DNA from: a virus
Reading direction: 5' to 3' (one strand)
IMG/VR virus record: IMGVR_UViG_3300033153_004821
Coordinates: 1 to 43,056 of that record
DNA length: 43,056 bases
In this document: piece after piece, positions 1 through 43,056 of the stretch
How positions within the stretch are numbered: position 1 is the stretch's first letter
Layout: each line of letters begins with the position of its first letter
Notes under the pieces: generated by a model
Database searches by the model: none
The model's input: the letters and a program-made list of their open reading frames with translations, nothing else
What the model was told of the DNA's origin: nothing
Translations under genes and position numbers: made by a program

Positions 1-425
1 TCGGTTAATAGTTTGAAAGTATCCTCGGCGATAAGTTCCGTAATATAATCCTGATACTCACTGACTTTTTTTGGCACTTCATCAATCCAGCAAAGCGTTT
101 CATAGCCCCGCAGTTGTCGCTTAACGACCTTCTCGTGTTGTTCCTTGCGTAAGATATGAGGATTGCCGTCTATGCTAATTTCAGCCTCTACGCCCACAAC
201 CAGCCCCTTGATTGGCTGATTGTTCTTATCCAACGGCCTAATCTCGAAATCCGTTTTGCCAGCACTGTTTTTCCCGAACAGCAACCATAAAAAGGCATCG
301 TAAACCGTAGTTTTACCACACCCATTCTCGCCTGAAATTGTAGCATTCTGACCATTAAGCTCCATTTCAAAAGACTTGATTCCTTTGAATGAACTAATAG
401 ATAATTTACATAATTTTATATCCAT
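1..425 (-). CDS. Rad50/SbcC-like ATPase, N-terminal part (gene crosses the circular join)
   Basis: This is the first 141 codons of a 649-residue protein that continues at the other end of the window (41481-43056) once the 51-bp end repeat is merged. The start is the ATG at 425, about 9 bases after AGGAAGGA. A Walker A motif, GENGCGKTT, lies near residue 33 and is followed by the typical SMC/Rad50 N-lobe. In this family the ATPase works with a nuclease in processing DNA ends. It opens the recombination module that continues into RecT. The ATPase identity is clear; its role in the phage is inferred. Confidence 0.88.
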   Translation of the reverse strand, partial: MDIKLCKLSISSFKGIKSFEMELNGQNATISGENGCGKTTVYDAFLWLLFGKNSAGKTDFEIRPLDKNNQPIKGLVVGVEAEISIDGNPHILRKEQHEKVVKRQLRGYETLCWIDEVPKKVSEYQDYITELIAEDTFKLLT

Positions 426-491
426 GATTTTCCTTCCTAATTAAAAGTTAGATTGCCTGCCCTATACAGTTTAGTAGATTAATTAGTGTTT

Positions 492-698
492 TCATGACAA
501 TAATTCTAACGCCCTTAGTTCGGTAATTGGTGTATGTTTTCTCCCACCACCGCCAGGTTTATTTCCCTTAAAATAGCGGAATCCTTTGCCAGGCCGGTAG
601 CTAAGTGTAAGTAGTTTATGGCCGCCATCGCCAAACTTTATAAAGCAGTGCGTGTTTTGTGTTTTTAGACTTGTAATAATTTCTTTTGCAGTTTTCAT
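492..698 (-). CDS. Small hypothetical protein, 68 aa
   Basis: A 68-residue basic protein lying between the winged-helix gene and the Rad50-like gene, in the same direction. A GGAAGG sequence precedes the ATG. It has a glycine-rich stretch near residues 49-52 and no domain I recognise. Its place in the early operon suggests an accessory role in regulation or DNA metabolism, but nothing in the sequence shows this. Confidence 0.6.
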   Translation of the reverse strand: MKTAKEIITSLKTQNTHCFIKFGDGGHKLLTLSYRPGKGFRYFKGNKPGGGGRKHTPITELRALELLS

Positions 699-717
699 TT
701 TCCTTCCCTTTCAAATC

Positions 718-996
718 TTAAAAAAGAGACTCGCTAAAAAGTTTAGGCCGCCAAAACTCACTGGTAACCCCTGTTCTTTTGCTCGGTTTTTTCCCGACAA
801 GCACAATTGCATCTTTTTGTTTCAGGCCGTTTAGCCTGCCGGACACTGTCGATCTCTCCCAGTGTAAATAAGCCGCTAAGTCAGCAATACAGCTTGAACC
901 CAGCACTTTAAGGGCGGATAAAACAATCCGCTCCTGATTGCTCAGGTCAAGATCGTAATATGCTGCTATGCTTGTTTGTGTAACGGCTGTTTTCAT
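718..996 (-). CDS. Winged-helix DNA-binding protein, 92 aa
   Basis: A 92-residue protein whose middle (about residues 18-70) reads as a MarR/LexA-like winged helix: a helix starting LSNQERIVLSAL, a turn, then a recognition helix around WERSTVSGRLNGLK, and a basic wing. The ATG at 996 overlaps the upstream stop as ATGA and follows AAAGGA by 6 bases, so it is preferred to the in-frame start 30 bases earlier. It is coupled to the exported lysozyme-like gene. It is one of few candidates for a phage regulator here, since no CI-type repressor is evident. It could equally be a replication accessory protein. Confidence 0.7.
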   Translation of the reverse strand: MKTAVTQTSIAAYYDLDLSNQERIVLSALKVLGSSCIADLAAYLHWERSTVSGRLNGLKQKDAIVLVGKKPSKRTGVTSEFWRPKLFSESLF

Positions 997-1439
997 TTTG
1001 AATCCTTTTGGAACTGACGAAACCAAAAGTGTACGTTCTTTTTCCAGTTAAGATTGCCGACAAGATCACATTCCTTTGGACAATACCTGTCGGCTAAGAA
1101 GTTAATAAAATCGTTCTGCTTCCCTGCATCGCTCCATCGAACACGATTTTTAATGATGGTTGCAGCTGCCCACCCGGCTTGAGTATCAAGGCTTGTATTC
1201 CACGCTCTTGGATGTTTTATCCCGAATTCTTTTCCGTTGCCGCCGTTTTCGGCTTTGCGAATTGCCAACAAGATGAACCAGTTATCACTACCAAACTTGA
1301 TACCATTACGTTCAGCAGCTTTTCTTATAATCGGTATTTCCGCCCGTCCCTTACAGACCGCCCCATCACATGCAGGGACAATCCCGAAAAATACCGCTGT
1401 CCCCGCCGTTATTGCCGCTAACAACTTTTTTACCTTCAT
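993..1439 (-). CDS. Exported lysozyme-like protein, 148 aa
   Basis: The first 25 or so residues form a signal peptide: a basic start, a hydrophobic stretch of alanine, valine and phenylalanine, and a possible lipobox-like VPAC. The mature part contains AIRKAENGG and KEFGI (about residues 59-75), the glutamate-plus-glycine pattern of lysozyme/transglycosylase-like folds, then a helix around WAAATI and a C-terminal NW-KN motif. Similar phage proteins are known but poorly characterised. An exported muralytic enzyme would suit a Sec-dependent endolysin. The gene stands just after a terminator and before early genes, away from the virion genes, which is unusual for a lysin. The ribosome site is GGGAAAGG. 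Confidence 0.6.
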   Translation of the reverse strand: MKVKKLLAAITAGTAVFFGIVPACDGAVCKGRAEIPIIRKAAERNGIKFGSDNWFILLAIRKAENGGNGKEFGIKHPRAWNTSLDTQAGWAAATIIKNRVRWSDAGKQNDFINFLADRYCPKECDLVGNLNWKKNVHFWFRQFQKDSK

Positions 1440-1467
1440 GTTTTGACCTTTCCCAAACTAAGTTTTC

Positions 1468-1502
1468 AAAAAAGCCTACCGGCCCTCTCGAACCAGTAGG
1501 CT
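1468..1502 (-). terminator. Strong intrinsic terminator after the excisionase-like gene
   Basis: On the minus strand AGCCTACTGG and CCGGTAGGCT pair over 10 bp with one G-U, enclosing a 10-base loop, and run directly into six T residues. It ends transcription from the promoter near 2007-2035 and separates the small excisionase operon from the exported lysozyme-like gene. Confidence 0.85.
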
Positions 1503-1537
1503 TCGGAGGAGGGTAATAAAAAGCTAATATTCAATTT

Positions 1538-1732
1538 TCAAACCGCCACTGACCGACTGTTAATTCTCAGCCAATCAAAAAAATCATTCCGTCTTAAAAA
1601 CACCCGGCCGCGAATTTTTACAACAGGCAGGCTCCTATCGTTTTTGAATCAGCCACGCAGCGTTTGCACCGGTATTCCTGTAGCTTTTGACGCCTCTTTG
1701 AGTGTTAAGAATTTAGGTAAACTTTTTTTCAT
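1538..1732 (-). pseudogene. xis: Excisionase-like HTH gene interrupted by an in-frame TGA
   Basis: From the ATG at 1732, preceded by AAGGATAAA, the frame reads 27 residues ending PVQTLRG. It then meets TGA at 1649-1651 and stays open to a second TGA at 1538-1540, giving 64 codons. The halves join into a normal MerR/excisionase-type helix-turn-helix: LTLKEASKATGIPVQTLRG, then x, then FKND, PVVKIRGRVFLRRNDFFDWL. The interrupted position is where this family usually has tryptophan, so one G-to-A change (TGG to TGA) explains it. TGA ends many other genes here, so a recoded genome is not the explanation. Readthrough, a point mutation or a sequencing error remain possible. Confidence 0.8.
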
Positions 1733-1733
1733 T

Positions 1734-1967
1734 TTATCCTTGACTTTCGATGTTAAATTGGGTAACTTGCCCGTTACCAGCCACGGAGGGGTTAGCGTTT
1801 TCACGGAGGGTTAATTCATTTTTTATTGCCAGTGGTAGATTTCTGAGGAGATACCGCTTTATGGCAGTAGTCGGTTTCAATTGCTGCAAGGATGCAAACC
1901 TGTTAATCAAGTCGATGACTTCTGGACCAGATTCATTTGTAAGATTGATTGCTGTTACTTGTGTCAT
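1734..1967 (-). CDS. Small hypothetical protein upstream of xis, 77 aa
   Basis: A 77-residue protein with a likely amphipathic helical core (about residues 14-50, including LKPTTAIKRYLLRN) and a polar tail. It begins 8 bases after AAAGGG and ends one base before the excisionase-like ATG, so the two form an operon. It lies directly downstream of the promoter at 2007-2035, the first gene leftward of attP. A regulatory or recombination-directionality role fits the position, but no family is recognised. Confidence 0.65.
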   Translation of the reverse strand: MTQVTAINLTNESGPEVIDLINRFASLQQLKPTTAIKRYLLRNLPLAIKNELTLRENANPSVAGNGQVTQFNIESQG

Positions 1968-1995
1968 TTATTTTTCCCTTTGGAGTCGCTTATGT

Positions 1996-2007
1996 TTTCT
2001 TAAGAAA
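1996..2007. promoter_or_regulatory. Palindrome, possible operator
   Basis: TTTCTTAAGAAA is a perfect 12-bp palindrome at the expected transcription start of the leftward promoter. It touches the -10 box. This is a good position for a repressor site, though the binding protein is unknown. Confidence 0.45.
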
Positions 2008-2035
2008 TACTAAGAGATATATCGGCTGTTGTCAA
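2007..2035 (-). promoter_or_regulatory. Sigma70-type promoter for the xis operon
   Basis: On the minus strand a perfect TTGACA (2030-2035) is followed after 17 bases by TAGTAT (2007-2012). Transcription would start near 2000 and run through the 77-aa gene and the excisionase-like gene to the terminator at 1468. Confidence 0.65.
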
Positions 2036-2040
2036 GTATA

Positions 2041-2077
2041 AAAATAAGAAAAAATAAGAAAAAATAAGAAAAAATAA
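2041..2077. repeat. A-rich 10-bp tandem repeat in the attP region
   Basis: AAAATAAGAA is repeated three times followed by a partial fourth copy. Phased A-tracts of this kind usually bend DNA. The position between the leftward promoter and the attachment core suits an accessory-protein or bending element of the integration complex. Confidence 0.7.
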
Positions 2078-2209
2078 CTTAACATTTCGTAAGTATTGGG
2101 TGAGTATGAATTTATGGGAACAAAAAAAGGTGAAAAAAATAGAGTGATGCTTACGCGATAGTATTTTAAAAACAGGTAGCTAATTGATAGCAATTTACAC
2201 AAAAACTCC

Positions 2210-2231
2210 GGTCAGCATTTGGTCAGCATTT
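2210..2231. repeat. Tandem 11-bp repeat, possible integrase arm site
   Basis: GGTCAGCATTT occurs twice without a gap, and GGTCAGCAT recurs at 2434-2442 just before the integrase start. Short direct repeats on both sides of an attachment core are typical arm-type sites for tyrosine integrases. Binding by this integrase is inferred. Confidence 0.55.
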
Positions 2232-2277
2232 AACCTCAAAAAGTGTCGTTTATTCCAATTATTCCAACATTGTGATT

Positions 2278-2306
2278 TTGCATAACCGCTTGATTTGACG
2301 TATTTT
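2278..2306 (+). promoter_or_regulatory. Possible promoter for the rebuilt tRNA-Thr
   Basis: TTGCAT (2278-2283), a 17-base gap and TATTTT (2301-2306) end ten bases before the 5' end of the tRNA-Thr half at 2317. The boxes are weak matches but well spaced. After integration the restored tRNA would need a phage-supplied promoter exactly here. Confidence 0.4.
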
Positions 2307-2316
2307 ATGTGTTTTC

Positions 2317-2355
2317 GCCGATGTAGCTCAATGGTAGAGCACAGCTTTCGTAAAG
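2317..2355 (+). other. attP: attP core: 5' half of a tRNA-Thr(CGT) gene
   Basis: The sequence reads as acceptor strand GCCGATG, TA, D arm GCTC-AATGGTA-GAGC, A, anticodon strand CAGCT, loop TTCGTAA with anticodon CGT, then AG. After that it departs from any tRNA: the 3' half is absent. The break falls at the anticodon loop, a classic integration point for tyrosine recombinases, and the integrase starts about 100 bp downstream on the same strand. The match marks the crossover segment shared with the host attB. The unusual point is that the phage carries the 5' half. Confidence 0.8.
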
Positions 2356-2397
2356 ATAGGGAGTTTTTTATAATTGCTTATATTAAAAGAAGTTATG

Positions 2398-2425
2398 GAC
2401 AAGCGGTCAGTAAAAGACAAGCGGT
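2398..2425. repeat. Direct repeat between attP core and integrase
   Basis: GACAAGCGGT occurs at 2398-2407 and 2416-2425, 18 bp apart. A copy of the left-arm motif GGTCAGCAT follows at 2434. This is a likely set of integrase arm-type sites on the integrase side of the core. Confidence 0.5.
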
Positions 2426-2451
2426 ATTTGTAAGGTCAGCATAGATTTTCA

Positions 2452-3447
2452 ATGAAAAAAGTTTGGATATATCAGAGAAAAGATCGCAAGGGCTATTATG
2501 TCGCTTGGCGAGAATTCGGCAAACAGAAATCAAAGCTACTCCCTACTAAAAGGTTGGCGGAGCATTTTCGGCATATCAAATACCAGCAGTTAAATACAGA
2601 TGTCTTTATCAGCCCCATCCGATTATCTTGGCCGGAAGTAAAAAAAGAATTTCTACAGCGTTATGATATAATCGGGCTTACCGGCAGCACCAAAGATGAA
2701 GCAAAGCGTTTTTTAGATCGCTTTGAAAAGATAGTTATGCCCCGGTCAAGCACTACTATAACCCAACAAAGCGTTGATTTATATTTTTTGGAACGCCAAT
2801 CGCAGAACCTTAGCCCATATACTATCAAAAAGGATATTGGTCGACTAAAAACGTTGATCGGTTGGATGAAGGAAAAACAATACAACTTCGGCAATATCAC
2901 CTTCCCGAAAATAAGAACCCCTAAATTGCAGTATAAAGCTCTTACTACAAAACAGATCCGCTGGCTATTCAGCCGTTGCCCTACACCTGCTTGGCGTTGC
3001 CGGATATTACTATCTCTTATTACCGGACTGCGGAAAACTGATGTTGACAACCTTAACCGCTCAAGCATAGACCTAAAAGCCGCCAAAATCGACACGGTGA
3101 GCAAAAAGACACAAAAGGTATATGTTAATAGGCCATTACCCGTTTCGGCCATACCTGAGCTACGTAGCTACCTAAAATCGCTACCTGAGAAGCAACCTAA
3201 GCTCTTTGCAGATGTAAATGTTCGCAAGGCATGGGAAAAGTTACGTGAAGATTCCGGCATTACCCGGCAAGATTTGCGAATAACATTTAGTACAATTATT
3301 CAACGAATAGGCTCAATCGGTTCTGCTAAAAACCTTCTTGAGCACTATTCCGAAAAAACAACCACCGAGTTCTACACGGATCAAGAACTGATCCTGCGAT
3401 GGAAGGTTAATCAACTACCTGTCCGAGAGTGGTTGAATCGCTTGTAA
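2452..3447 (+). CDS. int: Tyrosine-family site-specific integrase
   Basis: A 331-residue tyrosine recombinase. The first 60 residues form a small arm-type or SAM-like N-terminal domain starting KKVWIYQRK, followed by a core-binding domain and a catalytic domain from about residue 160. Visible catalytic features are the first arginine in ITGLRKTD, a lysine around SKKTQK, DLRITFST for the second arginine box, HYSEKTT, and the tyrosine in EFYTD. The usual box II histidine appears as glutamine (QDLR), a tolerated but less common variant. It is the only plus-strand gene, next to the tRNA-Thr attP, and converges with the gene at 3593. It would catalyse integration into tRNA-Thr(CGT). Confidence 0.93.
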   Translation: MKKVWIYQRKDRKGYYVAWREFGKQKSKLLPTKRLAEHFRHIKYQQLNTDVFISPIRLSWPEVKKEFLQRYDIIGLTGSTKDEAKRFLDRFEKIVMPRSSTTITQQSVDLYFLERQSQNLSPYTIKKDIGRLKTLIGWMKEKQYNFGNITFPKIRTPKLQYKALTTKQIRWLFSRCPTPAWRCRILLSLITGLRKTDVDNLNRSSIDLKAAKIDTVSKKTQKVYVNRPLPVSAIPELRSYLKSLPEKQPKLFADVNVRKAWEKLREDSGITRQDLRITFSTIIQRIGSIGSAKNLLEHYSEKTTTEFYTDQELILRWKVNQLPVREWLNRL

Positions 3448-3593
3448 CCCTTGGCCCTCAAGCCATCTATGATAACCTCATCACAAAACTGGATAAAAGG
3501 TATGACTTTCTTCCTTTTTCCTGCGTCCTTGGCGTGGGCCTGTTTTAGCTTGTTGCATGTCTCTCTATAAATCTTAATCGTGATCGTATCCAT
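3411..3593 (-). CDS. Small ribbon-helix-helix-like protein, 60 aa
   Basis: A 60-residue basic protein starting MDTITIKIYRE, a short beta strand of the kind that opens ribbon-helix-helix DNA-binding proteins, followed by two predicted helices. AAGGAG precedes the ATG by about 11 bases. Its 3' end overlaps the integrase 3' end by 37 bp in convergent orientation, so the two transcripts would be partly antisense. It may be a small regulator; the fold call rests on pattern only. Confidence 0.55.
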   Translation of the reverse strand: MDTITIKIYRETCNKLKQAHAKDAGKRKKVIPFIQFCDEVIIDGLRAKGYKRFNHSRTGS

Positions 3594-3648
3594 ATTTTTA
3601 TTTTCTCCTTGCTTACTGGTTACAGATATATATTATTTATTATTGCCC

Positions 3649-3703
3649 GAGCTTGCCTATAAAGCAAGCTCTAAGAGGGGGAAGGGGTTTTACCCCTTCT
3701 CCC
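3649..3703 (-). terminator. Two tandem hairpins after the DUF932 gene
   Basis: Directly after the DUF932 stop, an 11-bp G/C-rich stem with one mismatch (GGGAGAAGGGG against CCCCTTCCCCC, loop TAAAA) is followed by a perfect 8-bp stem (GAGCTTGC / GCAAGCTC). Neither has a good T run. They could stop transcription weakly or protect the mRNA 3' end. Confidence 0.6.
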
Positions 3704-4735
3704 TTACGCTGTTAATAGTTCAAGAGCACGTTTTTTGGTGGTAGCACCACTGCCCCAAATAACGCTGTTCATCTTTGCATCGTTCTCATTACCGCCGTAT
3801 GTACTTGTGTAGTAATTCCTGTGGTGATCGACCTGCTCTGTAATAGCGTTTAAGGCTGCCCATCGAGTACCCTTAACGTCCTGAACATTATTGCCAATCC
3901 CTAAATGGAACAACTCTCTTGCCTGCTCCCTTTTCTTTTCACAATACTTACTTGCTGTCTTGTTGCCATTCTCATCTTCTATTGTTGGCTCATACAGTTT
4001 GTCTGTGAATTGCTGAAACCCTGTATCGCTTATCGGTGTCTTGATTAGCTGGTTAAAGCACGCTTCCACCCTTTGATAGTATACATCTGTCAAGTTAAGC
4101 AACCTCCTTGCTTCTTGGATATTATCCTTGTAGTTTGCGGTATGCCGGACGCTTACTACATCCTGAGCGTGAACCTTACCACCGAAGATATTAAATGCTG
4201 CACTCATCGTATTCCAGCAGACCACCCTTATCGGTGTCCACTTAATATGTAGGCTCAAGCTTCCATCGTGGCTGGTAGCCAAAGCAAGGTATTTATCCAC
4301 CTGATCCGGCCCGACCTGAATACTGTTCGGCAGCTTACAGGTGATAAATATCCGCTTGCCATCAAACAGGCTTCCTGCCGTGTGAAACATTGCCAATCCT
4401 TCACCCACCAGAGCATCCAGAAAACCAAAAGCCTCTGAGTTTTGTATCGGCTCGTAACTATTACCGACCACGCCTAAGATACTCTCGTCCTCTGTCCTGA
4501 CTATCGCCTTGTGAGTTCCGATTTTCTGACCAACCACCGGAATATCATCAATACAAACATTTCCTTGTGTAAAAATATCCCTCTTTTCAACAACCCAATC
4601 CAGACCAGCCAATTTTATAGCTGCCTCTGCCGTAACTTCTTTCTCGACCTTTGTGCCGAGTTTGTGCCACGGCAATTCACCCGCATAAAACATCCGGGCC
4701 TCACCATTTTCATTCAATTCTAATTCATGACTCAT
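3704..4735 (-). CDS. DUF932 phage/plasmid-like protein
   Basis: A 343-residue protein with the hallmarks of the DUF932 (TIGR03299) family: ELPWHKLGTKV near residue 24, VEKRDIFT, and the conserved core with NSYEPIQN and CWNTMSAAF. Members are widespread on phages and plasmids; their function is not settled, though a role in DNA metabolism is often suggested. It is the last and largest gene of the operon started at 5889. Its ATG follows AAGGAG, which overlaps the stop of the 55-aa gene upstream. Confidence 0.88.
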   Translation of the reverse strand: MSHELELNENGEARMFYAGELPWHKLGTKVEKEVTAEAAIKLAGLDWVVEKRDIFTQGNVCIDDIPVVGQKIGTHKAIVRTEDESILGVVGNSYEPIQNSEAFGFLDALVGEGLAMFHTAGSLFDGKRIFITCKLPNSIQVGPDQVDKYLALATSHDGSLSLHIKWTPIRVVCWNTMSAAFNIFGGKVHAQDVVSVRHTANYKDNIQEARRLLNLTDVYYQRVEACFNQLIKTPISDTGFQQFTDKLYEPTIEDENGNKTASKYCEKKREQARELFHLGIGNNVQDVKGTRWAALNAITEQVDHHRNYYTSTYGGNENDAKMNSVIWGSGATTKKRALELLTA

Positions 4736-4748
4736 TTTGATTCTCCTT

Positions 4749-4916
4749 TCAATAAATTATTTGTTCCAATCTCTTAATTGCTCCACACTTAACACAATAA
4801 TAAGCTTCACCCTGATAGGTTGATAATCCCTTTCGACTCGGCCACTGGCAGACGCATTTTGCGAAGTGGTGAATAAGTTTATTGCCTTTACGCTCTGTCT
4901 TATACGGCCTTGTCAT
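4749..4916 (-). CDS. Small zinc-finger-like protein, 55 aa
   Basis: A 55-residue basic protein with a CVC pair near residue 21 and CVKC near residue 41, a spacing that could hold one zinc ion. It starts at the ATG at 4916, just after the stop of the upstream gene, with GAGG as ribosome site, and ends at TGA just before the DUF932 ribosome site. The tight packing supports it as a real gene. Function unknown. Confidence 0.65.
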   Translation of the reverse strand: MTRPYKTERKGNKLIHHFAKCVCQWPSRKGLSTYQGEAYYCVKCGAIKRLEQIIY

Positions 4917-4918
4917 TT

Positions 4919-5110
4919 TCAAGCCTCGCTTTCTTCAATTTGGATTCCCATCTCGTCCATATCCTTAGCCATTATGCCGTTATCTTCCAAGAATATCTTA
5001 GCATCAATGGCGGTATCGAACCGCATTACCTCTTTATTATCGCAAAGGGCATATTCCTTGCCATTCAAGCATATACCGCCAATAGGTTTTGTTATTACAA
5101 ATTTTGCCAT
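4919..5110 (-). CDS. Small hypothetical protein, 63 aa
   Basis: A 63-residue acidic protein with a beta-rich start (KFVITKPIGGICLNGKEY) and a helical, acidic C-terminus. The pattern resembles small proteins that report on tracked attributes such as modification, but no family is recognised. It is packed between genes of the DUF932 operon. Confidence 0.6.
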   Translation of the reverse strand: MAKFVITKPIGGICLNGKEYALCDNKEVMRFDTAIDAKIFLEDNGIMAKDMDEMGIQIEESEA

Positions 5111-5112
5111 AA

Positions 5113-5337
5113 TTACACCTTACCTTTCACGTGAAAGTCGATTAGTATTTTGTTCTGAGGATTCGGCAAAGGCTTAAACCCCTTACAGCTCTTTTTATAT
5201 CCATCCCTACGTTGCTCATAATAATACTGTGTCATATAGAATGGATTTTTTAGATTTTCCCAACAGCCCTCAGTACACCCGCTTGGATGCTGAAAATAGT
5301 TTGAACAGTTATCGCAAATAACTTTGTCATCTTTCAC
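5113..5337 (-). CDS. Small cysteine-containing protein, 74 aa
   Basis: A 74-residue protein with CDNC near the N-terminus and further cysteines at CTEGC and SCKGF, suggesting a zinc-binding fold. The GTG at 5337 is chosen because AGGAG lies 7 bases upstream; a TTG start 21 bases earlier would have no such site. It overlaps the end of the DUF2958 gene by 11 bases, so it is probably translationally coupled. Confidence 0.62.
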   Translation of the reverse strand: MKDDKVICDNCSNYFQHPSGCTEGCWENLKNPFYMTQYYYEQRRDGYKKSCKGFKPLPNPQNKILIDFHVKGKV

Positions 5338-5656
5338 TTTCAATCTCCTCTTTTGCAAACAGCTCAGGTGCTATTTCCTTGAGCGTTTTCGGTTTCCAGT
5401 ACAAATCCCGTTCGATTTTAAGTCCCATTGGCCCTCTTGCAGAGTCAAGCTCTGTCAGGCTGAAATAGCCAAGCTCCTTACAAAAGCCATCGACCAGACC
5501 GAAAAACTGATCCTCTCCATCAAACTCAGTTGCGTACCATGTCCAGTTTGAATCCGGCGTAAAGAATTTTATATACGCAACTGCATCGCCACCATTGTTT
5601 TCTTGCTCATAAAGCTTTGGTATTTCTTTTCTTTTTTCCTGCGTCATTAACTTCAT
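5327..5656 (-). CDS. DUF2958 domain protein
   Basis: A 109-residue protein that fits DUF2958 over nearly its whole length: MTQEKRKEIPKLYEQEN, then KFFTPDSNWTWYATEFDGED, LGYFSLTELDSARGPMGL, and ERDLYWKPKTL. The family is common on phages, plasmids and integrative elements and has no agreed function. It overlaps the upstream gene by ATGA (5653-5656), so the two are coupled. Confidence 0.88.
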   Translation of the reverse strand: MKLMTQEKRKEIPKLYEQENNGGDAVAYIKFFTPDSNWTWYATEFDGEDQFFGLVDGFCKELGYFSLTELDSARGPMGLKIERDLYWKPKTLKEIAPELFAKEEIESER

Positions 5657-5889
5657 TTTGATACCTCACCTTCTTTAATTACATCCCCCGGCCAAACAGT
5701 TCTCATGTATCGTGAGCTGTCTTTATCTGCAGGAAAGTTTACCCACCATAGCTCAGCATGAGAGCCTTCTTTGTTGGTGTTATAACAGGTCTTTATGAAT
5801 TGCTGTAATACAGCTTCATCCTCAAAATCTTCTCTTGTTGTCCACTTCTGAAAGACCTTTACTTTTTGTCCTTGCTTTAGCATTTTCAT
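5653..5889 (-). CDS. Small hypothetical protein, first gene of the DUF932 operon, 78 aa
   Basis: A 78-residue protein with a tryptophan-rich middle (ELWWVNFP) and an acidic C-terminus. It is the first gene after the strong promoter at 5934-5961, with AAGGAAAGGA as ribosome site. Two in-frame ATGs lie 6 bases apart at the start. It is coupled to DUF2958 by an ATGA overlap. No family recognised. Confidence 0.65.
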   Translation of the reverse strand: MKMLKQGQKVKVFQKWTTREDFEDEAVLQQFIKTCYNTNKEGSHAELWWVNFPADKDSSRYMRTVWPGDVIKEGEVSK

Positions 5890-5930
5890 TTCCTTTCCTT
5901 TTGAGTTATTATTTTTTATATCTTACTATG

Positions 5931-5961
5931 TATAGTATACACTATATACACAGCGTGTCAA
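5931..5961 (-). promoter_or_regulatory. Sigma70 promoter with overlapping palindromic operator
   Basis: On the minus strand TTGACA (5956-5961) and TATACT (5934-5939) are separated by 16 bases. The -10 lies inside TATAGT-GTAT-ACTATA (5931-5946), an inverted repeat with 6-bp arms. A repressor bound there would block the promoter of the DUF2958/DUF932 operon, a typical lytic-phase or lysogeny-controlled design. The repressor is not identified. Confidence 0.7.
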
Positions 5962-6015
5962 GAGAAAAATTGAAAATTTATAAATTTTTTTGAAAAAATT
6001 ATATTAGATATGCTA

Positions 6016-6039
6016 CCGCTAATCAATTAAGATTAACGG
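6016..6039 (-). terminator. Hairpin after the tail operon
   Basis: CCGTTAATC and GATTAGCGG form a 9-bp stem with one G-U around a 6-base loop, between the last tail gene (stop at 6063) and the promoter at 5961. The T tract is delayed, so it is a weak intrinsic terminator candidate. The other 150 or so bases here hold the promoter and an A/T-rich stretch. Confidence 0.4.
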
Positions 6040-6062
6040 CCTCTCTGGGAGCGGGTATTATT

Positions 6063-6356
6063 TTATTTGCCCTCTAATTTGTCTAAACGGGTTAAAATAT
6101 CTTGTAATTGCCCATTTGTTATATTTGCTCGTTGTTGTTCAATAGGTACTGGTGTTGGCTCTGGTGGTTTTTCTGCTTCTATTTCTTCAGGTGTTTTGTC
6201 TACAATCTTGCCATCAACAATTTTCTGGGTAATATCATCCGCTGAACCTTCCACAATAAACTCGTCGACTTCCGTTTGTTTATCAAAAACATCTTCTGGA
6301 CATACTCCTGTTCTTAAGATACGGCCAGACTCGTCGTAAATTATATAACTCTTCAT
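6063..6356 (-). CDS. Small tail-associated protein, 97 aa
   Basis: A 97-residue protein that starts with a compact beta motif (YIIYDESGRILRTGVCPED), continues with a proline- and glutamate-rich linker near residues 57-72, and ends in a helix. Small proteins of this shape often follow tail tip or fibre genes and may help assembly. It overlaps the J-like gene by ATGA, which puts it in the tail operon. Role inferred from position. Confidence 0.6.
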   Translation of the reverse strand: MKSYIIYDESGRILRTGVCPEDVFDKQTEVDEFIVEGSADDITQKIVDGKIVDKTPEEIEAEKPPEPTPVPIEQQRANITNGQLQDILTRLDKLEGK

Positions 6357-9300
6357 TTTCTGATCTCCCTCACTACTAACTGCACATCTCGTACCCCTCC
6401 AGTTCCGCTGGCTGGCTGGTGGGCCTGGAAATAGTAAGTTCTGCTGCCTGAGCCTGGTGAGCTATCAAGATAATTATATGCAAAATAATCAGCAGCAACC
6501 GCAGAAGAGCTTTCCCATACTACCGATGTATCCCTTTTTGCACGAAACTCCAGGGCTGGTGCACCTGTACTGTAGCATTGCATTGAAATTTCAACAGGGT
6601 TATTAGTTGCTGTGATTGTTACCTGTGCTATAGTTTCCCAACTGGATACCGTATTCAAGGAACCCGCATAGCTACTACCTAAATACGTAGTCGCATTATC
6701 AGCTAATTTTCCAGTTGTAACATTTTCATCATTTATTTTTTCTGTTGTAATTGCATCCGCATGAATTTCGGTTGCTGTTATTGTTCCAGCATCTATTTCA
6801 TTGGCAGTTACTGCATCTGCTGCTATTTTTGCTGTTGTAATAGCATTTGCAGCTAATTGGTCTGTATCAACTGTGCTTCCCTGTATAAGACCACCATGAA
6901 TAACAGGTCTGCCCCAAGCCGGATAAGCCGTCCCGCTATTATTATATGCCATAAGCCACTTGTCAGTACCTATCGCATTTGCCAGCGTATCAGTGCCGTG
7001 AAACGTGTTATTTGAGCTATTCTTATCCCAATAAATATATTTATTGCCTGATGTGTCTGCAGTTATCTCATAAGTAATGCCCTTATAAGTCAGAAGTATA
7101 TCATTAGCCCCGTCAGCTTTAGACCAACCGATATTATCTGCTGGCACAGCACCACCTTCATTATCCCATTGCAGATTTTGCGTCATTGGAACATCCATCG
7201 TAGGTACGCCAACTAAAGATTTTGGATATTCTCTCCGTATCTCATCAAAGGTCGGTGGTTTGGTTGCGTCATCATTACTTGCCGGTGCATCATAGTCAGA
7301 TATAGGTATCGTTGGACTGTCATTGTCATAAGTATAAATATCGGCATTATACTCAATCGCTGTAATCTTAATCCGCTGTTCGCTACTCCTGCTTAGTTGT
7401 ATAATCCGGTATCTTCTGGCAGTATCCGCTGAAGTGCCGTAGCAAAATACATCCCCTTTGCTCGGATTAGTTGTCCAAGTATCTGTTATTGTAATAGTTG
7501 TACTGCTTACGCTATCGACCGTATGGTTTTCGATTTGCTCTTCTTCAGCTACAGGATTATAAACCCTCACCAGAACCTTATCCGTCCCGCCACTGGCAGT
7601 TACCGCCTTATCAACTACGATTGTGTTATTTGTTGAGCTTACTACTCTGCCCCCTTCTTTCCAGTCCGGCACATCGTGCTGAACATATATCACATCGCCT
7701 ACAGTACAGGCAATAGCGTCAATATCGGCCTCAAATTCAATTGTAGATTTTAGCAGTATATTTTGAGCAAGCCTGAACATCCCCGCCCTATAAGCCTCTG
7801 ATTGTTTCGTAATACCAAACAATTCCAAAGTAACCTTATTTTCGAAATTGCCTGCTGAACTGTTGTAAATCGAAAACGGGACACGCTTATAATCCTGCAA
7901 CGCATCTCGATAGTGAATCTCTATCTCACTTGCTCTTTCTTCTTGCGGCAAAAAAGTCCGCTTAAAACTGTTCTTTATGATATTACCAACATTGAACATT
8001 TGCGTAGGGGTTGTTGCCTTATCAATTGCAACCGACAAATCAGTACCATCCCATATCAGTACACACCGAGCTATTTCGCAGACCTTCAATGCTGCCTCCC
8101 ACATCGTAGTACCACTATCAAATCCGCCGTTAAAAGTAACTCGCTTTTCCGTGCCTTCTCCAATGCCCGAAGGCACTAACTCATCGCAAAAATCAGCCAA
8201 CGCAACAAAGCTATCCAAATCCAGTCTGCTCGGATTTATCCCCTCGTATTTCTCCACCGCATAAGGCGTACCATCACCGTCACCTGAAATCACAGGCTGA
8301 CTTAAAATATCATAAAGCACCCACGCCGGATTGTTTGTATATTTAATACTCCAAGTCTCTGACCCATCATCATAGACCCTGACAATTGCTCCCTCTTGAA
8401 TTACATCAACCTCGATACCACCTGAAAGCTGGTCCGTTGCCAAAGCCTGTATAGCCAGAAGTGAAAGTCCCGGATACTTAAATCCATCTTCTAATATTTC
8501 CCTGACAGAACCAAGCACCATCCTATCACCGTATCTTGAGCTTGTCTCATCCGAAGTGTCTTTGCTCACTCTAATATCGTATTTCGTGCCTCGGTTTATC
8601 GCTATGTTAGAGCCACCCTCATAACTCGAACCCGTGCTTGCTGTGTAAACTTTTCGTATCGACCCCGTAACATTATCGGTAATAGTATCGTCAACTAAAG
8701 TTGTCCAGGAACCGGCATCATGCTCTGAAATCTCGATTTTTATATCGATATTGTGGTTACTCAGCCCTCCTTGATTATTTGCATAATAAATGCCCCTATC
8801 GAAAAGAAGCTCCACCTCCAGATCGTCAAAGTCATTGTCCGGCGTAGTATAAATCTCTGAACCGCCCGTATTTGTTACCACTCGATTAGGCCGGTATTCT
8901 GGTTTTGCATCACCAAACAGACTTACCACCGTTTGCTCAATAGTACCCTTTTTCTCTTCAATACTTACATCATCATAGTTGATATATTTTTGCCCGTTGA
9001 TATTTATATCGTAGTTAGTGCCGTCCGATTTTGTTATGCCCTCAACCGGCCCCGATCCCAAAGCAACCAGCATATTAAGTACCTGCTTGGTATCATCGCT
9101 ATCGTCCAGCTCTGTATATACGCTGATCACATTGCCATATAATTTATTCTTACCATAAAACTTCGGCACTACTATTCCCTGTCGGTTTACAGTTTTGGGA
9201 TTCCACCGGTAAAACTGCGAAGCTTCTGCGTCAAAATCCAATCCTTTCGGAGCTTGCGGCCCGGGCATTAGAGAATTTATAAGCACACCGCCTGCAACCA

Positions 9301-9676
9301 TAATACCAACACCCAAAGCCATAGAGCCTAACGATGCTCCCTCTGCAATAAAGCCAAACCCCGCTGGCCCAACAGCTATTACCAATGCTATCATCAGCAC
9401 TGCACCGAGGATTTGCTTATCATCGTCTCCACCCCCTGAAACGACTGGCATAAATACTATTTCATCGCCGAGTTTCGGTATCGTTGTGTTCCAAAAGATC
9501 CTCTCAATCACCATCCCGTTTATACTGATAACGACATCCAAATCACTCGGCAGGTATTTATCTTTGAGTTGCTCTAAGGTTTCATCTTTGAACTCAAGAT
9601 TTTGAATGTCCCTTTGTTTGCGATCAAAAGGATTCTTAACAACTATACTTCTAATTGTGTTATTCGTTTCGTTCAT
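6353..9676 (-). CDS. Tail tip / central tail hub protein, J-like
   Basis: A protein of about 1107 residues in the place and with the layout of lambda J-type host-specificity proteins. It has an N-terminal hub segment, a hydrophobic glycine-rich stretch near residues 90-140, a conserved middle with FYGKNKLYGNV and PVEGI, fibronectin-like segments, and a C-terminal repeat of AxxIxTxxI type (AITTAKIAADAVTANEI) typical of fibre stalks. It would form the tail tip and contact the host. The ATG at 9676 follows GGA; a TTG 12 bases earlier is possible. It lies directly after the K-like gene. Confidence 0.88.
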   Translation of the reverse strand: MNETNNTIRSIVVKNPFDRKQRDIQNLEFKDETLEQLKDKYLPSDLDVVISINGMVIERIFWNTTIPKLGDEIVFMPVVSGGGDDDKQILGAVLMIALVIAVGPAGFGFIAEGASLGSMALGVGIMVAGGVLINSLMPGPQAPKGLDFDAEASQFYRWNPKTVNRQGIVVPKFYGKNKLYGNVISVYTELDDSDDTKQVLNMLVALGSGPVEGITKSDGTNYDININGQKYINYDDVSIEEKKGTIEQTVVSLFGDAKPEYRPNRVVTNTGGSEIYTTPDNDFDDLEVELLFDRGIYYANNQGGLSNHNIDIKIEISEHDAGSWTTLVDDTITDNVTGSIRKVYTASTGSSYEGGSNIAINRGTKYDIRVSKDTSDETSSRYGDRMVLGSVREILEDGFKYPGLSLLAIQALATDQLSGGIEVDVIQEGAIVRVYDDGSETWSIKYTNNPAWVLYDILSQPVISGDGDGTPYAVEKYEGINPSRLDLDSFVALADFCDELVPSGIGEGTEKRVTFNGGFDSGTTMWEAALKVCEIARCVLIWDGTDLSVAIDKATTPTQMFNVGNIIKNSFKRTFLPQEERASEIEIHYRDALQDYKRVPFSIYNSSAGNFENKVTLELFGITKQSEAYRAGMFRLAQNILLKSTIEFEADIDAIACTVGDVIYVQHDVPDWKEGGRVVSSTNNTIVVDKAVTASGGTDKVLVRVYNPVAEEEQIENHTVDSVSSTTITITDTWTTNPSKGDVFCYGTSADTARRYRIIQLSRSSEQRIKITAIEYNADIYTYDNDSPTIPISDYDAPASNDDATKPPTFDEIRREYPKSLVGVPTMDVPMTQNLQWDNEGGAVPADNIGWSKADGANDILLTYKGITYEITADTSGNKYIYWDKNSSNNTFHGTDTLANAIGTDKWLMAYNNSGTAYPAWGRPVIHGGLIQGSTVDTDQLAANAITTAKIAADAVTANEIDAGTITATEIHADAITTEKINDENVTTGKLADNATTYLGSSYAGSLNTVSSWETIAQVTITATNNPVEISMQCYSTGAPALEFRAKRDTSVVWESSSAVAADYFAYNYLDSSPGSGSRTYYFQAHQPASGTGGVRDVQLVVREIRK

Positions 9677-10070
9677 TATTTCCAACAAATCTATAAAAAC
9701 CTTCGATTTTGCTCTTCCAGTATTTATGTCTTAGCTTTTCTATCGCTACCGAACGTTTCCGCATAATATGTATAAAAGTTTTGCAGTCATCCAAAATCAC
9801 TCCCATGTGATTCACAAAAGGCGGTCTCAAGCTAAACGTAACTACGCAATAAGGCTCAGGTCTTTTCAGTTTGATATAATCTTCACTTTTGCCTGCCTTT
9901 ATCGCCTCACTTCTTTGCTCTAAATTCTCGATTGATTTTTTATCTGGCAACTTGATCCCTGCCCTCTTGCATACCTCTTTCGATAGTGTATAGCAATCGT
10001 AGCCGTCTATGCCATTGCCGCCCATCTTGAACGGTTTGCCCAATAAATCATCATAAGTCATTTTACGCAA
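9660..10070 (-). CDS. NlpC/P60 tail assembly protein, K-like
   Basis: A 136-residue cysteine peptidase-like protein. The catalytic cysteine sits in GYDCYTLS (about residue 26) and the histidine in NHMGVIL (about residue 88), the usual NlpC/P60 pair. In lambda-like tails such a domain sits at the tail tip and may open peptidoglycan during entry. It overlaps the L-like gene by 8 bases and the J-like gene by 17 bases. Confidence 0.85.
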   Translation of the reverse strand: MRKMTYDDLLGKPFKMGGNGIDGYDCYTLSKEVCKRAGIKLPDKKSIENLEQRSEAIKAGKSEDYIKLKRPEPYCVVTFSLRPPFVNHMGVILDDCKTFIHIMRKRSVAIEKLRHKYWKSKIEGFYRFVGNNERNE

Positions 10071-10923
10071 TCCTCACTGTACCTGAACGGATACCCGGAA
10101 AACCCCCAAAATTCGCTGAATTACCTCGTTCTCTACACTCTGCCAATGTCTTATTGCAGGTTGCATACCCACATTTCCCGCCCGATGTCCAAGCCGTAAA
10201 ATCATCTCCATCCGTATCATCTAAAGTAAAATTATCAGCATCGGTCTTTGTGATCGTGTAGCTATTACCCTGAAGTTCTGTAGTACCTTCTACATCGTTA
10301 TCAAACTTGATAACATCAGCAGTTAAAAAACCATGTCCGGTTATATTTATTGATACCGGACTGCCACTTGGCAATGTTATGCCTTCTATACTCTTACCCG
10401 CATACTGACATCTTGGCCCGTCTAAATCATAAACATCGTTATATTGAAACCTGCAATGCAGAGCCAAAAACTTCTGAAGCGGAAACCTCTGCCTAAGCGG
10501 ATTCGGAGCACCCAAAGTAAAAGTAACCCACTTAGCCGTACTATTGCAGCCCAATACGTCATAAGTTAATTCAAGCTCGCTATAATCCTCAGCCAACCTG
10601 TCAGAATTAACCACTGTTACCTTAACAGACGAACCAATAGCACCATCCAAATCCTCAAGATATTGCTCAAGTAGGCTTGTGATATTGCTAACACGAAGCG
10701 TAACTGTAGGAATCTGCCCCTTACTCATATTCTTAGTCGGCTCAACCTCAAAAGGAAACGCTGTATAAGTTTCACCGCCGAAAGTTACATCCTCAAAATT
10801 TCTCGCAAAACGTAAAACCGTCCCACCATCATTATTCAGTGTAACTTCCAACAGGATCAGCCACGCCGCTTTGCTTTGCAGCTTGTTTTTCTCGATTATT
10901 AGATTTGCAGGTATATCACGCAT
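10063..10923 (-). CDS. Tail tip protein, L-like, with likely iron-sulfur cysteines
   Basis: A 286-residue protein matching the minor tail protein L family: an N-terminal part with FARNFEDVTFGG, a middle with NPLRQRFPLQ, then cysteines at about 157, 172, 251, 256 and 263. The C-terminal pattern CGYATCNKTLAEC followed by NFGGFPGI is typical. Lambda gpL is known to bind a 4Fe-4S cluster. Unusually, about 65 residues (roughly 183-249, with GHGFLTADVIKF and DADNFTL) are inserted between the second and third cysteines and look like a beta module often spliced into phage proteins. Confidence 0.82.
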   Translation of the reverse strand: MRDIPANLIIEKNKLQSKAAWLILLEVTLNNDGGTVLRFARNFEDVTFGGETYTAFPFEVEPTKNMSKGQIPTVTLRVSNITSLLEQYLEDLDGAIGSSVKVTVVNSDRLAEDYSELELTYDVLGCNSTAKWVTFTLGAPNPLRQRFPLQKFLALHCRFQYNDVYDLDGPRCQYAGKSIEGITLPSGSPVSINITGHGFLTADVIKFDNDVEGTTELQGNSYTITKTDADNFTLDDTDGDDFTAWTSGGKCGYATCNKTLAECRERGNSANFGGFPGIRSGTVRIA

Positions 10924-10955
10924 TTTGCGGCTTTCCTATTTCGATTCTAATTTTC

Positions 10956-11336
10956 TCAGCTTGTCGGATTTGCCTCAACCAAAATCATTTCTGCTCTCCA
11001 TCGGCGGAGCGGTATTCTGTTATCCAGCGGATTAAATTTCCACTTGACAGGCTCAGCAAATCTTACATCATAAGTCTCCCCGTCCTCAGTATTTTCCCAA
11101 TTAAAACTTGTGCCACCAAATCCTACCGTATCTTCCTCAAAGGTTTCCAGTGTAGATTTATCCGCATCGGTCAAATATTCAAAAACAAGTTTCCACTTTT
11201 TTGGCACAACCGTAAAACGATTTCTCGTCAACTGATAACCATTTTCAAATTGACTTCGCAGTGTCGGATCAACAGCCGTTTCCTGTGTAAAGCCCGAAAC
11301 ATTCGGTCCTTGAGTTAATGTTGGAAAATTTGCCAA
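10956..11336 (-). CDS. Minor tail protein, M-like
   Basis: A 126-residue protein directly after the tape measure gene and before the L-like gene, the place of lambda gpM. A beta-rich pattern with KWKLVFEYLTDADKSTLETF and a C-terminal RRWRAEMILVEA fits this family of tail-tip connecting proteins. Its start is 2 bases from the tape measure stop, indicating coupling. Confidence 0.75.
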   Translation of the reverse strand: MANFPTLTQGPNVSGFTQETAVDPTLRSQFENGYQLTRNRFTVVPKKWKLVFEYLTDADKSTLETFEEDTVGFGGTSFNWENTEDGETYDVRFAEPVKWKFNPLDNRIPLRRWRAEMILVEANPTS

Positions 11337-11337
11337 T

Positions 11338-13989
11338 TTATTTCACTCCCATCTGTTGTATCGCATTTCGCATCGGCCCGTAACTGTGAATATCTTTGAG
11401 AACCACGTTTGTGATGTATTTTTCGCCATCAAATTCCGTTTGTCCTTTTTCAGCATCTACCGGCCTGCCTGTCTGGTTTATTACATTAACCTCAACATTA
11501 GCTCCACCTGCTGCTTGCCCCTTGGGAATCACCCTCTCTCCTCTCTGCAAAATCGCCGGAAACTCATCCGCCTGCAAACCAGCGTGTAATCTCGGAGCTT
11601 GTGAAAAAACCATTTGCGGTATAGCCTTTTGCTGCATCCCCGCTCCAACAATACCGCCACTATGGGCATAATTAGCCATTGCCGGATTTATGTCACCTGC
11701 TGGAGCGGTGGAGGCTCCAAAGCCAAATCCCATCATTAGCTTAGTTGCTATCTGCATAGACATGATCTGTACCATAGCCGAGGCAATAGATTTCAAAAAA
11801 CCGGTTGCCGCCTCCTTAAAATCCTTAGCGTCCAGAATCATATCAGCAAAGGCATTGGCAAAGGAATCTCTTATCTTATAAGCAACCTCATTGCCAATCT
11901 CACCAAATGTCTTTATTTCATTTGCCATCTCTAACTGTGCAGACTTAAATCCATCAGTTAAGCTATCAGATGATTTTAACCTTTCAATATCGAGTTTGCG
12001 AACTTGCTCGTCATACCACTGATCAAGCAATGCCTTATCTTCAATAAATTTAGCATAATCTTTTAACTCATCATCGAGCAGTTTTTTTCTGAATTGATAA
12101 GTTTTCTCATCCATTCGGCCAAGTTCACTTAACAGCTTTCGCCGCAAGTCCTCGATGTGCTGTGCAAGTTCAGCCTGTGCTTTCTTTTCCTCTTCGGTCA
12201 ATTGTTTCGTTGGCACTGTGCCTACTGGGTTACCACCTTTCCCAACAGTATTCGAAATAGCATCATTTACATCTTGTGCTTTTTCACCTAAGGCATCAAG
12301 TTTTCGGGCCATTGTGTCAAGAAGTCTTTGGCTATCCTTTGCCTTCAGCTTTGCCAACGGCCCCGATATAATATCTATATCAAGCTTGTTTTCAAAATCC
12401 TTCAAGTTCTTTTCAACCTCACTCCAGACATCTTTTAGATCACCTCTTAAATCTGTTGTGGTTGCGGGTTTCATGGATGCTTCATATAATCCAGCACCCA
12501 TTTTCATCATTTCTTTACGATACCCTCCAGATATAGGGTATTTAGCGAGCATTTCTAATCCAGTTCGATGCTCTCCAGTAGGTTTTTTTACACCACTCTC
12601 TTCCATAAGCCATGTACCTACTTGTTTTCCGTATGCTTCAATAAATGCGGCTGCAGCGTTCACACCAGCAGTCCGCATAATTACAACAATAGATTTGCCA
12701 AGCCCAAAAAAAAGCTCAGTGGCTGTTTTAACTGCAAATTTCAACCCCACCTTCCAGTCAGTTTTCATAAACTCCAAAAAGCTTTTAATTATATCACCCA
12801 CAAAGATTATCCTATCGGCAAAAGCAACCGCCCAGTCCTCAATCACATACCGGTTTTTTATGAGAGAATCAGTCATGTCGATAATACTTTTTTTGAATCT
12901 TTCGCCAACACCCACAGAGATAACTTTTATAGCCTGCCAAAATCTCTTTAATTGAAAGCTCAAAGTGTCTGTCATTTTCCCAAAGGCTTTTTGTGTTAAA
13001 CCAGCCGAATTAAGCATCAAATCCAGATCGCTTGCCATTCCTTCGGCCTGTTTTAACGCTGCTGCAAAGCCTGATAAGGCCCTTATGTTAGGCAATAAAA
13101 TTGCTAATTGTTCTGCTGTAGCTCCCTTTAGCTTTTTCAGCACACCTGTCAAGCCTATAGTTCGAAGAGTGGTAGTATTTAGCTCAAAGCCGAATTGCTT
13201 TGCCATCTCTTTTGCCTCTGGCCCCGACTTCATAAAGGTATTCATCAAACCCCTTAATGATGTTGTTGCCAGTTCGGTTGACATGCCTGCCCTTGTCATT
13301 GTAGCAATAGCTGCTCCAACCTCTTCAAAAGCTAACCCTGCAACCGAAGCCGTCGAAGCAATCTTGCCTATATTCGGAGCCAGTTCTGCAAACGTAGTTT
13401 TACCACGTTTTACTATCGCAAACAGCCAGTCGCTTACTTTGCCTGCCTCTTCAGCGGACATTTGATAAGAATTAAGAATAGTTGTTATAGCATCGGCTGC
13501 CACTCCCGTATCAGTCAAGCCTGCCTTAGCTGCTATAGTTGATGCGGATAATACGTCTAATGCTTTAGCCGGTTCTATCGAAGCACTCAGAATATCATAT
13601 AAGCCTTTTGATAATGTCTTTGTGCTCTCCCCAAACTCGACTGCCATTTGCTTTAACCGTCTCGCATACTTAGGTATATACTTCATAGTCTGATCATCGA
13701 GCATCGTACTTACATTAGCCAGTTGCTCTTCAAAATCGGCAAACGCCTTAACGGACAAGCCGATAGCACCCACAATAGCTATGCTCATCCGCTTAACCCA
13801 CTTGCTTATAGTACCGCCTATCTTTTTAACCGCACTTCCAAGTCGCTTGAAGCTCTGTTCATTGGCTCTCAAGAGTCCTTCGGTTTTAACCGTAAAGGTT
13901 TTGAGGTTTTTTGTAGCCTTCTGAAGCTTCGTAGAGAAATCTCTCATATCCGCCCGCAGATAAGCTGTAAGATTGCCAAGATCAGCCAT
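11338..13989 (-). CDS. Tail tape measure protein
   Basis: An 883-residue tape measure protein. The N-terminal 370 residues carry the conserved TIGR01760-type core (FEEQLANVSTMLDDQ, LSASTIAAKAGLTDTG, RAGMSTELATTSLRGLMN), followed by hydrophobic segments near residues 395-440, a long coiled coil at about 520-660 and a glycine/alanine-rich C-terminus. It sets tail length. The ATG at 13989 lies just after AGGAAAAGGAA, so it is preferred to an in-frame start 24 bases earlier, and it overlaps the chaperone gene by 8 bases. Confidence 0.93.
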   Translation of the reverse strand: MADLGNLTAYLRADMRDFSTKLQKATKNLKTFTVKTEGLLRANEQSFKRLGSAVKKIGGTISKWVKRMSIAIVGAIGLSVKAFADFEEQLANVSTMLDDQTMKYIPKYARRLKQMAVEFGESTKTLSKGLYDILSASIEPAKALDVLSASTIAAKAGLTDTGVAADAITTILNSYQMSAEEAGKVSDWLFAIVKRGKTTFAELAPNIGKIASTASVAGLAFEEVGAAIATMTRAGMSTELATTSLRGLMNTFMKSGPEAKEMAKQFGFELNTTTLRTIGLTGVLKKLKGATAEQLAILLPNIRALSGFAAALKQAEGMASDLDLMLNSAGLTQKAFGKMTDTLSFQLKRFWQAIKVISVGVGERFKKSIIDMTDSLIKNRYVIEDWAVAFADRIIFVGDIIKSFLEFMKTDWKVGLKFAVKTATELFFGLGKSIVVIMRTAGVNAAAAFIEAYGKQVGTWLMEESGVKKPTGEHRTGLEMLAKYPISGGYRKEMMKMGAGLYEASMKPATTTDLRGDLKDVWSEVEKNLKDFENKLDIDIISGPLAKLKAKDSQRLLDTMARKLDALGEKAQDVNDAISNTVGKGGNPVGTVPTKQLTEEEKKAQAELAQHIEDLRRKLLSELGRMDEKTYQFRKKLLDDELKDYAKFIEDKALLDQWYDEQVRKLDIERLKSSDSLTDGFKSAQLEMANEIKTFGEIGNEVAYKIRDSFANAFADMILDAKDFKEAATGFLKSIASAMVQIMSMQIATKLMMGFGFGASTAPAGDINPAMANYAHSGGIVGAGMQQKAIPQMVFSQAPRLHAGLQADEFPAILQRGERVIPKGQAAGGANVEVNVINQTGRPVDAEKGQTEFDGEKYITNVVLKDIHSYGPMRNAIQQMGVK

Positions 13990-14329
13990 TTTTCCTTTTC
14001 CTATATTGAGCAAAGAAAATTTGCGGGTTCGGCATCCCTGCCTTCTCCCAAGCCTCCATTGCCTGACGTGTCACCTTCACGCTGGGAAACCCGCTTTTTT
14101 CTATCTGCTCATCGATTTTTTTATCGTCCTTTTCACTTACGCCCAAAAACGCAAATAACGCCTGCCTGATCTGCTCCAACTCAAAATCGGCCGGTTTTAT
14201 ATTCTCTCTGTACTCATGCAGTTTTTCCAAATAATGAACTAACTGCTGTAATGTCAATCGCTCAATAGTTTCCGGTGTCCATCCAAATTCCTTGCTAAGC
14301 TCAAAGTATATCGCCGCCCAATCAGTCAA
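13982..14329 (-). CDS. Tail assembly chaperone, downstream (T-like) part made by frameshift
   Basis: A 115-residue reading frame whose only start is a TTG at 14329, overlapping the upstream stop with no proper ribosome site. It lies in the -1 frame relative to the preceding gene, directly after a slippery heptamer. This is the arrangement of lambda G and T, where T is made only as a G-T fusion. The content is helical and charged, with FGWTPETIERLTLQQL and a C-terminal MPNPQIFFAQYRKR. It would help load tail tube subunits on the tape measure. Confidence 0.78.
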   Translation of the reverse strand: MTDWAAIYFELSKEFGWTPETIERLTLQQLVHYLEKLHEYRENIKPADFELEQIRQALFAFLGVSEKDDKKIDEQIEKSGFPSVKVTRQAMEAWEKAGMPNPQIFFAQYRKRKNG

Positions 14330-14703
14330 CCCTTTTCTATCAGATTGCCTTTTACCTGTCGTTTCTTGGACGGCTTTTTCGAGTTTTTTCCCTGCACTCC
14401 GAATATATCCGGAGCCTCATGTAGAATTTGTTGCAGGCGGTCAATATCCAACTGGCCTATTTTCTTCCTTATCTCCTCGACCATCATATCCGGATAGGTG
14501 CTTAGCCCCAAAGCCACAAACAAATTCACAAGGTCTTTTACTCTGCCAGAACCAAAATTTATCTCTGATATAGGCTTGTTGTAAACGTCCTCAAGATACT
14601 CCAACCCGACAACTCTGCACTTCAACTCAATTACAAAATTATCACCAAGTTCTACCTTCTTGATTTGATAATCCTTTGCCATATTTACATCCTTTTTTGC
14701 CAT
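14326..14703 (-). CDS. Tail assembly chaperone, upstream (G-like) part
   Basis: A 125-residue protein between the tail tube and tape measure genes. It has a beta-rich N-terminal half (KKVELGDNFVIELKCRVVG), a helical middle and a basic tail ending NLIEKG. The last codons contain the slippery site A-AAG-GGT right before the TGA stop, so a fraction of ribosomes would produce a fusion of about 240 residues with the next frame. Position and frameshift identify it better than sequence. Confidence 0.78.
   Translation of the reverse strand: MAKKDVNMAKDYQIKKVELGDNFVIELKCRVVGLEYLEDVYNKPISEINFGSGRVKDLVNLFVALGLSTYPDMMVEEIRKKIGQLDIDRLQQILHEAPDIFGVQGKNSKKPSKKRQVKGNLIEKG
14329..14335 (-). promoter_or_regulatory. 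Minus-one programmed frameshift site
   Basis: The minus-strand heptamer A-AAG-GGT fits the X-XXY-YYZ rule: the Lys tRNA can re-pair on AAA and the Gly tRNA on GGG. The zero-frame TGA follows at once. The -1 frame continues as the T-like chaperone part, which has no start of its own. Confidence 0.75.
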
Positions 14704-14705
14704 AA

Positions 14706-15251
14706 TCAGATTTCCTCAAAAATAATTCCCACTTGATCGCCTGCCGGTCTACTTTCGTCCGGACAGCCCATAAACTCCACATCATACATTGTGATTTTAT
14801 CACCAGAAAAAGGCAAAACCAAATCACTCAATGCCATAGCTGTATACAAAATCAGCACAATCTTTTTGCCATCCGCCTTAGTATGCTCAAATCGCAGTGA
14901 AATAGTGCTGTCATCCAAAGACTCTCTGCCAATCGTCAAACCCTCCCAGCTTGTCGAATTGCTTGCAAATGAATAACTTGAAGGGTCATAACTCAGCTGA
15001 CCGGCACTACTGTTTATCGAACCACCTATCCCTAAAGCAAGCCTCAAATTCTCACAGCTAAACTCGGCAAAAGAAGCTCTAAGCGTACCTATTCCTATAC
15101 TGATAAGATTTGTACTTGACGAGCCGGACGGGCTAAACGTCAACGCCTTACGCTGATAATTCAGCTGCACCTCACCCGTCAAGTAACCAACATCCACACC
15201 GTTCAGGTATAACTCACCTGAACCCAACATTACATTATCAGTATCGCCCAT
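14706..15251 (-). CDS. Tail tube protein, second paralogue
   Basis: A 181-residue beta-rich protein. It shares a pattern with the preceding gene: LGSGELYLNGVDVGYLTG near the start, a F-PSGSSS turn, SLRFEHTKADGKK near residue 126, and RPAGDQVGIIF at the end. Tail tube proteins with this module are usual immediately before the chaperone genes. Two in tandem imply a gene duplication; one may be the major tube protein and the other a minor variant. Confidence 0.75.
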   Translation of the reverse strand: MGDTDNVMLGSGELYLNGVDVGYLTGEVQLNYQRKALTFSPSGSSSTNLISIGIGTLRASFAEFSCENLRLALGIGGSINSSAGQLSYDPSSYSFASNSTSWEGLTIGRESLDDSTISLRFEHTKADGKKIVLILYTAMALSDLVLPFSGDKITMYDVEFMGCPDESRPAGDQVGIIFEEI

Positions 15252-15253
15252 TG

Positions 15254-15826
15254 TTAGTTGCTACCTGCTACTTGGTCAGCAATGAAGCCCATTTGATCTC
15301 CCGCACTCCTGTCAGCGTCGATCAAAGCATCAAAACTAATGTCATGCAAAATTACATTTTCCTCATCAAACGGAATTGTAATCTCTGGCGTAGCAACACA
15401 CTTATAAAGGACAATAACAATATCCTTGTTTTGGTCGGGTCTTGCATGTTCAAATCGTATGGATATTTCGTCCACCGTTTTTTTGCCGCCAAAGCTCAAC
15501 ACATCAAAACTTGCAGAATCACCGGGCACATAGGATGTTCCGCTATGTCCGCCTTCGTATTGTGGGAAACTCTGAGACGCCGACACGCTCTCGTTAATTC
15601 CCATCGCAAGTTTAAGGTTGGCTGTTTTTAGCTCAGCAACCGAAGCCTTTAACGACCCATGCTCGCTAATTACAAACTTTTTAACTGGTCCACTTTGGTT
15701 TGATGGCTTAAAATCTACCATCTCTCGGCCATAGGTAAACTCCACATTACCCTTCAAATGCCCTACATCCACGCCATCGATATATAGCGTTCCATTACCT
15801 AATGTTACTTTATTGTCATCTGCCAT
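15254..15826 (-). CDS. Tail tube protein, first paralogue
   Basis: A 190-residue protein paralogous to the next gene: LGNGTLYIDGVDVGHLKGNV, SIRFEHARPDQNKD and RSAGDQMGFI occupy the same positions. The ATG at 15826 follows AAGGAG by 8 bases; an in-frame start 30 bases earlier lacks a site. A perfect inverted repeat, GACCAA-N5-TTGGTC, lies about 15-30 bases upstream of the ribosome site. The strong site suggests this is the abundant tube subunit, an inference. Confidence 0.77.
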   Translation of the reverse strand: MADDNKVTLGNGTLYIDGVDVGHLKGNVEFTYGREMVDFKPSNQSGPVKKFVISEHGSLKASVAELKTANLKLAMGINESVSASQSFPQYEGGHSGTSYVPGDSASFDVLSFGGKKTVDEISIRFEHARPDQNKDIVIVLYKCVATPEITIPFDEENVILHDISFDALIDADRSAGDQMGFIADQVAGSN

Positions 15827-15872
15827 TTTCAGTACTCCTTTACTATTTGCGACCAAAAAAATTGGTCAGGTC

Positions 15873-16790
15873 CTAATTTTTATTCAATACACTCTGAAAA
15901 ACCTCATCATACTTTTTTGCGATTAGTTTTACATCTTGATGCTTCTCTGCGAATTTCCTGCTGTTGTCGCTGATTTTCTGAGCAAGCTCCGGATCGTTTT
16001 TTAACAGTAGCACCTTTTCATAAATATCCTGCACATCCCTTTCAATGAATAGGCACTCCTTACCATCCTTGAGCATTTCTCCGTGATAGCCCTTCTTTGT
16101 TAAAAGTACCGGCACACCACAAGCTAAAGCCTCACCAACAACATTACTGCAACCTTCTCCCTTACTCGGAAGTATTAAACAATCAATCTTGTGATAAAAT
16201 TCCTTTACCATATCTTCGTGTTTTAACTGCTTTTGACCCTTCGGCCCATTATGCAAACACTCAATCTTTTTAACCTGACCATACAGGCTTAAAGTGGCTC
16301 CCACATAAAACTGCCAGCCCTTATAGTTACCACCCATTCCCCATATATTGCCAGCAAATCCAACGGTAAACATCCGTTCCGGCTTCTCTGCTGCTGGCTT
16401 GAATAACTCCAAATCAATCCCATTCGGGATCAAATAAGAATTGGCATTAACTCGCTCTGCTATATGAAAAAGCTGCTTATTCGTTGCAATTACTGCTCCA
16501 ACCTGAGCAAGCTGTTTATCGTACCTCGAACCCTTATTAAGACTATCAATTACCATTCCGCCCATTCTCAAAACCACCTTTTCTTTATTTACTTTTATCA
16601 GACTTATGTTATCAACATTTTGAGCCAAAATTAACGGATAAGCCGTTAGTAAACTGTCATCAATATTCTTTTTCATCTTCCTGAAAATACGTACTATTTT
16701 ATATTTTTCACCAAGCACTTTTCTCAAATGCTTAAACACGATTCCCCAACTCCATCCCAATGCATTTTCTATACTCAAAACATTAACCAT
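15873..16790 (-). CDS. GT-B glycosyltransferase, GT4-like
   Basis: A 305-residue glycosyltransferase. The C-terminal Rossmann half shows the GT4 pattern: LIPNGIDLELFKP near residue 125, a glycine-rich loop around GFAGNIWG, and DCLILPSKGEGCSNVVGEAL near residue 205 with the donor-binding glutamates, then GVPVLLTKKG. It would transfer a sugar from a nucleotide donor. It is the last gene of the five-gene island, starting on the stop of the deacetylase gene (TAATG). The acceptor is unknown: virion proteins, cell-surface glycan or a small molecule. Confidence 0.85.
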   Translation of the reverse strand: MVNVLSIENALGWSWGIVFKHLRKVLGEKYKIVRIFRKMKKNIDDSLLTAYPLILAQNVDNISLIKVNKEKVVLRMGGMVIDSLNKGSRYDKQLAQVGAVIATNKQLFHIAERVNANSYLIPNGIDLELFKPAAEKPERMFTVGFAGNIWGMGGNYKGWQFYVGATLSLYGQVKKIECLHNGPKGQKQLKHEDMVKEFYHKIDCLILPSKGEGCSNVVGEALACGVPVLLTKKGYHGEMLKDGKECLFIERDVQDIYEKVLLLKNDPELAQKISDNSRKFAEKHQDVKLIAKKYDEVFQSVLNKN

Positions 16791-17647
16791 TAAACCGATC
16801 TCATCCCGCTTAATCTTGTTATTATATTATTTCGTCTATCAGTGAATCTCAAAGATGCGGGTGTCATCGCTACTACCAAATCAGCATCGTCAATCTCTTT
16901 ATGATCTTCTGGAGAATAAAGGCAGCGTTTATTGACCTTATCGGCCTTCAAAACTACCAGTCTATGTTCATAATTAGACAGTTCACCGCTTAGCTCTGCC
17001 ACCTGATTAGCAAACGCCCACCCGTGCGTATCACACAACCACACGATCTTTCTTTTTCCTATATCATCAACCCGTTTCTTTCTGTTGGTAAAAAGCCGTA
17101 CCTTGCTCGGCAAATGCTTAAGATTGATATATTTATTTGTTGTCCATCGGTTGATTTTTTCGTATTCCGCCTTGCACCTGTCCCAAAAACCAGCTTCTAT
17201 CTTAACCCAAATCGATTCTCCCTGTTCTTGTGTAACCCGCTTCGGCCATCTCTCACTGCGTATTTCTATATCGCTGGTCATTATCGGTATCCTACCGCTG
17301 TATTTTCTCACAACCAAATCGTTCAGAAATAAGTGATCTGCATGGCCATATTCACCACTACCGTTATGAGTAAAGATGAAATCAGGATCAACCTTAGCTA
17401 CCGCATACTGCACAAGTTCTCTGATCTGATCTTTCATATTGGCTTTCTCACTGAATCTATTCCAACAGCCCTTATGTTCGATAAGATTTATACCTTCATT
17501 CTTACATACCGCCCTTAGAGCCTTATTGCCCCTCTCACGCATAACGATTATCAACAAATACCTCTCATAGCCCTTATTCTGCAAAACAGGCCATCCGCAA
17601 ACAATCTCATCGTCGCAATGTGATAATATGGCAAGCACTTTACTCAT
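16790..17647 (-). CDS. PIG-L/LmbE-type deacetylase fused to a partial GT-B domain
   Basis: A 285-residue protein in two parts. Residues 1-190 are a PIG-L/LmbE-type metal-dependent N-deacetylase, with HCDDE (residues 10-14) and HNGSGEYGHADH (94-105) as the zinc-binding motifs. Residues about 198-285 look like the N-terminal Rossmann half of a GT-B glycosyltransferase (IVWLCDTHGWAFANQ, DADLVVAMTP, IITRLSGMRSV) and stop where the catalytic half should begin. The same segment type opens the next gene. The family removes acetyl groups from N-acetyl sugars. The truncated domain may be a relic or a docking part. Confidence 0.8.
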   Translation of the reverse strand: MSKVLAILSHCDDEIVCGWPVLQNKGYERYLLIIVMRERGNKALRAVCKNEGINLIEHKGCWNRFSEKANMKDQIRELVQYAVAKVDPDFIFTHNGSGEYGHADHLFLNDLVVRKYSGRIPIMTSDIEIRSERWPKRVTQEQGESIWVKIEAGFWDRCKAEYEKINRWTTNKYINLKHLPSKVRLFTNRKKRVDDIGKRKIVWLCDTHGWAFANQVAELSGELSNYEHRLVVLKADKVNKRCLYSPEDHKEIDDADLVVAMTPASLRFTDRRNNIITRLSGMRSV

Positions 17648-18131
17648 TCTTTTTAATCCACCACTTTACGCAAGTTTTTCCGTTTATTTCTTCGGCCAAA
17701 AAATACAACTCTTCATAATCACTCAACTCTCTAAGCAATCTAAGCTTTTCCCAACCTTCACCCATATAACCGCCGAAAAGAAGTGTACCACCATCCTCCA
17801 ACAAGCTATCCGCTTTAACAAGCAGCTTCTTAGCCCACTCCAACCAGCTTTCCTCATCACTGGGCGTATATTTAGGGTCAAGCCCATACACCGACACATT
17901 GCGATATTTACGTTTGTCAATTACCAAAAAGTCCGCAATTATGTGTATAGCAGGACTGCCAAATTTAGCATTGCCGATATTATTATCTACCGTCACGCAC
18001 TTATCCGGCTCATTAACCAATTTAGGATAATCTTTAGTTGCCTGATTTATTCCAACCAACAATACCGAACCGTACAGATTCGGCAAATAAACCTTCTCAA
18101 TCCATTCTCTGCCTTTGTATTCAGTTTCCAT
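17640..18131 (-). CDS. Methyltransferase-like protein, 163 aa
   Basis: A 163-residue protein with a Rossmann-like order: a strand and loop VLLVGINQAT near residue 23, an acidic end of strand two (VTVDNNIGNA), a DFLVID motif for strand four, and a hairpin LLEDGGTLLFGGYMGEGW typical of the strand after motif post-I in class I methyltransferases. It is short and lacks the standard GxGxG, so the call is tentative. It overlaps both neighbours in the island. Confidence 0.5.
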   Translation of the reverse strand: METEYKGREWIEKVYLPNLYGSVLLVGINQATKDYPKLVNEPDKCVTVDNNIGNAKFGSPAIHIIADFLVIDKRKYRNVSVYGLDPKYTPSDEESWLEWAKKLLVKADSLLEDGGTLLFGGYMGEGWEKLRLLRELSDYEELYFLAEEINGKTCVKWWIKKNE

Positions 18132-19035
18132 TTTTTACCTCTGCAACTAAAATATCATTAATTATATCTATCAGCTTTTTGACCTGTACACGATTTTCAT
18201 ATTTCTCCAAGACAAACCGCCTGCCGTTATCAGCTATTCGCCGCCATTTCGGGTCATTCAAAGATTTTATATACTCTTTCAACCGTTTCTTGTAATTTCC
18301 CTCATCTATGAACACTGCATTTTCGCCATCAACAAAACCCAAATTATCACAGCCGTTTTCGCTGTTTACCTCCATAAAACTCAAGCAACCACACGCCGGA
18401 ATCTCAAAGTATTTATACACACTTGTTGTTGAGCAGGCCGCTATAGCTGTTCTATACATTCCCAACAACTCAGCATACCCATCACCCACAAAACCGGCAC
18501 CCTTACCAACGTATTTGATCCTTGACTGCTTTTTGCACATCTTCCTCAGCCTATAATGCTCATCACTCCTTATGACACCAGTAAGTAAAATCCTGTCAGA
18601 TATTCTGTTCGACCATTTCGGGCTTTGGTGTATTTCTTCATTTATCCCAAAGATTATCTGCTCATATCGAAAATCATCCGGCAAATACCGTCTGATATAC
18701 TCTGGTGATTGATGATTGATTACCAGTTCAAACCCTTCTCTTCGTGCTTTATCAATCCATTCTTCGGTTATACTATGAGCATCCGGAGCACGTGCAACCT
18801 TCAGACACGGCAATTTACTCAAACCCTCCGGCTCTAAATTCTCAAGCGAATAAAATATAAGGGCATCGTAACCTTCAAACTGCTCTGCTCTGACATTCTC
18901 ATCGACTGGTAGTATGTCCACAGATGCTAAATTAGTCTCCAGTAACCCACACCGAAAAAACCTGTAGGCGTTATTTGTCCAATGCAAACCACTCAAACCC
19001 CTATCATCTTTGTTATAAACGCAGCCTATACGCAT
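18121..19035 (-). CDS. CgeB-like glycosyltransferase
   Basis: A 304-residue protein of GT-B type. The C-terminal half has KYFEIPACGCLSFMEVN near residue 217, LGFVDGENAVFIDEGNYKKRL and a final helix, the pattern of Glyco_trans_1_2/CgeB-like enzymes, which act on spore coats, lipopolysaccharide or glycoproteins. The N-terminal half has a plausible Rossmann fold with YDALIFYSLE. It overlaps the upstream gene by 10 bases and the downstream gene by 11, so the island is a single translational unit. Confidence 0.8.
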   Translation of the reverse strand: MRIGCVYNKDDRGLSGLHWTNNAYRFFRCGLLETNLASVDILPVDENVRAEQFEGYDALIFYSLENLEPEGLSKLPCLKVARAPDAHSITEEWIDKARREGFELVINHQSPEYIRRYLPDDFRYEQIIFGINEEIHQSPKWSNRISDRILLTGVIRSDEHYRLRKMCKKQSRIKYVGKGAGFVGDGYAELLGMYRTAIAACSTTSVYKYFEIPACGCLSFMEVNSENGCDNLGFVDGENAVFIDEGNYKKRLKEYIKSLNDPKWRRIADNGRRFVLEKYENRVQVKKLIDIINDILVAEVKNGN

Positions 19036-20156
19036 AGTTTCTCCAACTTTGGTACATCCCTTTGGCTATAAGCCTCTATGATATGACAATTTTGGTGTTC
19101 CTTATATAATTTGGGATTGACTGTACTTGTATATATAACCGAACCATCCGGCATGGTCATTTCAGGAAAACCTCCAAAGTGATAGTCTATCTTATCCGCC
19201 AACACATACGCCCTAACCTCATCGTACCGTTTACGCCAATGACCCAGCTTTATTAGATTTACCCACTTCATATCTTTCTCTGGCCTTGGCAGTATCTTTA
19301 TAGACGAGAACATCCACACCAAAAATTGCTCAATCTTACAAAAGGATTTCATCTTGTCTATTGTTACGCTACTCTGATTTACCGCTGAATCAAACTCCTC
19401 TATAGTCTCATTTTCTCGGATTAACTCAACAATAAGCATGGCAAATAGCACTTGCGGCAAACTGAGGTCAAATAAAACAATTTTCCTCTTTATAGCAAGC
19501 TCTGCCAAAACATTCAAAAACATCATTCCACCAACAACACTATAAATACTGACTTCTCCATCAAGCGAATCGATAAACCCTGCCGTATCTTCACTTAAAA
19601 TCCTGTCTGAATCTGGCTGCTTTTCACTCGACATACAAAAGATATTCCTATCCTTTTCCGGCAATCCATCCTCAAACTGAAAGCTCAGCTTTTTCTCTAA
19701 ATTGTTATTATCCACCTTATTAAAAGATTCATCCGCTCCCTTGATAGCTGTAATTACGTAAAGTAAATTCCTGCCGTCAATATTGTACCTTGTAACCGGA
19801 AAAGCTAAGACCTCAAGCTTACGTTGTAACCATTTAATCTTCGTAACTATCGGACTTGAAGTGAAGGTTTCACATTCCGGATTATGTTCTAATACTAATA
19901 TCCGTGTACTGACCTGTAATGCTTTTTTTAGCACATCTATTATCTTTGATATTGGTGTGCCTTCACCAGCCAAGATATGCAATATGCACGTATCACATCT
20001 TTCCTGTTCATTGTCTACAAAATCATTGACCTCAATAGTTTTTCTACATATCTCATCAAAACCCCACGGCACTTTATGAACCACCTCAACAATTCTGCCC
20101 CCCAACAGATTGTCCTGTACCGCCTTCAATGCGTTTTTATGCCAAATAGAACTCAA
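19026..20156 (-). CDS. Unknown protein with two Rossmann-like segments, first gene of the sugar island
   Basis: A 376-residue protein with no certain family. Residues 50-140 (CDTCILHILAGEG, STRILVLEHNPECET, YVITAIKG) resemble the second half of a class I methyltransferase; residues about 208-250 (VSIYSVVGGMMFLNVL, KRKIVLFDLSLPQ) resemble its motif I half. The two could be a permuted enzyme or two degenerate domains. It starts on the stop of the tail terminator gene (ATGA), so it is produced with the tail proteins. The GT neighbours point to sugar or glycan modification. Confidence 0.55.
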   Translation of the reverse strand: MSSIWHKNALKAVQDNLLGGRIVEVVHKVPWGFDEICRKTIEVNDFVDNEQERCDTCILHILAGEGTPISKIIDVLKKALQVSTRILVLEHNPECETFTSSPIVTKIKWLQRKLEVLAFPVTRYNIDGRNLLYVITAIKGADESFNKVDNNNLEKKLSFQFEDGLPEKDRNIFCMSSEKQPDSDRILSEDTAGFIDSLDGEVSIYSVVGGMMFLNVLAELAIKRKIVLFDLSLPQVLFAMLIVELIRENETIEEFDSAVNQSSVTIDKMKSFCKIEQFLVWMFSSIKILPRPEKDMKWVNLIKLGHWRKRYDEVRAYVLADKIDYHFGGFPEMTMPDGSVIYTSTVNPKLYKEHQNCHIIEAYSQRDVPKLEKLCV

Positions 20157-20569
20157 CTTTTTATCCCCCTAATTAGATACCTCTGCTGTTGAAAATAAAC
20201 CTTAAGCTCATCCGAATACAACTCCGGCCCAGAATTGTCCCACTTAATCATAAGACCCTTATAATCAGTCAAGCTCCCAAGGCTTGCATTGTGCAGTAGA
20301 TCATAACAACGATTAAGTATTGCCTCAAAATTGTTACCCCAAGCTGTGATATTAAAATAAATATCTCTCGGAAACCTGCCTGCCATCGAATTAACAAAAA
20401 AAGTGATTACTGAATAACTCTCAAAATCAATGTCCTCAGGCGGATTGCGAAAATACACCCCATACGGTGCAGCCGCACTCAAACCCAATAGCGTACCAAG
20501 ATTGCTTGCACCAGTCAGCTTTGCATCCGTCTCAAGCAGTGTGTAAATTGAACTTTTAAGCGTTGCCAT
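20153..20569 (-). CDS. Tail terminator protein
   Basis: A 138-residue protein of the DUF3168/tail terminator type: an N-terminal helix SSIYTLLETDAKLT, a middle PYGVYFRNPPEDIDFESY, and a strand pattern including ITAWGNNFEAILNRCYDLL. Such proteins cap the tail tube at the end that joins the head. It lies between the HK97 gp10-like gene and the sugar island, to which it is coupled by ATGA. Confidence 0.75.
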   Translation of the reverse strand: MATLKSSIYTLLETDAKLTGASNLGTLLGLSAAAPYGVYFRNPPEDIDFESYSVITFFVNSMAGRFPRDIYFNITAWGNNFEAILNRCYDLLHNASLGSLTDYKGLMIKWDNSGPELYSDELKVYFQQQRYLIRGIKS

Positions 20570-20931
20570 TAGTTATATCCCGCCTCTTTTAATCTTTTCT
20601 TAAACTCTTCTTGTGTCGCAACCATTGCAGGCCAAAGGTATGGGTAAATAGCCTCAACCCTTGCGGCATATTCTACCTTTGTGAACACGATCGCCTCAGC
20701 TTCATCAAAATCTATCTTTGTGAGTTTTGGAGTAATACTTCTCGTCAAGGTTGTAGTCTGGTTTTCATATCTGCCTTTTCCGTGTCCCTGTCCTCTTTCG
20801 TGGTCTGCTTTAGCATGATTAGCCACTGAAACAGCACTCTTTTCAACTGCCTTACCAACTCTGGCAAGCAGTTTACTACGCTGCATCATCAGGTTATTGA
20901 TAATCTCTTGTGTTCCACCTATACTTTTCAT
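20569..20931 (-). CDS. HK97 gp10-like neck protein
   Basis: A 120-residue basic protein with the HK97 gp10 pattern: an N-terminal helical part with KLLARVGKAVEKSAVSVANHAK, a middle with GRYENQTTTLTRSI, and a C-terminal YAARVEAIYPYLWPA. These proteins act at the head-tail interface. It lies between the head closure gene and the tail terminator gene. Confidence 0.8.
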   Translation of the reverse strand: MKSIGGTQEIINNLMMQRSKLLARVGKAVEKSAVSVANHAKADHERGQGHGKGRYENQTTTLTRSITPKLTKIDFDEAEAIVFTKVEYAARVEAIYPYLWPAMVATQEEFKKRLKEAGYN

Positions 20932-21332
20932 CTATTTGCTTTCAAATAAATAGCCCAATGATCTTCATGCTTTCTAATATAATTGCAGTACATAAAAGTT
21001 CCGTCTGTTCTCTGGATCTTATCATTTACCTCAACATCCACATCAATAGAGCAATATACCACCGCTTCACTCTTAGTTTCCATACTCGCTTCCAGCATTA
21101 TTGTTGCCCCGCCTATAGGCTGCCAATCACCGCTAATTGTTCCGATGTTACTCCAACTATGAGACGCCATTCCCGAGCTATAGGTCTTTACATCTCGTAA
21201 TATCGTCAGCGTTTCTCCCCATTCACCGAGAATATCAGCCATATCAGACTCCATATAGGTATCTGCAGACGGGCTATCTGCCAGTGTTTCGGCTCCAAAA
21301 CCAACCCCTAACTGTGGTAAAAGACCAAACAT
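20928..21332 (-). CDS. Head closure / head-tail joining protein
   Basis: A 134-residue beta-rich protein with a pattern shared by head stopper proteins: GETLTILRDVKTYSS, WSNIGTISGDWQPIGG, KSEAVVYCSID, NDKIQRTDGTFMYCNYI. The ATG at 21332 sits on the upstream stop (TAATG) with GGAG 8 bases before it. The first 30 residues are low in structure; an internal ATG at residue 31 is possible. It overlaps the gp10-like gene by 4 bases. Confidence 0.68.
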   Translation of the reverse strand: MFGLLPQLGVGFGAETLADSPSADTYMESDMADILGEWGETLTILRDVKTYSSGMASHSWSNIGTISGDWQPIGGATIMLEASMETKSEAVVYCSIDVDVEVNDKIQRTDGTFMYCNYIRKHEDHWAIYLKANR

Positions 21333-22921
21333 TAACTCGGCTCCGTATATCGTCCTATCATTGCATTAACACTGGTTATATTGTTTCCGTCCTTATCCTT
21401 CAGGTTCTTGCGAATAAGTTCTGTATCGGTACTTTTTATTTTTACTACTGCTTGCCAAGGTGTTGTGGTTGTATCTATCTCAATATCCCCTTCTGCAACA
21501 TTTTGAAGAAATTTTACATCAACCTGAACAGCACCAGCTACTGTTTTAATGTCATCACCAATTCCATCAATGTACGCACAACCTATAACATGAACATGAT
21601 CTCCTACAGTTGGAATAAATGAGAAAGCCCTATCCACCGTAACCACTTTATCACTTGTCCAATCTGTTATTTTTCTAACTTCAACTTCTCGATTGTCAGC
21701 ACTTTCATCTTTCACCTGCAATAACATACCGTTATACGCATCATCCGCAGCAATACCGTCTGTAAGTGTAAATGATGTGGCAGTATTTTCTGTATCTTCT
21801 GTAGCAACAGAAGTTCCCAATGCAATGAGCCCTTTTATAACATGACCCGCTCTATATTTAACACCGTCTCTAATATCCTCTACTGACTTTGCCCAAACAG
21901 CATCTGCGACAACCTCCGGACTTAATGCTCCTATCGAGATACTTGATACCGTTACATAGTCAAGATATAGAACATCACCACCTTCATTTTCTAATCGTGT
22001 GGACTGGAATCTTATTTTCACATCACCTTTTGTATTATCACCTTCAGTAATTGTAGCCATATATGAACCATTTAACGAAAATTCATATATTTTATTACTT
22101 GAGTTGTCCCTCATTTCTGTGGTTTTGGTTCCAGTGCTTAACTTATCCCATGTTTCAGAAACATAATTATAAGCATAAATTTCAACCACATAACCTCCTG
22201 CACCAGACCGATTAAAATAACCTGAAATAGCAAGAGCAATTGGTATGTTGGATGATCCTATATTAAAAGCACAAGTAACATCTATTGTTGGTTCGTTTTC
22301 TGCTGCAGCCGCATCTGTTATCTCCCACCAATCTTCATTATCACTGGCACAATCTGTATATGATGTTGTACCTTCTGAACCTGTATTAACTATACTATCC
22401 TCATTAGGAACATTTTCGACAGGTGCAGCAGCAACAATAAGACCTGGCAGTGTGGTTCCGGTGTCTTCTAATATTAGGGCAGTTTCGGCTTTAACGGCAT
22501 CAATTTTTTCATTTGCACCATAATCGGATAATGATTGGTCAACTACGGTTTTGACATCAACCGCAGCTTCATCAAATAATCCACCATCCGTAGCAAAACC
22601 AAATACTTCACGAGAACTATCCCAAACTATAACACCCGCACCAATTAACATATCTCCATCAGCAGGGTTTGCTCCTGCTTGTAGAAAAACAGCAACCCTA
22701 TATCTACCGGCAGATGGAATATATGCTGGAAACTCAGCTACATAAACCCCACCACCAGTTCCTACTTCTGAAATTGTATAATCATAATCATCTGCATCAT
22801 GTCCACTGGTACCCCAATCTTCAAAATCAGAAGATTCTGCTACATTAACCTGTCCAGCAGAATTAAATACAACAGCATATAGGGTGTTACCAGAAGCATA
22901 ATTTACAAATATATCGGCCAT
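21332..22921 (-). CDS. Large structural protein in the connector region, 529 aa
   Basis: A 529-residue, acidic, beta-rich protein. It starts with a domain (about 1-105) of the kind seen in phage appendages, with NTLYAVVFNSAGQV and a PSAGRYRVAVF motif, followed by an Ala/Val/Asp helical linker, an Ig- or carbohydrate-binding-like domain (about 180-330), and a C-terminal domain with DDIKTVAGAV. It sits between the beta-helix gene and the head closure gene, so it may be a neck or head appendage rather than a tail fibre. No exact family recognised. Confidence 0.55.
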   Translation of the reverse strand: MADIFVNYASGNTLYAVVFNSAGQVNVAESSDFEDWGTSGHDADDYDYTISEVGTGGGVYVAEFPAYIPSAGRYRVAVFLQAGANPADGDMLIGAGVIVWDSSREVFGFATDGGLFDEAAVDVKTVVDQSLSDYGANEKIDAVKAETALILEDTGTTLPGLIVAAAPVENVPNEDSIVNTGSEGTTSYTDCASDNEDWWEITDAAAAENEPTIDVTCAFNIGSSNIPIALAISGYFNRSGAGGYVVEIYAYNYVSETWDKLSTGTKTTEMRDNSSNKIYEFSLNGSYMATITEGDNTKGDVKIRFQSTRLENEGGDVLYLDYVTVSSISIGALSPEVVADAVWAKSVEDIRDGVKYRAGHVIKGLIALGTSVATEDTENTATSFTLTDGIAADDAYNGMLLQVKDESADNREVEVRKITDWTSDKVVTVDRAFSFIPTVGDHVHVIGCAYIDGIGDDIKTVAGAVQVDVKFLQNVAEGDIEIDTTTTPWQAVVKIKSTDTELIRKNLKDKDGNNITSVNAMIGRYTEPS

Positions 22922-22948
22922 TTTTTATTCCTTTAATATACTCTTATT

Positions 22949-24688
22949 TTATGGTACATAAGGCATATTATCTTGTATTGTTATATTAGTTCCTGCATCC
23001 GATGTTGGTGTTGCATCACCACTAAAATCATTATTTGTAATCCAAGCATAAGTCCAACCAGACTGTATATCAACATATACATCCGTCCAATCTCCAGCAG
23101 GGTCTTGAAAAATATTACCCATGATTATTGCATTAGTTCCTGACTGTAGTCTTATTATTGCTTCGTTGCAGTAATCAGTAAATAAATTATTAGTACAAAT
23201 AAAGTTATCACCTTCACACCAAATTGCTCTCGATGTCGTTACACCTATTGTTTTGAACTGACAATTACTTATTGTTACATTATCACCACTTGATGTTATC
23301 ATTGCACAATATTCACCTATATTGATACACACACAACCTGTTATTTTTACACCTCTGGTAATAAAAAATGCGTTTTCGGTTGTATTATTTATTATACAAT
23401 CAGAAACAGTTATATTACTTCCCCCCAAATACATACCATGTTTTACAACATTTTCAATATAGCAATTTGATATAGCAACATTTTCAGCTCCTCCAACACG
23501 AATACCCATATATTGAGAATTTTTGAACTGACAATTAGAGATTACCACATTATCTGTTTCATCATTCAACCAAAATGTACTTGCATTTGTATTAAGTGTT
23601 CCATCAAATATACAATTAGTAAAAGTCAAATCACTTGCATTATCATTCGTTCGAAAACCTCTCTCAACAGTATTATAAATTGCACAATTAGATACGGTAA
23701 CATGATGTGTGTAGTCTATATAAATTCCGTGTTGTCCTGCGTCATGTCCGGTAACATTAGTTATTGTTATGTGGTGATTATAACCATAGCTTTGATTGCC
23801 TGTTTCCAAACATATATGTTCAACTTGTGTGTTTTTACTTACAACATCTGAAATAGTAATATATGCACTACAATCAACTGTTTCATTACCATCTCCAACA
23901 TATATACCATGTTTGCCACCATTCATACTTATATGAGAAATCTGACAGTGTTGGCAAGCACCAAACTTAATACCATCCCCTGCTGTTGATTTAATCCATT
24001 TATGTGTTCCTGTTCCATTGTCTAAAAGATCGACTGAAGCCCCACCTTCCGATTCAGATAATTTGAATGTATCCTCTGTAGAATTTATCACATAATAATT
24101 TTTGTAAACTACAATACCATTGGGTAAATCATTTGTCTCTGATTCGGTAGTAACCCTAATTCTATCATTATTTGAAAGTCCATGTCCTACTGAATTGAAG
24201 GTATCTGTTTCAAAAGTTGTAGTAAATATACCAGAAGTTGCAGAATCAATAGTAATATTAGTAACAAGGATTCCTCTTGAATTCCTAAAATAAATTTGAT
24301 AAGGGGTCGCACCATCAGTATTCTGTAACTTGCCATCAATTGTCAAATCCCTAAGCTCAATGTTGTCATTCCCATTGTCTAAATCATCGTTCTCAATAAT
24401 GGAATCATTAAATCCATTCGTTTTAATTATGGTAGATTTACCCATACCACATAATACAGAATTGCTGGGCAATGTTACGGTTGCTGCTGTATTAAATGTT
24501 CCACTTGCCAAATGAACTTTTCCGCCTACAGAGCCTAAAGAATCCAAAGCTGCCTGTATCTGAACATTATCTTCCGTACCATCACAAATATAATCGGCAA
24601 TTGCTTTTGCACCAGCACTGCTGTTATTAGCAGCCACAGTAACCGTAGCAGTTCCTTTAGATTTTGGAGTTACATATTTAATTTCCAT
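22949..24688 (-). CDS. Right-handed beta-helix protein, possible appendage or depolymerase
   Basis: A 579-residue protein with a clear parallel beta-helix: an N-terminal pectate lyase-3-like cap (AKAIADYICDGTEDNVQIQ, GGKVHLASGTFNT), then repeated rungs of the VTISNCQFKN and ISNCYIENV type up to the C-terminus. An inserted module near residues 150-225 has VGHGLSNNDRI and STEDTFKL, resembling the insert in the L-like tail protein. Such helices bind or cleave surface polysaccharides. Unusually for a tailspike it lies in the head-connector region, and its N-terminus shows no obvious virion anchor. Confidence 0.8.
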   Translation of the reverse strand: MEIKYVTPKSKGTATVTVAANNSSAGAKAIADYICDGTEDNVQIQAALDSLGSVGGKVHLASGTFNTAATVTLPSNSVLCGMGKSTIIKTNGFNDSIIENDDLDNGNDNIELRDLTIDGKLQNTDGATPYQIYFRNSRGILVTNITIDSATSGIFTTTFETDTFNSVGHGLSNNDRIRVTTESETNDLPNGIVVYKNYYVINSTEDTFKLSESEGGASVDLLDNGTGTHKWIKSTAGDGIKFGACQHCQISHISMNGGKHGIYVGDGNETVDCSAYITISDVVSKNTQVEHICLETGNQSYGYNHHITITNVTGHDAGQHGIYIDYTHHVTVSNCAIYNTVERGFRTNDNASDLTFTNCIFDGTLNTNASTFWLNDETDNVVISNCQFKNSQYMGIRVGGAENVAISNCYIENVVKHGMYLGGSNITVSDCIINNTTENAFFITRGVKITGCVCINIGEYCAMITSSGDNVTISNCQFKTIGVTTSRAIWCEGDNFICTNNLFTDYCNEAIIRLQSGTNAIIMGNIFQDPAGDWTDVYVDIQSGWTYAWITNNDFSGDATPTSDAGTNITIQDNMPYVP

Positions 24689-24703
24689 TATCTAATGTCT
24701 CCC

Positions 24704-24904
24704 TCAGCTAAATATTTGAGCAAGGGCATATACAACGCCTCCGCTTGCCAAACCACTACCTATACAAGCACCGATTAACAACATCTTGCTTGCTAAAATA
24801 ATCTTGCCATGCGGACAACTCTCTATATGTTCAAGAAGTACTTCTTTGATTATTTCTCTGGCTATCTCCTTGCACTCTGCCTTGTCACCACTACTTAGTG
24901 CCAT
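24704..24904 (-). CDS. Small single-span membrane protein, 66 aa
   Basis: A 66-residue protein. The N-terminal half is charged and helical with a CPHGK motif near residue 30, and residues 35-63 form one hydrophobic, glycine-rich membrane span ending ALAQIF. Small membrane proteins of this type in phages can be holins, but the place between gpW-like and beta-helix genes is not a usual lysis cassette. Membrane span clear, role unknown. Confidence 0.6.
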   Translation of the reverse strand: MALSSGDKAECKEIAREIIKEVLLEHIESCPHGKIILASKMLLIGACIGSGLASGGVVYALAQIFS

Positions 24905-24918
24905 TTTTTACCTTTCGT

Positions 24919-25149
24919 CTAATCTTCGTATTCGCCTTGTTCTACACCGAAATCATTAACATTGGTATTAAAGTTCATTGTAAGCAAGTCGGTATCGGTA
25001 GGATATTTGATCAGGTGTTCTCGGTATTTGATAAGCTGGTCCAACTTTTGGCTTGCAGATACTTTTTTGTCCCCAATCATATAATCAACTTGCGGACTCT
25101 CAAGCAAGGCTGCTATTTTAGTGTCTACTTCTGATAATGTCATCGCCAT
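24919..25149 (-). CDS. Head-tail connector, gpW-like
   Basis: A 76-residue protein starting MAMTLSEVDTKIAALLESP, with GDKKVSASQKLDQLIKYREHL next, the helix-strand-helix pattern of the lambda gpW family. The ATG at 25149 follows GAGG by 9 bases. It lies after the capsid gene. Such proteins seal the portal before tail joining. The last 25 residues are acidic and probably flexible. Confidence 0.62.
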   Translation of the reverse strand: MAMTLSEVDTKIAALLESPQVDYMIGDKKVSASQKLDQLIKYREHLIKYPTDTDLLTMNFNTNVNDFGVEQGEYED

Positions 25150-25172
25150 TTCTATATTCCTCAAAAACCAAT

Positions 25173-25202
25173 TAGGGCGGACAAGCTTCCTCGCCCGCCC
25201 TA
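25173..25202 (-). terminator. Terminator-like hairpin after the capsid gene
   Basis: TAGGGCGGGC and GTCCGCCCTA form a 10-bp stem with one G-U around a 10-base loop, followed by a broken T tract. Hairpins after capsid genes often give partial termination or mRNA protection, raising capsid output over downstream genes. Confidence 0.6.
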
Positions 25203-25233
25203 TCTTAAAAAATTGAAAGGAGGAATCAATCTC

Positions 25234-26364
25234 TTAGTTGCCGCCAGTAGACTCTACAACATATCTATGGTCTATTGCACCGACCTTGCTAAAGCGTCTA
25301 ACCTTATACTGGGCAACGACATCTCTTTCCCACGCAGCATCATTCTTATTATCTTTGCGGGTTAAAACCTGAAGCGGAATAACCACCTTTTCCAAGAATT
25401 GCCTCTTAAAGTCACCATAGTACCAGTACGTTGCATTATTCCCTTTGTCAATCCACGGGCTAAACAGTGTCTTAAGGTTGTAATAAGGATTGTTTTCGTG
25501 CTGTCCTACACTTGACCCGCTGTTTGCTGGCATTATCTGGTTACGAGTCAACCTTGAAGCTGTACCCTTCAATGCCCTTGCTGTAAGCAATATCATATTG
25601 TTGCTCATAACATCAATAGGATCACCATTCTCGTCCATAATATCATCAAATACCGCCTCGGCAGCATCAAGATCGGTATAATCGGCAAGCACATCGGTTA
25701 TTTGGTTTGTATAAAGTACACCGCCACCGACATTACTGCTTGTACCATCACTTGAGCGATACAAAGCAGTCCTCGTCCCGCCTGGATAATAAGCATAGTA
25801 ATTCTTACCGCCAACCGTTGCATCCATGATCGTATAAATCACGCTTTTTTCACGGTCTTTGGCTGCTCTTTCGCCAAACTTAGCCGCCTTAAGCATAATC
25901 AGGCCTGTCTGGTCGAACCGGATCGCTTCATCGGTAATATCAAGGATTTCACCTCTCTTGCTACCACTGATTGTTACATAAAACTCCTCGATGTCTCCAC
26001 TATGAGGATAACCTCCACCTTCCGGTATGTCCTCAAGGTCACCCTTCAGGAAAGCCCCGGGAATAGTATCGGTTTTCAGCTTAGAAGTGAACTTCGTTAC
26101 AAGCTGATCAGCGATGCCTGGATACTCATTAAAGCCCTGAATAACCTTCTTGCTCAGCAATTCACCTGTAATGACCGGAAACTGTGAAGTATTTACTGCC
26201 TCATATAATTCTTTGAGACTGAAATCTTCCGGAACCATCAAAGGTTTTTCGCCTTCTTTTTTTGGCTCGATAAGCTCACGAAATTTACTGGCCATAAACT
26301 TGTCAAAGCCACCGCAACCTTCGATAACTTTTTTTAACTTTCCTACTTTATTTTCAAAACTCAT
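25234..26364 (-). CDS. Major capsid protein
   Basis: A 376-residue protein in the capsid position: after protease and decoration genes and before connectors. The first 65 residues are charged and helical, like a delta domain or N-arm. After that come GELLSKKVIQGFNEYPG, strands with SGSKRGEILDITDEAIRFDQTG, and a C-terminal domain ending WERDVVAQYKVRRFSKVGAIDHRYVV, the strand common at the end of HK97-fold capsid proteins. Family identity beyond the HK97 fold is not certain. Confidence 0.82.
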   Translation of the reverse strand: MSFENKVGKLKKVIEGCGGFDKFMASKFRELIEPKKEGEKPLMVPEDFSLKELYEAVNTSQFPVITGELLSKKVIQGFNEYPGIADQLVTKFTSKLKTDTIPGAFLKGDLEDIPEGGGYPHSGDIEEFYVTISGSKRGEILDITDEAIRFDQTGLIMLKAAKFGERAAKDREKSVIYTIMDATVGGKNYYAYYPGGTRTALYRSSDGTSSNVGGGVLYTNQITDVLADYTDLDAAEAVFDDIMDENGDPIDVMSNNMILLTARALKGTASRLTRNQIMPANSGSSVGQHENNPYYNLKTLFSPWIDKGNNATYWYYGDFKRQFLEKVVIPLQVLTRKDNKNDAAWERDVVAQYKVRRFSKVGAIDHRYVVESTGGN

Positions 26365-26438
26365 AGTTAAACTCCTTTTTAACTCTAAACCCTTTCTTTG
26401 GTATTTAGCTACTTACACCATATAAAACCTACTACCGC

Positions 26439-26942
26439 TTAACTCTGTGCAGGATTCATTGTTTTACTTGGCAGTAACTTACATAGTGTTCCTGTCCCCT
26501 CATCTGCCGTATGACTTTTTACGCAAACAGCAATGGGATCAGTCGAACCGTTTGTTACAGAATCAATCGAGTCATCAGCACAGACATAAGAAGCCGAAGC
26601 CGTAGAATTGGCCTTGATAGCAACAAGGTCACCAAAACTTATCGCCTCAGCTGTTGCCTGCTGTAATTCATAGATTGATTCAAGACTAACGTCAACCAAT
26701 ATGTTAGCAGTATCACCACTGGCCGAAGCCTCTTCAGCAATACCTACAAACACATCCGCACAACCATCTCTTGCAAGAGTGGCCGTAGCCGTTTCGCTTC
26801 CATCTGCATGAAGCTGGCTTGGAGTAGTAGCTTTCCCGCTACTTAATACCACAAAATCACCTTTTTCTATCACCGTAGCAGAGGCAACCGGTACCTCAAC
26901 CAAATTCCTTTTACCCCTACGGTATCTATTAACATTACTCAT
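26439..26942 (-). CDS. Capsid decoration-like protein
   Basis: A 167-residue protein with low charge, rich in alanine, serine and threonine. It has a beta-barrel pattern of DUF2190/head-decoration type (ASATVIEKGDFVVLSSGKAT, FVGIAEEASASGD, EAISFGDLVAIKA). It directly precedes the capsid gene, the usual place of decoration or capsid-stabilising proteins. Confidence 0.68.
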   Translation of the reverse strand: MSNVNRYRRGKRNLVEVPVASATVIEKGDFVVLSSGKATTPSQLHADGSETATATLARDGCADVFVGIAEEASASGDTANILVDVSLESIYELQQATAEAISFGDLVAIKANSTASASYVCADDSIDSVTNGSTDPIAVCVKSHTADEGTGTLCKLLPSKTMNPAQS

Positions 26943-27018
26943 CTTATGTACTCCTTCACATAATCACATTTATCTTTACAGTTAATCGCCAAAACCTTAC
27001 TCGGTTAGCGGTTTTACT

Positions 27019-27999
27019 TTATTCCAACGAGCCGTCTTTTAGGTCTGCTGCAATCTGCTCAGCAGTCATTTCGGTTGCAGACTCTTTGTGCTGACGTTCT
27101 GTGTTGTCCTTAACACCCGGCTTGCCGGTTACTGCACAAAGCCTATCATCAATCTGCTCAGCGACTTTATCTTCAAGTTTCTCACCCTCTTTGACCGTAA
27201 CGGCCATCAGTGTTTTCTTAAAGACCTCAGTCTTAGCCTCTTCCGGCAATTCACTCTCTTCAAGCATTTTATCAATAGTAGCTTCCTTTACAGCCAGAGC
27301 CTCTTTGACTTCCATCTCGTCAATCCTGTTTTGTAGTTCACCTTTTTCCTTTTTCAGATCCTCGTTTTCCTTGATGATTTCCTGAACTTCATCGTTTCTT
27401 AACTCTTTACCTTCATTCATCAAGGTATCAACAAGATCTTTTCTGGCCTCTTTAAGACCAACCATAGTTACTTGTGAATAATCCATTTGAGATACTCCTT
27501 TATCTAAATTTTCAAACATTCCGTTATTTGTAGCCGGTTCGGTTACAATATCCACGCTTACAACCCTATCAATTGATTCAACGACATCCACGCCGTCTTC
27601 TCTATGATATTTACCGAAAGCGTTATGACTCATACCTGCAATATCCGGCATTTTTGTTGCGATTTCATAAGTAAGCCGACCGCCTTCTGTATCAAGCAAA
27701 TTCAAATCTCCCCTTACTTTGCTACCGTCAAAACGAACATTTTCCACTCTGCCCGCTATATCTTTTGTGCTTCGCCAACCCTGTTTCTCTTCTGCTTCAT
27801 TAGGGTGGTCTGTAAAAATCTTGACCCCCTCATATTTGCTTATTCCACCTTTTAATGCCTCAATAGTATATCGTCTGCCGTTTTTGCTGATCTGACCGAC
27901 TAAAGCAACATTCTTAATTATTCTTTTTTCAGCATCCACAGATATTTCTGAAAATGCTCCATCAAATTGGCTTTTGAGTTCTTGTATCTTCTTTTTCAT
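27019..27999 (-). CDS. Capsid maturation protease fused to scaffold
   Basis: A 326-residue protein in two parts. Residues 1-170 are a prohead protease domain: NGRRYTIEALKGG, TDHPN with the likely catalytic histidine, GMSHNAFG with the likely serine, and SVDIVTEPATN near the end. Residues about 185-326 are a charged coiled coil (EIIKENEDLKKEKGELQNRI) and an acidic tail, fitting an attached scaffold. The ATG at 27999 follows GGAG by 9 bases, preferred to a TTG 15 bases earlier. A structured terminator-like element lies directly upstream. Confidence 0.83.
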   Translation of the reverse strand: MKKKIQELKSQFDGAFSEISVDAEKRIIKNVALVGQISKNGRRYTIEALKGGISKYEGVKIFTDHPNEAEEKQGWRSTKDIAGRVENVRFDGSKVRGDLNLLDTEGGRLTYEIATKMPDIAGMSHNAFGKYHREDGVDVVESIDRVVSVDIVTEPATNNGMFENLDKGVSQMDYSQVTMVGLKEARKDLVDTLMNEGKELRNDEVQEIIKENEDLKKEKGELQNRIDEMEVKEALAVKEATIDKMLEESELPEEAKTEVFKKTLMAVTVKEGEKLEDKVAEQIDDRLCAVTGKPGVKDNTERQHKESATEMTAEQIAADLKDGSLE

Positions 28000-28016
28000 T
28001 TTTTTGAACTCCAAAT

Positions 28017-28075
28017 AAAAAAAGCGGCTGACTAAAACACAGCATTTCTGCTATGAATCAATCAACCGCCTTTTT
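28017..28075 (-). terminator. Nested hairpin with T run before the protease gene
   Basis: On the minus strand an outer stem (AAAAAGGCGGTTGA with TCAGCCGCTTTTTT, one mismatch and one G-U) encloses an inner 7-bp stem CATAGCA/TGCTGTG closed by a GAAA tetraloop, and runs into seven T. It is a terminator or attenuator inside the virion operon. Confidence 0.7.
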
Positions 28076-28107
28076 GTTGGTCAGTTAATTAAAACGATAT
28101 TTACTTG

Positions 28108-28308
28108 TTAAAAAGGCCTCAGCTTAACTACTTCCGAAATCTTGTGTGCTTCTTTGACTACACCGTTCCGGATTTTGAAATCTATCACTAAATCTCCATA
28201 CTGAAGCTCCAAAGCCAAATCCCTTATTTGCCTACTGAAAGTATCCAACAAATCTCCTGTACTTGCAAGAACTTTTTTTTGATTATTTTCTAACTCTTGT
28301 GCTGGCAT
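28108..28308 (-). CDS. Small hypothetical protein, 66 aa
   Basis: A 66-residue protein, helical in the first half (NNQKKVLASTGDLLDTFSRQ) with a strand-like C-terminal half (YGDLVIDFKIRNG). It lies between the MuF-like gene and the nested hairpin. No family recognised; a small head-related or regulatory protein is possible. Confidence 0.58.
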   Translation of the reverse strand: MPAQELENNQKKVLASTGDLLDTFSRQIRDLALELQYGDLVIDFKIRNGVVKEAHKISEVVKLRPF

Positions 28309-28336
28309 AGACTTACAACCCTAAAAAATTCTTTTT

Positions 28337-29368
28337 TCATGCTGTTTTCTTTTGTTTTTTCGTAAATTCCGCCTGCGTTGGTGCAAAGTTAAGCTCTTCA
28401 TTAGGTACTTCTGCAAACACCGGTTCGGCGTAACACATACAATTTGGGTGATAGGGGATCATCGGTGGATCAGTCTTAGGAAAAAACTTTCCATCCACAT
28501 ACTCATCATACGGGGCAGGATTATCACTGCCGACCCTGCTGATAAAACCCTTCAGCCATGTCTTTTTCTGGACATATCTAACCGTTCCTTCGTGATAGGC
28601 CCTTGCGTATTCTGTCCTTGCCAATCTTCGAGCGTTTCGATAAGCCGACCTGTAAACCCCTCTTCCCGGGTGATATGCCTTAGCCGGTTTACTTAGCACC
28701 AACTTTCCGTCTTTTCTCACCCTATGAAATCTCGCATTCGGCTCAGCAAGATACGGTTTTATGTCTCTTGCAATCTTATCGACACTTTCGCCTAATAGTA
28801 CTCCGGTATTTACCCTGTTACGGATTAGTTTCTCGGCATCCCAAGTAATATCCCATACCTTCTTTGAGAATATAATCCTTCCATACTGGGTACGCATCAG
28901 AAAGTCCATTGCATCAGAGTTAATCCTTCCCCATACAGAATCCTTCCATAATTCTTTGCTTACATCATAAGCCCTGATCTTGCCATCCTTGCCTATAAAA
29001 CTACTACCTATACCTAACTTGGCGTTTCTCGGTAGTTTCATATTTTGTAATGAATAAATTTGCGTCTGCATACCGAAATTGATACTCTGCGTCATGCCAT
29101 GCTTGATATGATTATTCAATTGTGGTCTTAGCTGCCTAATTACCCCTCGAACACTATCAGGGTTAGGGTTTATATTGCTACCTAATAAGGCCACCAGCCT
29201 CGCAGGAGGCAGTTTTCCCTCAACAGAGTATTTCAATATGGTCTTTTCGATTTTGCCCGCTGCTGTGGACAACAGGGCGTAAATCTCCCGTTCCTGCTTG
29301 ACTGTATAATGCAGCCAGTCCTTGCGACTCTTAAGAACAGCTTGTCTGATTGTTTCCTGTGAATTCAT
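28337..29368 (-). CDS. MuF-like minor head morphogenesis protein
   Basis: A 343-residue protein of the phage Mu F / SPP1 gp7 group. After a helical N-terminal part it has the conserved C-terminal domain: RNARRLARTEYARAYHEGT near residue 236, then the ending PPMIPYHPNCMC near residue 303 with its histidine and two cysteines. These proteins bind the portal and enter or line the head. It overlaps the preceding gene by ATGA, two genes after the portal gene. Confidence 0.85.
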   Translation of the reverse strand: MNSQETIRQAVLKSRKDWLHYTVKQEREIYALLSTAAGKIEKTILKYSVEGKLPPARLVALLGSNINPNPDSVRGVIRQLRPQLNNHIKHGMTQSINFGMQTQIYSLQNMKLPRNAKLGIGSSFIGKDGKIRAYDVSKELWKDSVWGRINSDAMDFLMRTQYGRIIFSKKVWDITWDAEKLIRNRVNTGVLLGESVDKIARDIKPYLAEPNARFHRVRKDGKLVLSKPAKAYHPGRGVYRSAYRNARRLARTEYARAYHEGTVRYVQKKTWLKGFISRVGSDNPAPYDEYVDGKFFPKTDPPMIPYHPNCMCYAEPVFAEVPNEELNFAPTQAEFTKKQKKTA

Positions 29369-29763
29369 TTCAGGATTTCCAGATACTCAGCTGGCAGCCC
29401 TTCACCTAAGGCATCTACAAAATTCGGATCCTTGTTCAGTCTGTAGAACATACCTTCATCTTCATTCCAAAGAATATATGTACCATTCTTGTCCACTCCG
29501 TAATAGATAAAGCCACGCTTGAGCCACGGCTTAACGATTTTCGGTGCTTTGGCTTTCGGGCCGACAACTTTTGTTTGTTTTGTGCCCTCAACTTTAGGCT
29601 TTATCGCTTTCGGCTCCGGCTTATCATCGGCCTTAGCCTCTAACTTTGCCAACTCCTGCAACTCGTCAAAGTCAGCGTCTATCTTATAATCGCCATGCTC
29701 ATCAAGTAACTTACCTCTCAATTGTTCGAGCCTTTTTCTGTCCTTTGCTTTTAGCTTTGCCAT
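29365..29763 (-). CDS. Hypothetical protein between portal and MuF-like genes, 132 aa
   Basis: A 132-residue protein. The first 35 residues are basic and helical, the middle is a lysine- and proline-rich linker (about 50-85), and the last 45 form a compact domain with GFIYYGVDKNGTYILWNEDEG. The ATG at 29763 follows AAAAGGA by 8 bases. No family recognised; the layout of a basic head, linker and small domain could suit a minor head protein. Confidence 0.65.
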   Translation of the reverse strand: MAKLKAKDRKRLEQLRGKLLDEHGDYKIDADFDELQELAKLEAKADDKPEPKAIKPKVEGTKQTKVVGPKAKAPKIVKPWLKRGFIYYGVDKNGTYILWNEDEGMFYRLNKDPNFVDALGEGLPAEYLEILK

Positions 29764-29782
29764 AATCAAAATCCTTTTCAAA

Positions 29783-31189
29783 TTATGTGTATTCCGGTTC
29801 ATCTGCCTGAGCACGAGTCTTTTCCTTTTCACCTTCTATATCAATTTGGGCTTGCTCATCTTCATAATCATAGCCCAACTTTGCCGATAGAGTCTTATCC
29901 GAAGCCCAGCCGTTCATCTTGTGTATCTGATACGCCTGAGTATCCTGCTGCAAGTCCCTGTGAACCATTGAAGCGAAATTAACACTACAATTCTCACTTG
30001 CATCCTGTGGTATAGCATTTACTTTTTTACCGTACTTAACAACCTTCTCAAAAATCTCCTGAATATATCCGCTTACAATATCCTGCCAGTTTTCTATCGC
30101 TTTGACCATCGGGCTTTCAGCAACCAACGCCGATGCGAAATTCTGGTTTGAATAATCGCCGGTAACTACACCCTCAACCAACTGCGTACCCTTGCAGATC
30201 ATCCGCTCGATATTACGGCCATCGTCTTTAGTGTCCGAAGCGTTTATATTGAGATTCTTAAAATCATAATCCACGCCTTTAGCCACAAGAGCAGTTCCAG
30301 GTTTAGGCATCTGCTTGCTTGTGCTACTTGACGAGCTTTCGTTTTGGAATTTTGCCTTTAAGCCTGCTGCCGACAATTCCCCCTGTGGTTTTATCACGAA
30401 ATGGAAAAAATTACGTATCCGGTTAAGCCTGATCCGGTCATCCAACCAAAGCTGATAATTTTTCAGATACTTAGCAATGCCTATCAGAAAGCTCTTACCC
30501 CTCTTTTCGTTGCTGTCACAGAGTATCTTGCCATGAACAATCTCACCAGCATCGATCACATCGGTATGCTCGACATTACCCTTAATAAAACATCGGTGAT
30601 ACTTCAAAACCGTTTCAACATCATCGGGGTCTGTTTCTATTCCATAACTGTGTGTATTCGAAGTGTCTTTTATCTCTTCTGGATCAATAAATCTTATCGT
30701 CTGATATTCGGCTGTTTTACTCTTTGGGTCCTTCTCGTTCCCATACATATAGCTGATCTGGCTTGCCGTATTGAAGAACCGCAGAAAAAACTCACCATCA
30801 CGCAAAAGCCTTTTGACCAACTCCTTGCTCCGCATATCAAACTTATTCTGCTTATCGGCACACCACGCATCCCAATAAGCCTGAGTCTCTTCATCTTCTG
30901 CCATAACAGAAGCATTCCTACCCAAGATAAAGCCTATCATTGACTCAATCAGTCCTCTTGCACCCGGGTCTTTGTAGTATAGTTTTCGTGCCTGTTCTCT
31001 GAGTGTGTCTAAATCCTGCTCGCTATAACTGTCTTTACTCCCGTCAAGCAGTGTCCATTCACCCTCGTCGGTGTCCTGAGCAAACTCTGGCGTTGATTCA
31101 ATCAAACCGCTTGCTTTCCTGTATACCGTAGCTAAATACTTAGCCTCTTCTCTTTTTGCCGACCACGCCGGAAATATTTTCTCAAGCAT
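29783..31189 (-). CDS. Portal protein, lambda-type
   Basis: A 468-residue portal protein: LYYKDPGARGLIESMIGFILG near residue 70, RLLRDGEFFLRFF near residue 128, RFIDPEEI near residue 166 and a C-terminal helical region with GDYSNQNFASALVAES, the pattern of the lambda gpB-like portal family. It makes the ring through which DNA enters the head. It follows the terminase genes as usual, with a short membrane-protein gene and a nested hairpin in between. Confidence 0.88.
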   Translation of the reverse strand: MLEKIFPAWSAKREEAKYLATVYRKASGLIESTPEFAQDTDEGEWTLLDGSKDSYSEQDLDTLREQARKLYYKDPGARGLIESMIGFILGRNASVMAEDEETQAYWDAWCADKQNKFDMRSKELVKRLLRDGEFFLRFFNTASQISYMYGNEKDPKSKTAEYQTIRFIDPEEIKDTSNTHSYGIETDPDDVETVLKYHRCFIKGNVEHTDVIDAGEIVHGKILCDSNEKRGKSFLIGIAKYLKNYQLWLDDRIRLNRIRNFFHFVIKPQGELSAAGLKAKFQNESSSSSTSKQMPKPGTALVAKGVDYDFKNLNINASDTKDDGRNIERMICKGTQLVEGVVTGDYSNQNFASALVAESPMVKAIENWQDIVSGYIQEIFEKVVKYGKKVNAIPQDASENCSVNFASMVHRDLQQDTQAYQIHKMNGWASDKTLSAKLGYDYEDEQAQIDIEGEKEKTRAQADEPEYT

Positions 31190-31205
31190 TTTTCTATCTC
31201 CCTAT

Positions 31206-31264
31206 AAAAAAAGATGTTATGAATATCTACCGGCTCCGAAGAGAACCCATAAGCTCATAACATC
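31206..31264 (-). terminator. Nested hairpin with T run before the portal gene
   Basis: A perfect 10-bp outer stem GATGTTATGA/TCATAACATC runs into seven T. Its loop holds an inner hairpin with CTC-TTCG-GAG, extended by GG/CC past a two-base bulge. The design matches the element before the protease gene. It would end or attenuate transcription just before the portal. Confidence 0.75.
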
Positions 31265-31306
31265 CATTCGCGTCCTTGCTATTTCTTCTATAGTCCATTT
31301 TGCGTT

Positions 31307-31708
31307 TTATCTACTGTTCATCTCTTTTCCTTCCCAAAAATTTCCTATATAAAACCCTGCCTTCTCCAAGTCATCTTTAATCTTCTTTGCCATCTTTACG
31401 TCCGCAATCTTGAACCAAAGCTTTACTTCGTCGTTATGAAACTCCATACAATGAGCGGTCTCTGTGAAAGCCTCATTGAATTTCTCGATAAACGTATCTA
31501 CGATTTCAGAATTGTAAACGTGCTGGATAACTAAACCAACTTCCCCCTGCCTTTTGATCAGCCCCTTGATTGTAAGATCATTTAGCGTTTTCTGCTTGAT
31601 TTGCTCAGCAAGTTTACGCTGATATTTTGATATGAAATAAGACAGGGATATAATACTGCCTGCCATACCCATCAAACAAATAAAAATATATATAAAATTG
31701 GCAAACAT
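31307..31708 (-). CDS. Membrane protein between terminase and portal, 133 aa
   Basis: A 133-residue protein with one N-terminal membrane span (about residues 2-26) and a charged cytoplasmic or periplasmic part including a helix KYQRKLAEQIKQKTLND and a C-terminal mixed domain. It is the first gene after the consensus promoter at 31747-31774 and is followed by a strong hairpin, so it may be expressed as a single-gene unit. A lysis, spanin-like or exclusion role is possible but unproven. Confidence 0.6.
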   Translation of the reverse strand: MFANFIYIFICLMGMAGSIISLSYFISKYQRKLAEQIKQKTLNDLTIKGLIKRQGEVGLVIQHVYNSEIVDTFIEKFNEAFTETAHCMEFHNDEVKLWFKIADVKMAKKIKDDLEKAGFYIGNFWEGKEMNSR

Positions 31709-31746
31709 TTTTGAACTTTCATACTGTCTGCCCTTCCCTGATTCTT

Positions 31747-31774
31747 ATTATAATATTACTTTAGGATTTGTCAA
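31747..31774 (-). promoter_or_regulatory. Consensus sigma70 promoter after the terminase gene
   Basis: On the minus strand TTGACA (31769-31774) and TATAAT (31747-31752), both perfect, are 16 bases apart. The -35 box includes the TGA stop of the large terminase. It would serve the membrane protein at 31708 and, through the hairpin at 31206-31264, the portal and head genes. Confidence 0.8.
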
Positions 31775-33246
31775 CCATATTGCCCAACTACATAAACTTC
31801 CGGCTCAATATACTCTGCTAACATTCTGTAAGCCCCACTAGTTGCATCCACCTGATCATCGTGTTTATCACCTTGTCCAGTAAATTCTACCAGTTCATCG
31901 ATGTAATTGTCAACTCCTTTTCCTCTAACAAGATAGAATTTTCCAGCTTCTGCTCTTGCAATCCATGGCAATGCTCTTGTAAGTTTATCGGTATCTTCGT
32001 TAAACGCATACAAAGGAACGTCCAGCATCTCCAAATCAGACATTAAATCCTGAAAAAACCCCTTCTGCATACCGGTAGTTGTTACCCCTACCGCTATTTT
32101 TTCCTGTTTTGCTATGGTTTTTATTAGCTTTTTTCCAACAGGCCATTCAACTTGATCTCTAACAAATCTCCTGCAATAAACGTTCATATTGCTATCGACA
32201 CCCAATTGCACACTTGCTGTATAATCTGCTGAGGTTTTCGCAGTAACCGCCAAATCCCAACATCGTACCCACCGCACATTAGGCGGCAAGTCCTCAGAAT
32301 CTATCACCTGAACCCATTCCCTCTTAAAGACCGCTCCACCCGGGGGACTCGGCTGTTGTTGAAATAATGCGTTCCAGTCATACGTACCTATACTTGCCTT
32401 GATTTTCCTTAAATCTTTGATAGGGTACTTTTCAGGCCATAAAGCCTCACCTTCTTTTCGTCTGTCTTTTTCGTGTGAAAACTCTGTTTTTTCGTAAGTT
32501 GCTGGCAAACTGACCACCTTCCAAGTATCAGCATCAGGGTCGGTTTTCATCTTTTCTATACACCAACCAGCCAAATCGTGTAAGTGCCAGCGAGTCAGAA
32601 GCATTAAAATCCGGCCGCTTTTTTCTAATCTCGTCCTAAAAGTGGATTTATACCACTCAATCACTCCCTCTCTAACCGTTTCGCTCTCTGCATCTTGCCG
32701 GTTCTTAAATGGATCATCGATTATTCCTATGTCTGCACCTCTTCCGGTCAGTCCACCCCCAACACCAGAAGCCCTGAACCTTCCCTTTTTACCCACAATA
32801 GTAAACTCATTGGCCTGTCTGATAGCAGTCTCATCGTGACTTTGCCCCTTTGTTACAAGTCTTGTTCCGGGAAATACCTGCGAATAGGAATTGCTTAACA
32901 TCACCCTTTGAGCGTCTCTACTCATAGCCGAAGCCAACTCTGCCGAATAGCTTGCGAATAGAACCTGTGCGTCTGGATTCCTGCCGAAAATATAACCCGG
33001 CAATCGTCTCGAACAGGTCTCACTTTTACCATGCCTCGGCGGTTCCTGCACCAAAAGATTATACGGCTCATCAGCAGTAAGCCAAGCGTCTATCTCATCG
33101 GCTACCAACTTATGATGCCAGTTTACCTGATATTCACCGTCAAACGTGTATGTGGTAAAGTTAAGCAGGCTCCTACGGGAAAGCTCAATATCTATCTCCC
33201 TTTGCCTGTTCTCAACCTCACTGTTTATCTGTTGAAGTGTCGGCAT
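31771..33246 (-). CDS. terL: Terminase large subunit
   Basis: A 491-residue terminase. The N-terminal ATPase half has Walker A EPPRHGKSET near residue 68 and Walker B DIGIIDDPF near residue 174 followed by the C motif region LTRWH. The nuclease half has RCWDLAVTAKTSADY near residue 315 and DDQVDAT near residue 468 with metal-binding aspartates. It packages DNA into the head and cuts it. The start is 5 bases from the small subunit stop. Confidence 0.93.
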   Translation of the reverse strand: MPTLQQINSEVENRQREIDIELSRRSLLNFTTYTFDGEYQVNWHHKLVADEIDAWLTADEPYNLLVQEPPRHGKSETCSRRLPGYIFGRNPDAQVLFASYSAELASAMSRDAQRVMLSNSYSQVFPGTRLVTKGQSHDETAIRQANEFTIVGKKGRFRASGVGGGLTGRGADIGIIDDPFKNRQDAESETVREGVIEWYKSTFRTRLEKSGRILMLLTRWHLHDLAGWCIEKMKTDPDADTWKVVSLPATYEKTEFSHEKDRRKEGEALWPEKYPIKDLRKIKASIGTYDWNALFQQQPSPPGGAVFKREWVQVIDSEDLPPNVRWVRCWDLAVTAKTSADYTASVQLGVDSNMNVYCRRFVRDQVEWPVGKKLIKTIAKQEKIAVGVTTTGMQKGFFQDLMSDLEMLDVPLYAFNEDTDKLTRALPWIARAEAGKFYLVRGKGVDNYIDELVEFTGQGDKHDDQVDATSGAYRMLAEYIEPEVYVVGQYG

Positions 33247-33250
33247 TACC

Positions 33251-33694
33251 CTAAATGTCCGTTTCCTTAATCAGTTTGTTTCGCATTTTCAACAGCTCCT
33301 CAGTTGACACGTCTTTAAGCCCCGTTTCCTTTGTCTCCTGCCTGCTATCGGCCTCACCCCTCAGCAATAACTCTAATCTTATCATCTTGTCCAGATCAGC
33401 AGCAGGATTCTTACTTACCTGACCGCCTGCCTGCACCATCTCCAATATCTTACCGACAAAAAAGTTTGCATACTTCATCCTCTCCCCAAGAAAATCTGCC
33501 AGATTGTCGTCCTGCTTCTCCCGTGCTTTCTGCTGTACTTTAGCTAATCTGCCGTCCCAATCCTCAAGCCTTTTATATTTATCTACGGTAGTTCTTGAGA
33601 TTGCACACTTTTTGCTAACATACTGCGAAGATTGTTTCTCGCAGTAAACCTTGAACAATTGATCTAACTTCTTTTGAGTCAACCTCTTAGACAT
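33251..33694 (-). CDS. terS: Terminase small subunit-like protein
   Basis: A 147-residue protein with an N-terminal helix-turn-helix (KKLDQLFKVYCEKQSSQYVSK, ISRTTVDKYKRLEDW), a helical middle and an acidic C-terminus with VSTEELLKMRNKLIK. It lies directly before the large terminase, so it is most likely the DNA-recognising small subunit. The match is by position and fold rather than by a strong family signature. Confidence 0.78.
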   Translation of the reverse strand: MSKRLTQKKLDQLFKVYCEKQSSQYVSKKCAISRTTVDKYKRLEDWDGRLAKVQQKAREKQDDNLADFLGERMKYANFFVGKILEMVQAGGQVSKNPAADLDKMIRLELLLRGEADSRQETKETGLKDVSTEELLKMRNKLIKETDI

Positions 33695-33722
33695 ATTAAC
33701 TTACTGCCTCGCTATAAAATAA

Positions 33723-33792
33723 GCGGGTATACGGACTCGAACCGCCTCTCTCAACTGGATTGTTGAGCGTGTCCCTGTGTCACCTCACCCGC
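33723..33792 (-). tRNA. tRNA-like sequence with odd anticodon arm
   Basis: On the minus strand a 7-bp acceptor GCGGGTG/TACCCGC (one G-U) encloses a 3-bp D arm, a 6-bp anticodon stem CTCAAC/GTTGAG with a 6-base loop AATCCA, and a T arm with the exact B-box GGTTCGAGTCC. The T stem is weak, the variable region is only 3 bases and the total is 70. If the loop is read as T-CCA, the anticodon would be CCA (Trp), but the geometry is abnormal. It overlaps the end of a small reading frame. Possibly a degenerate tRNA. Confidence 0.4.
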
Positions 33793-33987
33793 ATTTTCGT
33801 TCATTTTCATGTATTTTAACGCATAATCTGCCATCAGTGAAACAACCGTTGCGTAATTGTGAATTTTCTCTTTTTTGCTGACTTCCAACATAGCCTCTCT
33901 CACTGTTTCGTAGCTATCTATGGATTCCAGCCAGTTTTCATCGCTGAGGATAGCACGTTTTTTTATCTCTTCCAGCGTTTCTTTGAC
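33751..33987 (-). CDS. Small helical protein without a standard start codon, 78 aa
   Basis: A 78-codon frame with clearly protein-like content: KETLEEIKKRAILSDENWLE, SYETVREAMLEVSKKEK, then YATVVSLMADYALKY. The 5' end has no ATG, GTG or TTG: the codon with proper spacing behind AGGATAAA is GTC at 33987-33985, just after the stop of the YiiX-like gene. A mutated start, a rare start, a frameshift from the gene before or the internal GTG could explain this. Its last codons run into the tRNA-like sequence. Confidence 0.5.
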   Translation of the reverse strand, partial: VKETLEEIKKRAILSDENWLESIDSYETVREAMLEVSKKEKIHNYATVVSLMADYALKYMKMNENAGEVTQGHAQQSS

Positions 33988-33988
33988 T

Positions 33989-34570
33989 TTATCCTAACTT
34001 CGCAAAATACGACCTCGCTATCATATCGCCAAGGTCAGGTGTCAGGTCGTGGGTTTCAAGTTTCACGGCGGCTAATATATCCCATACTTTTATTAGCCCG
34101 TCATAGCAGGCTCGGGTACACCACCGTTTGTCCTTATCGTATTTGATAACGTCAAACTTAGTAGCAAAACTAAGCAAGCCCATAAGGTCGTATTCCATAG
34201 CGCCGACACCATAATATACCGCGTTCGGAATAACACCCCAAATAGAGGGTGTATTTGTTGACATATCAGCCATTCGACAGTTCTCCGCCCATACAAGAGC
34301 TTCCTGCTCGGCGGTACAAGGGATTAGAACCGTATCCCAAAATTCGGGATGAGAGTATCCAATTAGCTTAAACCGGCAACACTTACAGTCATCCGCCATA
34401 GTCGCCGAAAAGCTATTGCCGCCATACCTATCCGAGTGCTGTATCTCTGTATGGGTATGTATAGGCGAGCGTAGCATTATCATCTTATCTATCAGCGTAA
34501 GCTCATAGCCGAATAGCTCCGCCCTGACTGCATTAAATGACCGCAGTTTCATGTATTTTATATCTCTCAT
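33989..34570 (-). CDS. YiiX-like permuted NlpC/P60 cysteine hydrolase
   Basis: A 193-residue protein with the order of the permuted papain-like YiiX/YebB group: IHTHTEIQHSD near residue 37 with the likely histidine and glutamate, FSATMADDCKCCRFKLIGY, WDTVLIPCTAEQE, then YDLMGLLSF and KRWCTRACYDGL near residue 155 with the likely catalytic cysteine. Such enzymes act on peptides, amides or lipids and occur in many phages. It might serve lysis or cell-wall modification. Start ATG after GAAGG. Confidence 0.65.
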   Translation of the reverse strand: MRDIKYMKLRSFNAVRAELFGYELTLIDKMIMLRSPIHTHTEIQHSDRYGGNSFSATMADDCKCCRFKLIGYSHPEFWDTVLIPCTAEQEALVWAENCRMADMSTNTPSIWGVIPNAVYYGVGAMEYDLMGLLSFATKFDVIKYDKDKRWCTRACYDGLIKVWDILAAVKLETHDLTPDLGDMIARSYFAKLG

Positions 34571-34612
34571 TTTTTACCTTCTTTCATCGCTTCTAAAAGT
34601 TATTCCAATTTG

Positions 34613-34807
34613 TTATTTAACTAAATATTCAAACCCAACCACATTAACAAACATCGCTCGAACGTATTCTTTGGTTGGAAATTTCTTGAAACAAAAATTA
34701 CCACCCAAAGGGGGCGAATATCCAAGTATGTTTATATATCTATAACGTCCGTCAAACTTTCCTAAATATTTACATCCCCATATTTTTGCTGGTTTTAATT
34801 GAGGCAT
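34613..34807 (-). CDS. Small hypothetical protein, 64 aa
   Basis: A 64-residue basic, aromatic-rich protein with KIWGCKYLGKFDGRYRYIN and a C-terminal FVNVVGFEYLVK. The ATG at 34807 follows AAAGGAA and lies inside the end of the preceding gene; longer starts upstream would overlap it fully. No family recognised. Confidence 0.55.
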   Translation of the reverse strand: MPQLKPAKIWGCKYLGKFDGRYRYINILGYSPPLGGNFCFKKFPTKEYVRAMFVNVVGFEYLVK

Positions 34808-34961
34808 TATTTTCCTTTCCATGGTCAAAATAATCTGATTCATTATCCCCTGCTTCTCTGCAATAAATGTCTTGTGTTGGATTAGAGACATCTCCACCAT
34901 TTACACAACTCGCATCACCGTCAAAATCATAGAAAAAGTATTGACACTCTTGACACCTCAT
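34770..34961 (-). CDS. Small cysteine-rich protein, 63 aa
   Basis: A 63-residue acidic protein starting MRCQECQYFFYDFDGDASC with a further cysteine near residue 34 (YCREAG), the CxxC plus C plus C pattern of small zinc-binding proteins. The ribosome site is AGGTGGA. Function unknown. Confidence 0.6.
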   Translation of the reverse strand: MRCQECQYFFYDFDGDASCVNGGDVSNPTQDIYCREAGDNESDYFDHGKENNASIKTSKNMGM

Positions 34962-34981
34962 TTTCCACCTGCTTTCAGGGA

Positions 34982-35194
34982 TTACATTGCTTCTTGTATT
35001 ATTTCATAACAACCTTCAAGGTCAGACTCAGCAGCGCTTACAATAATATCTTTAAGTTGGTTATTTTCTGCCTCAAGTTCGGCGATGCGGGCTTGCTGTC
35101 GCTGGTGTAATTTTCTTAATTTCCCCACCATCTCTTTGTCATTTGTAATACCCGCTGTCCTTACTTTAATTATAGTGTCAAATTCTTCGCTCAT
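34982..35194 (-). CDS. Small coiled-coil protein, 70 aa
   Basis: A 70-residue protein whose middle, about residues 20-52 (MVGKLRKLHQRQQARIAELE and on), is a clear coiled coil. It overlaps the lipoprotein gene by ATGA and so is coupled to it. A coiled coil next to a small lipoprotein recalls spanin pairs, but no membrane anchor is visible in this one, so that reading is weak. Confidence 0.62.
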   Translation of the reverse strand: MSEEFDTIIKVRTAGITNDKEMVGKLRKLHQRQQARIAELEAENNQLKDIIVSAAESDLEGCYEIIQEAM

Positions 35195-35439
35195 TTTTGC
35201 CCCCCGCCCACCTTAACGCTCGCCGCGCCAAGCTGGAAAGCTATCTCGGTGTCAGACAGCTGCTTTTCTATACCGACAGAGTAGCCCTCTGCGGTTTTAG
35301 TTAGCACCAGCTTGCCAATGCTCTGGTTGCCAAATCTGGTGTATTCCGCCGTGATGTCCTCGTTAAATAGCACGATATGGGTACACCCCGATACGCAAAC
35401 AGCCAGTGCCATTAGAGTTGTTAGTAGTAGTGTTTTCAT
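35191..35439 (-). CDS. Small lipoprotein, 82 aa
   Basis: An 82-residue protein with a lipoprotein signal: MKTLLLTTLMALAVCVSGC with lipobox VSGC and the acceptor cysteine at residue 19. The mature 63 residues are beta-like (FGNQSIGKLVLTKTAEGYSV). It may modify the cell surface, exclude other phages or be an outer-membrane spanin; no family decides this. It overlaps the zinc-ribbon gene by 4 bases upstream and the coiled-coil gene downstream. Confidence 0.7.
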   Translation of the reverse strand: MKTLLLTTLMALAVCVSGCTHIVLFNEDITAEYTRFGNQSIGKLVLTKTAEGYSVGIEKQLSDTEIAFQLGAASVKVGGGQK

Positions 35440-35645
35440 GGTAATTCCATTCCTTTCTTTTTACATTCTGCACAAATATTTTCTTCAAATACGGGAGATT
35501 CTTCATACATTTGACCCCCACACCTAAAACAGGGGATAACGGGTGGTTCATTTGGTTCATTATTGTCGCCCGTCGCTCTTGATTCTTCATACAATGCTTG
35601 CTCATATTCATCTTCGGAATAATAATCTACTCTTTCTACGCCCAT
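35436..35645 (-). CDS. Small zinc-ribbon-like protein, 69 aa
   Basis: A 69-residue protein, acidic in the first half (YYSEDEYEQALYEESRA) and with two CxxC pairs in the second half, PCFRCGG and ICAECKKKG, as in zinc ribbons. Small proteins like this are common among phage early genes and may bind nucleic acid or protein. AAAGGAATGGA precedes the start. Confidence 0.65.
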   Translation of the reverse strand: MGVERVDYYSEDEYEQALYEESRATGDNNEPNEPPVIPCFRCGGQMYEESPVFEENICAECKKKGMELP

Positions 35646-35663
35646 TTTATTCCATTCCTTTCT

Positions 35664-35834
35664 TTAGCATTTTTCATCATAAATTCGGTTGATAATTTCA
35701 ATTTGCCGTGGTGAGTAAATTTTTGGTGGATGGTCTATTAAATCAGCAATAAATTTAACTTCCCAAGAAGATAAATGCTTGCCAAACAAATCAATATGCT
35801 CAACTAATACTTTAGGACTATGTGTGTTTTTCAT
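35664..35834 (-). CDS. Small hypothetical protein, 56 aa
   Basis: A 56-residue protein with a helical content, SWEVKFIADLIDHPPKIYSP and RQIEIINRIYDEK, of the kind seen in short regulatory proteins. The ATG at 35834 follows AAGGAAGGAAA, preferred to an upstream in-frame start inside the preceding gene. No family recognised. Confidence 0.6.
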   Translation of the reverse strand: MKNTHSPKVLVEHIDLFGKHLSSWEVKFIADLIDHPPKIYSPRQIEIINRIYDEKC

Positions 35835-35866
35835 TGCTCTTTCCTTCCTTAAAGGTGGACGTCTGT

Positions 35867-36523
35867 TCAAGCATCATAAAACCCAAATGTCTTCATCCAG
35901 TCTACAAGCGATTTTACTCTCCATTCGTAAATCTTAATTTGTTCTGGTGTGTAACTATGTTCTTCGGCACATCGCCTGATATTTTCTTCCCACCACTTTA
36001 CTGGTTTAATAATGCAGCCTGATGCAATATAGCCAAGTTTATAAAAACCAATAGAATAACATACCCCTGAGTACCATAACGGGTACTTACTTTCGCAGTC
36101 GTTGCCGAGCTTGCAGCAATCGCCGAGTTCGCAGTAGTCGCCGAGTTCGCAGTAGTCGCCGAGTTTGCAGTAGTCGCCGAGTTTGCAGCCGTTGCCGAGT
36201 TTGCAGCCGTTGCCGAGGTCGCAGTAGTTGCCGAGGCTGCAGTCGTAGCCGAGTTTGCAGCAATCGCCGAGGCTGCAGCCATTGCCGAGTTTGCAGTAGT
36301 TGCCGAGTTTGCAGCCGTTGCCGAGTTTGCAGCCGTTGCCGAGTTTGCAGCCGTTGCCGAGTTTGCAGTAGTTGCCGAGGTCGCAGCCGTCGCCGATTAA
36401 GACATCCCTTCCTATCCACACACACACAGTTCCACATGGGGCTGTATATTTATCCCTGTCTTGCGTCCACGTTTTACGGAGTTCTTCGAGGCTTTCAATT
36501 TTAATTCCACCTACAGTAATCAT
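35867..36523 (-). CDS. Cysteine-ladder hexapeptide-repeat (left-handed beta-helix) protein
   Basis: A 218-residue protein. Residues 43-144 are 17 consecutive hexapeptides of the form (L/I)GxxCx, such as LGNGCK, LGNYCK and LGDYCE, giving 19 cysteines in 102 residues. An aliphatic residue followed by glycine every six residues is the left-handed beta-helix signature, as in acyltransferases, but with an unbroken cysteine column and no visible catalytic histidine. The N-terminal 42 residues and a C-terminal helical domain (KWWEENIRRCAEEHSY and on) flank it. It could bind metal, ice, DNA (as a mimic) or a partner surface. Ribosome site AAAGGA. Function unknown. Confidence 0.85.
   Translation of the reverse strand: MITVGGIKIESLEELRKTWTQDRDKYTAPCGTVCVWIGRDVLIGDGCDLGNYCKLGNGCKLGNGCKLGNGCKLGNYCKLGNGCSLGDCCKLGYDCSLGNYCDLGNGCKLGNGCKLGDYCKLGDYCELGDYCELGDCCKLGNDCESKYPLWYSGVCYSIGFYKLGYIASGCIIKPVKWWEENIRRCAEEHSYTPEQIKIYEWRVKSLVDWMKTFGFYDA
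36092..36397 (-). repeat. 18-bp tandem repeat coding for hexapeptides
   Basis: Seventeen imperfect 18-bp units of the type TTGCCGAG reading on the plus strand as GCCGAGTTTGCAGCCGTT encode the cysteine-ladder helix. All three minus-strand frames lack stops across it. Units differ mainly at the codons for the third and fourth residues of each hexapeptide. Gain or loss of units would lengthen or shorten the helix without a frameshift. Confidence 0.9.
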
Positions 36524-36540
36524 GTTTCCATTCCTTTCTT

Positions 36541-36975
36541 TTATATTTTTTTTATTCCTATTTCAGTTCTTGGCTTATTTGAATAAACTTTCCTTGTTGT
36601 CCCTTCACAGACAAGAGAATCATCACGCCAAAATACATTCGTTAAAGCATCCATAACCAGCTTGCGAAGATTATCAATGTCGGGCTTTTTCGTGTGGTTT
36701 ATCGGAGACGAGTCTTTTAGTTTTCCTGCATTTTTACCTGTGCCATAATGTCCCTTTGGCCTCGGCATGTAAAAATATAGGTCAACTCTCAGTGGGCAAT
36801 CTAAAAGTTTTTCAGGTGCTTGCTCTTGCACAACTGCCATTAAATTTCGTTTTGCCTTTGCTGAATTTGGGTCATCATATATCTGTACGAACTTACCGGC
36901 ATTTCTTGCCCTTGGCCTACCTTGTGCTTTGGGCGAACCCAATATCACTATCTGGTAATCATAATTATTATCCAT
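36541..36975 (-). CDS. rusA: RusA-family Holliday junction resolvase
   Basis: A 144-residue RusA-like endonuclease. It has SPKAQGRPRARNAG near residue 13, a central DLYFYMPRPKGHYG, then the active-site aspartates in KKPDIDNLRKLVMDAL near residue 98 and FWRDDSLVC near residue 115. RusA enzymes cut Holliday junctions, resolving recombination or replication branches before packaging. It fits with the RecT and Rad50-like genes. The start lies inside the end of a small gene. Confidence 0.92.
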   Translation of the reverse strand: MDNNYDYQIVILGSPKAQGRPRARNAGKFVQIYDDPNSAKAKRNLMAVVQEQAPEKLLDCPLRVDLYFYMPRPKGHYGTGKNAGKLKDSSPINHTKKPDIDNLRKLVMDALTNVFWRDDSLVCEGTTRKVYSNKPRTEIGIKKI

Positions 36976-37108
36976 TTCCTACTCCTAACAGAGCTTTTTT
37001 TAACGATAAATCTTCAAAATTTCGCTTAGTCTCATCAGCCCGCCATCTCATGTCCGCAATCATCCATTTAAGAGTGTCAATTGTCCGTTTCCTCATACTT
37101 TCGTGCAT
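36968..37108 (-). CDS. Small helical protein between dnaC-like and rusA, 46 aa
   Basis: A 46-residue frame, MHESMRKRTIDTLKWMIADM and a basic helix after it. GGAGAGG lies 7 bases before its ATG at 37108. It overlaps the DnaC-like gene end by 16 bases and the RusA start by 8, as expected for a packed operon. Too short for a family call; it could also serve mainly to couple translation. Confidence 0.55.
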   Translation of the reverse strand: MHESMRKRTIDTLKWMIADMRWRADETKRNFEDLSLKKALLGVGNG

Positions 37109-37881
37109 CGCTTATCCTCTCCGCCAGTTCCAACCCATCTGAACAAACTTAGTCTGCTGGCTATACGCTCATCAAAACTTGCTGCAAGATTTTGGCGTGA
37201 TTTATTCGTACTGATAAATGTCGGCTTGCACGCCTCTAACCTGCTATCAAGCAATACATAAAACGTTCGCAAACTAAAATCACTTTCGTTTTTGCCGATT
37301 GACGTGGTAGAACCAACGTCCTCGACAATCAAGTAATCACAGTCAATCAGCGGTCGGATCACATCAAGCTCAGTTTTTTTATTTCCCTGCTTGTAGGTGT
37401 CTCTGATTTGCAGACAAAGCATTTCGTAGGTAATTCGCTTTACGGACTTACGTGTCAAGATTAAATGCCGTGCCAACGCCGAAAGTGCATAACTCTTTCC
37501 CCTTCCGACTGGCCCGTAAAGCACAAGTCCGATTTTCAGATCATAACTAAATATGGCGACACGGAAAGCTGCACTTAAATTACGAAGATGAGCATTGGCG
37601 AAAAGCTTCGGGATAACTCTGCCTAAAGCTTGTCGCATCCGTGCGACTTTAGCCCTCCGTGATTGGCGTAACGACTGCTTTGCCTGATCAGCTTTTAATT
37701 TGTTCGCACAGACTGGACAACTTTCGGATGTAAACCATCTACCCGCAAGTTCTTTTGGCTTAATCTCAGCACCGCAAGCACAAACAGCTATTTCAGGATG
37801 TTGGGATAAGTTCCTCGTCCCAACGCTGCTCGTTAAGACTTGGCCGACTGTTTGTATTTCCTGTTCGTTTACTTTTTGCAT
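37093..37881 (-). CDS. DnaC-like helicase loader ATPase
   Basis: A 262-residue protein. A zinc-finger-like N-terminal part has VCACGAEIKP and SCPVCANK (about residues 35-60), and an AAA+ domain follows with Walker A LYGPVGRGKS near residue 122 and Walker B YLIVEDVG near residue 175, then sensor-like FISTNKSRQNL. It would load the host replicative helicase at the phage origin. The ATG at 37881 follows GGAG by 10 bases, overlapping the initiator gene by 89 bases; a later start would lose the cysteines. No phage helicase is seen, so the host helicase is probably used. Confidence 0.85.
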   Translation of the reverse strand: MQKVNEQEIQTVGQVLTSSVGTRNLSQHPEIAVCACGAEIKPKELAGRWFTSESCPVCANKLKADQAKQSLRQSRRAKVARMRQALGRVIPKLFANAHLRNLSAAFRVAIFSYDLKIGLVLYGPVGRGKSYALSALARHLILTRKSVKRITYEMLCLQIRDTYKQGNKKTELDVIRPLIDCDYLIVEDVGSTTSIGKNESDFSLRTFYVLLDSRLEACKPTFISTNKSRQNLAASFDERIASRLSLFRWVGTGGEDKRCTKV

Positions 37882-38629
37882 CCTTCTGCATCTCCAATCT
37901 ATCAAATTGCTTTCGTAGCTTGTTTGTTGACAAAATATTACTCTGCCAAAAATCGTCCTGTTGACACCACTTGATAACAGCTTCAATTCGTGTTGGGGTT
38001 CGATTATCAAGGCGTATCATCTTGTCAATATGACTTGACCACGTTTGCAAGTTTGGTTCTTTGAAATCTGGTTTGCTTTTTTTAATCTCATCAAGTAGCA
38101 ATGAAGCGAGTCGAAACTCATCTGAGTTTTGACAATATTTATTATCTGTAGTTGTATCTGTAGTTGTATCTGTAGTTGATGAGACGTTTTCGTTACGTGT
38201 ACGTAACGTGTTTGTATCCGTGTTCGTAACAGCTTCTTGCGTTGCTGGGGTTGCCTTATCTTGGTTTTCGGGGTAATAAGCAGGAAAACGCACATCTGGG
38301 TTAATATCTTTACGTAGGTGTTTCTTGCATTTTTTTACGTGAATATAAGTCTCTTTACCTACGCTATATAGCAAAATTAGCTGTGCTTTGACCAATTCTT
38401 GAACCCATTTTGCAATTTTTCTTTCAGAAACTTGTTTGTTTTTCATTCTTTCTGCAAAAAGTTTGCACATAATTAGTGTAGAATTGCCGTCAAAATTCGC
38501 TCCGTCATCACATTTAGCGATAAGTCTTGTGAACAAAGTTTCTGCTTCAAAGCTCACTGAATTAACCTTTTTGCTGTCTGGGTAATTGCATAAAAGCGGG
38601 TTCCATGGTTCACGTTTTTGTTTAGCCAT
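37793..38629 (-). CDS. Phage replication initiator-like protein
   Basis: A 278-residue protein. The N-terminal 110 residues look like a winged-helix DNA-binding domain (SFEAETLFTRLIAKCDDG, QVSERKIAKWVQEL, IHVKKCKKHLR). A Thr/Asp-rich low-complexity linker (about 130-165) is encoded by DNA repeats, and a C-terminal helical domain (about 170-245) has RIEAVIKWCQQDDFWQSNIL, as in DnaD-like or replisome-organiser proteins. Immediately before a DnaC-type loader this is the O-P arrangement of lambda. It likely binds the repeats in its own gene. Confidence 0.8.
   Translation of the reverse strand: MAKQKREPWNPLLCNYPDSKKVNSVSFEAETLFTRLIAKCDDGANFDGNSTLIMCKLFAERMKNKQVSERKIAKWVQELVKAQLILLYSVGKETYIHVKKCKKHLRKDINPDVRFPAYYPENQDKATPATQEAVTNTDTNTLRTRNENVSSTTDTTTDTTTDNKYCQNSDEFRLASLLLDEIKKSKPDFKEPNLQTWSSHIDKMIRLDNRTPTRIEAVIKWCQQDDFWQSNILSTNKLRKQFDRLEMQKDAKSKRTGNTNSRPSLNEQRWDEELIPTS
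38143..38178. repeat. Three 12-bp iterons inside the initiator gene, candidate origin
   Basis: TATCTGTAGTTG is repeated three times exactly, head to tail, in the linker of the initiator gene. Together with the palindrome 14 bp further on, this resembles lambda, whose origin lies in gene O. The repeat also encodes TDTTTDTTT, so protein-level repetition could be the cause, but the exact DNA identity favours a site. Confidence 0.6.
38192..38207. promoter_or_regulatory. Inverted repeat near the iterons
   Basis: GTTACGT-GT-ACGTAAC has perfect 7-bp arms and a 2-base centre. It lies just beyond the iterons within the initiator gene and is a plausible additional binding or opening element of the origin. 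Confidence 0.5.
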
Positions 38630-38650
38630 TCTTATTCCTACCCTGAAAAT

Positions 38651-38818
38651 TTACTCAAAAGTTCTTTTGAATCGTTCTGCGTACTCGTCCAAATCCTTGA
38701 TAGCTACTCCTGTCATAAACAACCAAAATCTGTGCTCCATCACATCTAAAGTTATTCTAACTTTTGGTGCTTTTCTACGTTTACTTATCTTTTTCCGGAC
38801 TTGGACGAGTCTGCTCAT
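38651..38818 (-). CDS. Small basic protein, 55 aa
   Basis: A 55-residue very basic protein (VRKKISKRRKAPKVRIT) with a C-terminal helix ending EYAERFKRTF. The ATG at 38818 lies just after the upstream stop; an earlier in-frame start would overlap that gene by 41 bases. It may bind nucleic acid, given its charge and its place before the initiator. No family recognised. Confidence 0.55.
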   Translation of the reverse strand: MSRLVQVRKKISKRRKAPKVRITLDVMEHRFWLFMTGVAIKDLDEYAERFKRTFE

Positions 38819-38822
38819 TTGA

Positions 38823-39047
38823 TTATTCTTCTTCAAAATCAAACTCACTTTGAATCGGGTCAATCGTAATTGTTACCGCATCTTCATTTTGGATTATGCG
38901 ACTGATTTTTTCGCACTGCTCGGGTGATAATTGCAATCCCTCAAAGTTGAGCTTGCAACCTTTGGCCTCAATCTTGCAGTCCTTAATTTTTGCCACTCCT
39001 GCGATACTGTAAACATTGGTTTTTGGCATTGTTTCTGTTTCTGTCAT
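38823..39047 (-). CDS. Small acidic protein, 74 aa
   Basis: A 74-residue protein with a beta-like start (VYSIAGVAKIKDCKIEAKGC), a short helix with SPEQCEKISRIIQ, and an acidic tail. AAGGAG lies 7-8 bases before the ATG. Function unknown. Confidence 0.6.
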   Translation of the reverse strand: MTETETMPKTNVYSIAGVAKIKDCKIEAKGCKLNFEGLQLSPEQCEKISRIIQNEDAVTITIDPIQSEFDFEEE

Positions 39048-39099
39048 TTTAATACTCCTTTCAATTGTTAAAAAAACGAGCAGGCAGTGAGCTACGTAC

Positions 39100-39594
39100 T
39101 CACATTAACCTGCTCGCCGTTCGGGAAGGAACTCGTTTTGTTATTTCAGGCCTTTTAGCCTCCAGTCTTTTTCTGTCCATTAGCAGCCAGTGTTCAGCCA
39201 CCCAAAGGACGTTATCAATATATTTAGAACACAAATACTTATCTTGCTTTGACAGTGTTATATTATTCCCGTCATCGTCAATTTTTGAACAGTGTTTTTT
39301 CAGCCATTCATGCGTATCTTCTTTTTCGTAAGGTCGCTCGAAGGCCATATCTCCGTGGCCCAGGGTGACCGTCCACCCGATGTTATTAAGCTCTTTGGTT
39401 ATCTCAAGAACCAAAAACCCCCAATAGTACCCAAGTTGCTGGTTTGATTTTGCTCCGTGCGGAGTTCGATGTCTCTCAATGCCTCGGTAACCGTCTGGTT
39501 TACCGTTAAGGTATGTAGCTCTTTGTGCGGGGTCGTCGTAATATATACGGGCGTTTCTGACCTCGTAACTAAATTCTGTGATTGATGTAGGCAC
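39100..39594 (-). CDS. NinB/Orf-like recombination-region protein
   Basis: A 164-residue protein. KSNQQLGYYWGFLVLEITKEL near residue 49 followed by EDTHEWLKKHCSK near residue 92 is a pattern seen in phage proteins of the NinB and related group found with RecT genes, some of which bind single-stranded DNA and help recombinases. The match is by pattern only. It overlaps the MBL-fold gene by 26 bases. Confidence 0.5.
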   Translation of the reverse strand: MPTSITEFSYEVRNARIYYDDPAQRATYLNGKPDGYRGIERHRTPHGAKSNQQLGYYWGFLVLEITKELNNIGWTVTLGHGDMAFERPYEKEDTHEWLKKHCSKIDDDGNNITLSKQDKYLCSKYIDNVLWVAEHWLLMDRKRLEAKRPEITKRVPSRTASRLM

Positions 39595-40330
39595 TTTCGA
39601 CTATCCTTGTCTCTATAAAAAATCGTTCTTCAAATTCCTTTTTGGCTTGTGCCTTGTCGATATTATCGCCGCTCATATGCAGCAGGTGTATTTCTCGACA
39701 TTTACTCAGATCAACAAACTGCTGCAAATATCTCATGGCCTCTTGCTTTTCCATATGACTTGTTAAAAGTCGTTTCGCTAATGTCTCATTTACTTTTGTC
39801 AATCCCTCTTCTTTAAGCTGGTCTTCATCGGTATATAGCCGGTGTTCGAGTACATCCCTATCGTATCCGCACTCAATAGCGATGAGGGTGAATGGATACT
39901 TAAAACGTTGCTTTATATGGCTTGTATCCGTGGCAAAGAAAAGAAACTCATTATCTGCCCTGATGACAAAACCCAAAGGCTCCGCTGCATCGTGATTTAT
40001 GCCAAAGCATAGGACATCAAAGTCTTTCAGGCGTATTAGTGTTTTGTCGCTGACAACATTTACCTTTCGGCCAGTAATACTAAGAGCATCAGCCGTCCCT
40101 TTGCTGGCATAAACATCAATACCAGCCCGCATGATCTCTTTAATTGCTTTGCTGTGGTCTTGGTGTTCGTGTGTTACTAAACAGCCTACAATACCGTTTA
40201 CGTTGTAATTCAGGGCCTTCTGTAGCTTAGACCAAGTAACACCGCACTCTATAAGTAGTCGTTTACCGCTGTTGGCCGTAACCTCATATAAATTACCACC
40301 CGAACCAGAATAATGTTGAACAAAAGTCAT
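39569..40330 (-). CDS. MBL-fold hydrolase, possible nuclease
   Basis: A 253-residue metallo-beta-lactamase-fold protein. THEHQDHSK near residue 53 is the HxHxDH metal motif; NHDAAEP (about residue 112), ATDTSHIK (about 133) and a late LLHMSGDN histidine complete the usual set. The type is that of YycJ/PhnP-like phosphodiesterases and nucleases. MBL-fold proteins are often found with RecT in phages and may supply the exonuclease. Here no other exonuclease is seen in the recombination module. Substrate not shown. Confidence 0.82.
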   Translation of the reverse strand: MTFVQHYSGSGGNLYEVTANSGKRLLIECGVTWSKLQKALNYNVNGIVGCLVTHEHQDHSKAIKEIMRAGIDVYASKGTADALSITGRKVNVVSDKTLIRLKDFDVLCFGINHDAAEPLGFVIRADNEFLFFATDTSHIKQRFKYPFTLIAIECGYDRDVLEHRLYTDEDQLKEEGLTKVNETLAKRLLTSHMEKQEAMRYLQQFVDLSKCREIHLLHMSGDNIDKAQAKKEFEERFFIETRIVESAYINHRI

Positions 40331-40503
40331 TCAGCTAACTCCAAGCCAAAATGCTCTACTGCTGCATTTTCTCCTATTTCGTTTAATAAATCTTCAATGC
40401 CCAAGTAATTAACCACGTCCGATATATCAATCTCATCAAGCACAAGTTCAGGGTCAACATCACATTCGATAGTTATGTTATTTATCACTGCCACTTTAAC
40501 CAT
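40327..40503 (-). CDS. Small acidic protein, 58 aa
   Basis: A 58-residue acidic protein, starting VKVAVINNITIECDVDPELV and ending in helices with EDLLNEIGENAAVEHFG. The ATG at 40503 has AAAGG directly before it; a GTG 9 bases later has better spacing. An upstream in-frame extension would cross the tRNA-like element and is not used. It overlaps the MBL-fold gene by ATGA. Confidence 0.58.
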   Translation of the reverse strand: MVKVAVINNITIECDVDPELVLDEIDISDVVNYLGIEDLLNEIGENAAVEHFGLELAE

Positions 40504-40512
40504 CCTTTCAAT

Positions 40513-40592
40513 TGTCCCCGGCAGGATTCGAACCTGCGGCAGTCGGCATCCTTTTCTGCATGAACGTGCGGAACCAATTCCGCCACGGGGAC
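40513..40592 (-). tRNA. tRNA-like gene, long-variable-arm type, anticodon unclear
   Basis: A perfect 7-bp acceptor GTCCCCG/CGGGGAC with discriminator A, an A-box GTGGCGGAATTGG, a self-complementary D arm GCGGAA-TTGG-TTCCGC, and a perfect T arm GCAGG-TTCGAAT-CCTGC are all present. The 12-base variable region suggests a Leu/Ser-type tRNA. The anticodon arm does not pair well: the standard register gives CGTTC-ATGCAGA-AAAGG with loop anticodon GCA. It is therefore a diverged, modified or nonfunctional tRNA. It separates RecT from the 58-aa gene. Confidence 0.6.
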
Positions 40593-40603
40593 TTATTTGC
40601 TTT

Positions 40604-41488
40604 TCAATCCCGCATAAATGCAGGCTCTTCGTTTTCCGCATCCTTCAATTCATCAATCTGCTTTTTTGCTTTTGCCTTGGTCTCGGGGTCGGCTTCATCT
40701 TCAAAAACAGTGTCTATAATTTCACTTCCAGCTTCGTTCTTGATTTGATCTTCTGCCGATACCTGTGCCTCTATAAAAGTCTCCCGCTCGTCAATAGCTG
40801 CACCTCTTGCAAAGTCCTCAAGGATTGACTTAGGTAGGAATTTAGCAAGCTGCCGTATTGCCGTCTTTTTCGCCATAGCCTCATAGTGATATTTCCAAGC
40901 CGGTGAATCCGGCGCTTTCGACAGTTGGCGAAAACGTTCTATCTCATCGGCTCGCAGAACCACTGTTTGCGAGTCAACTCCGTCAACCTCTGCCGTTGCA
41001 TAAACAGCAATCATTTTTCCAGTCGGTTTCTCATAGCTGAATGGGTGTTTGACCGTAAACTGACCGTCAATCCTTTTAATCTCAACCTTATCTTTTTCAG
41101 ACTCATAAACACAGTGAGCGGATATGGCCTTTACTTTACCGCTCCTGTACGCTAATTCGATCAAGCCCAGATAGCCGATTTGAAACTGTGCCTCTAAGCC
41201 CCTGTTTTTATCTTTGTATGGCACAAGATAAGCTAAGCCCCGTGTGTCAATATCAAGATCAAGACTTGCCGATATGCTGGCAGCCTTACAGATACTTGGC
41301 ACAGAGCATTTTTGTAACGTTGGGTTCTGGCAGATAGTGGTATAAACCATCTTAGCGAACCGTTCAGCCATTTTGTCGGCTTCTTTGCCGATAGCATTGG
41401 GCAGGTTGTCTTTGAAAAGACTGATAGTACCCTTTGCCATCAATGATTGTTTGATTGTCTGTAATTTGTTTGGCATTTGATTAGACAT
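40604..41488 (-). CDS. recT: RecT-family single-strand annealing protein
   Basis: A 294-residue RecT protein: a helical start, CSVPSICKAASISASLDLDI near residue 60, IGYLGLIELAYRSGKVKAI near residue 103, and the signature YHYEAMAKKTAIRQLAKFLP near residue 200; the last 60 residues are acidic and probably flexible. It anneals complementary single strands in phage recombination. The ATG at 41488 follows GGAG by 9 bases and overlaps the Rad50-like stop by 8 bases, which couples the two. Confidence 0.93.
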   Translation of the reverse strand: MSNQMPNKLQTIKQSLMAKGTISLFKDNLPNAIGKEADKMAERFAKMVYTTICQNPTLQKCSVPSICKAASISASLDLDIDTRGLAYLVPYKDKNRGLEAQFQIGYLGLIELAYRSGKVKAISAHCVYESEKDKVEIKRIDGQFTVKHPFSYEKPTGKMIAVYATAEVDGVDSQTVVLRADEIERFRQLSKAPDSPAWKYHYEAMAKKTAIRQLAKFLPKSILEDFARGAAIDERETFIEAQVSAEDQIKNEAGSEIIDTVFEDEADPETKAKAKKQIDELKDAENEEPAFMRD

Positions 41489-43056
41489 TCTGCAATACTC
41501 CTTCCCGTTCAATTTTGAGTTCTTTTACATTTTCTACTGCAAACAGCTTTATGGTCTGTGTATCCGCCTCAATCGGCAGTGTTAAACTTTCGGAGTGATC
41601 AATGAACACTGGAGCTGATACCCCATAATGTTCTGACATAACATTTACAATATCAATCCCGCAGAATATCCTTTGGCCTGTTGACAGATCAGAGTAAGGA
41701 ACACCGTTGTAGATTGCCACACAGGTCTCCTCGATTGAGCCGTTCAGGTTGTTGTCAAATAACTTAAACTCTACATGCTTGAATTTGCCATTTACGGTCT
41801 GCTCAATTAGCTTGCTTTCAGAGGCTTTGTACTGGTCAATATCATTAAGTTGAGCATCAACATTGGCTATCTTTCCGGCCAGTTCTTTTTCCTTTTGCTC
41901 AAGTTCTGCTATTCGGGTTTTATCCTGCTTTAGCCGGTCGACATGTGCCAAGGCTTTGTCAAGTTGAGAAATGGCGTTCTGTTTTTCGGTTCGATGGCGA
42001 TCTATTTCCTGCAATTGCTCACTTATAGGTTTACCAATTTCGGCTTGAGTCTTTTTGATCAACCTGTCAAACTCGTTCCAGAATTTATCCTGCTCCGGCG
42101 GTTTGGTCTCGTTGGCTGCAATCTGCTTGTCAATTTCGGCAAACCGTTTCTCTTTTTTGTCTCTGGCTTTTTGCAGTTTGGCTTCTTTGGCTTCGAGGTC
42201 TGTTTGGAATTGTTTTATTTCTTCCTCGTATTTGGCGATTGATTTCTTACAAACATCGACATCAGCTTTAATCTCGTTGCCTTCCTTGATTATCTTTGCC
42301 AGATGTTTTTTGCGGGCCTCATCAAGCTCTGCTATTTTTTCGGCAGGTAACTTCTGCCCGCAAACATAACACGTATCACTAACAGGAGCATCCGATGCCT
42401 CGTTATAATCGGATCTAATGTTGTTAAGGTGAGTCATTGATGCCTCAAGTTCGGCTTTGTCGTTTCTCAACGCCCCACTCTTAGCCCCAATTGCACTCGA
42501 TGCGTTAAATACATCCTGCTGCAACTGACCTATGTAAATCTCGATCTCAGCCTTTTCGTCCAGTAAATCCTTTATGCCAGTGGTATCGCTTTTCAGTTCA
42601 CCTTCACGTTGAATCTTTTTCTTTTCCAGTTCGTTGATTAAAGCTATTTTTTCCTGTCTGACCTTTTCGGCCTCAAATAACTTTTTACGTTTTTCGTCCA
42701 AGACGGCTATCTCAGCCTTAATCTTATCTCTCTCTTTGTCGATACCAGCAGTATCAACCTGATCAACATAACCGTTGCCGCCGAATCCCTTCTGGATTTC
42801 GTCAATCCGAGGATTGATTTCACCCCGTTCCTTTTCATATCCTTTTTTCTGATTAGCTAAAACCTTCTTGTATTCGTCAATGGACCTGCCGTTAAGCTCA
42901 TCGAGCAGGGTATCAAAGCCTTGCGGGGTTCCAATTTCACCGGCAATATCTAAGAGAACTTTCCGCCGATCTGACCAGTGCAGTTTACCGTTGAAATAAT
43001 CCAGGTCGGTTAATAGTTTGAAAGTATCCTCGGCGATAAGTTCCGTAATATAATCC
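41481..43056 (-). CDS. Rad50/SbcC-like ATPase, C-terminal part (gene crosses the circular join)
   Basis: This is the rest of the 649-residue ATPase begun at 425. It starts with FNGKLHWSDRRKVLLDIAGE, a segment typical of phage Rad50-like proteins, then long coiled coils interrupted by CYVCGQ, a zinc-hook CxxC. The C-terminal lobe has the signature SDLSTGQRIFCG and Walker B APVFIDHSESL. The reading frame runs through the window end without a stop. It would form a dimer that tethers or processes DNA ends. No Mre11/SbcD-type nuclease is seen in the genome. Confidence 0.88.
   Translation of the reverse strand, partial: DYITELIAEDTFKLLTDLDYFNGKLHWSDRRKVLLDIAGEIGTPQGFDTLLDELNGRSIDEYKKVLANQKKGYEKERGEINPRIDEIQKGFGGNGYVDQVDTAGIDKERDKIKAEIAVLDEKRKKLFEAEKVRQEKIALINELEKKKIQREGELKSDTTGIKDLLDEKAEIEIYIGQLQQDVFNASSAIGAKSGALRNDKAELEASMTHLNNIRSDYNEASDAPVSDTCYVCGQKLPAEKIAELDEARKKHLAKIIKEGNEIKADVDVCKKSIAKYEEEIKQFQTDLEAKEAKLQKARDKKEKRFAEIDKQIAANETKPPEQDKFWNEFDRLIKKTQAEIGKPISEQLQEIDRHRTEKQNAISQLDKALAHVDRLKQDKTRIAELEQKEKELAGKIANVDAQLNDIDQYKASESKLIEQTVNGKFKHVEFKLFDNNLNGSIEETCVAIYNGVPYSDLSTGQRIFCGIDIVNVMSEHYGVSAPVFIDHSESLTLPIEADTQTIKLFAVENVKELKIEREGVLQNV
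43006..43056. repeat. 51-bp copy of the window start (circular overlap)
   Basis: These 51 bases are identical to positions 1-51. Merging them keeps the Rad50-like gene in frame, so the window is a circular molecule of 43,005 bp (or a circularly permuted one) cut at an arbitrary point rather than one with a true short terminal repeat. Confidence 0.92.

Follow-up and report, generated by a model that had tools for sequence, protein, structure and literature searches.

Hexapeptide-repeat proteins that fold into a left-handed beta-helix (LbH; Pfam PF00132), such as LpxA, LpxD, GlmU and eIF2B-epsilon, follow the published motif [LIVMA]-X3-[ASCVTN]-X, of which residues i and i+4 point into the prism (PMC538250). 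With the phage protein described here, P0001, they have in common a six-residue period, Leu, Ile or Val at position i, Gly at i+1 and a small residue at i+4. Pentapeptide-repeat proteins, such as Qnr and AlbG, have a period of five residues, and the DNA mimics among them are strongly acidic. Among phage proteins, comparable systems include phrog_5353, a family of unknown function, as well as phiRM10 gp34 and BF766P1_00032 (phrog_7964), which like P0001 combine a repeat solenoid with a GC-motif C-terminal domain and unlike P0001 carry V(S/Y)G(N/D)A(R/W/Q) repeats with Ala in the column. In our searches of the literature, no publication on the family of P0001 came up.

Here, we present an analysis of P0001, which is encoded in a viral sequence of 43,056 nucleotides (IMG/VR record IMGVR_UViG_3300033153_004821; "the window" denotes this whole stretch of DNA). 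P0001 is a member of a large family of uncharacterised phage proteins built from repeats. It points to a large class of modular early proteins in phages, as yet unannotated and made up of caps, a length-variable rod and a conserved C-terminal domain, in which the domain has no Pfam family and the repeat chemistry varies between Cys, Val, Ala and Thr. Its natural variants could be used to ask how rod length and core residue matter, and its C-terminal domain deserves to be examined for targets among host or defence factors.

The gene and its tandem array

The gene lies on the minus strand at 35867..36523, with the ATG at 36523, the stop codon at 35867-35869 and a translated product of 218 aa. 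Direct reading of the sequence locates a Shine-Dalgarno-like AAAGGA (36532..36537, minus strand) 8 nt upstream of the ATG. Residues 37-144 (36092..36415, minus strand) form eighteen hexads encoded by 18-bp tandem units, namely a single cysteine-free IGRDVL directly followed by 17 consecutive [LI]GxxCx hexads at residues 43-144. The hexad count confirms the 17 hexapeptides and the 19 cysteines within 102 residues that the original prediction had reported. Tandem Repeats Finder delimited the 18-bp array to 36101-36396 (16.4 copies, 84% matches, score 340), and a degenerate DNA pattern of five units gave 12 matches in the window and 0 in 100 dinucleotide shuffles. All 17 Cys codons of the hexads are TGC and the DNA identity between units is 0.77; the array has therefore been recently homogenised. 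A pure assembly artefact is unlikely, because the units differ from one another by substitutions.

The upstream neighbour is a RusA Holliday-junction resolvase gene (36541..36975, minus strand; Pfam PF05866, E=2e-31), which ends 17 nt before P0001, and the other neighbours in the window encode RecT, a DnaA/IstB-like ATPase and an MBL-fold protein. The label of early protein, given to P0001 from the beginning, thus agrees with its place in an early recombination region. Beside the relatives we found genes for YqaJ, dUTPase, Dam, a C5 methylase, PD-(D/E)XK, AAA and Gp157 proteins, chosen by eye from a longer list as an illustration of the context and not as a measure of it, and phiRM10 gp34 is likewise located in an early recombination region, near Rad52, NinB and NinG genes. 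These recombination and DNA-metabolism neighbours point to an early, intracellular accessory role.

Hexapeptide family and predicted fold

Against Pfam Hexapep (PF00132), P0001 scores 84.6 bits (E=2e-24; gathering cutoff 27), and gapless in-register local matches to solved LbH enzymes extend over 61-75 residues, with 61 residues for LpxA (1j2z) and 75 for LpxD (6ued and 3pmo). LGxxCx is an exact fit to the LbH motif, to which all 18 consecutive hexads conform, and the Cys column consequently sits where LbH proteins place small core residues (PMC538250). Both kinds of match back the hexapeptide-repeat fold that had been proposed from the letters. P0001 is unlike the LbH enzymes in its nearly invariant Cys at i+4, its 17 loop-free units and its lack of acyltransferase residues. 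The repeats contain 0 His, in line with the proposed absence of an acyltransferase active site, and every match to the NCBIfam enzyme-level models falls far below cutoff; for these two reasons, P0001 was rejected as a hexapeptide acyltransferase. The phage family phrog_5353 matches P0001 with E=7.4e-18, the best stretch (64-120 of 256) being confined to the repeats, and its match to a close relative in contig L006 spans 54-238, including the repeats plus the C-terminal part.

Structure prediction with AlphaFold2 (AF2) gave a mediocre full-length model from an alignment of six sequences (pLDDT 74.8), and a fold search with this model returned no match, its weak hits being mainly right-handed solenoids. 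A repeat-only model based on in-register relatives reached pLDDT 97.3 and pTM 0.87 and shows strand pairs at six-residue intervals. Foldseek of this model against the PDB found nothing at E<=0.001; the best weak hits were the SV2 luminal domain and Qnr-like right-handed solenoids (TM ~0.3), and LbH entries scored TM 0.13-0.16. In BFVD, a pentapeptide-repeat fragment from Orpheovirus ranked first (TM 0.73, rmsd 1.7), and the next hits were Mimivirus proteins, one of them eIF-2B gamma-like. Pentapeptide-repeat proteins such as Qnr and AlbG thus appear among the weak fold-search hits, but their period is five, while that of P0001 is six and is accompanied by no Pfam pentapeptide match.

For perfect repeats, AF2 is reported to produce beta-solenoids that are confident yet unrealistic (PMC11795689), and because of this unreliability on near-perfect repeats the handedness is based on sequence homology, which makes a left-handed solenoid the probable form. 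For the left-handed helix of the original prediction, this means that the hexad profiles speak in its favour, while the confident AF2 solenoid came without a solved left-handed match. In this regard, P0001 is also useful for testing how AlphaFold2 handles near-perfect beta repeats. Coil size was approached through charge autocorrelation, DNA lag identity and the unit counts modulo 2, 3 and 4, none of which gave a decisive result.

Variation across relatives

The closest relatives of P0001 are a protein in contig L001 and a tandem pair in L006, and it is in the C-terminal domain that conservation is concentrated (58% and 48% identity in the alignment), consistent with the importance that had been attached to this part of the protein. 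In these relatives the column is occupied by Val, with some Ile and others, in place of Cys, so that the Cys column is not conserved across all homologues, although it persists within the Cys-array branch. The two L006 paralogues (L006:2464-3931) are separated by one base and have Val/Ile-column arrays of unequal length. Matches to Pfam Hexapep extend to the Val-type relatives (E 4.8e-19) and to mixed Phe/Leu ones (E 2.3e-13). CCCH zinc-finger Pfam matches occurred in Phe-type relatives only and were dismissed as chance Cys spacing.

A scan of viral contigs with a five-unit Cys pattern gave 109 stretches. Once low-complexity frame artefacts had been set aside, real Cys arrays of 8-42 units were left in about 70 viral contigs. 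A full cysteine column, which the original prediction had regarded as unfamiliar, is therefore not rare. Pattern searches of genome contigs yielded mostly G+C-rich frame artefacts, and about seven hits look like real members. The typical Cys-array protein, representing most of the ~70, begins with TQEEFDALP..CPTGDYS and has (S)FGExC repeats. Ala-column arrays are present in Ruminococcus phage phiRM10 gp34 and Bacteroides phage BF766P1, and a Thr/Ala-column array in L286. A separate 15-bp pattern (LGxCx, six units) had matches in 42 viral contigs (loci L007-L048).

We examined 13 arrays that have diverged strongly (DNA identity between units 0.43-0.61). Of their 221 units, 187 have Cys at position 5, and the residues at the outward positions 3, 4 and 6 are close to random. 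As these loci had been found by the Cys pattern, the five units that accounted for detection were excluded, after which Cys still accounts for 122 of 156 units (78%), with Ser next at 19. Retention of Cys beyond the finder run therefore indicates purifying selection on Cys within that branch, and this retention, well beyond drift, suggests some specific advantage of Cys there. Taken together, Cys is selected within the Cys-array branch and exchangeable for Val, Ala or Thr across the family.

A more distant relative is protein ASD52775 of Flavobacterium columnare phage V156, found by a tblastn match to a related protein over 95% of its length; it has hexads and similar ends in common with the family and differs in its low identity (24%) and in its mixed Val/Cys/Ser/Ile repeats. 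This diverged hexapeptide homologue (L275:4001-4672) is present in many sequenced F. columnare phage isolates and would be a culturable model.

Proteins with both ends available contain between 5 and 41 units, and these numbers do not clearly favour any remainder modulo 2, 3 or 4. L144 and L149 carry 40 and 28 units, respectively, and are similar at the N-terminus and identical over a stretch that follows the stop codon; the matching flanks thus imply a change of length by whole 18-bp units, as had been anticipated for P0001. As read on the reverse strand, L144 and L149 have no C-terminal domain before the stop.

The N-terminal cap region of P0001 comprises residues 1-36 (36416..36523, minus strand), as delimited by alignment and by the model, where local pLDDT is ~51-75, and the aligned N-termini of L144 and L149 resemble it (MITIN..NTWKKEGNKYTSPNGTV). 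At the other end, residues 145-218 (35870..36091, minus strand) contain, according to the model and the alignment, a domain at ~158-212, for which AF2 predicts strands at 158-162, 165-168 and 171-174 and helices at 175-188 and 193-212 (pLDDT 81-92). G169-C170, a W and a Y are conserved in the alignment with relatives. Most Cys-array relatives share the C-terminal motif V/I-R-x-GCF-x-G-T/S-L-x-E-F, and domains of this GCF-motif type also end the phiRM10 and BF766P1 (Ala) and L286 (Thr/Ala) proteins. A comparison of the P0001 domain with the wider GC-motif family (phrog_20532/phrog_7964 type) gave an hhalign probability of 23% (E 0.0009) and a common pattern, GC-F/I-..-W/F, and this sequence-level likeness is suggestive of a link only. 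Profile searches of the PDB and Pfam with the C-terminal domain returned nothing significant.

Proposed role and alternative explanations

Our best guess is that P0001 acts as a cytoplasmic scaffold displaying its conserved C-terminal binding domain, and we consider the explanation as a whole, a cytoplasmic early hexapeptide-repeat solenoid scaffold with such a domain, to be reasonably probable. P0001 would be a cytoplasmic, early-expressed phage accessory protein forming a beta-solenoid, most likely of the left-handed LbH type, with an N-terminal cap and, at the other end, the small conserved strand-helix-helix domain. In each hexad, Leu/Ile at position i and Cys at i+4 would point inward, filling the core with reduced small residues, and Gly and the polar residues would point outward. 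The 18-bp units could expand, contract and homogenise freely, changing the length of the rod by whole units, and the solenoid would thus be a rigid scaffold or spacer of adjustable length. The C-terminal domain may then be the specific binding part, the target of which is probably a factor involved in DNA metabolism or defence, from either the host or the phage.

The fold itself could be different: instead of an LbH, it could be a right-handed hexad beta-solenoid akin to the pentapeptide-repeat (Qnr-like) helix but with a six-residue repeat. The weak hits of both AF2 models are mainly right-handed solenoids, the best BFVD hit is named a pentapeptide repeat protein, and the Phe-Cys arrays of relatives would probably overfill a triangular LbH core. 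However, the sequence profiles match LbH families, also for the Val-type and mixed Phe/Leu relatives, another BFVD hit is eIF-2B gamma-like, and the solenoids come from a method that over-predicts confident beta-solenoids for near-perfect repeats (PMC11795689), which leaves the right-handed form rather unlikely in our assessment. Similarity to pentapeptide-repeat gyrase regulators would also underlie an inhibitor that mimics DNA and thereby blocks a host DNA-binding protein, a function to which the rod shape and the location among DNA-metabolism genes would be suited. Compared with pentapeptide DNA mimics, P0001 has six-residue instead of five-residue periodicity and no strong negative charge, its repeats containing 11 K/R and 14 D/E (net -3 over 108 residues); the charge of relatives ranges from ~-23 to +10, and the composition implies no continuous acidic face. 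The net charge speaks against the DNA mimicry raised in the original prediction, which we regard as very improbable.

The density of cysteines and their retention in diverged arrays, where positions 3, 4 and 6 randomise, are what a functional cysteine ladder would have in its favour, with stacked thiols binding metal clusters or forming disulfides in a redox or metal-handling protein. Such a ladder is improbable, given that Val fills the column in the nearest relatives and Ala or Thr in other carriers of the C-terminal domain, that the position is buried by the LbH rule (PMC538250), and that the residue most often replacing Cys in diverged arrays is Ser, which agrees better with a role of size than with ligation. 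Equally little credence is given to the broader possibility that Cys arrays are a real chemical ladder for redox sensing or metal/electrophile capture, built as a hexad solenoid of new geometry and used by many phages as an early-infection device of adjustable length. The proposal of metals or disulfides for the Cys column consequently does not hold up well, as the inward i+4 site already allows Cys in ordinary LbH proteins (PMC538250). Selection on Cys within one branch, combined with Val, Ala and Thr versions elsewhere, favours a packing role of Cys over ligand chemistry, and a buried small-residue core is more likely than metal clusters, disulfides or DNA mimicry. A selfish or neutral expansion of slippage-prone DNA without selected function would agree with the recent homogenisation of the P0001 array, yet the open frame and hexad register are kept across many phages, inward positions are conserved where outward ones diverge and the flanking C-terminal domain is conserved, making this the most improbable of the alternatives.

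Further features were observed elsewhere in the window. The MBL-fold protein adjoining RecT (39569-40330) has a sub-threshold match to Pfam Apyc1 (anti-Pycsar; 26.7 bits vs cutoff 50). Two more tandem repeats, of 12 bp (three perfect copies, 38143-38178) and 11 bp (38184-38230), are located inside the ORF at 37793-38629, probably encoding a replication protein, and a 10-bp repeat, AAAAATAAGA, is present in 3.8 perfect copies near the left end (2040-2077).
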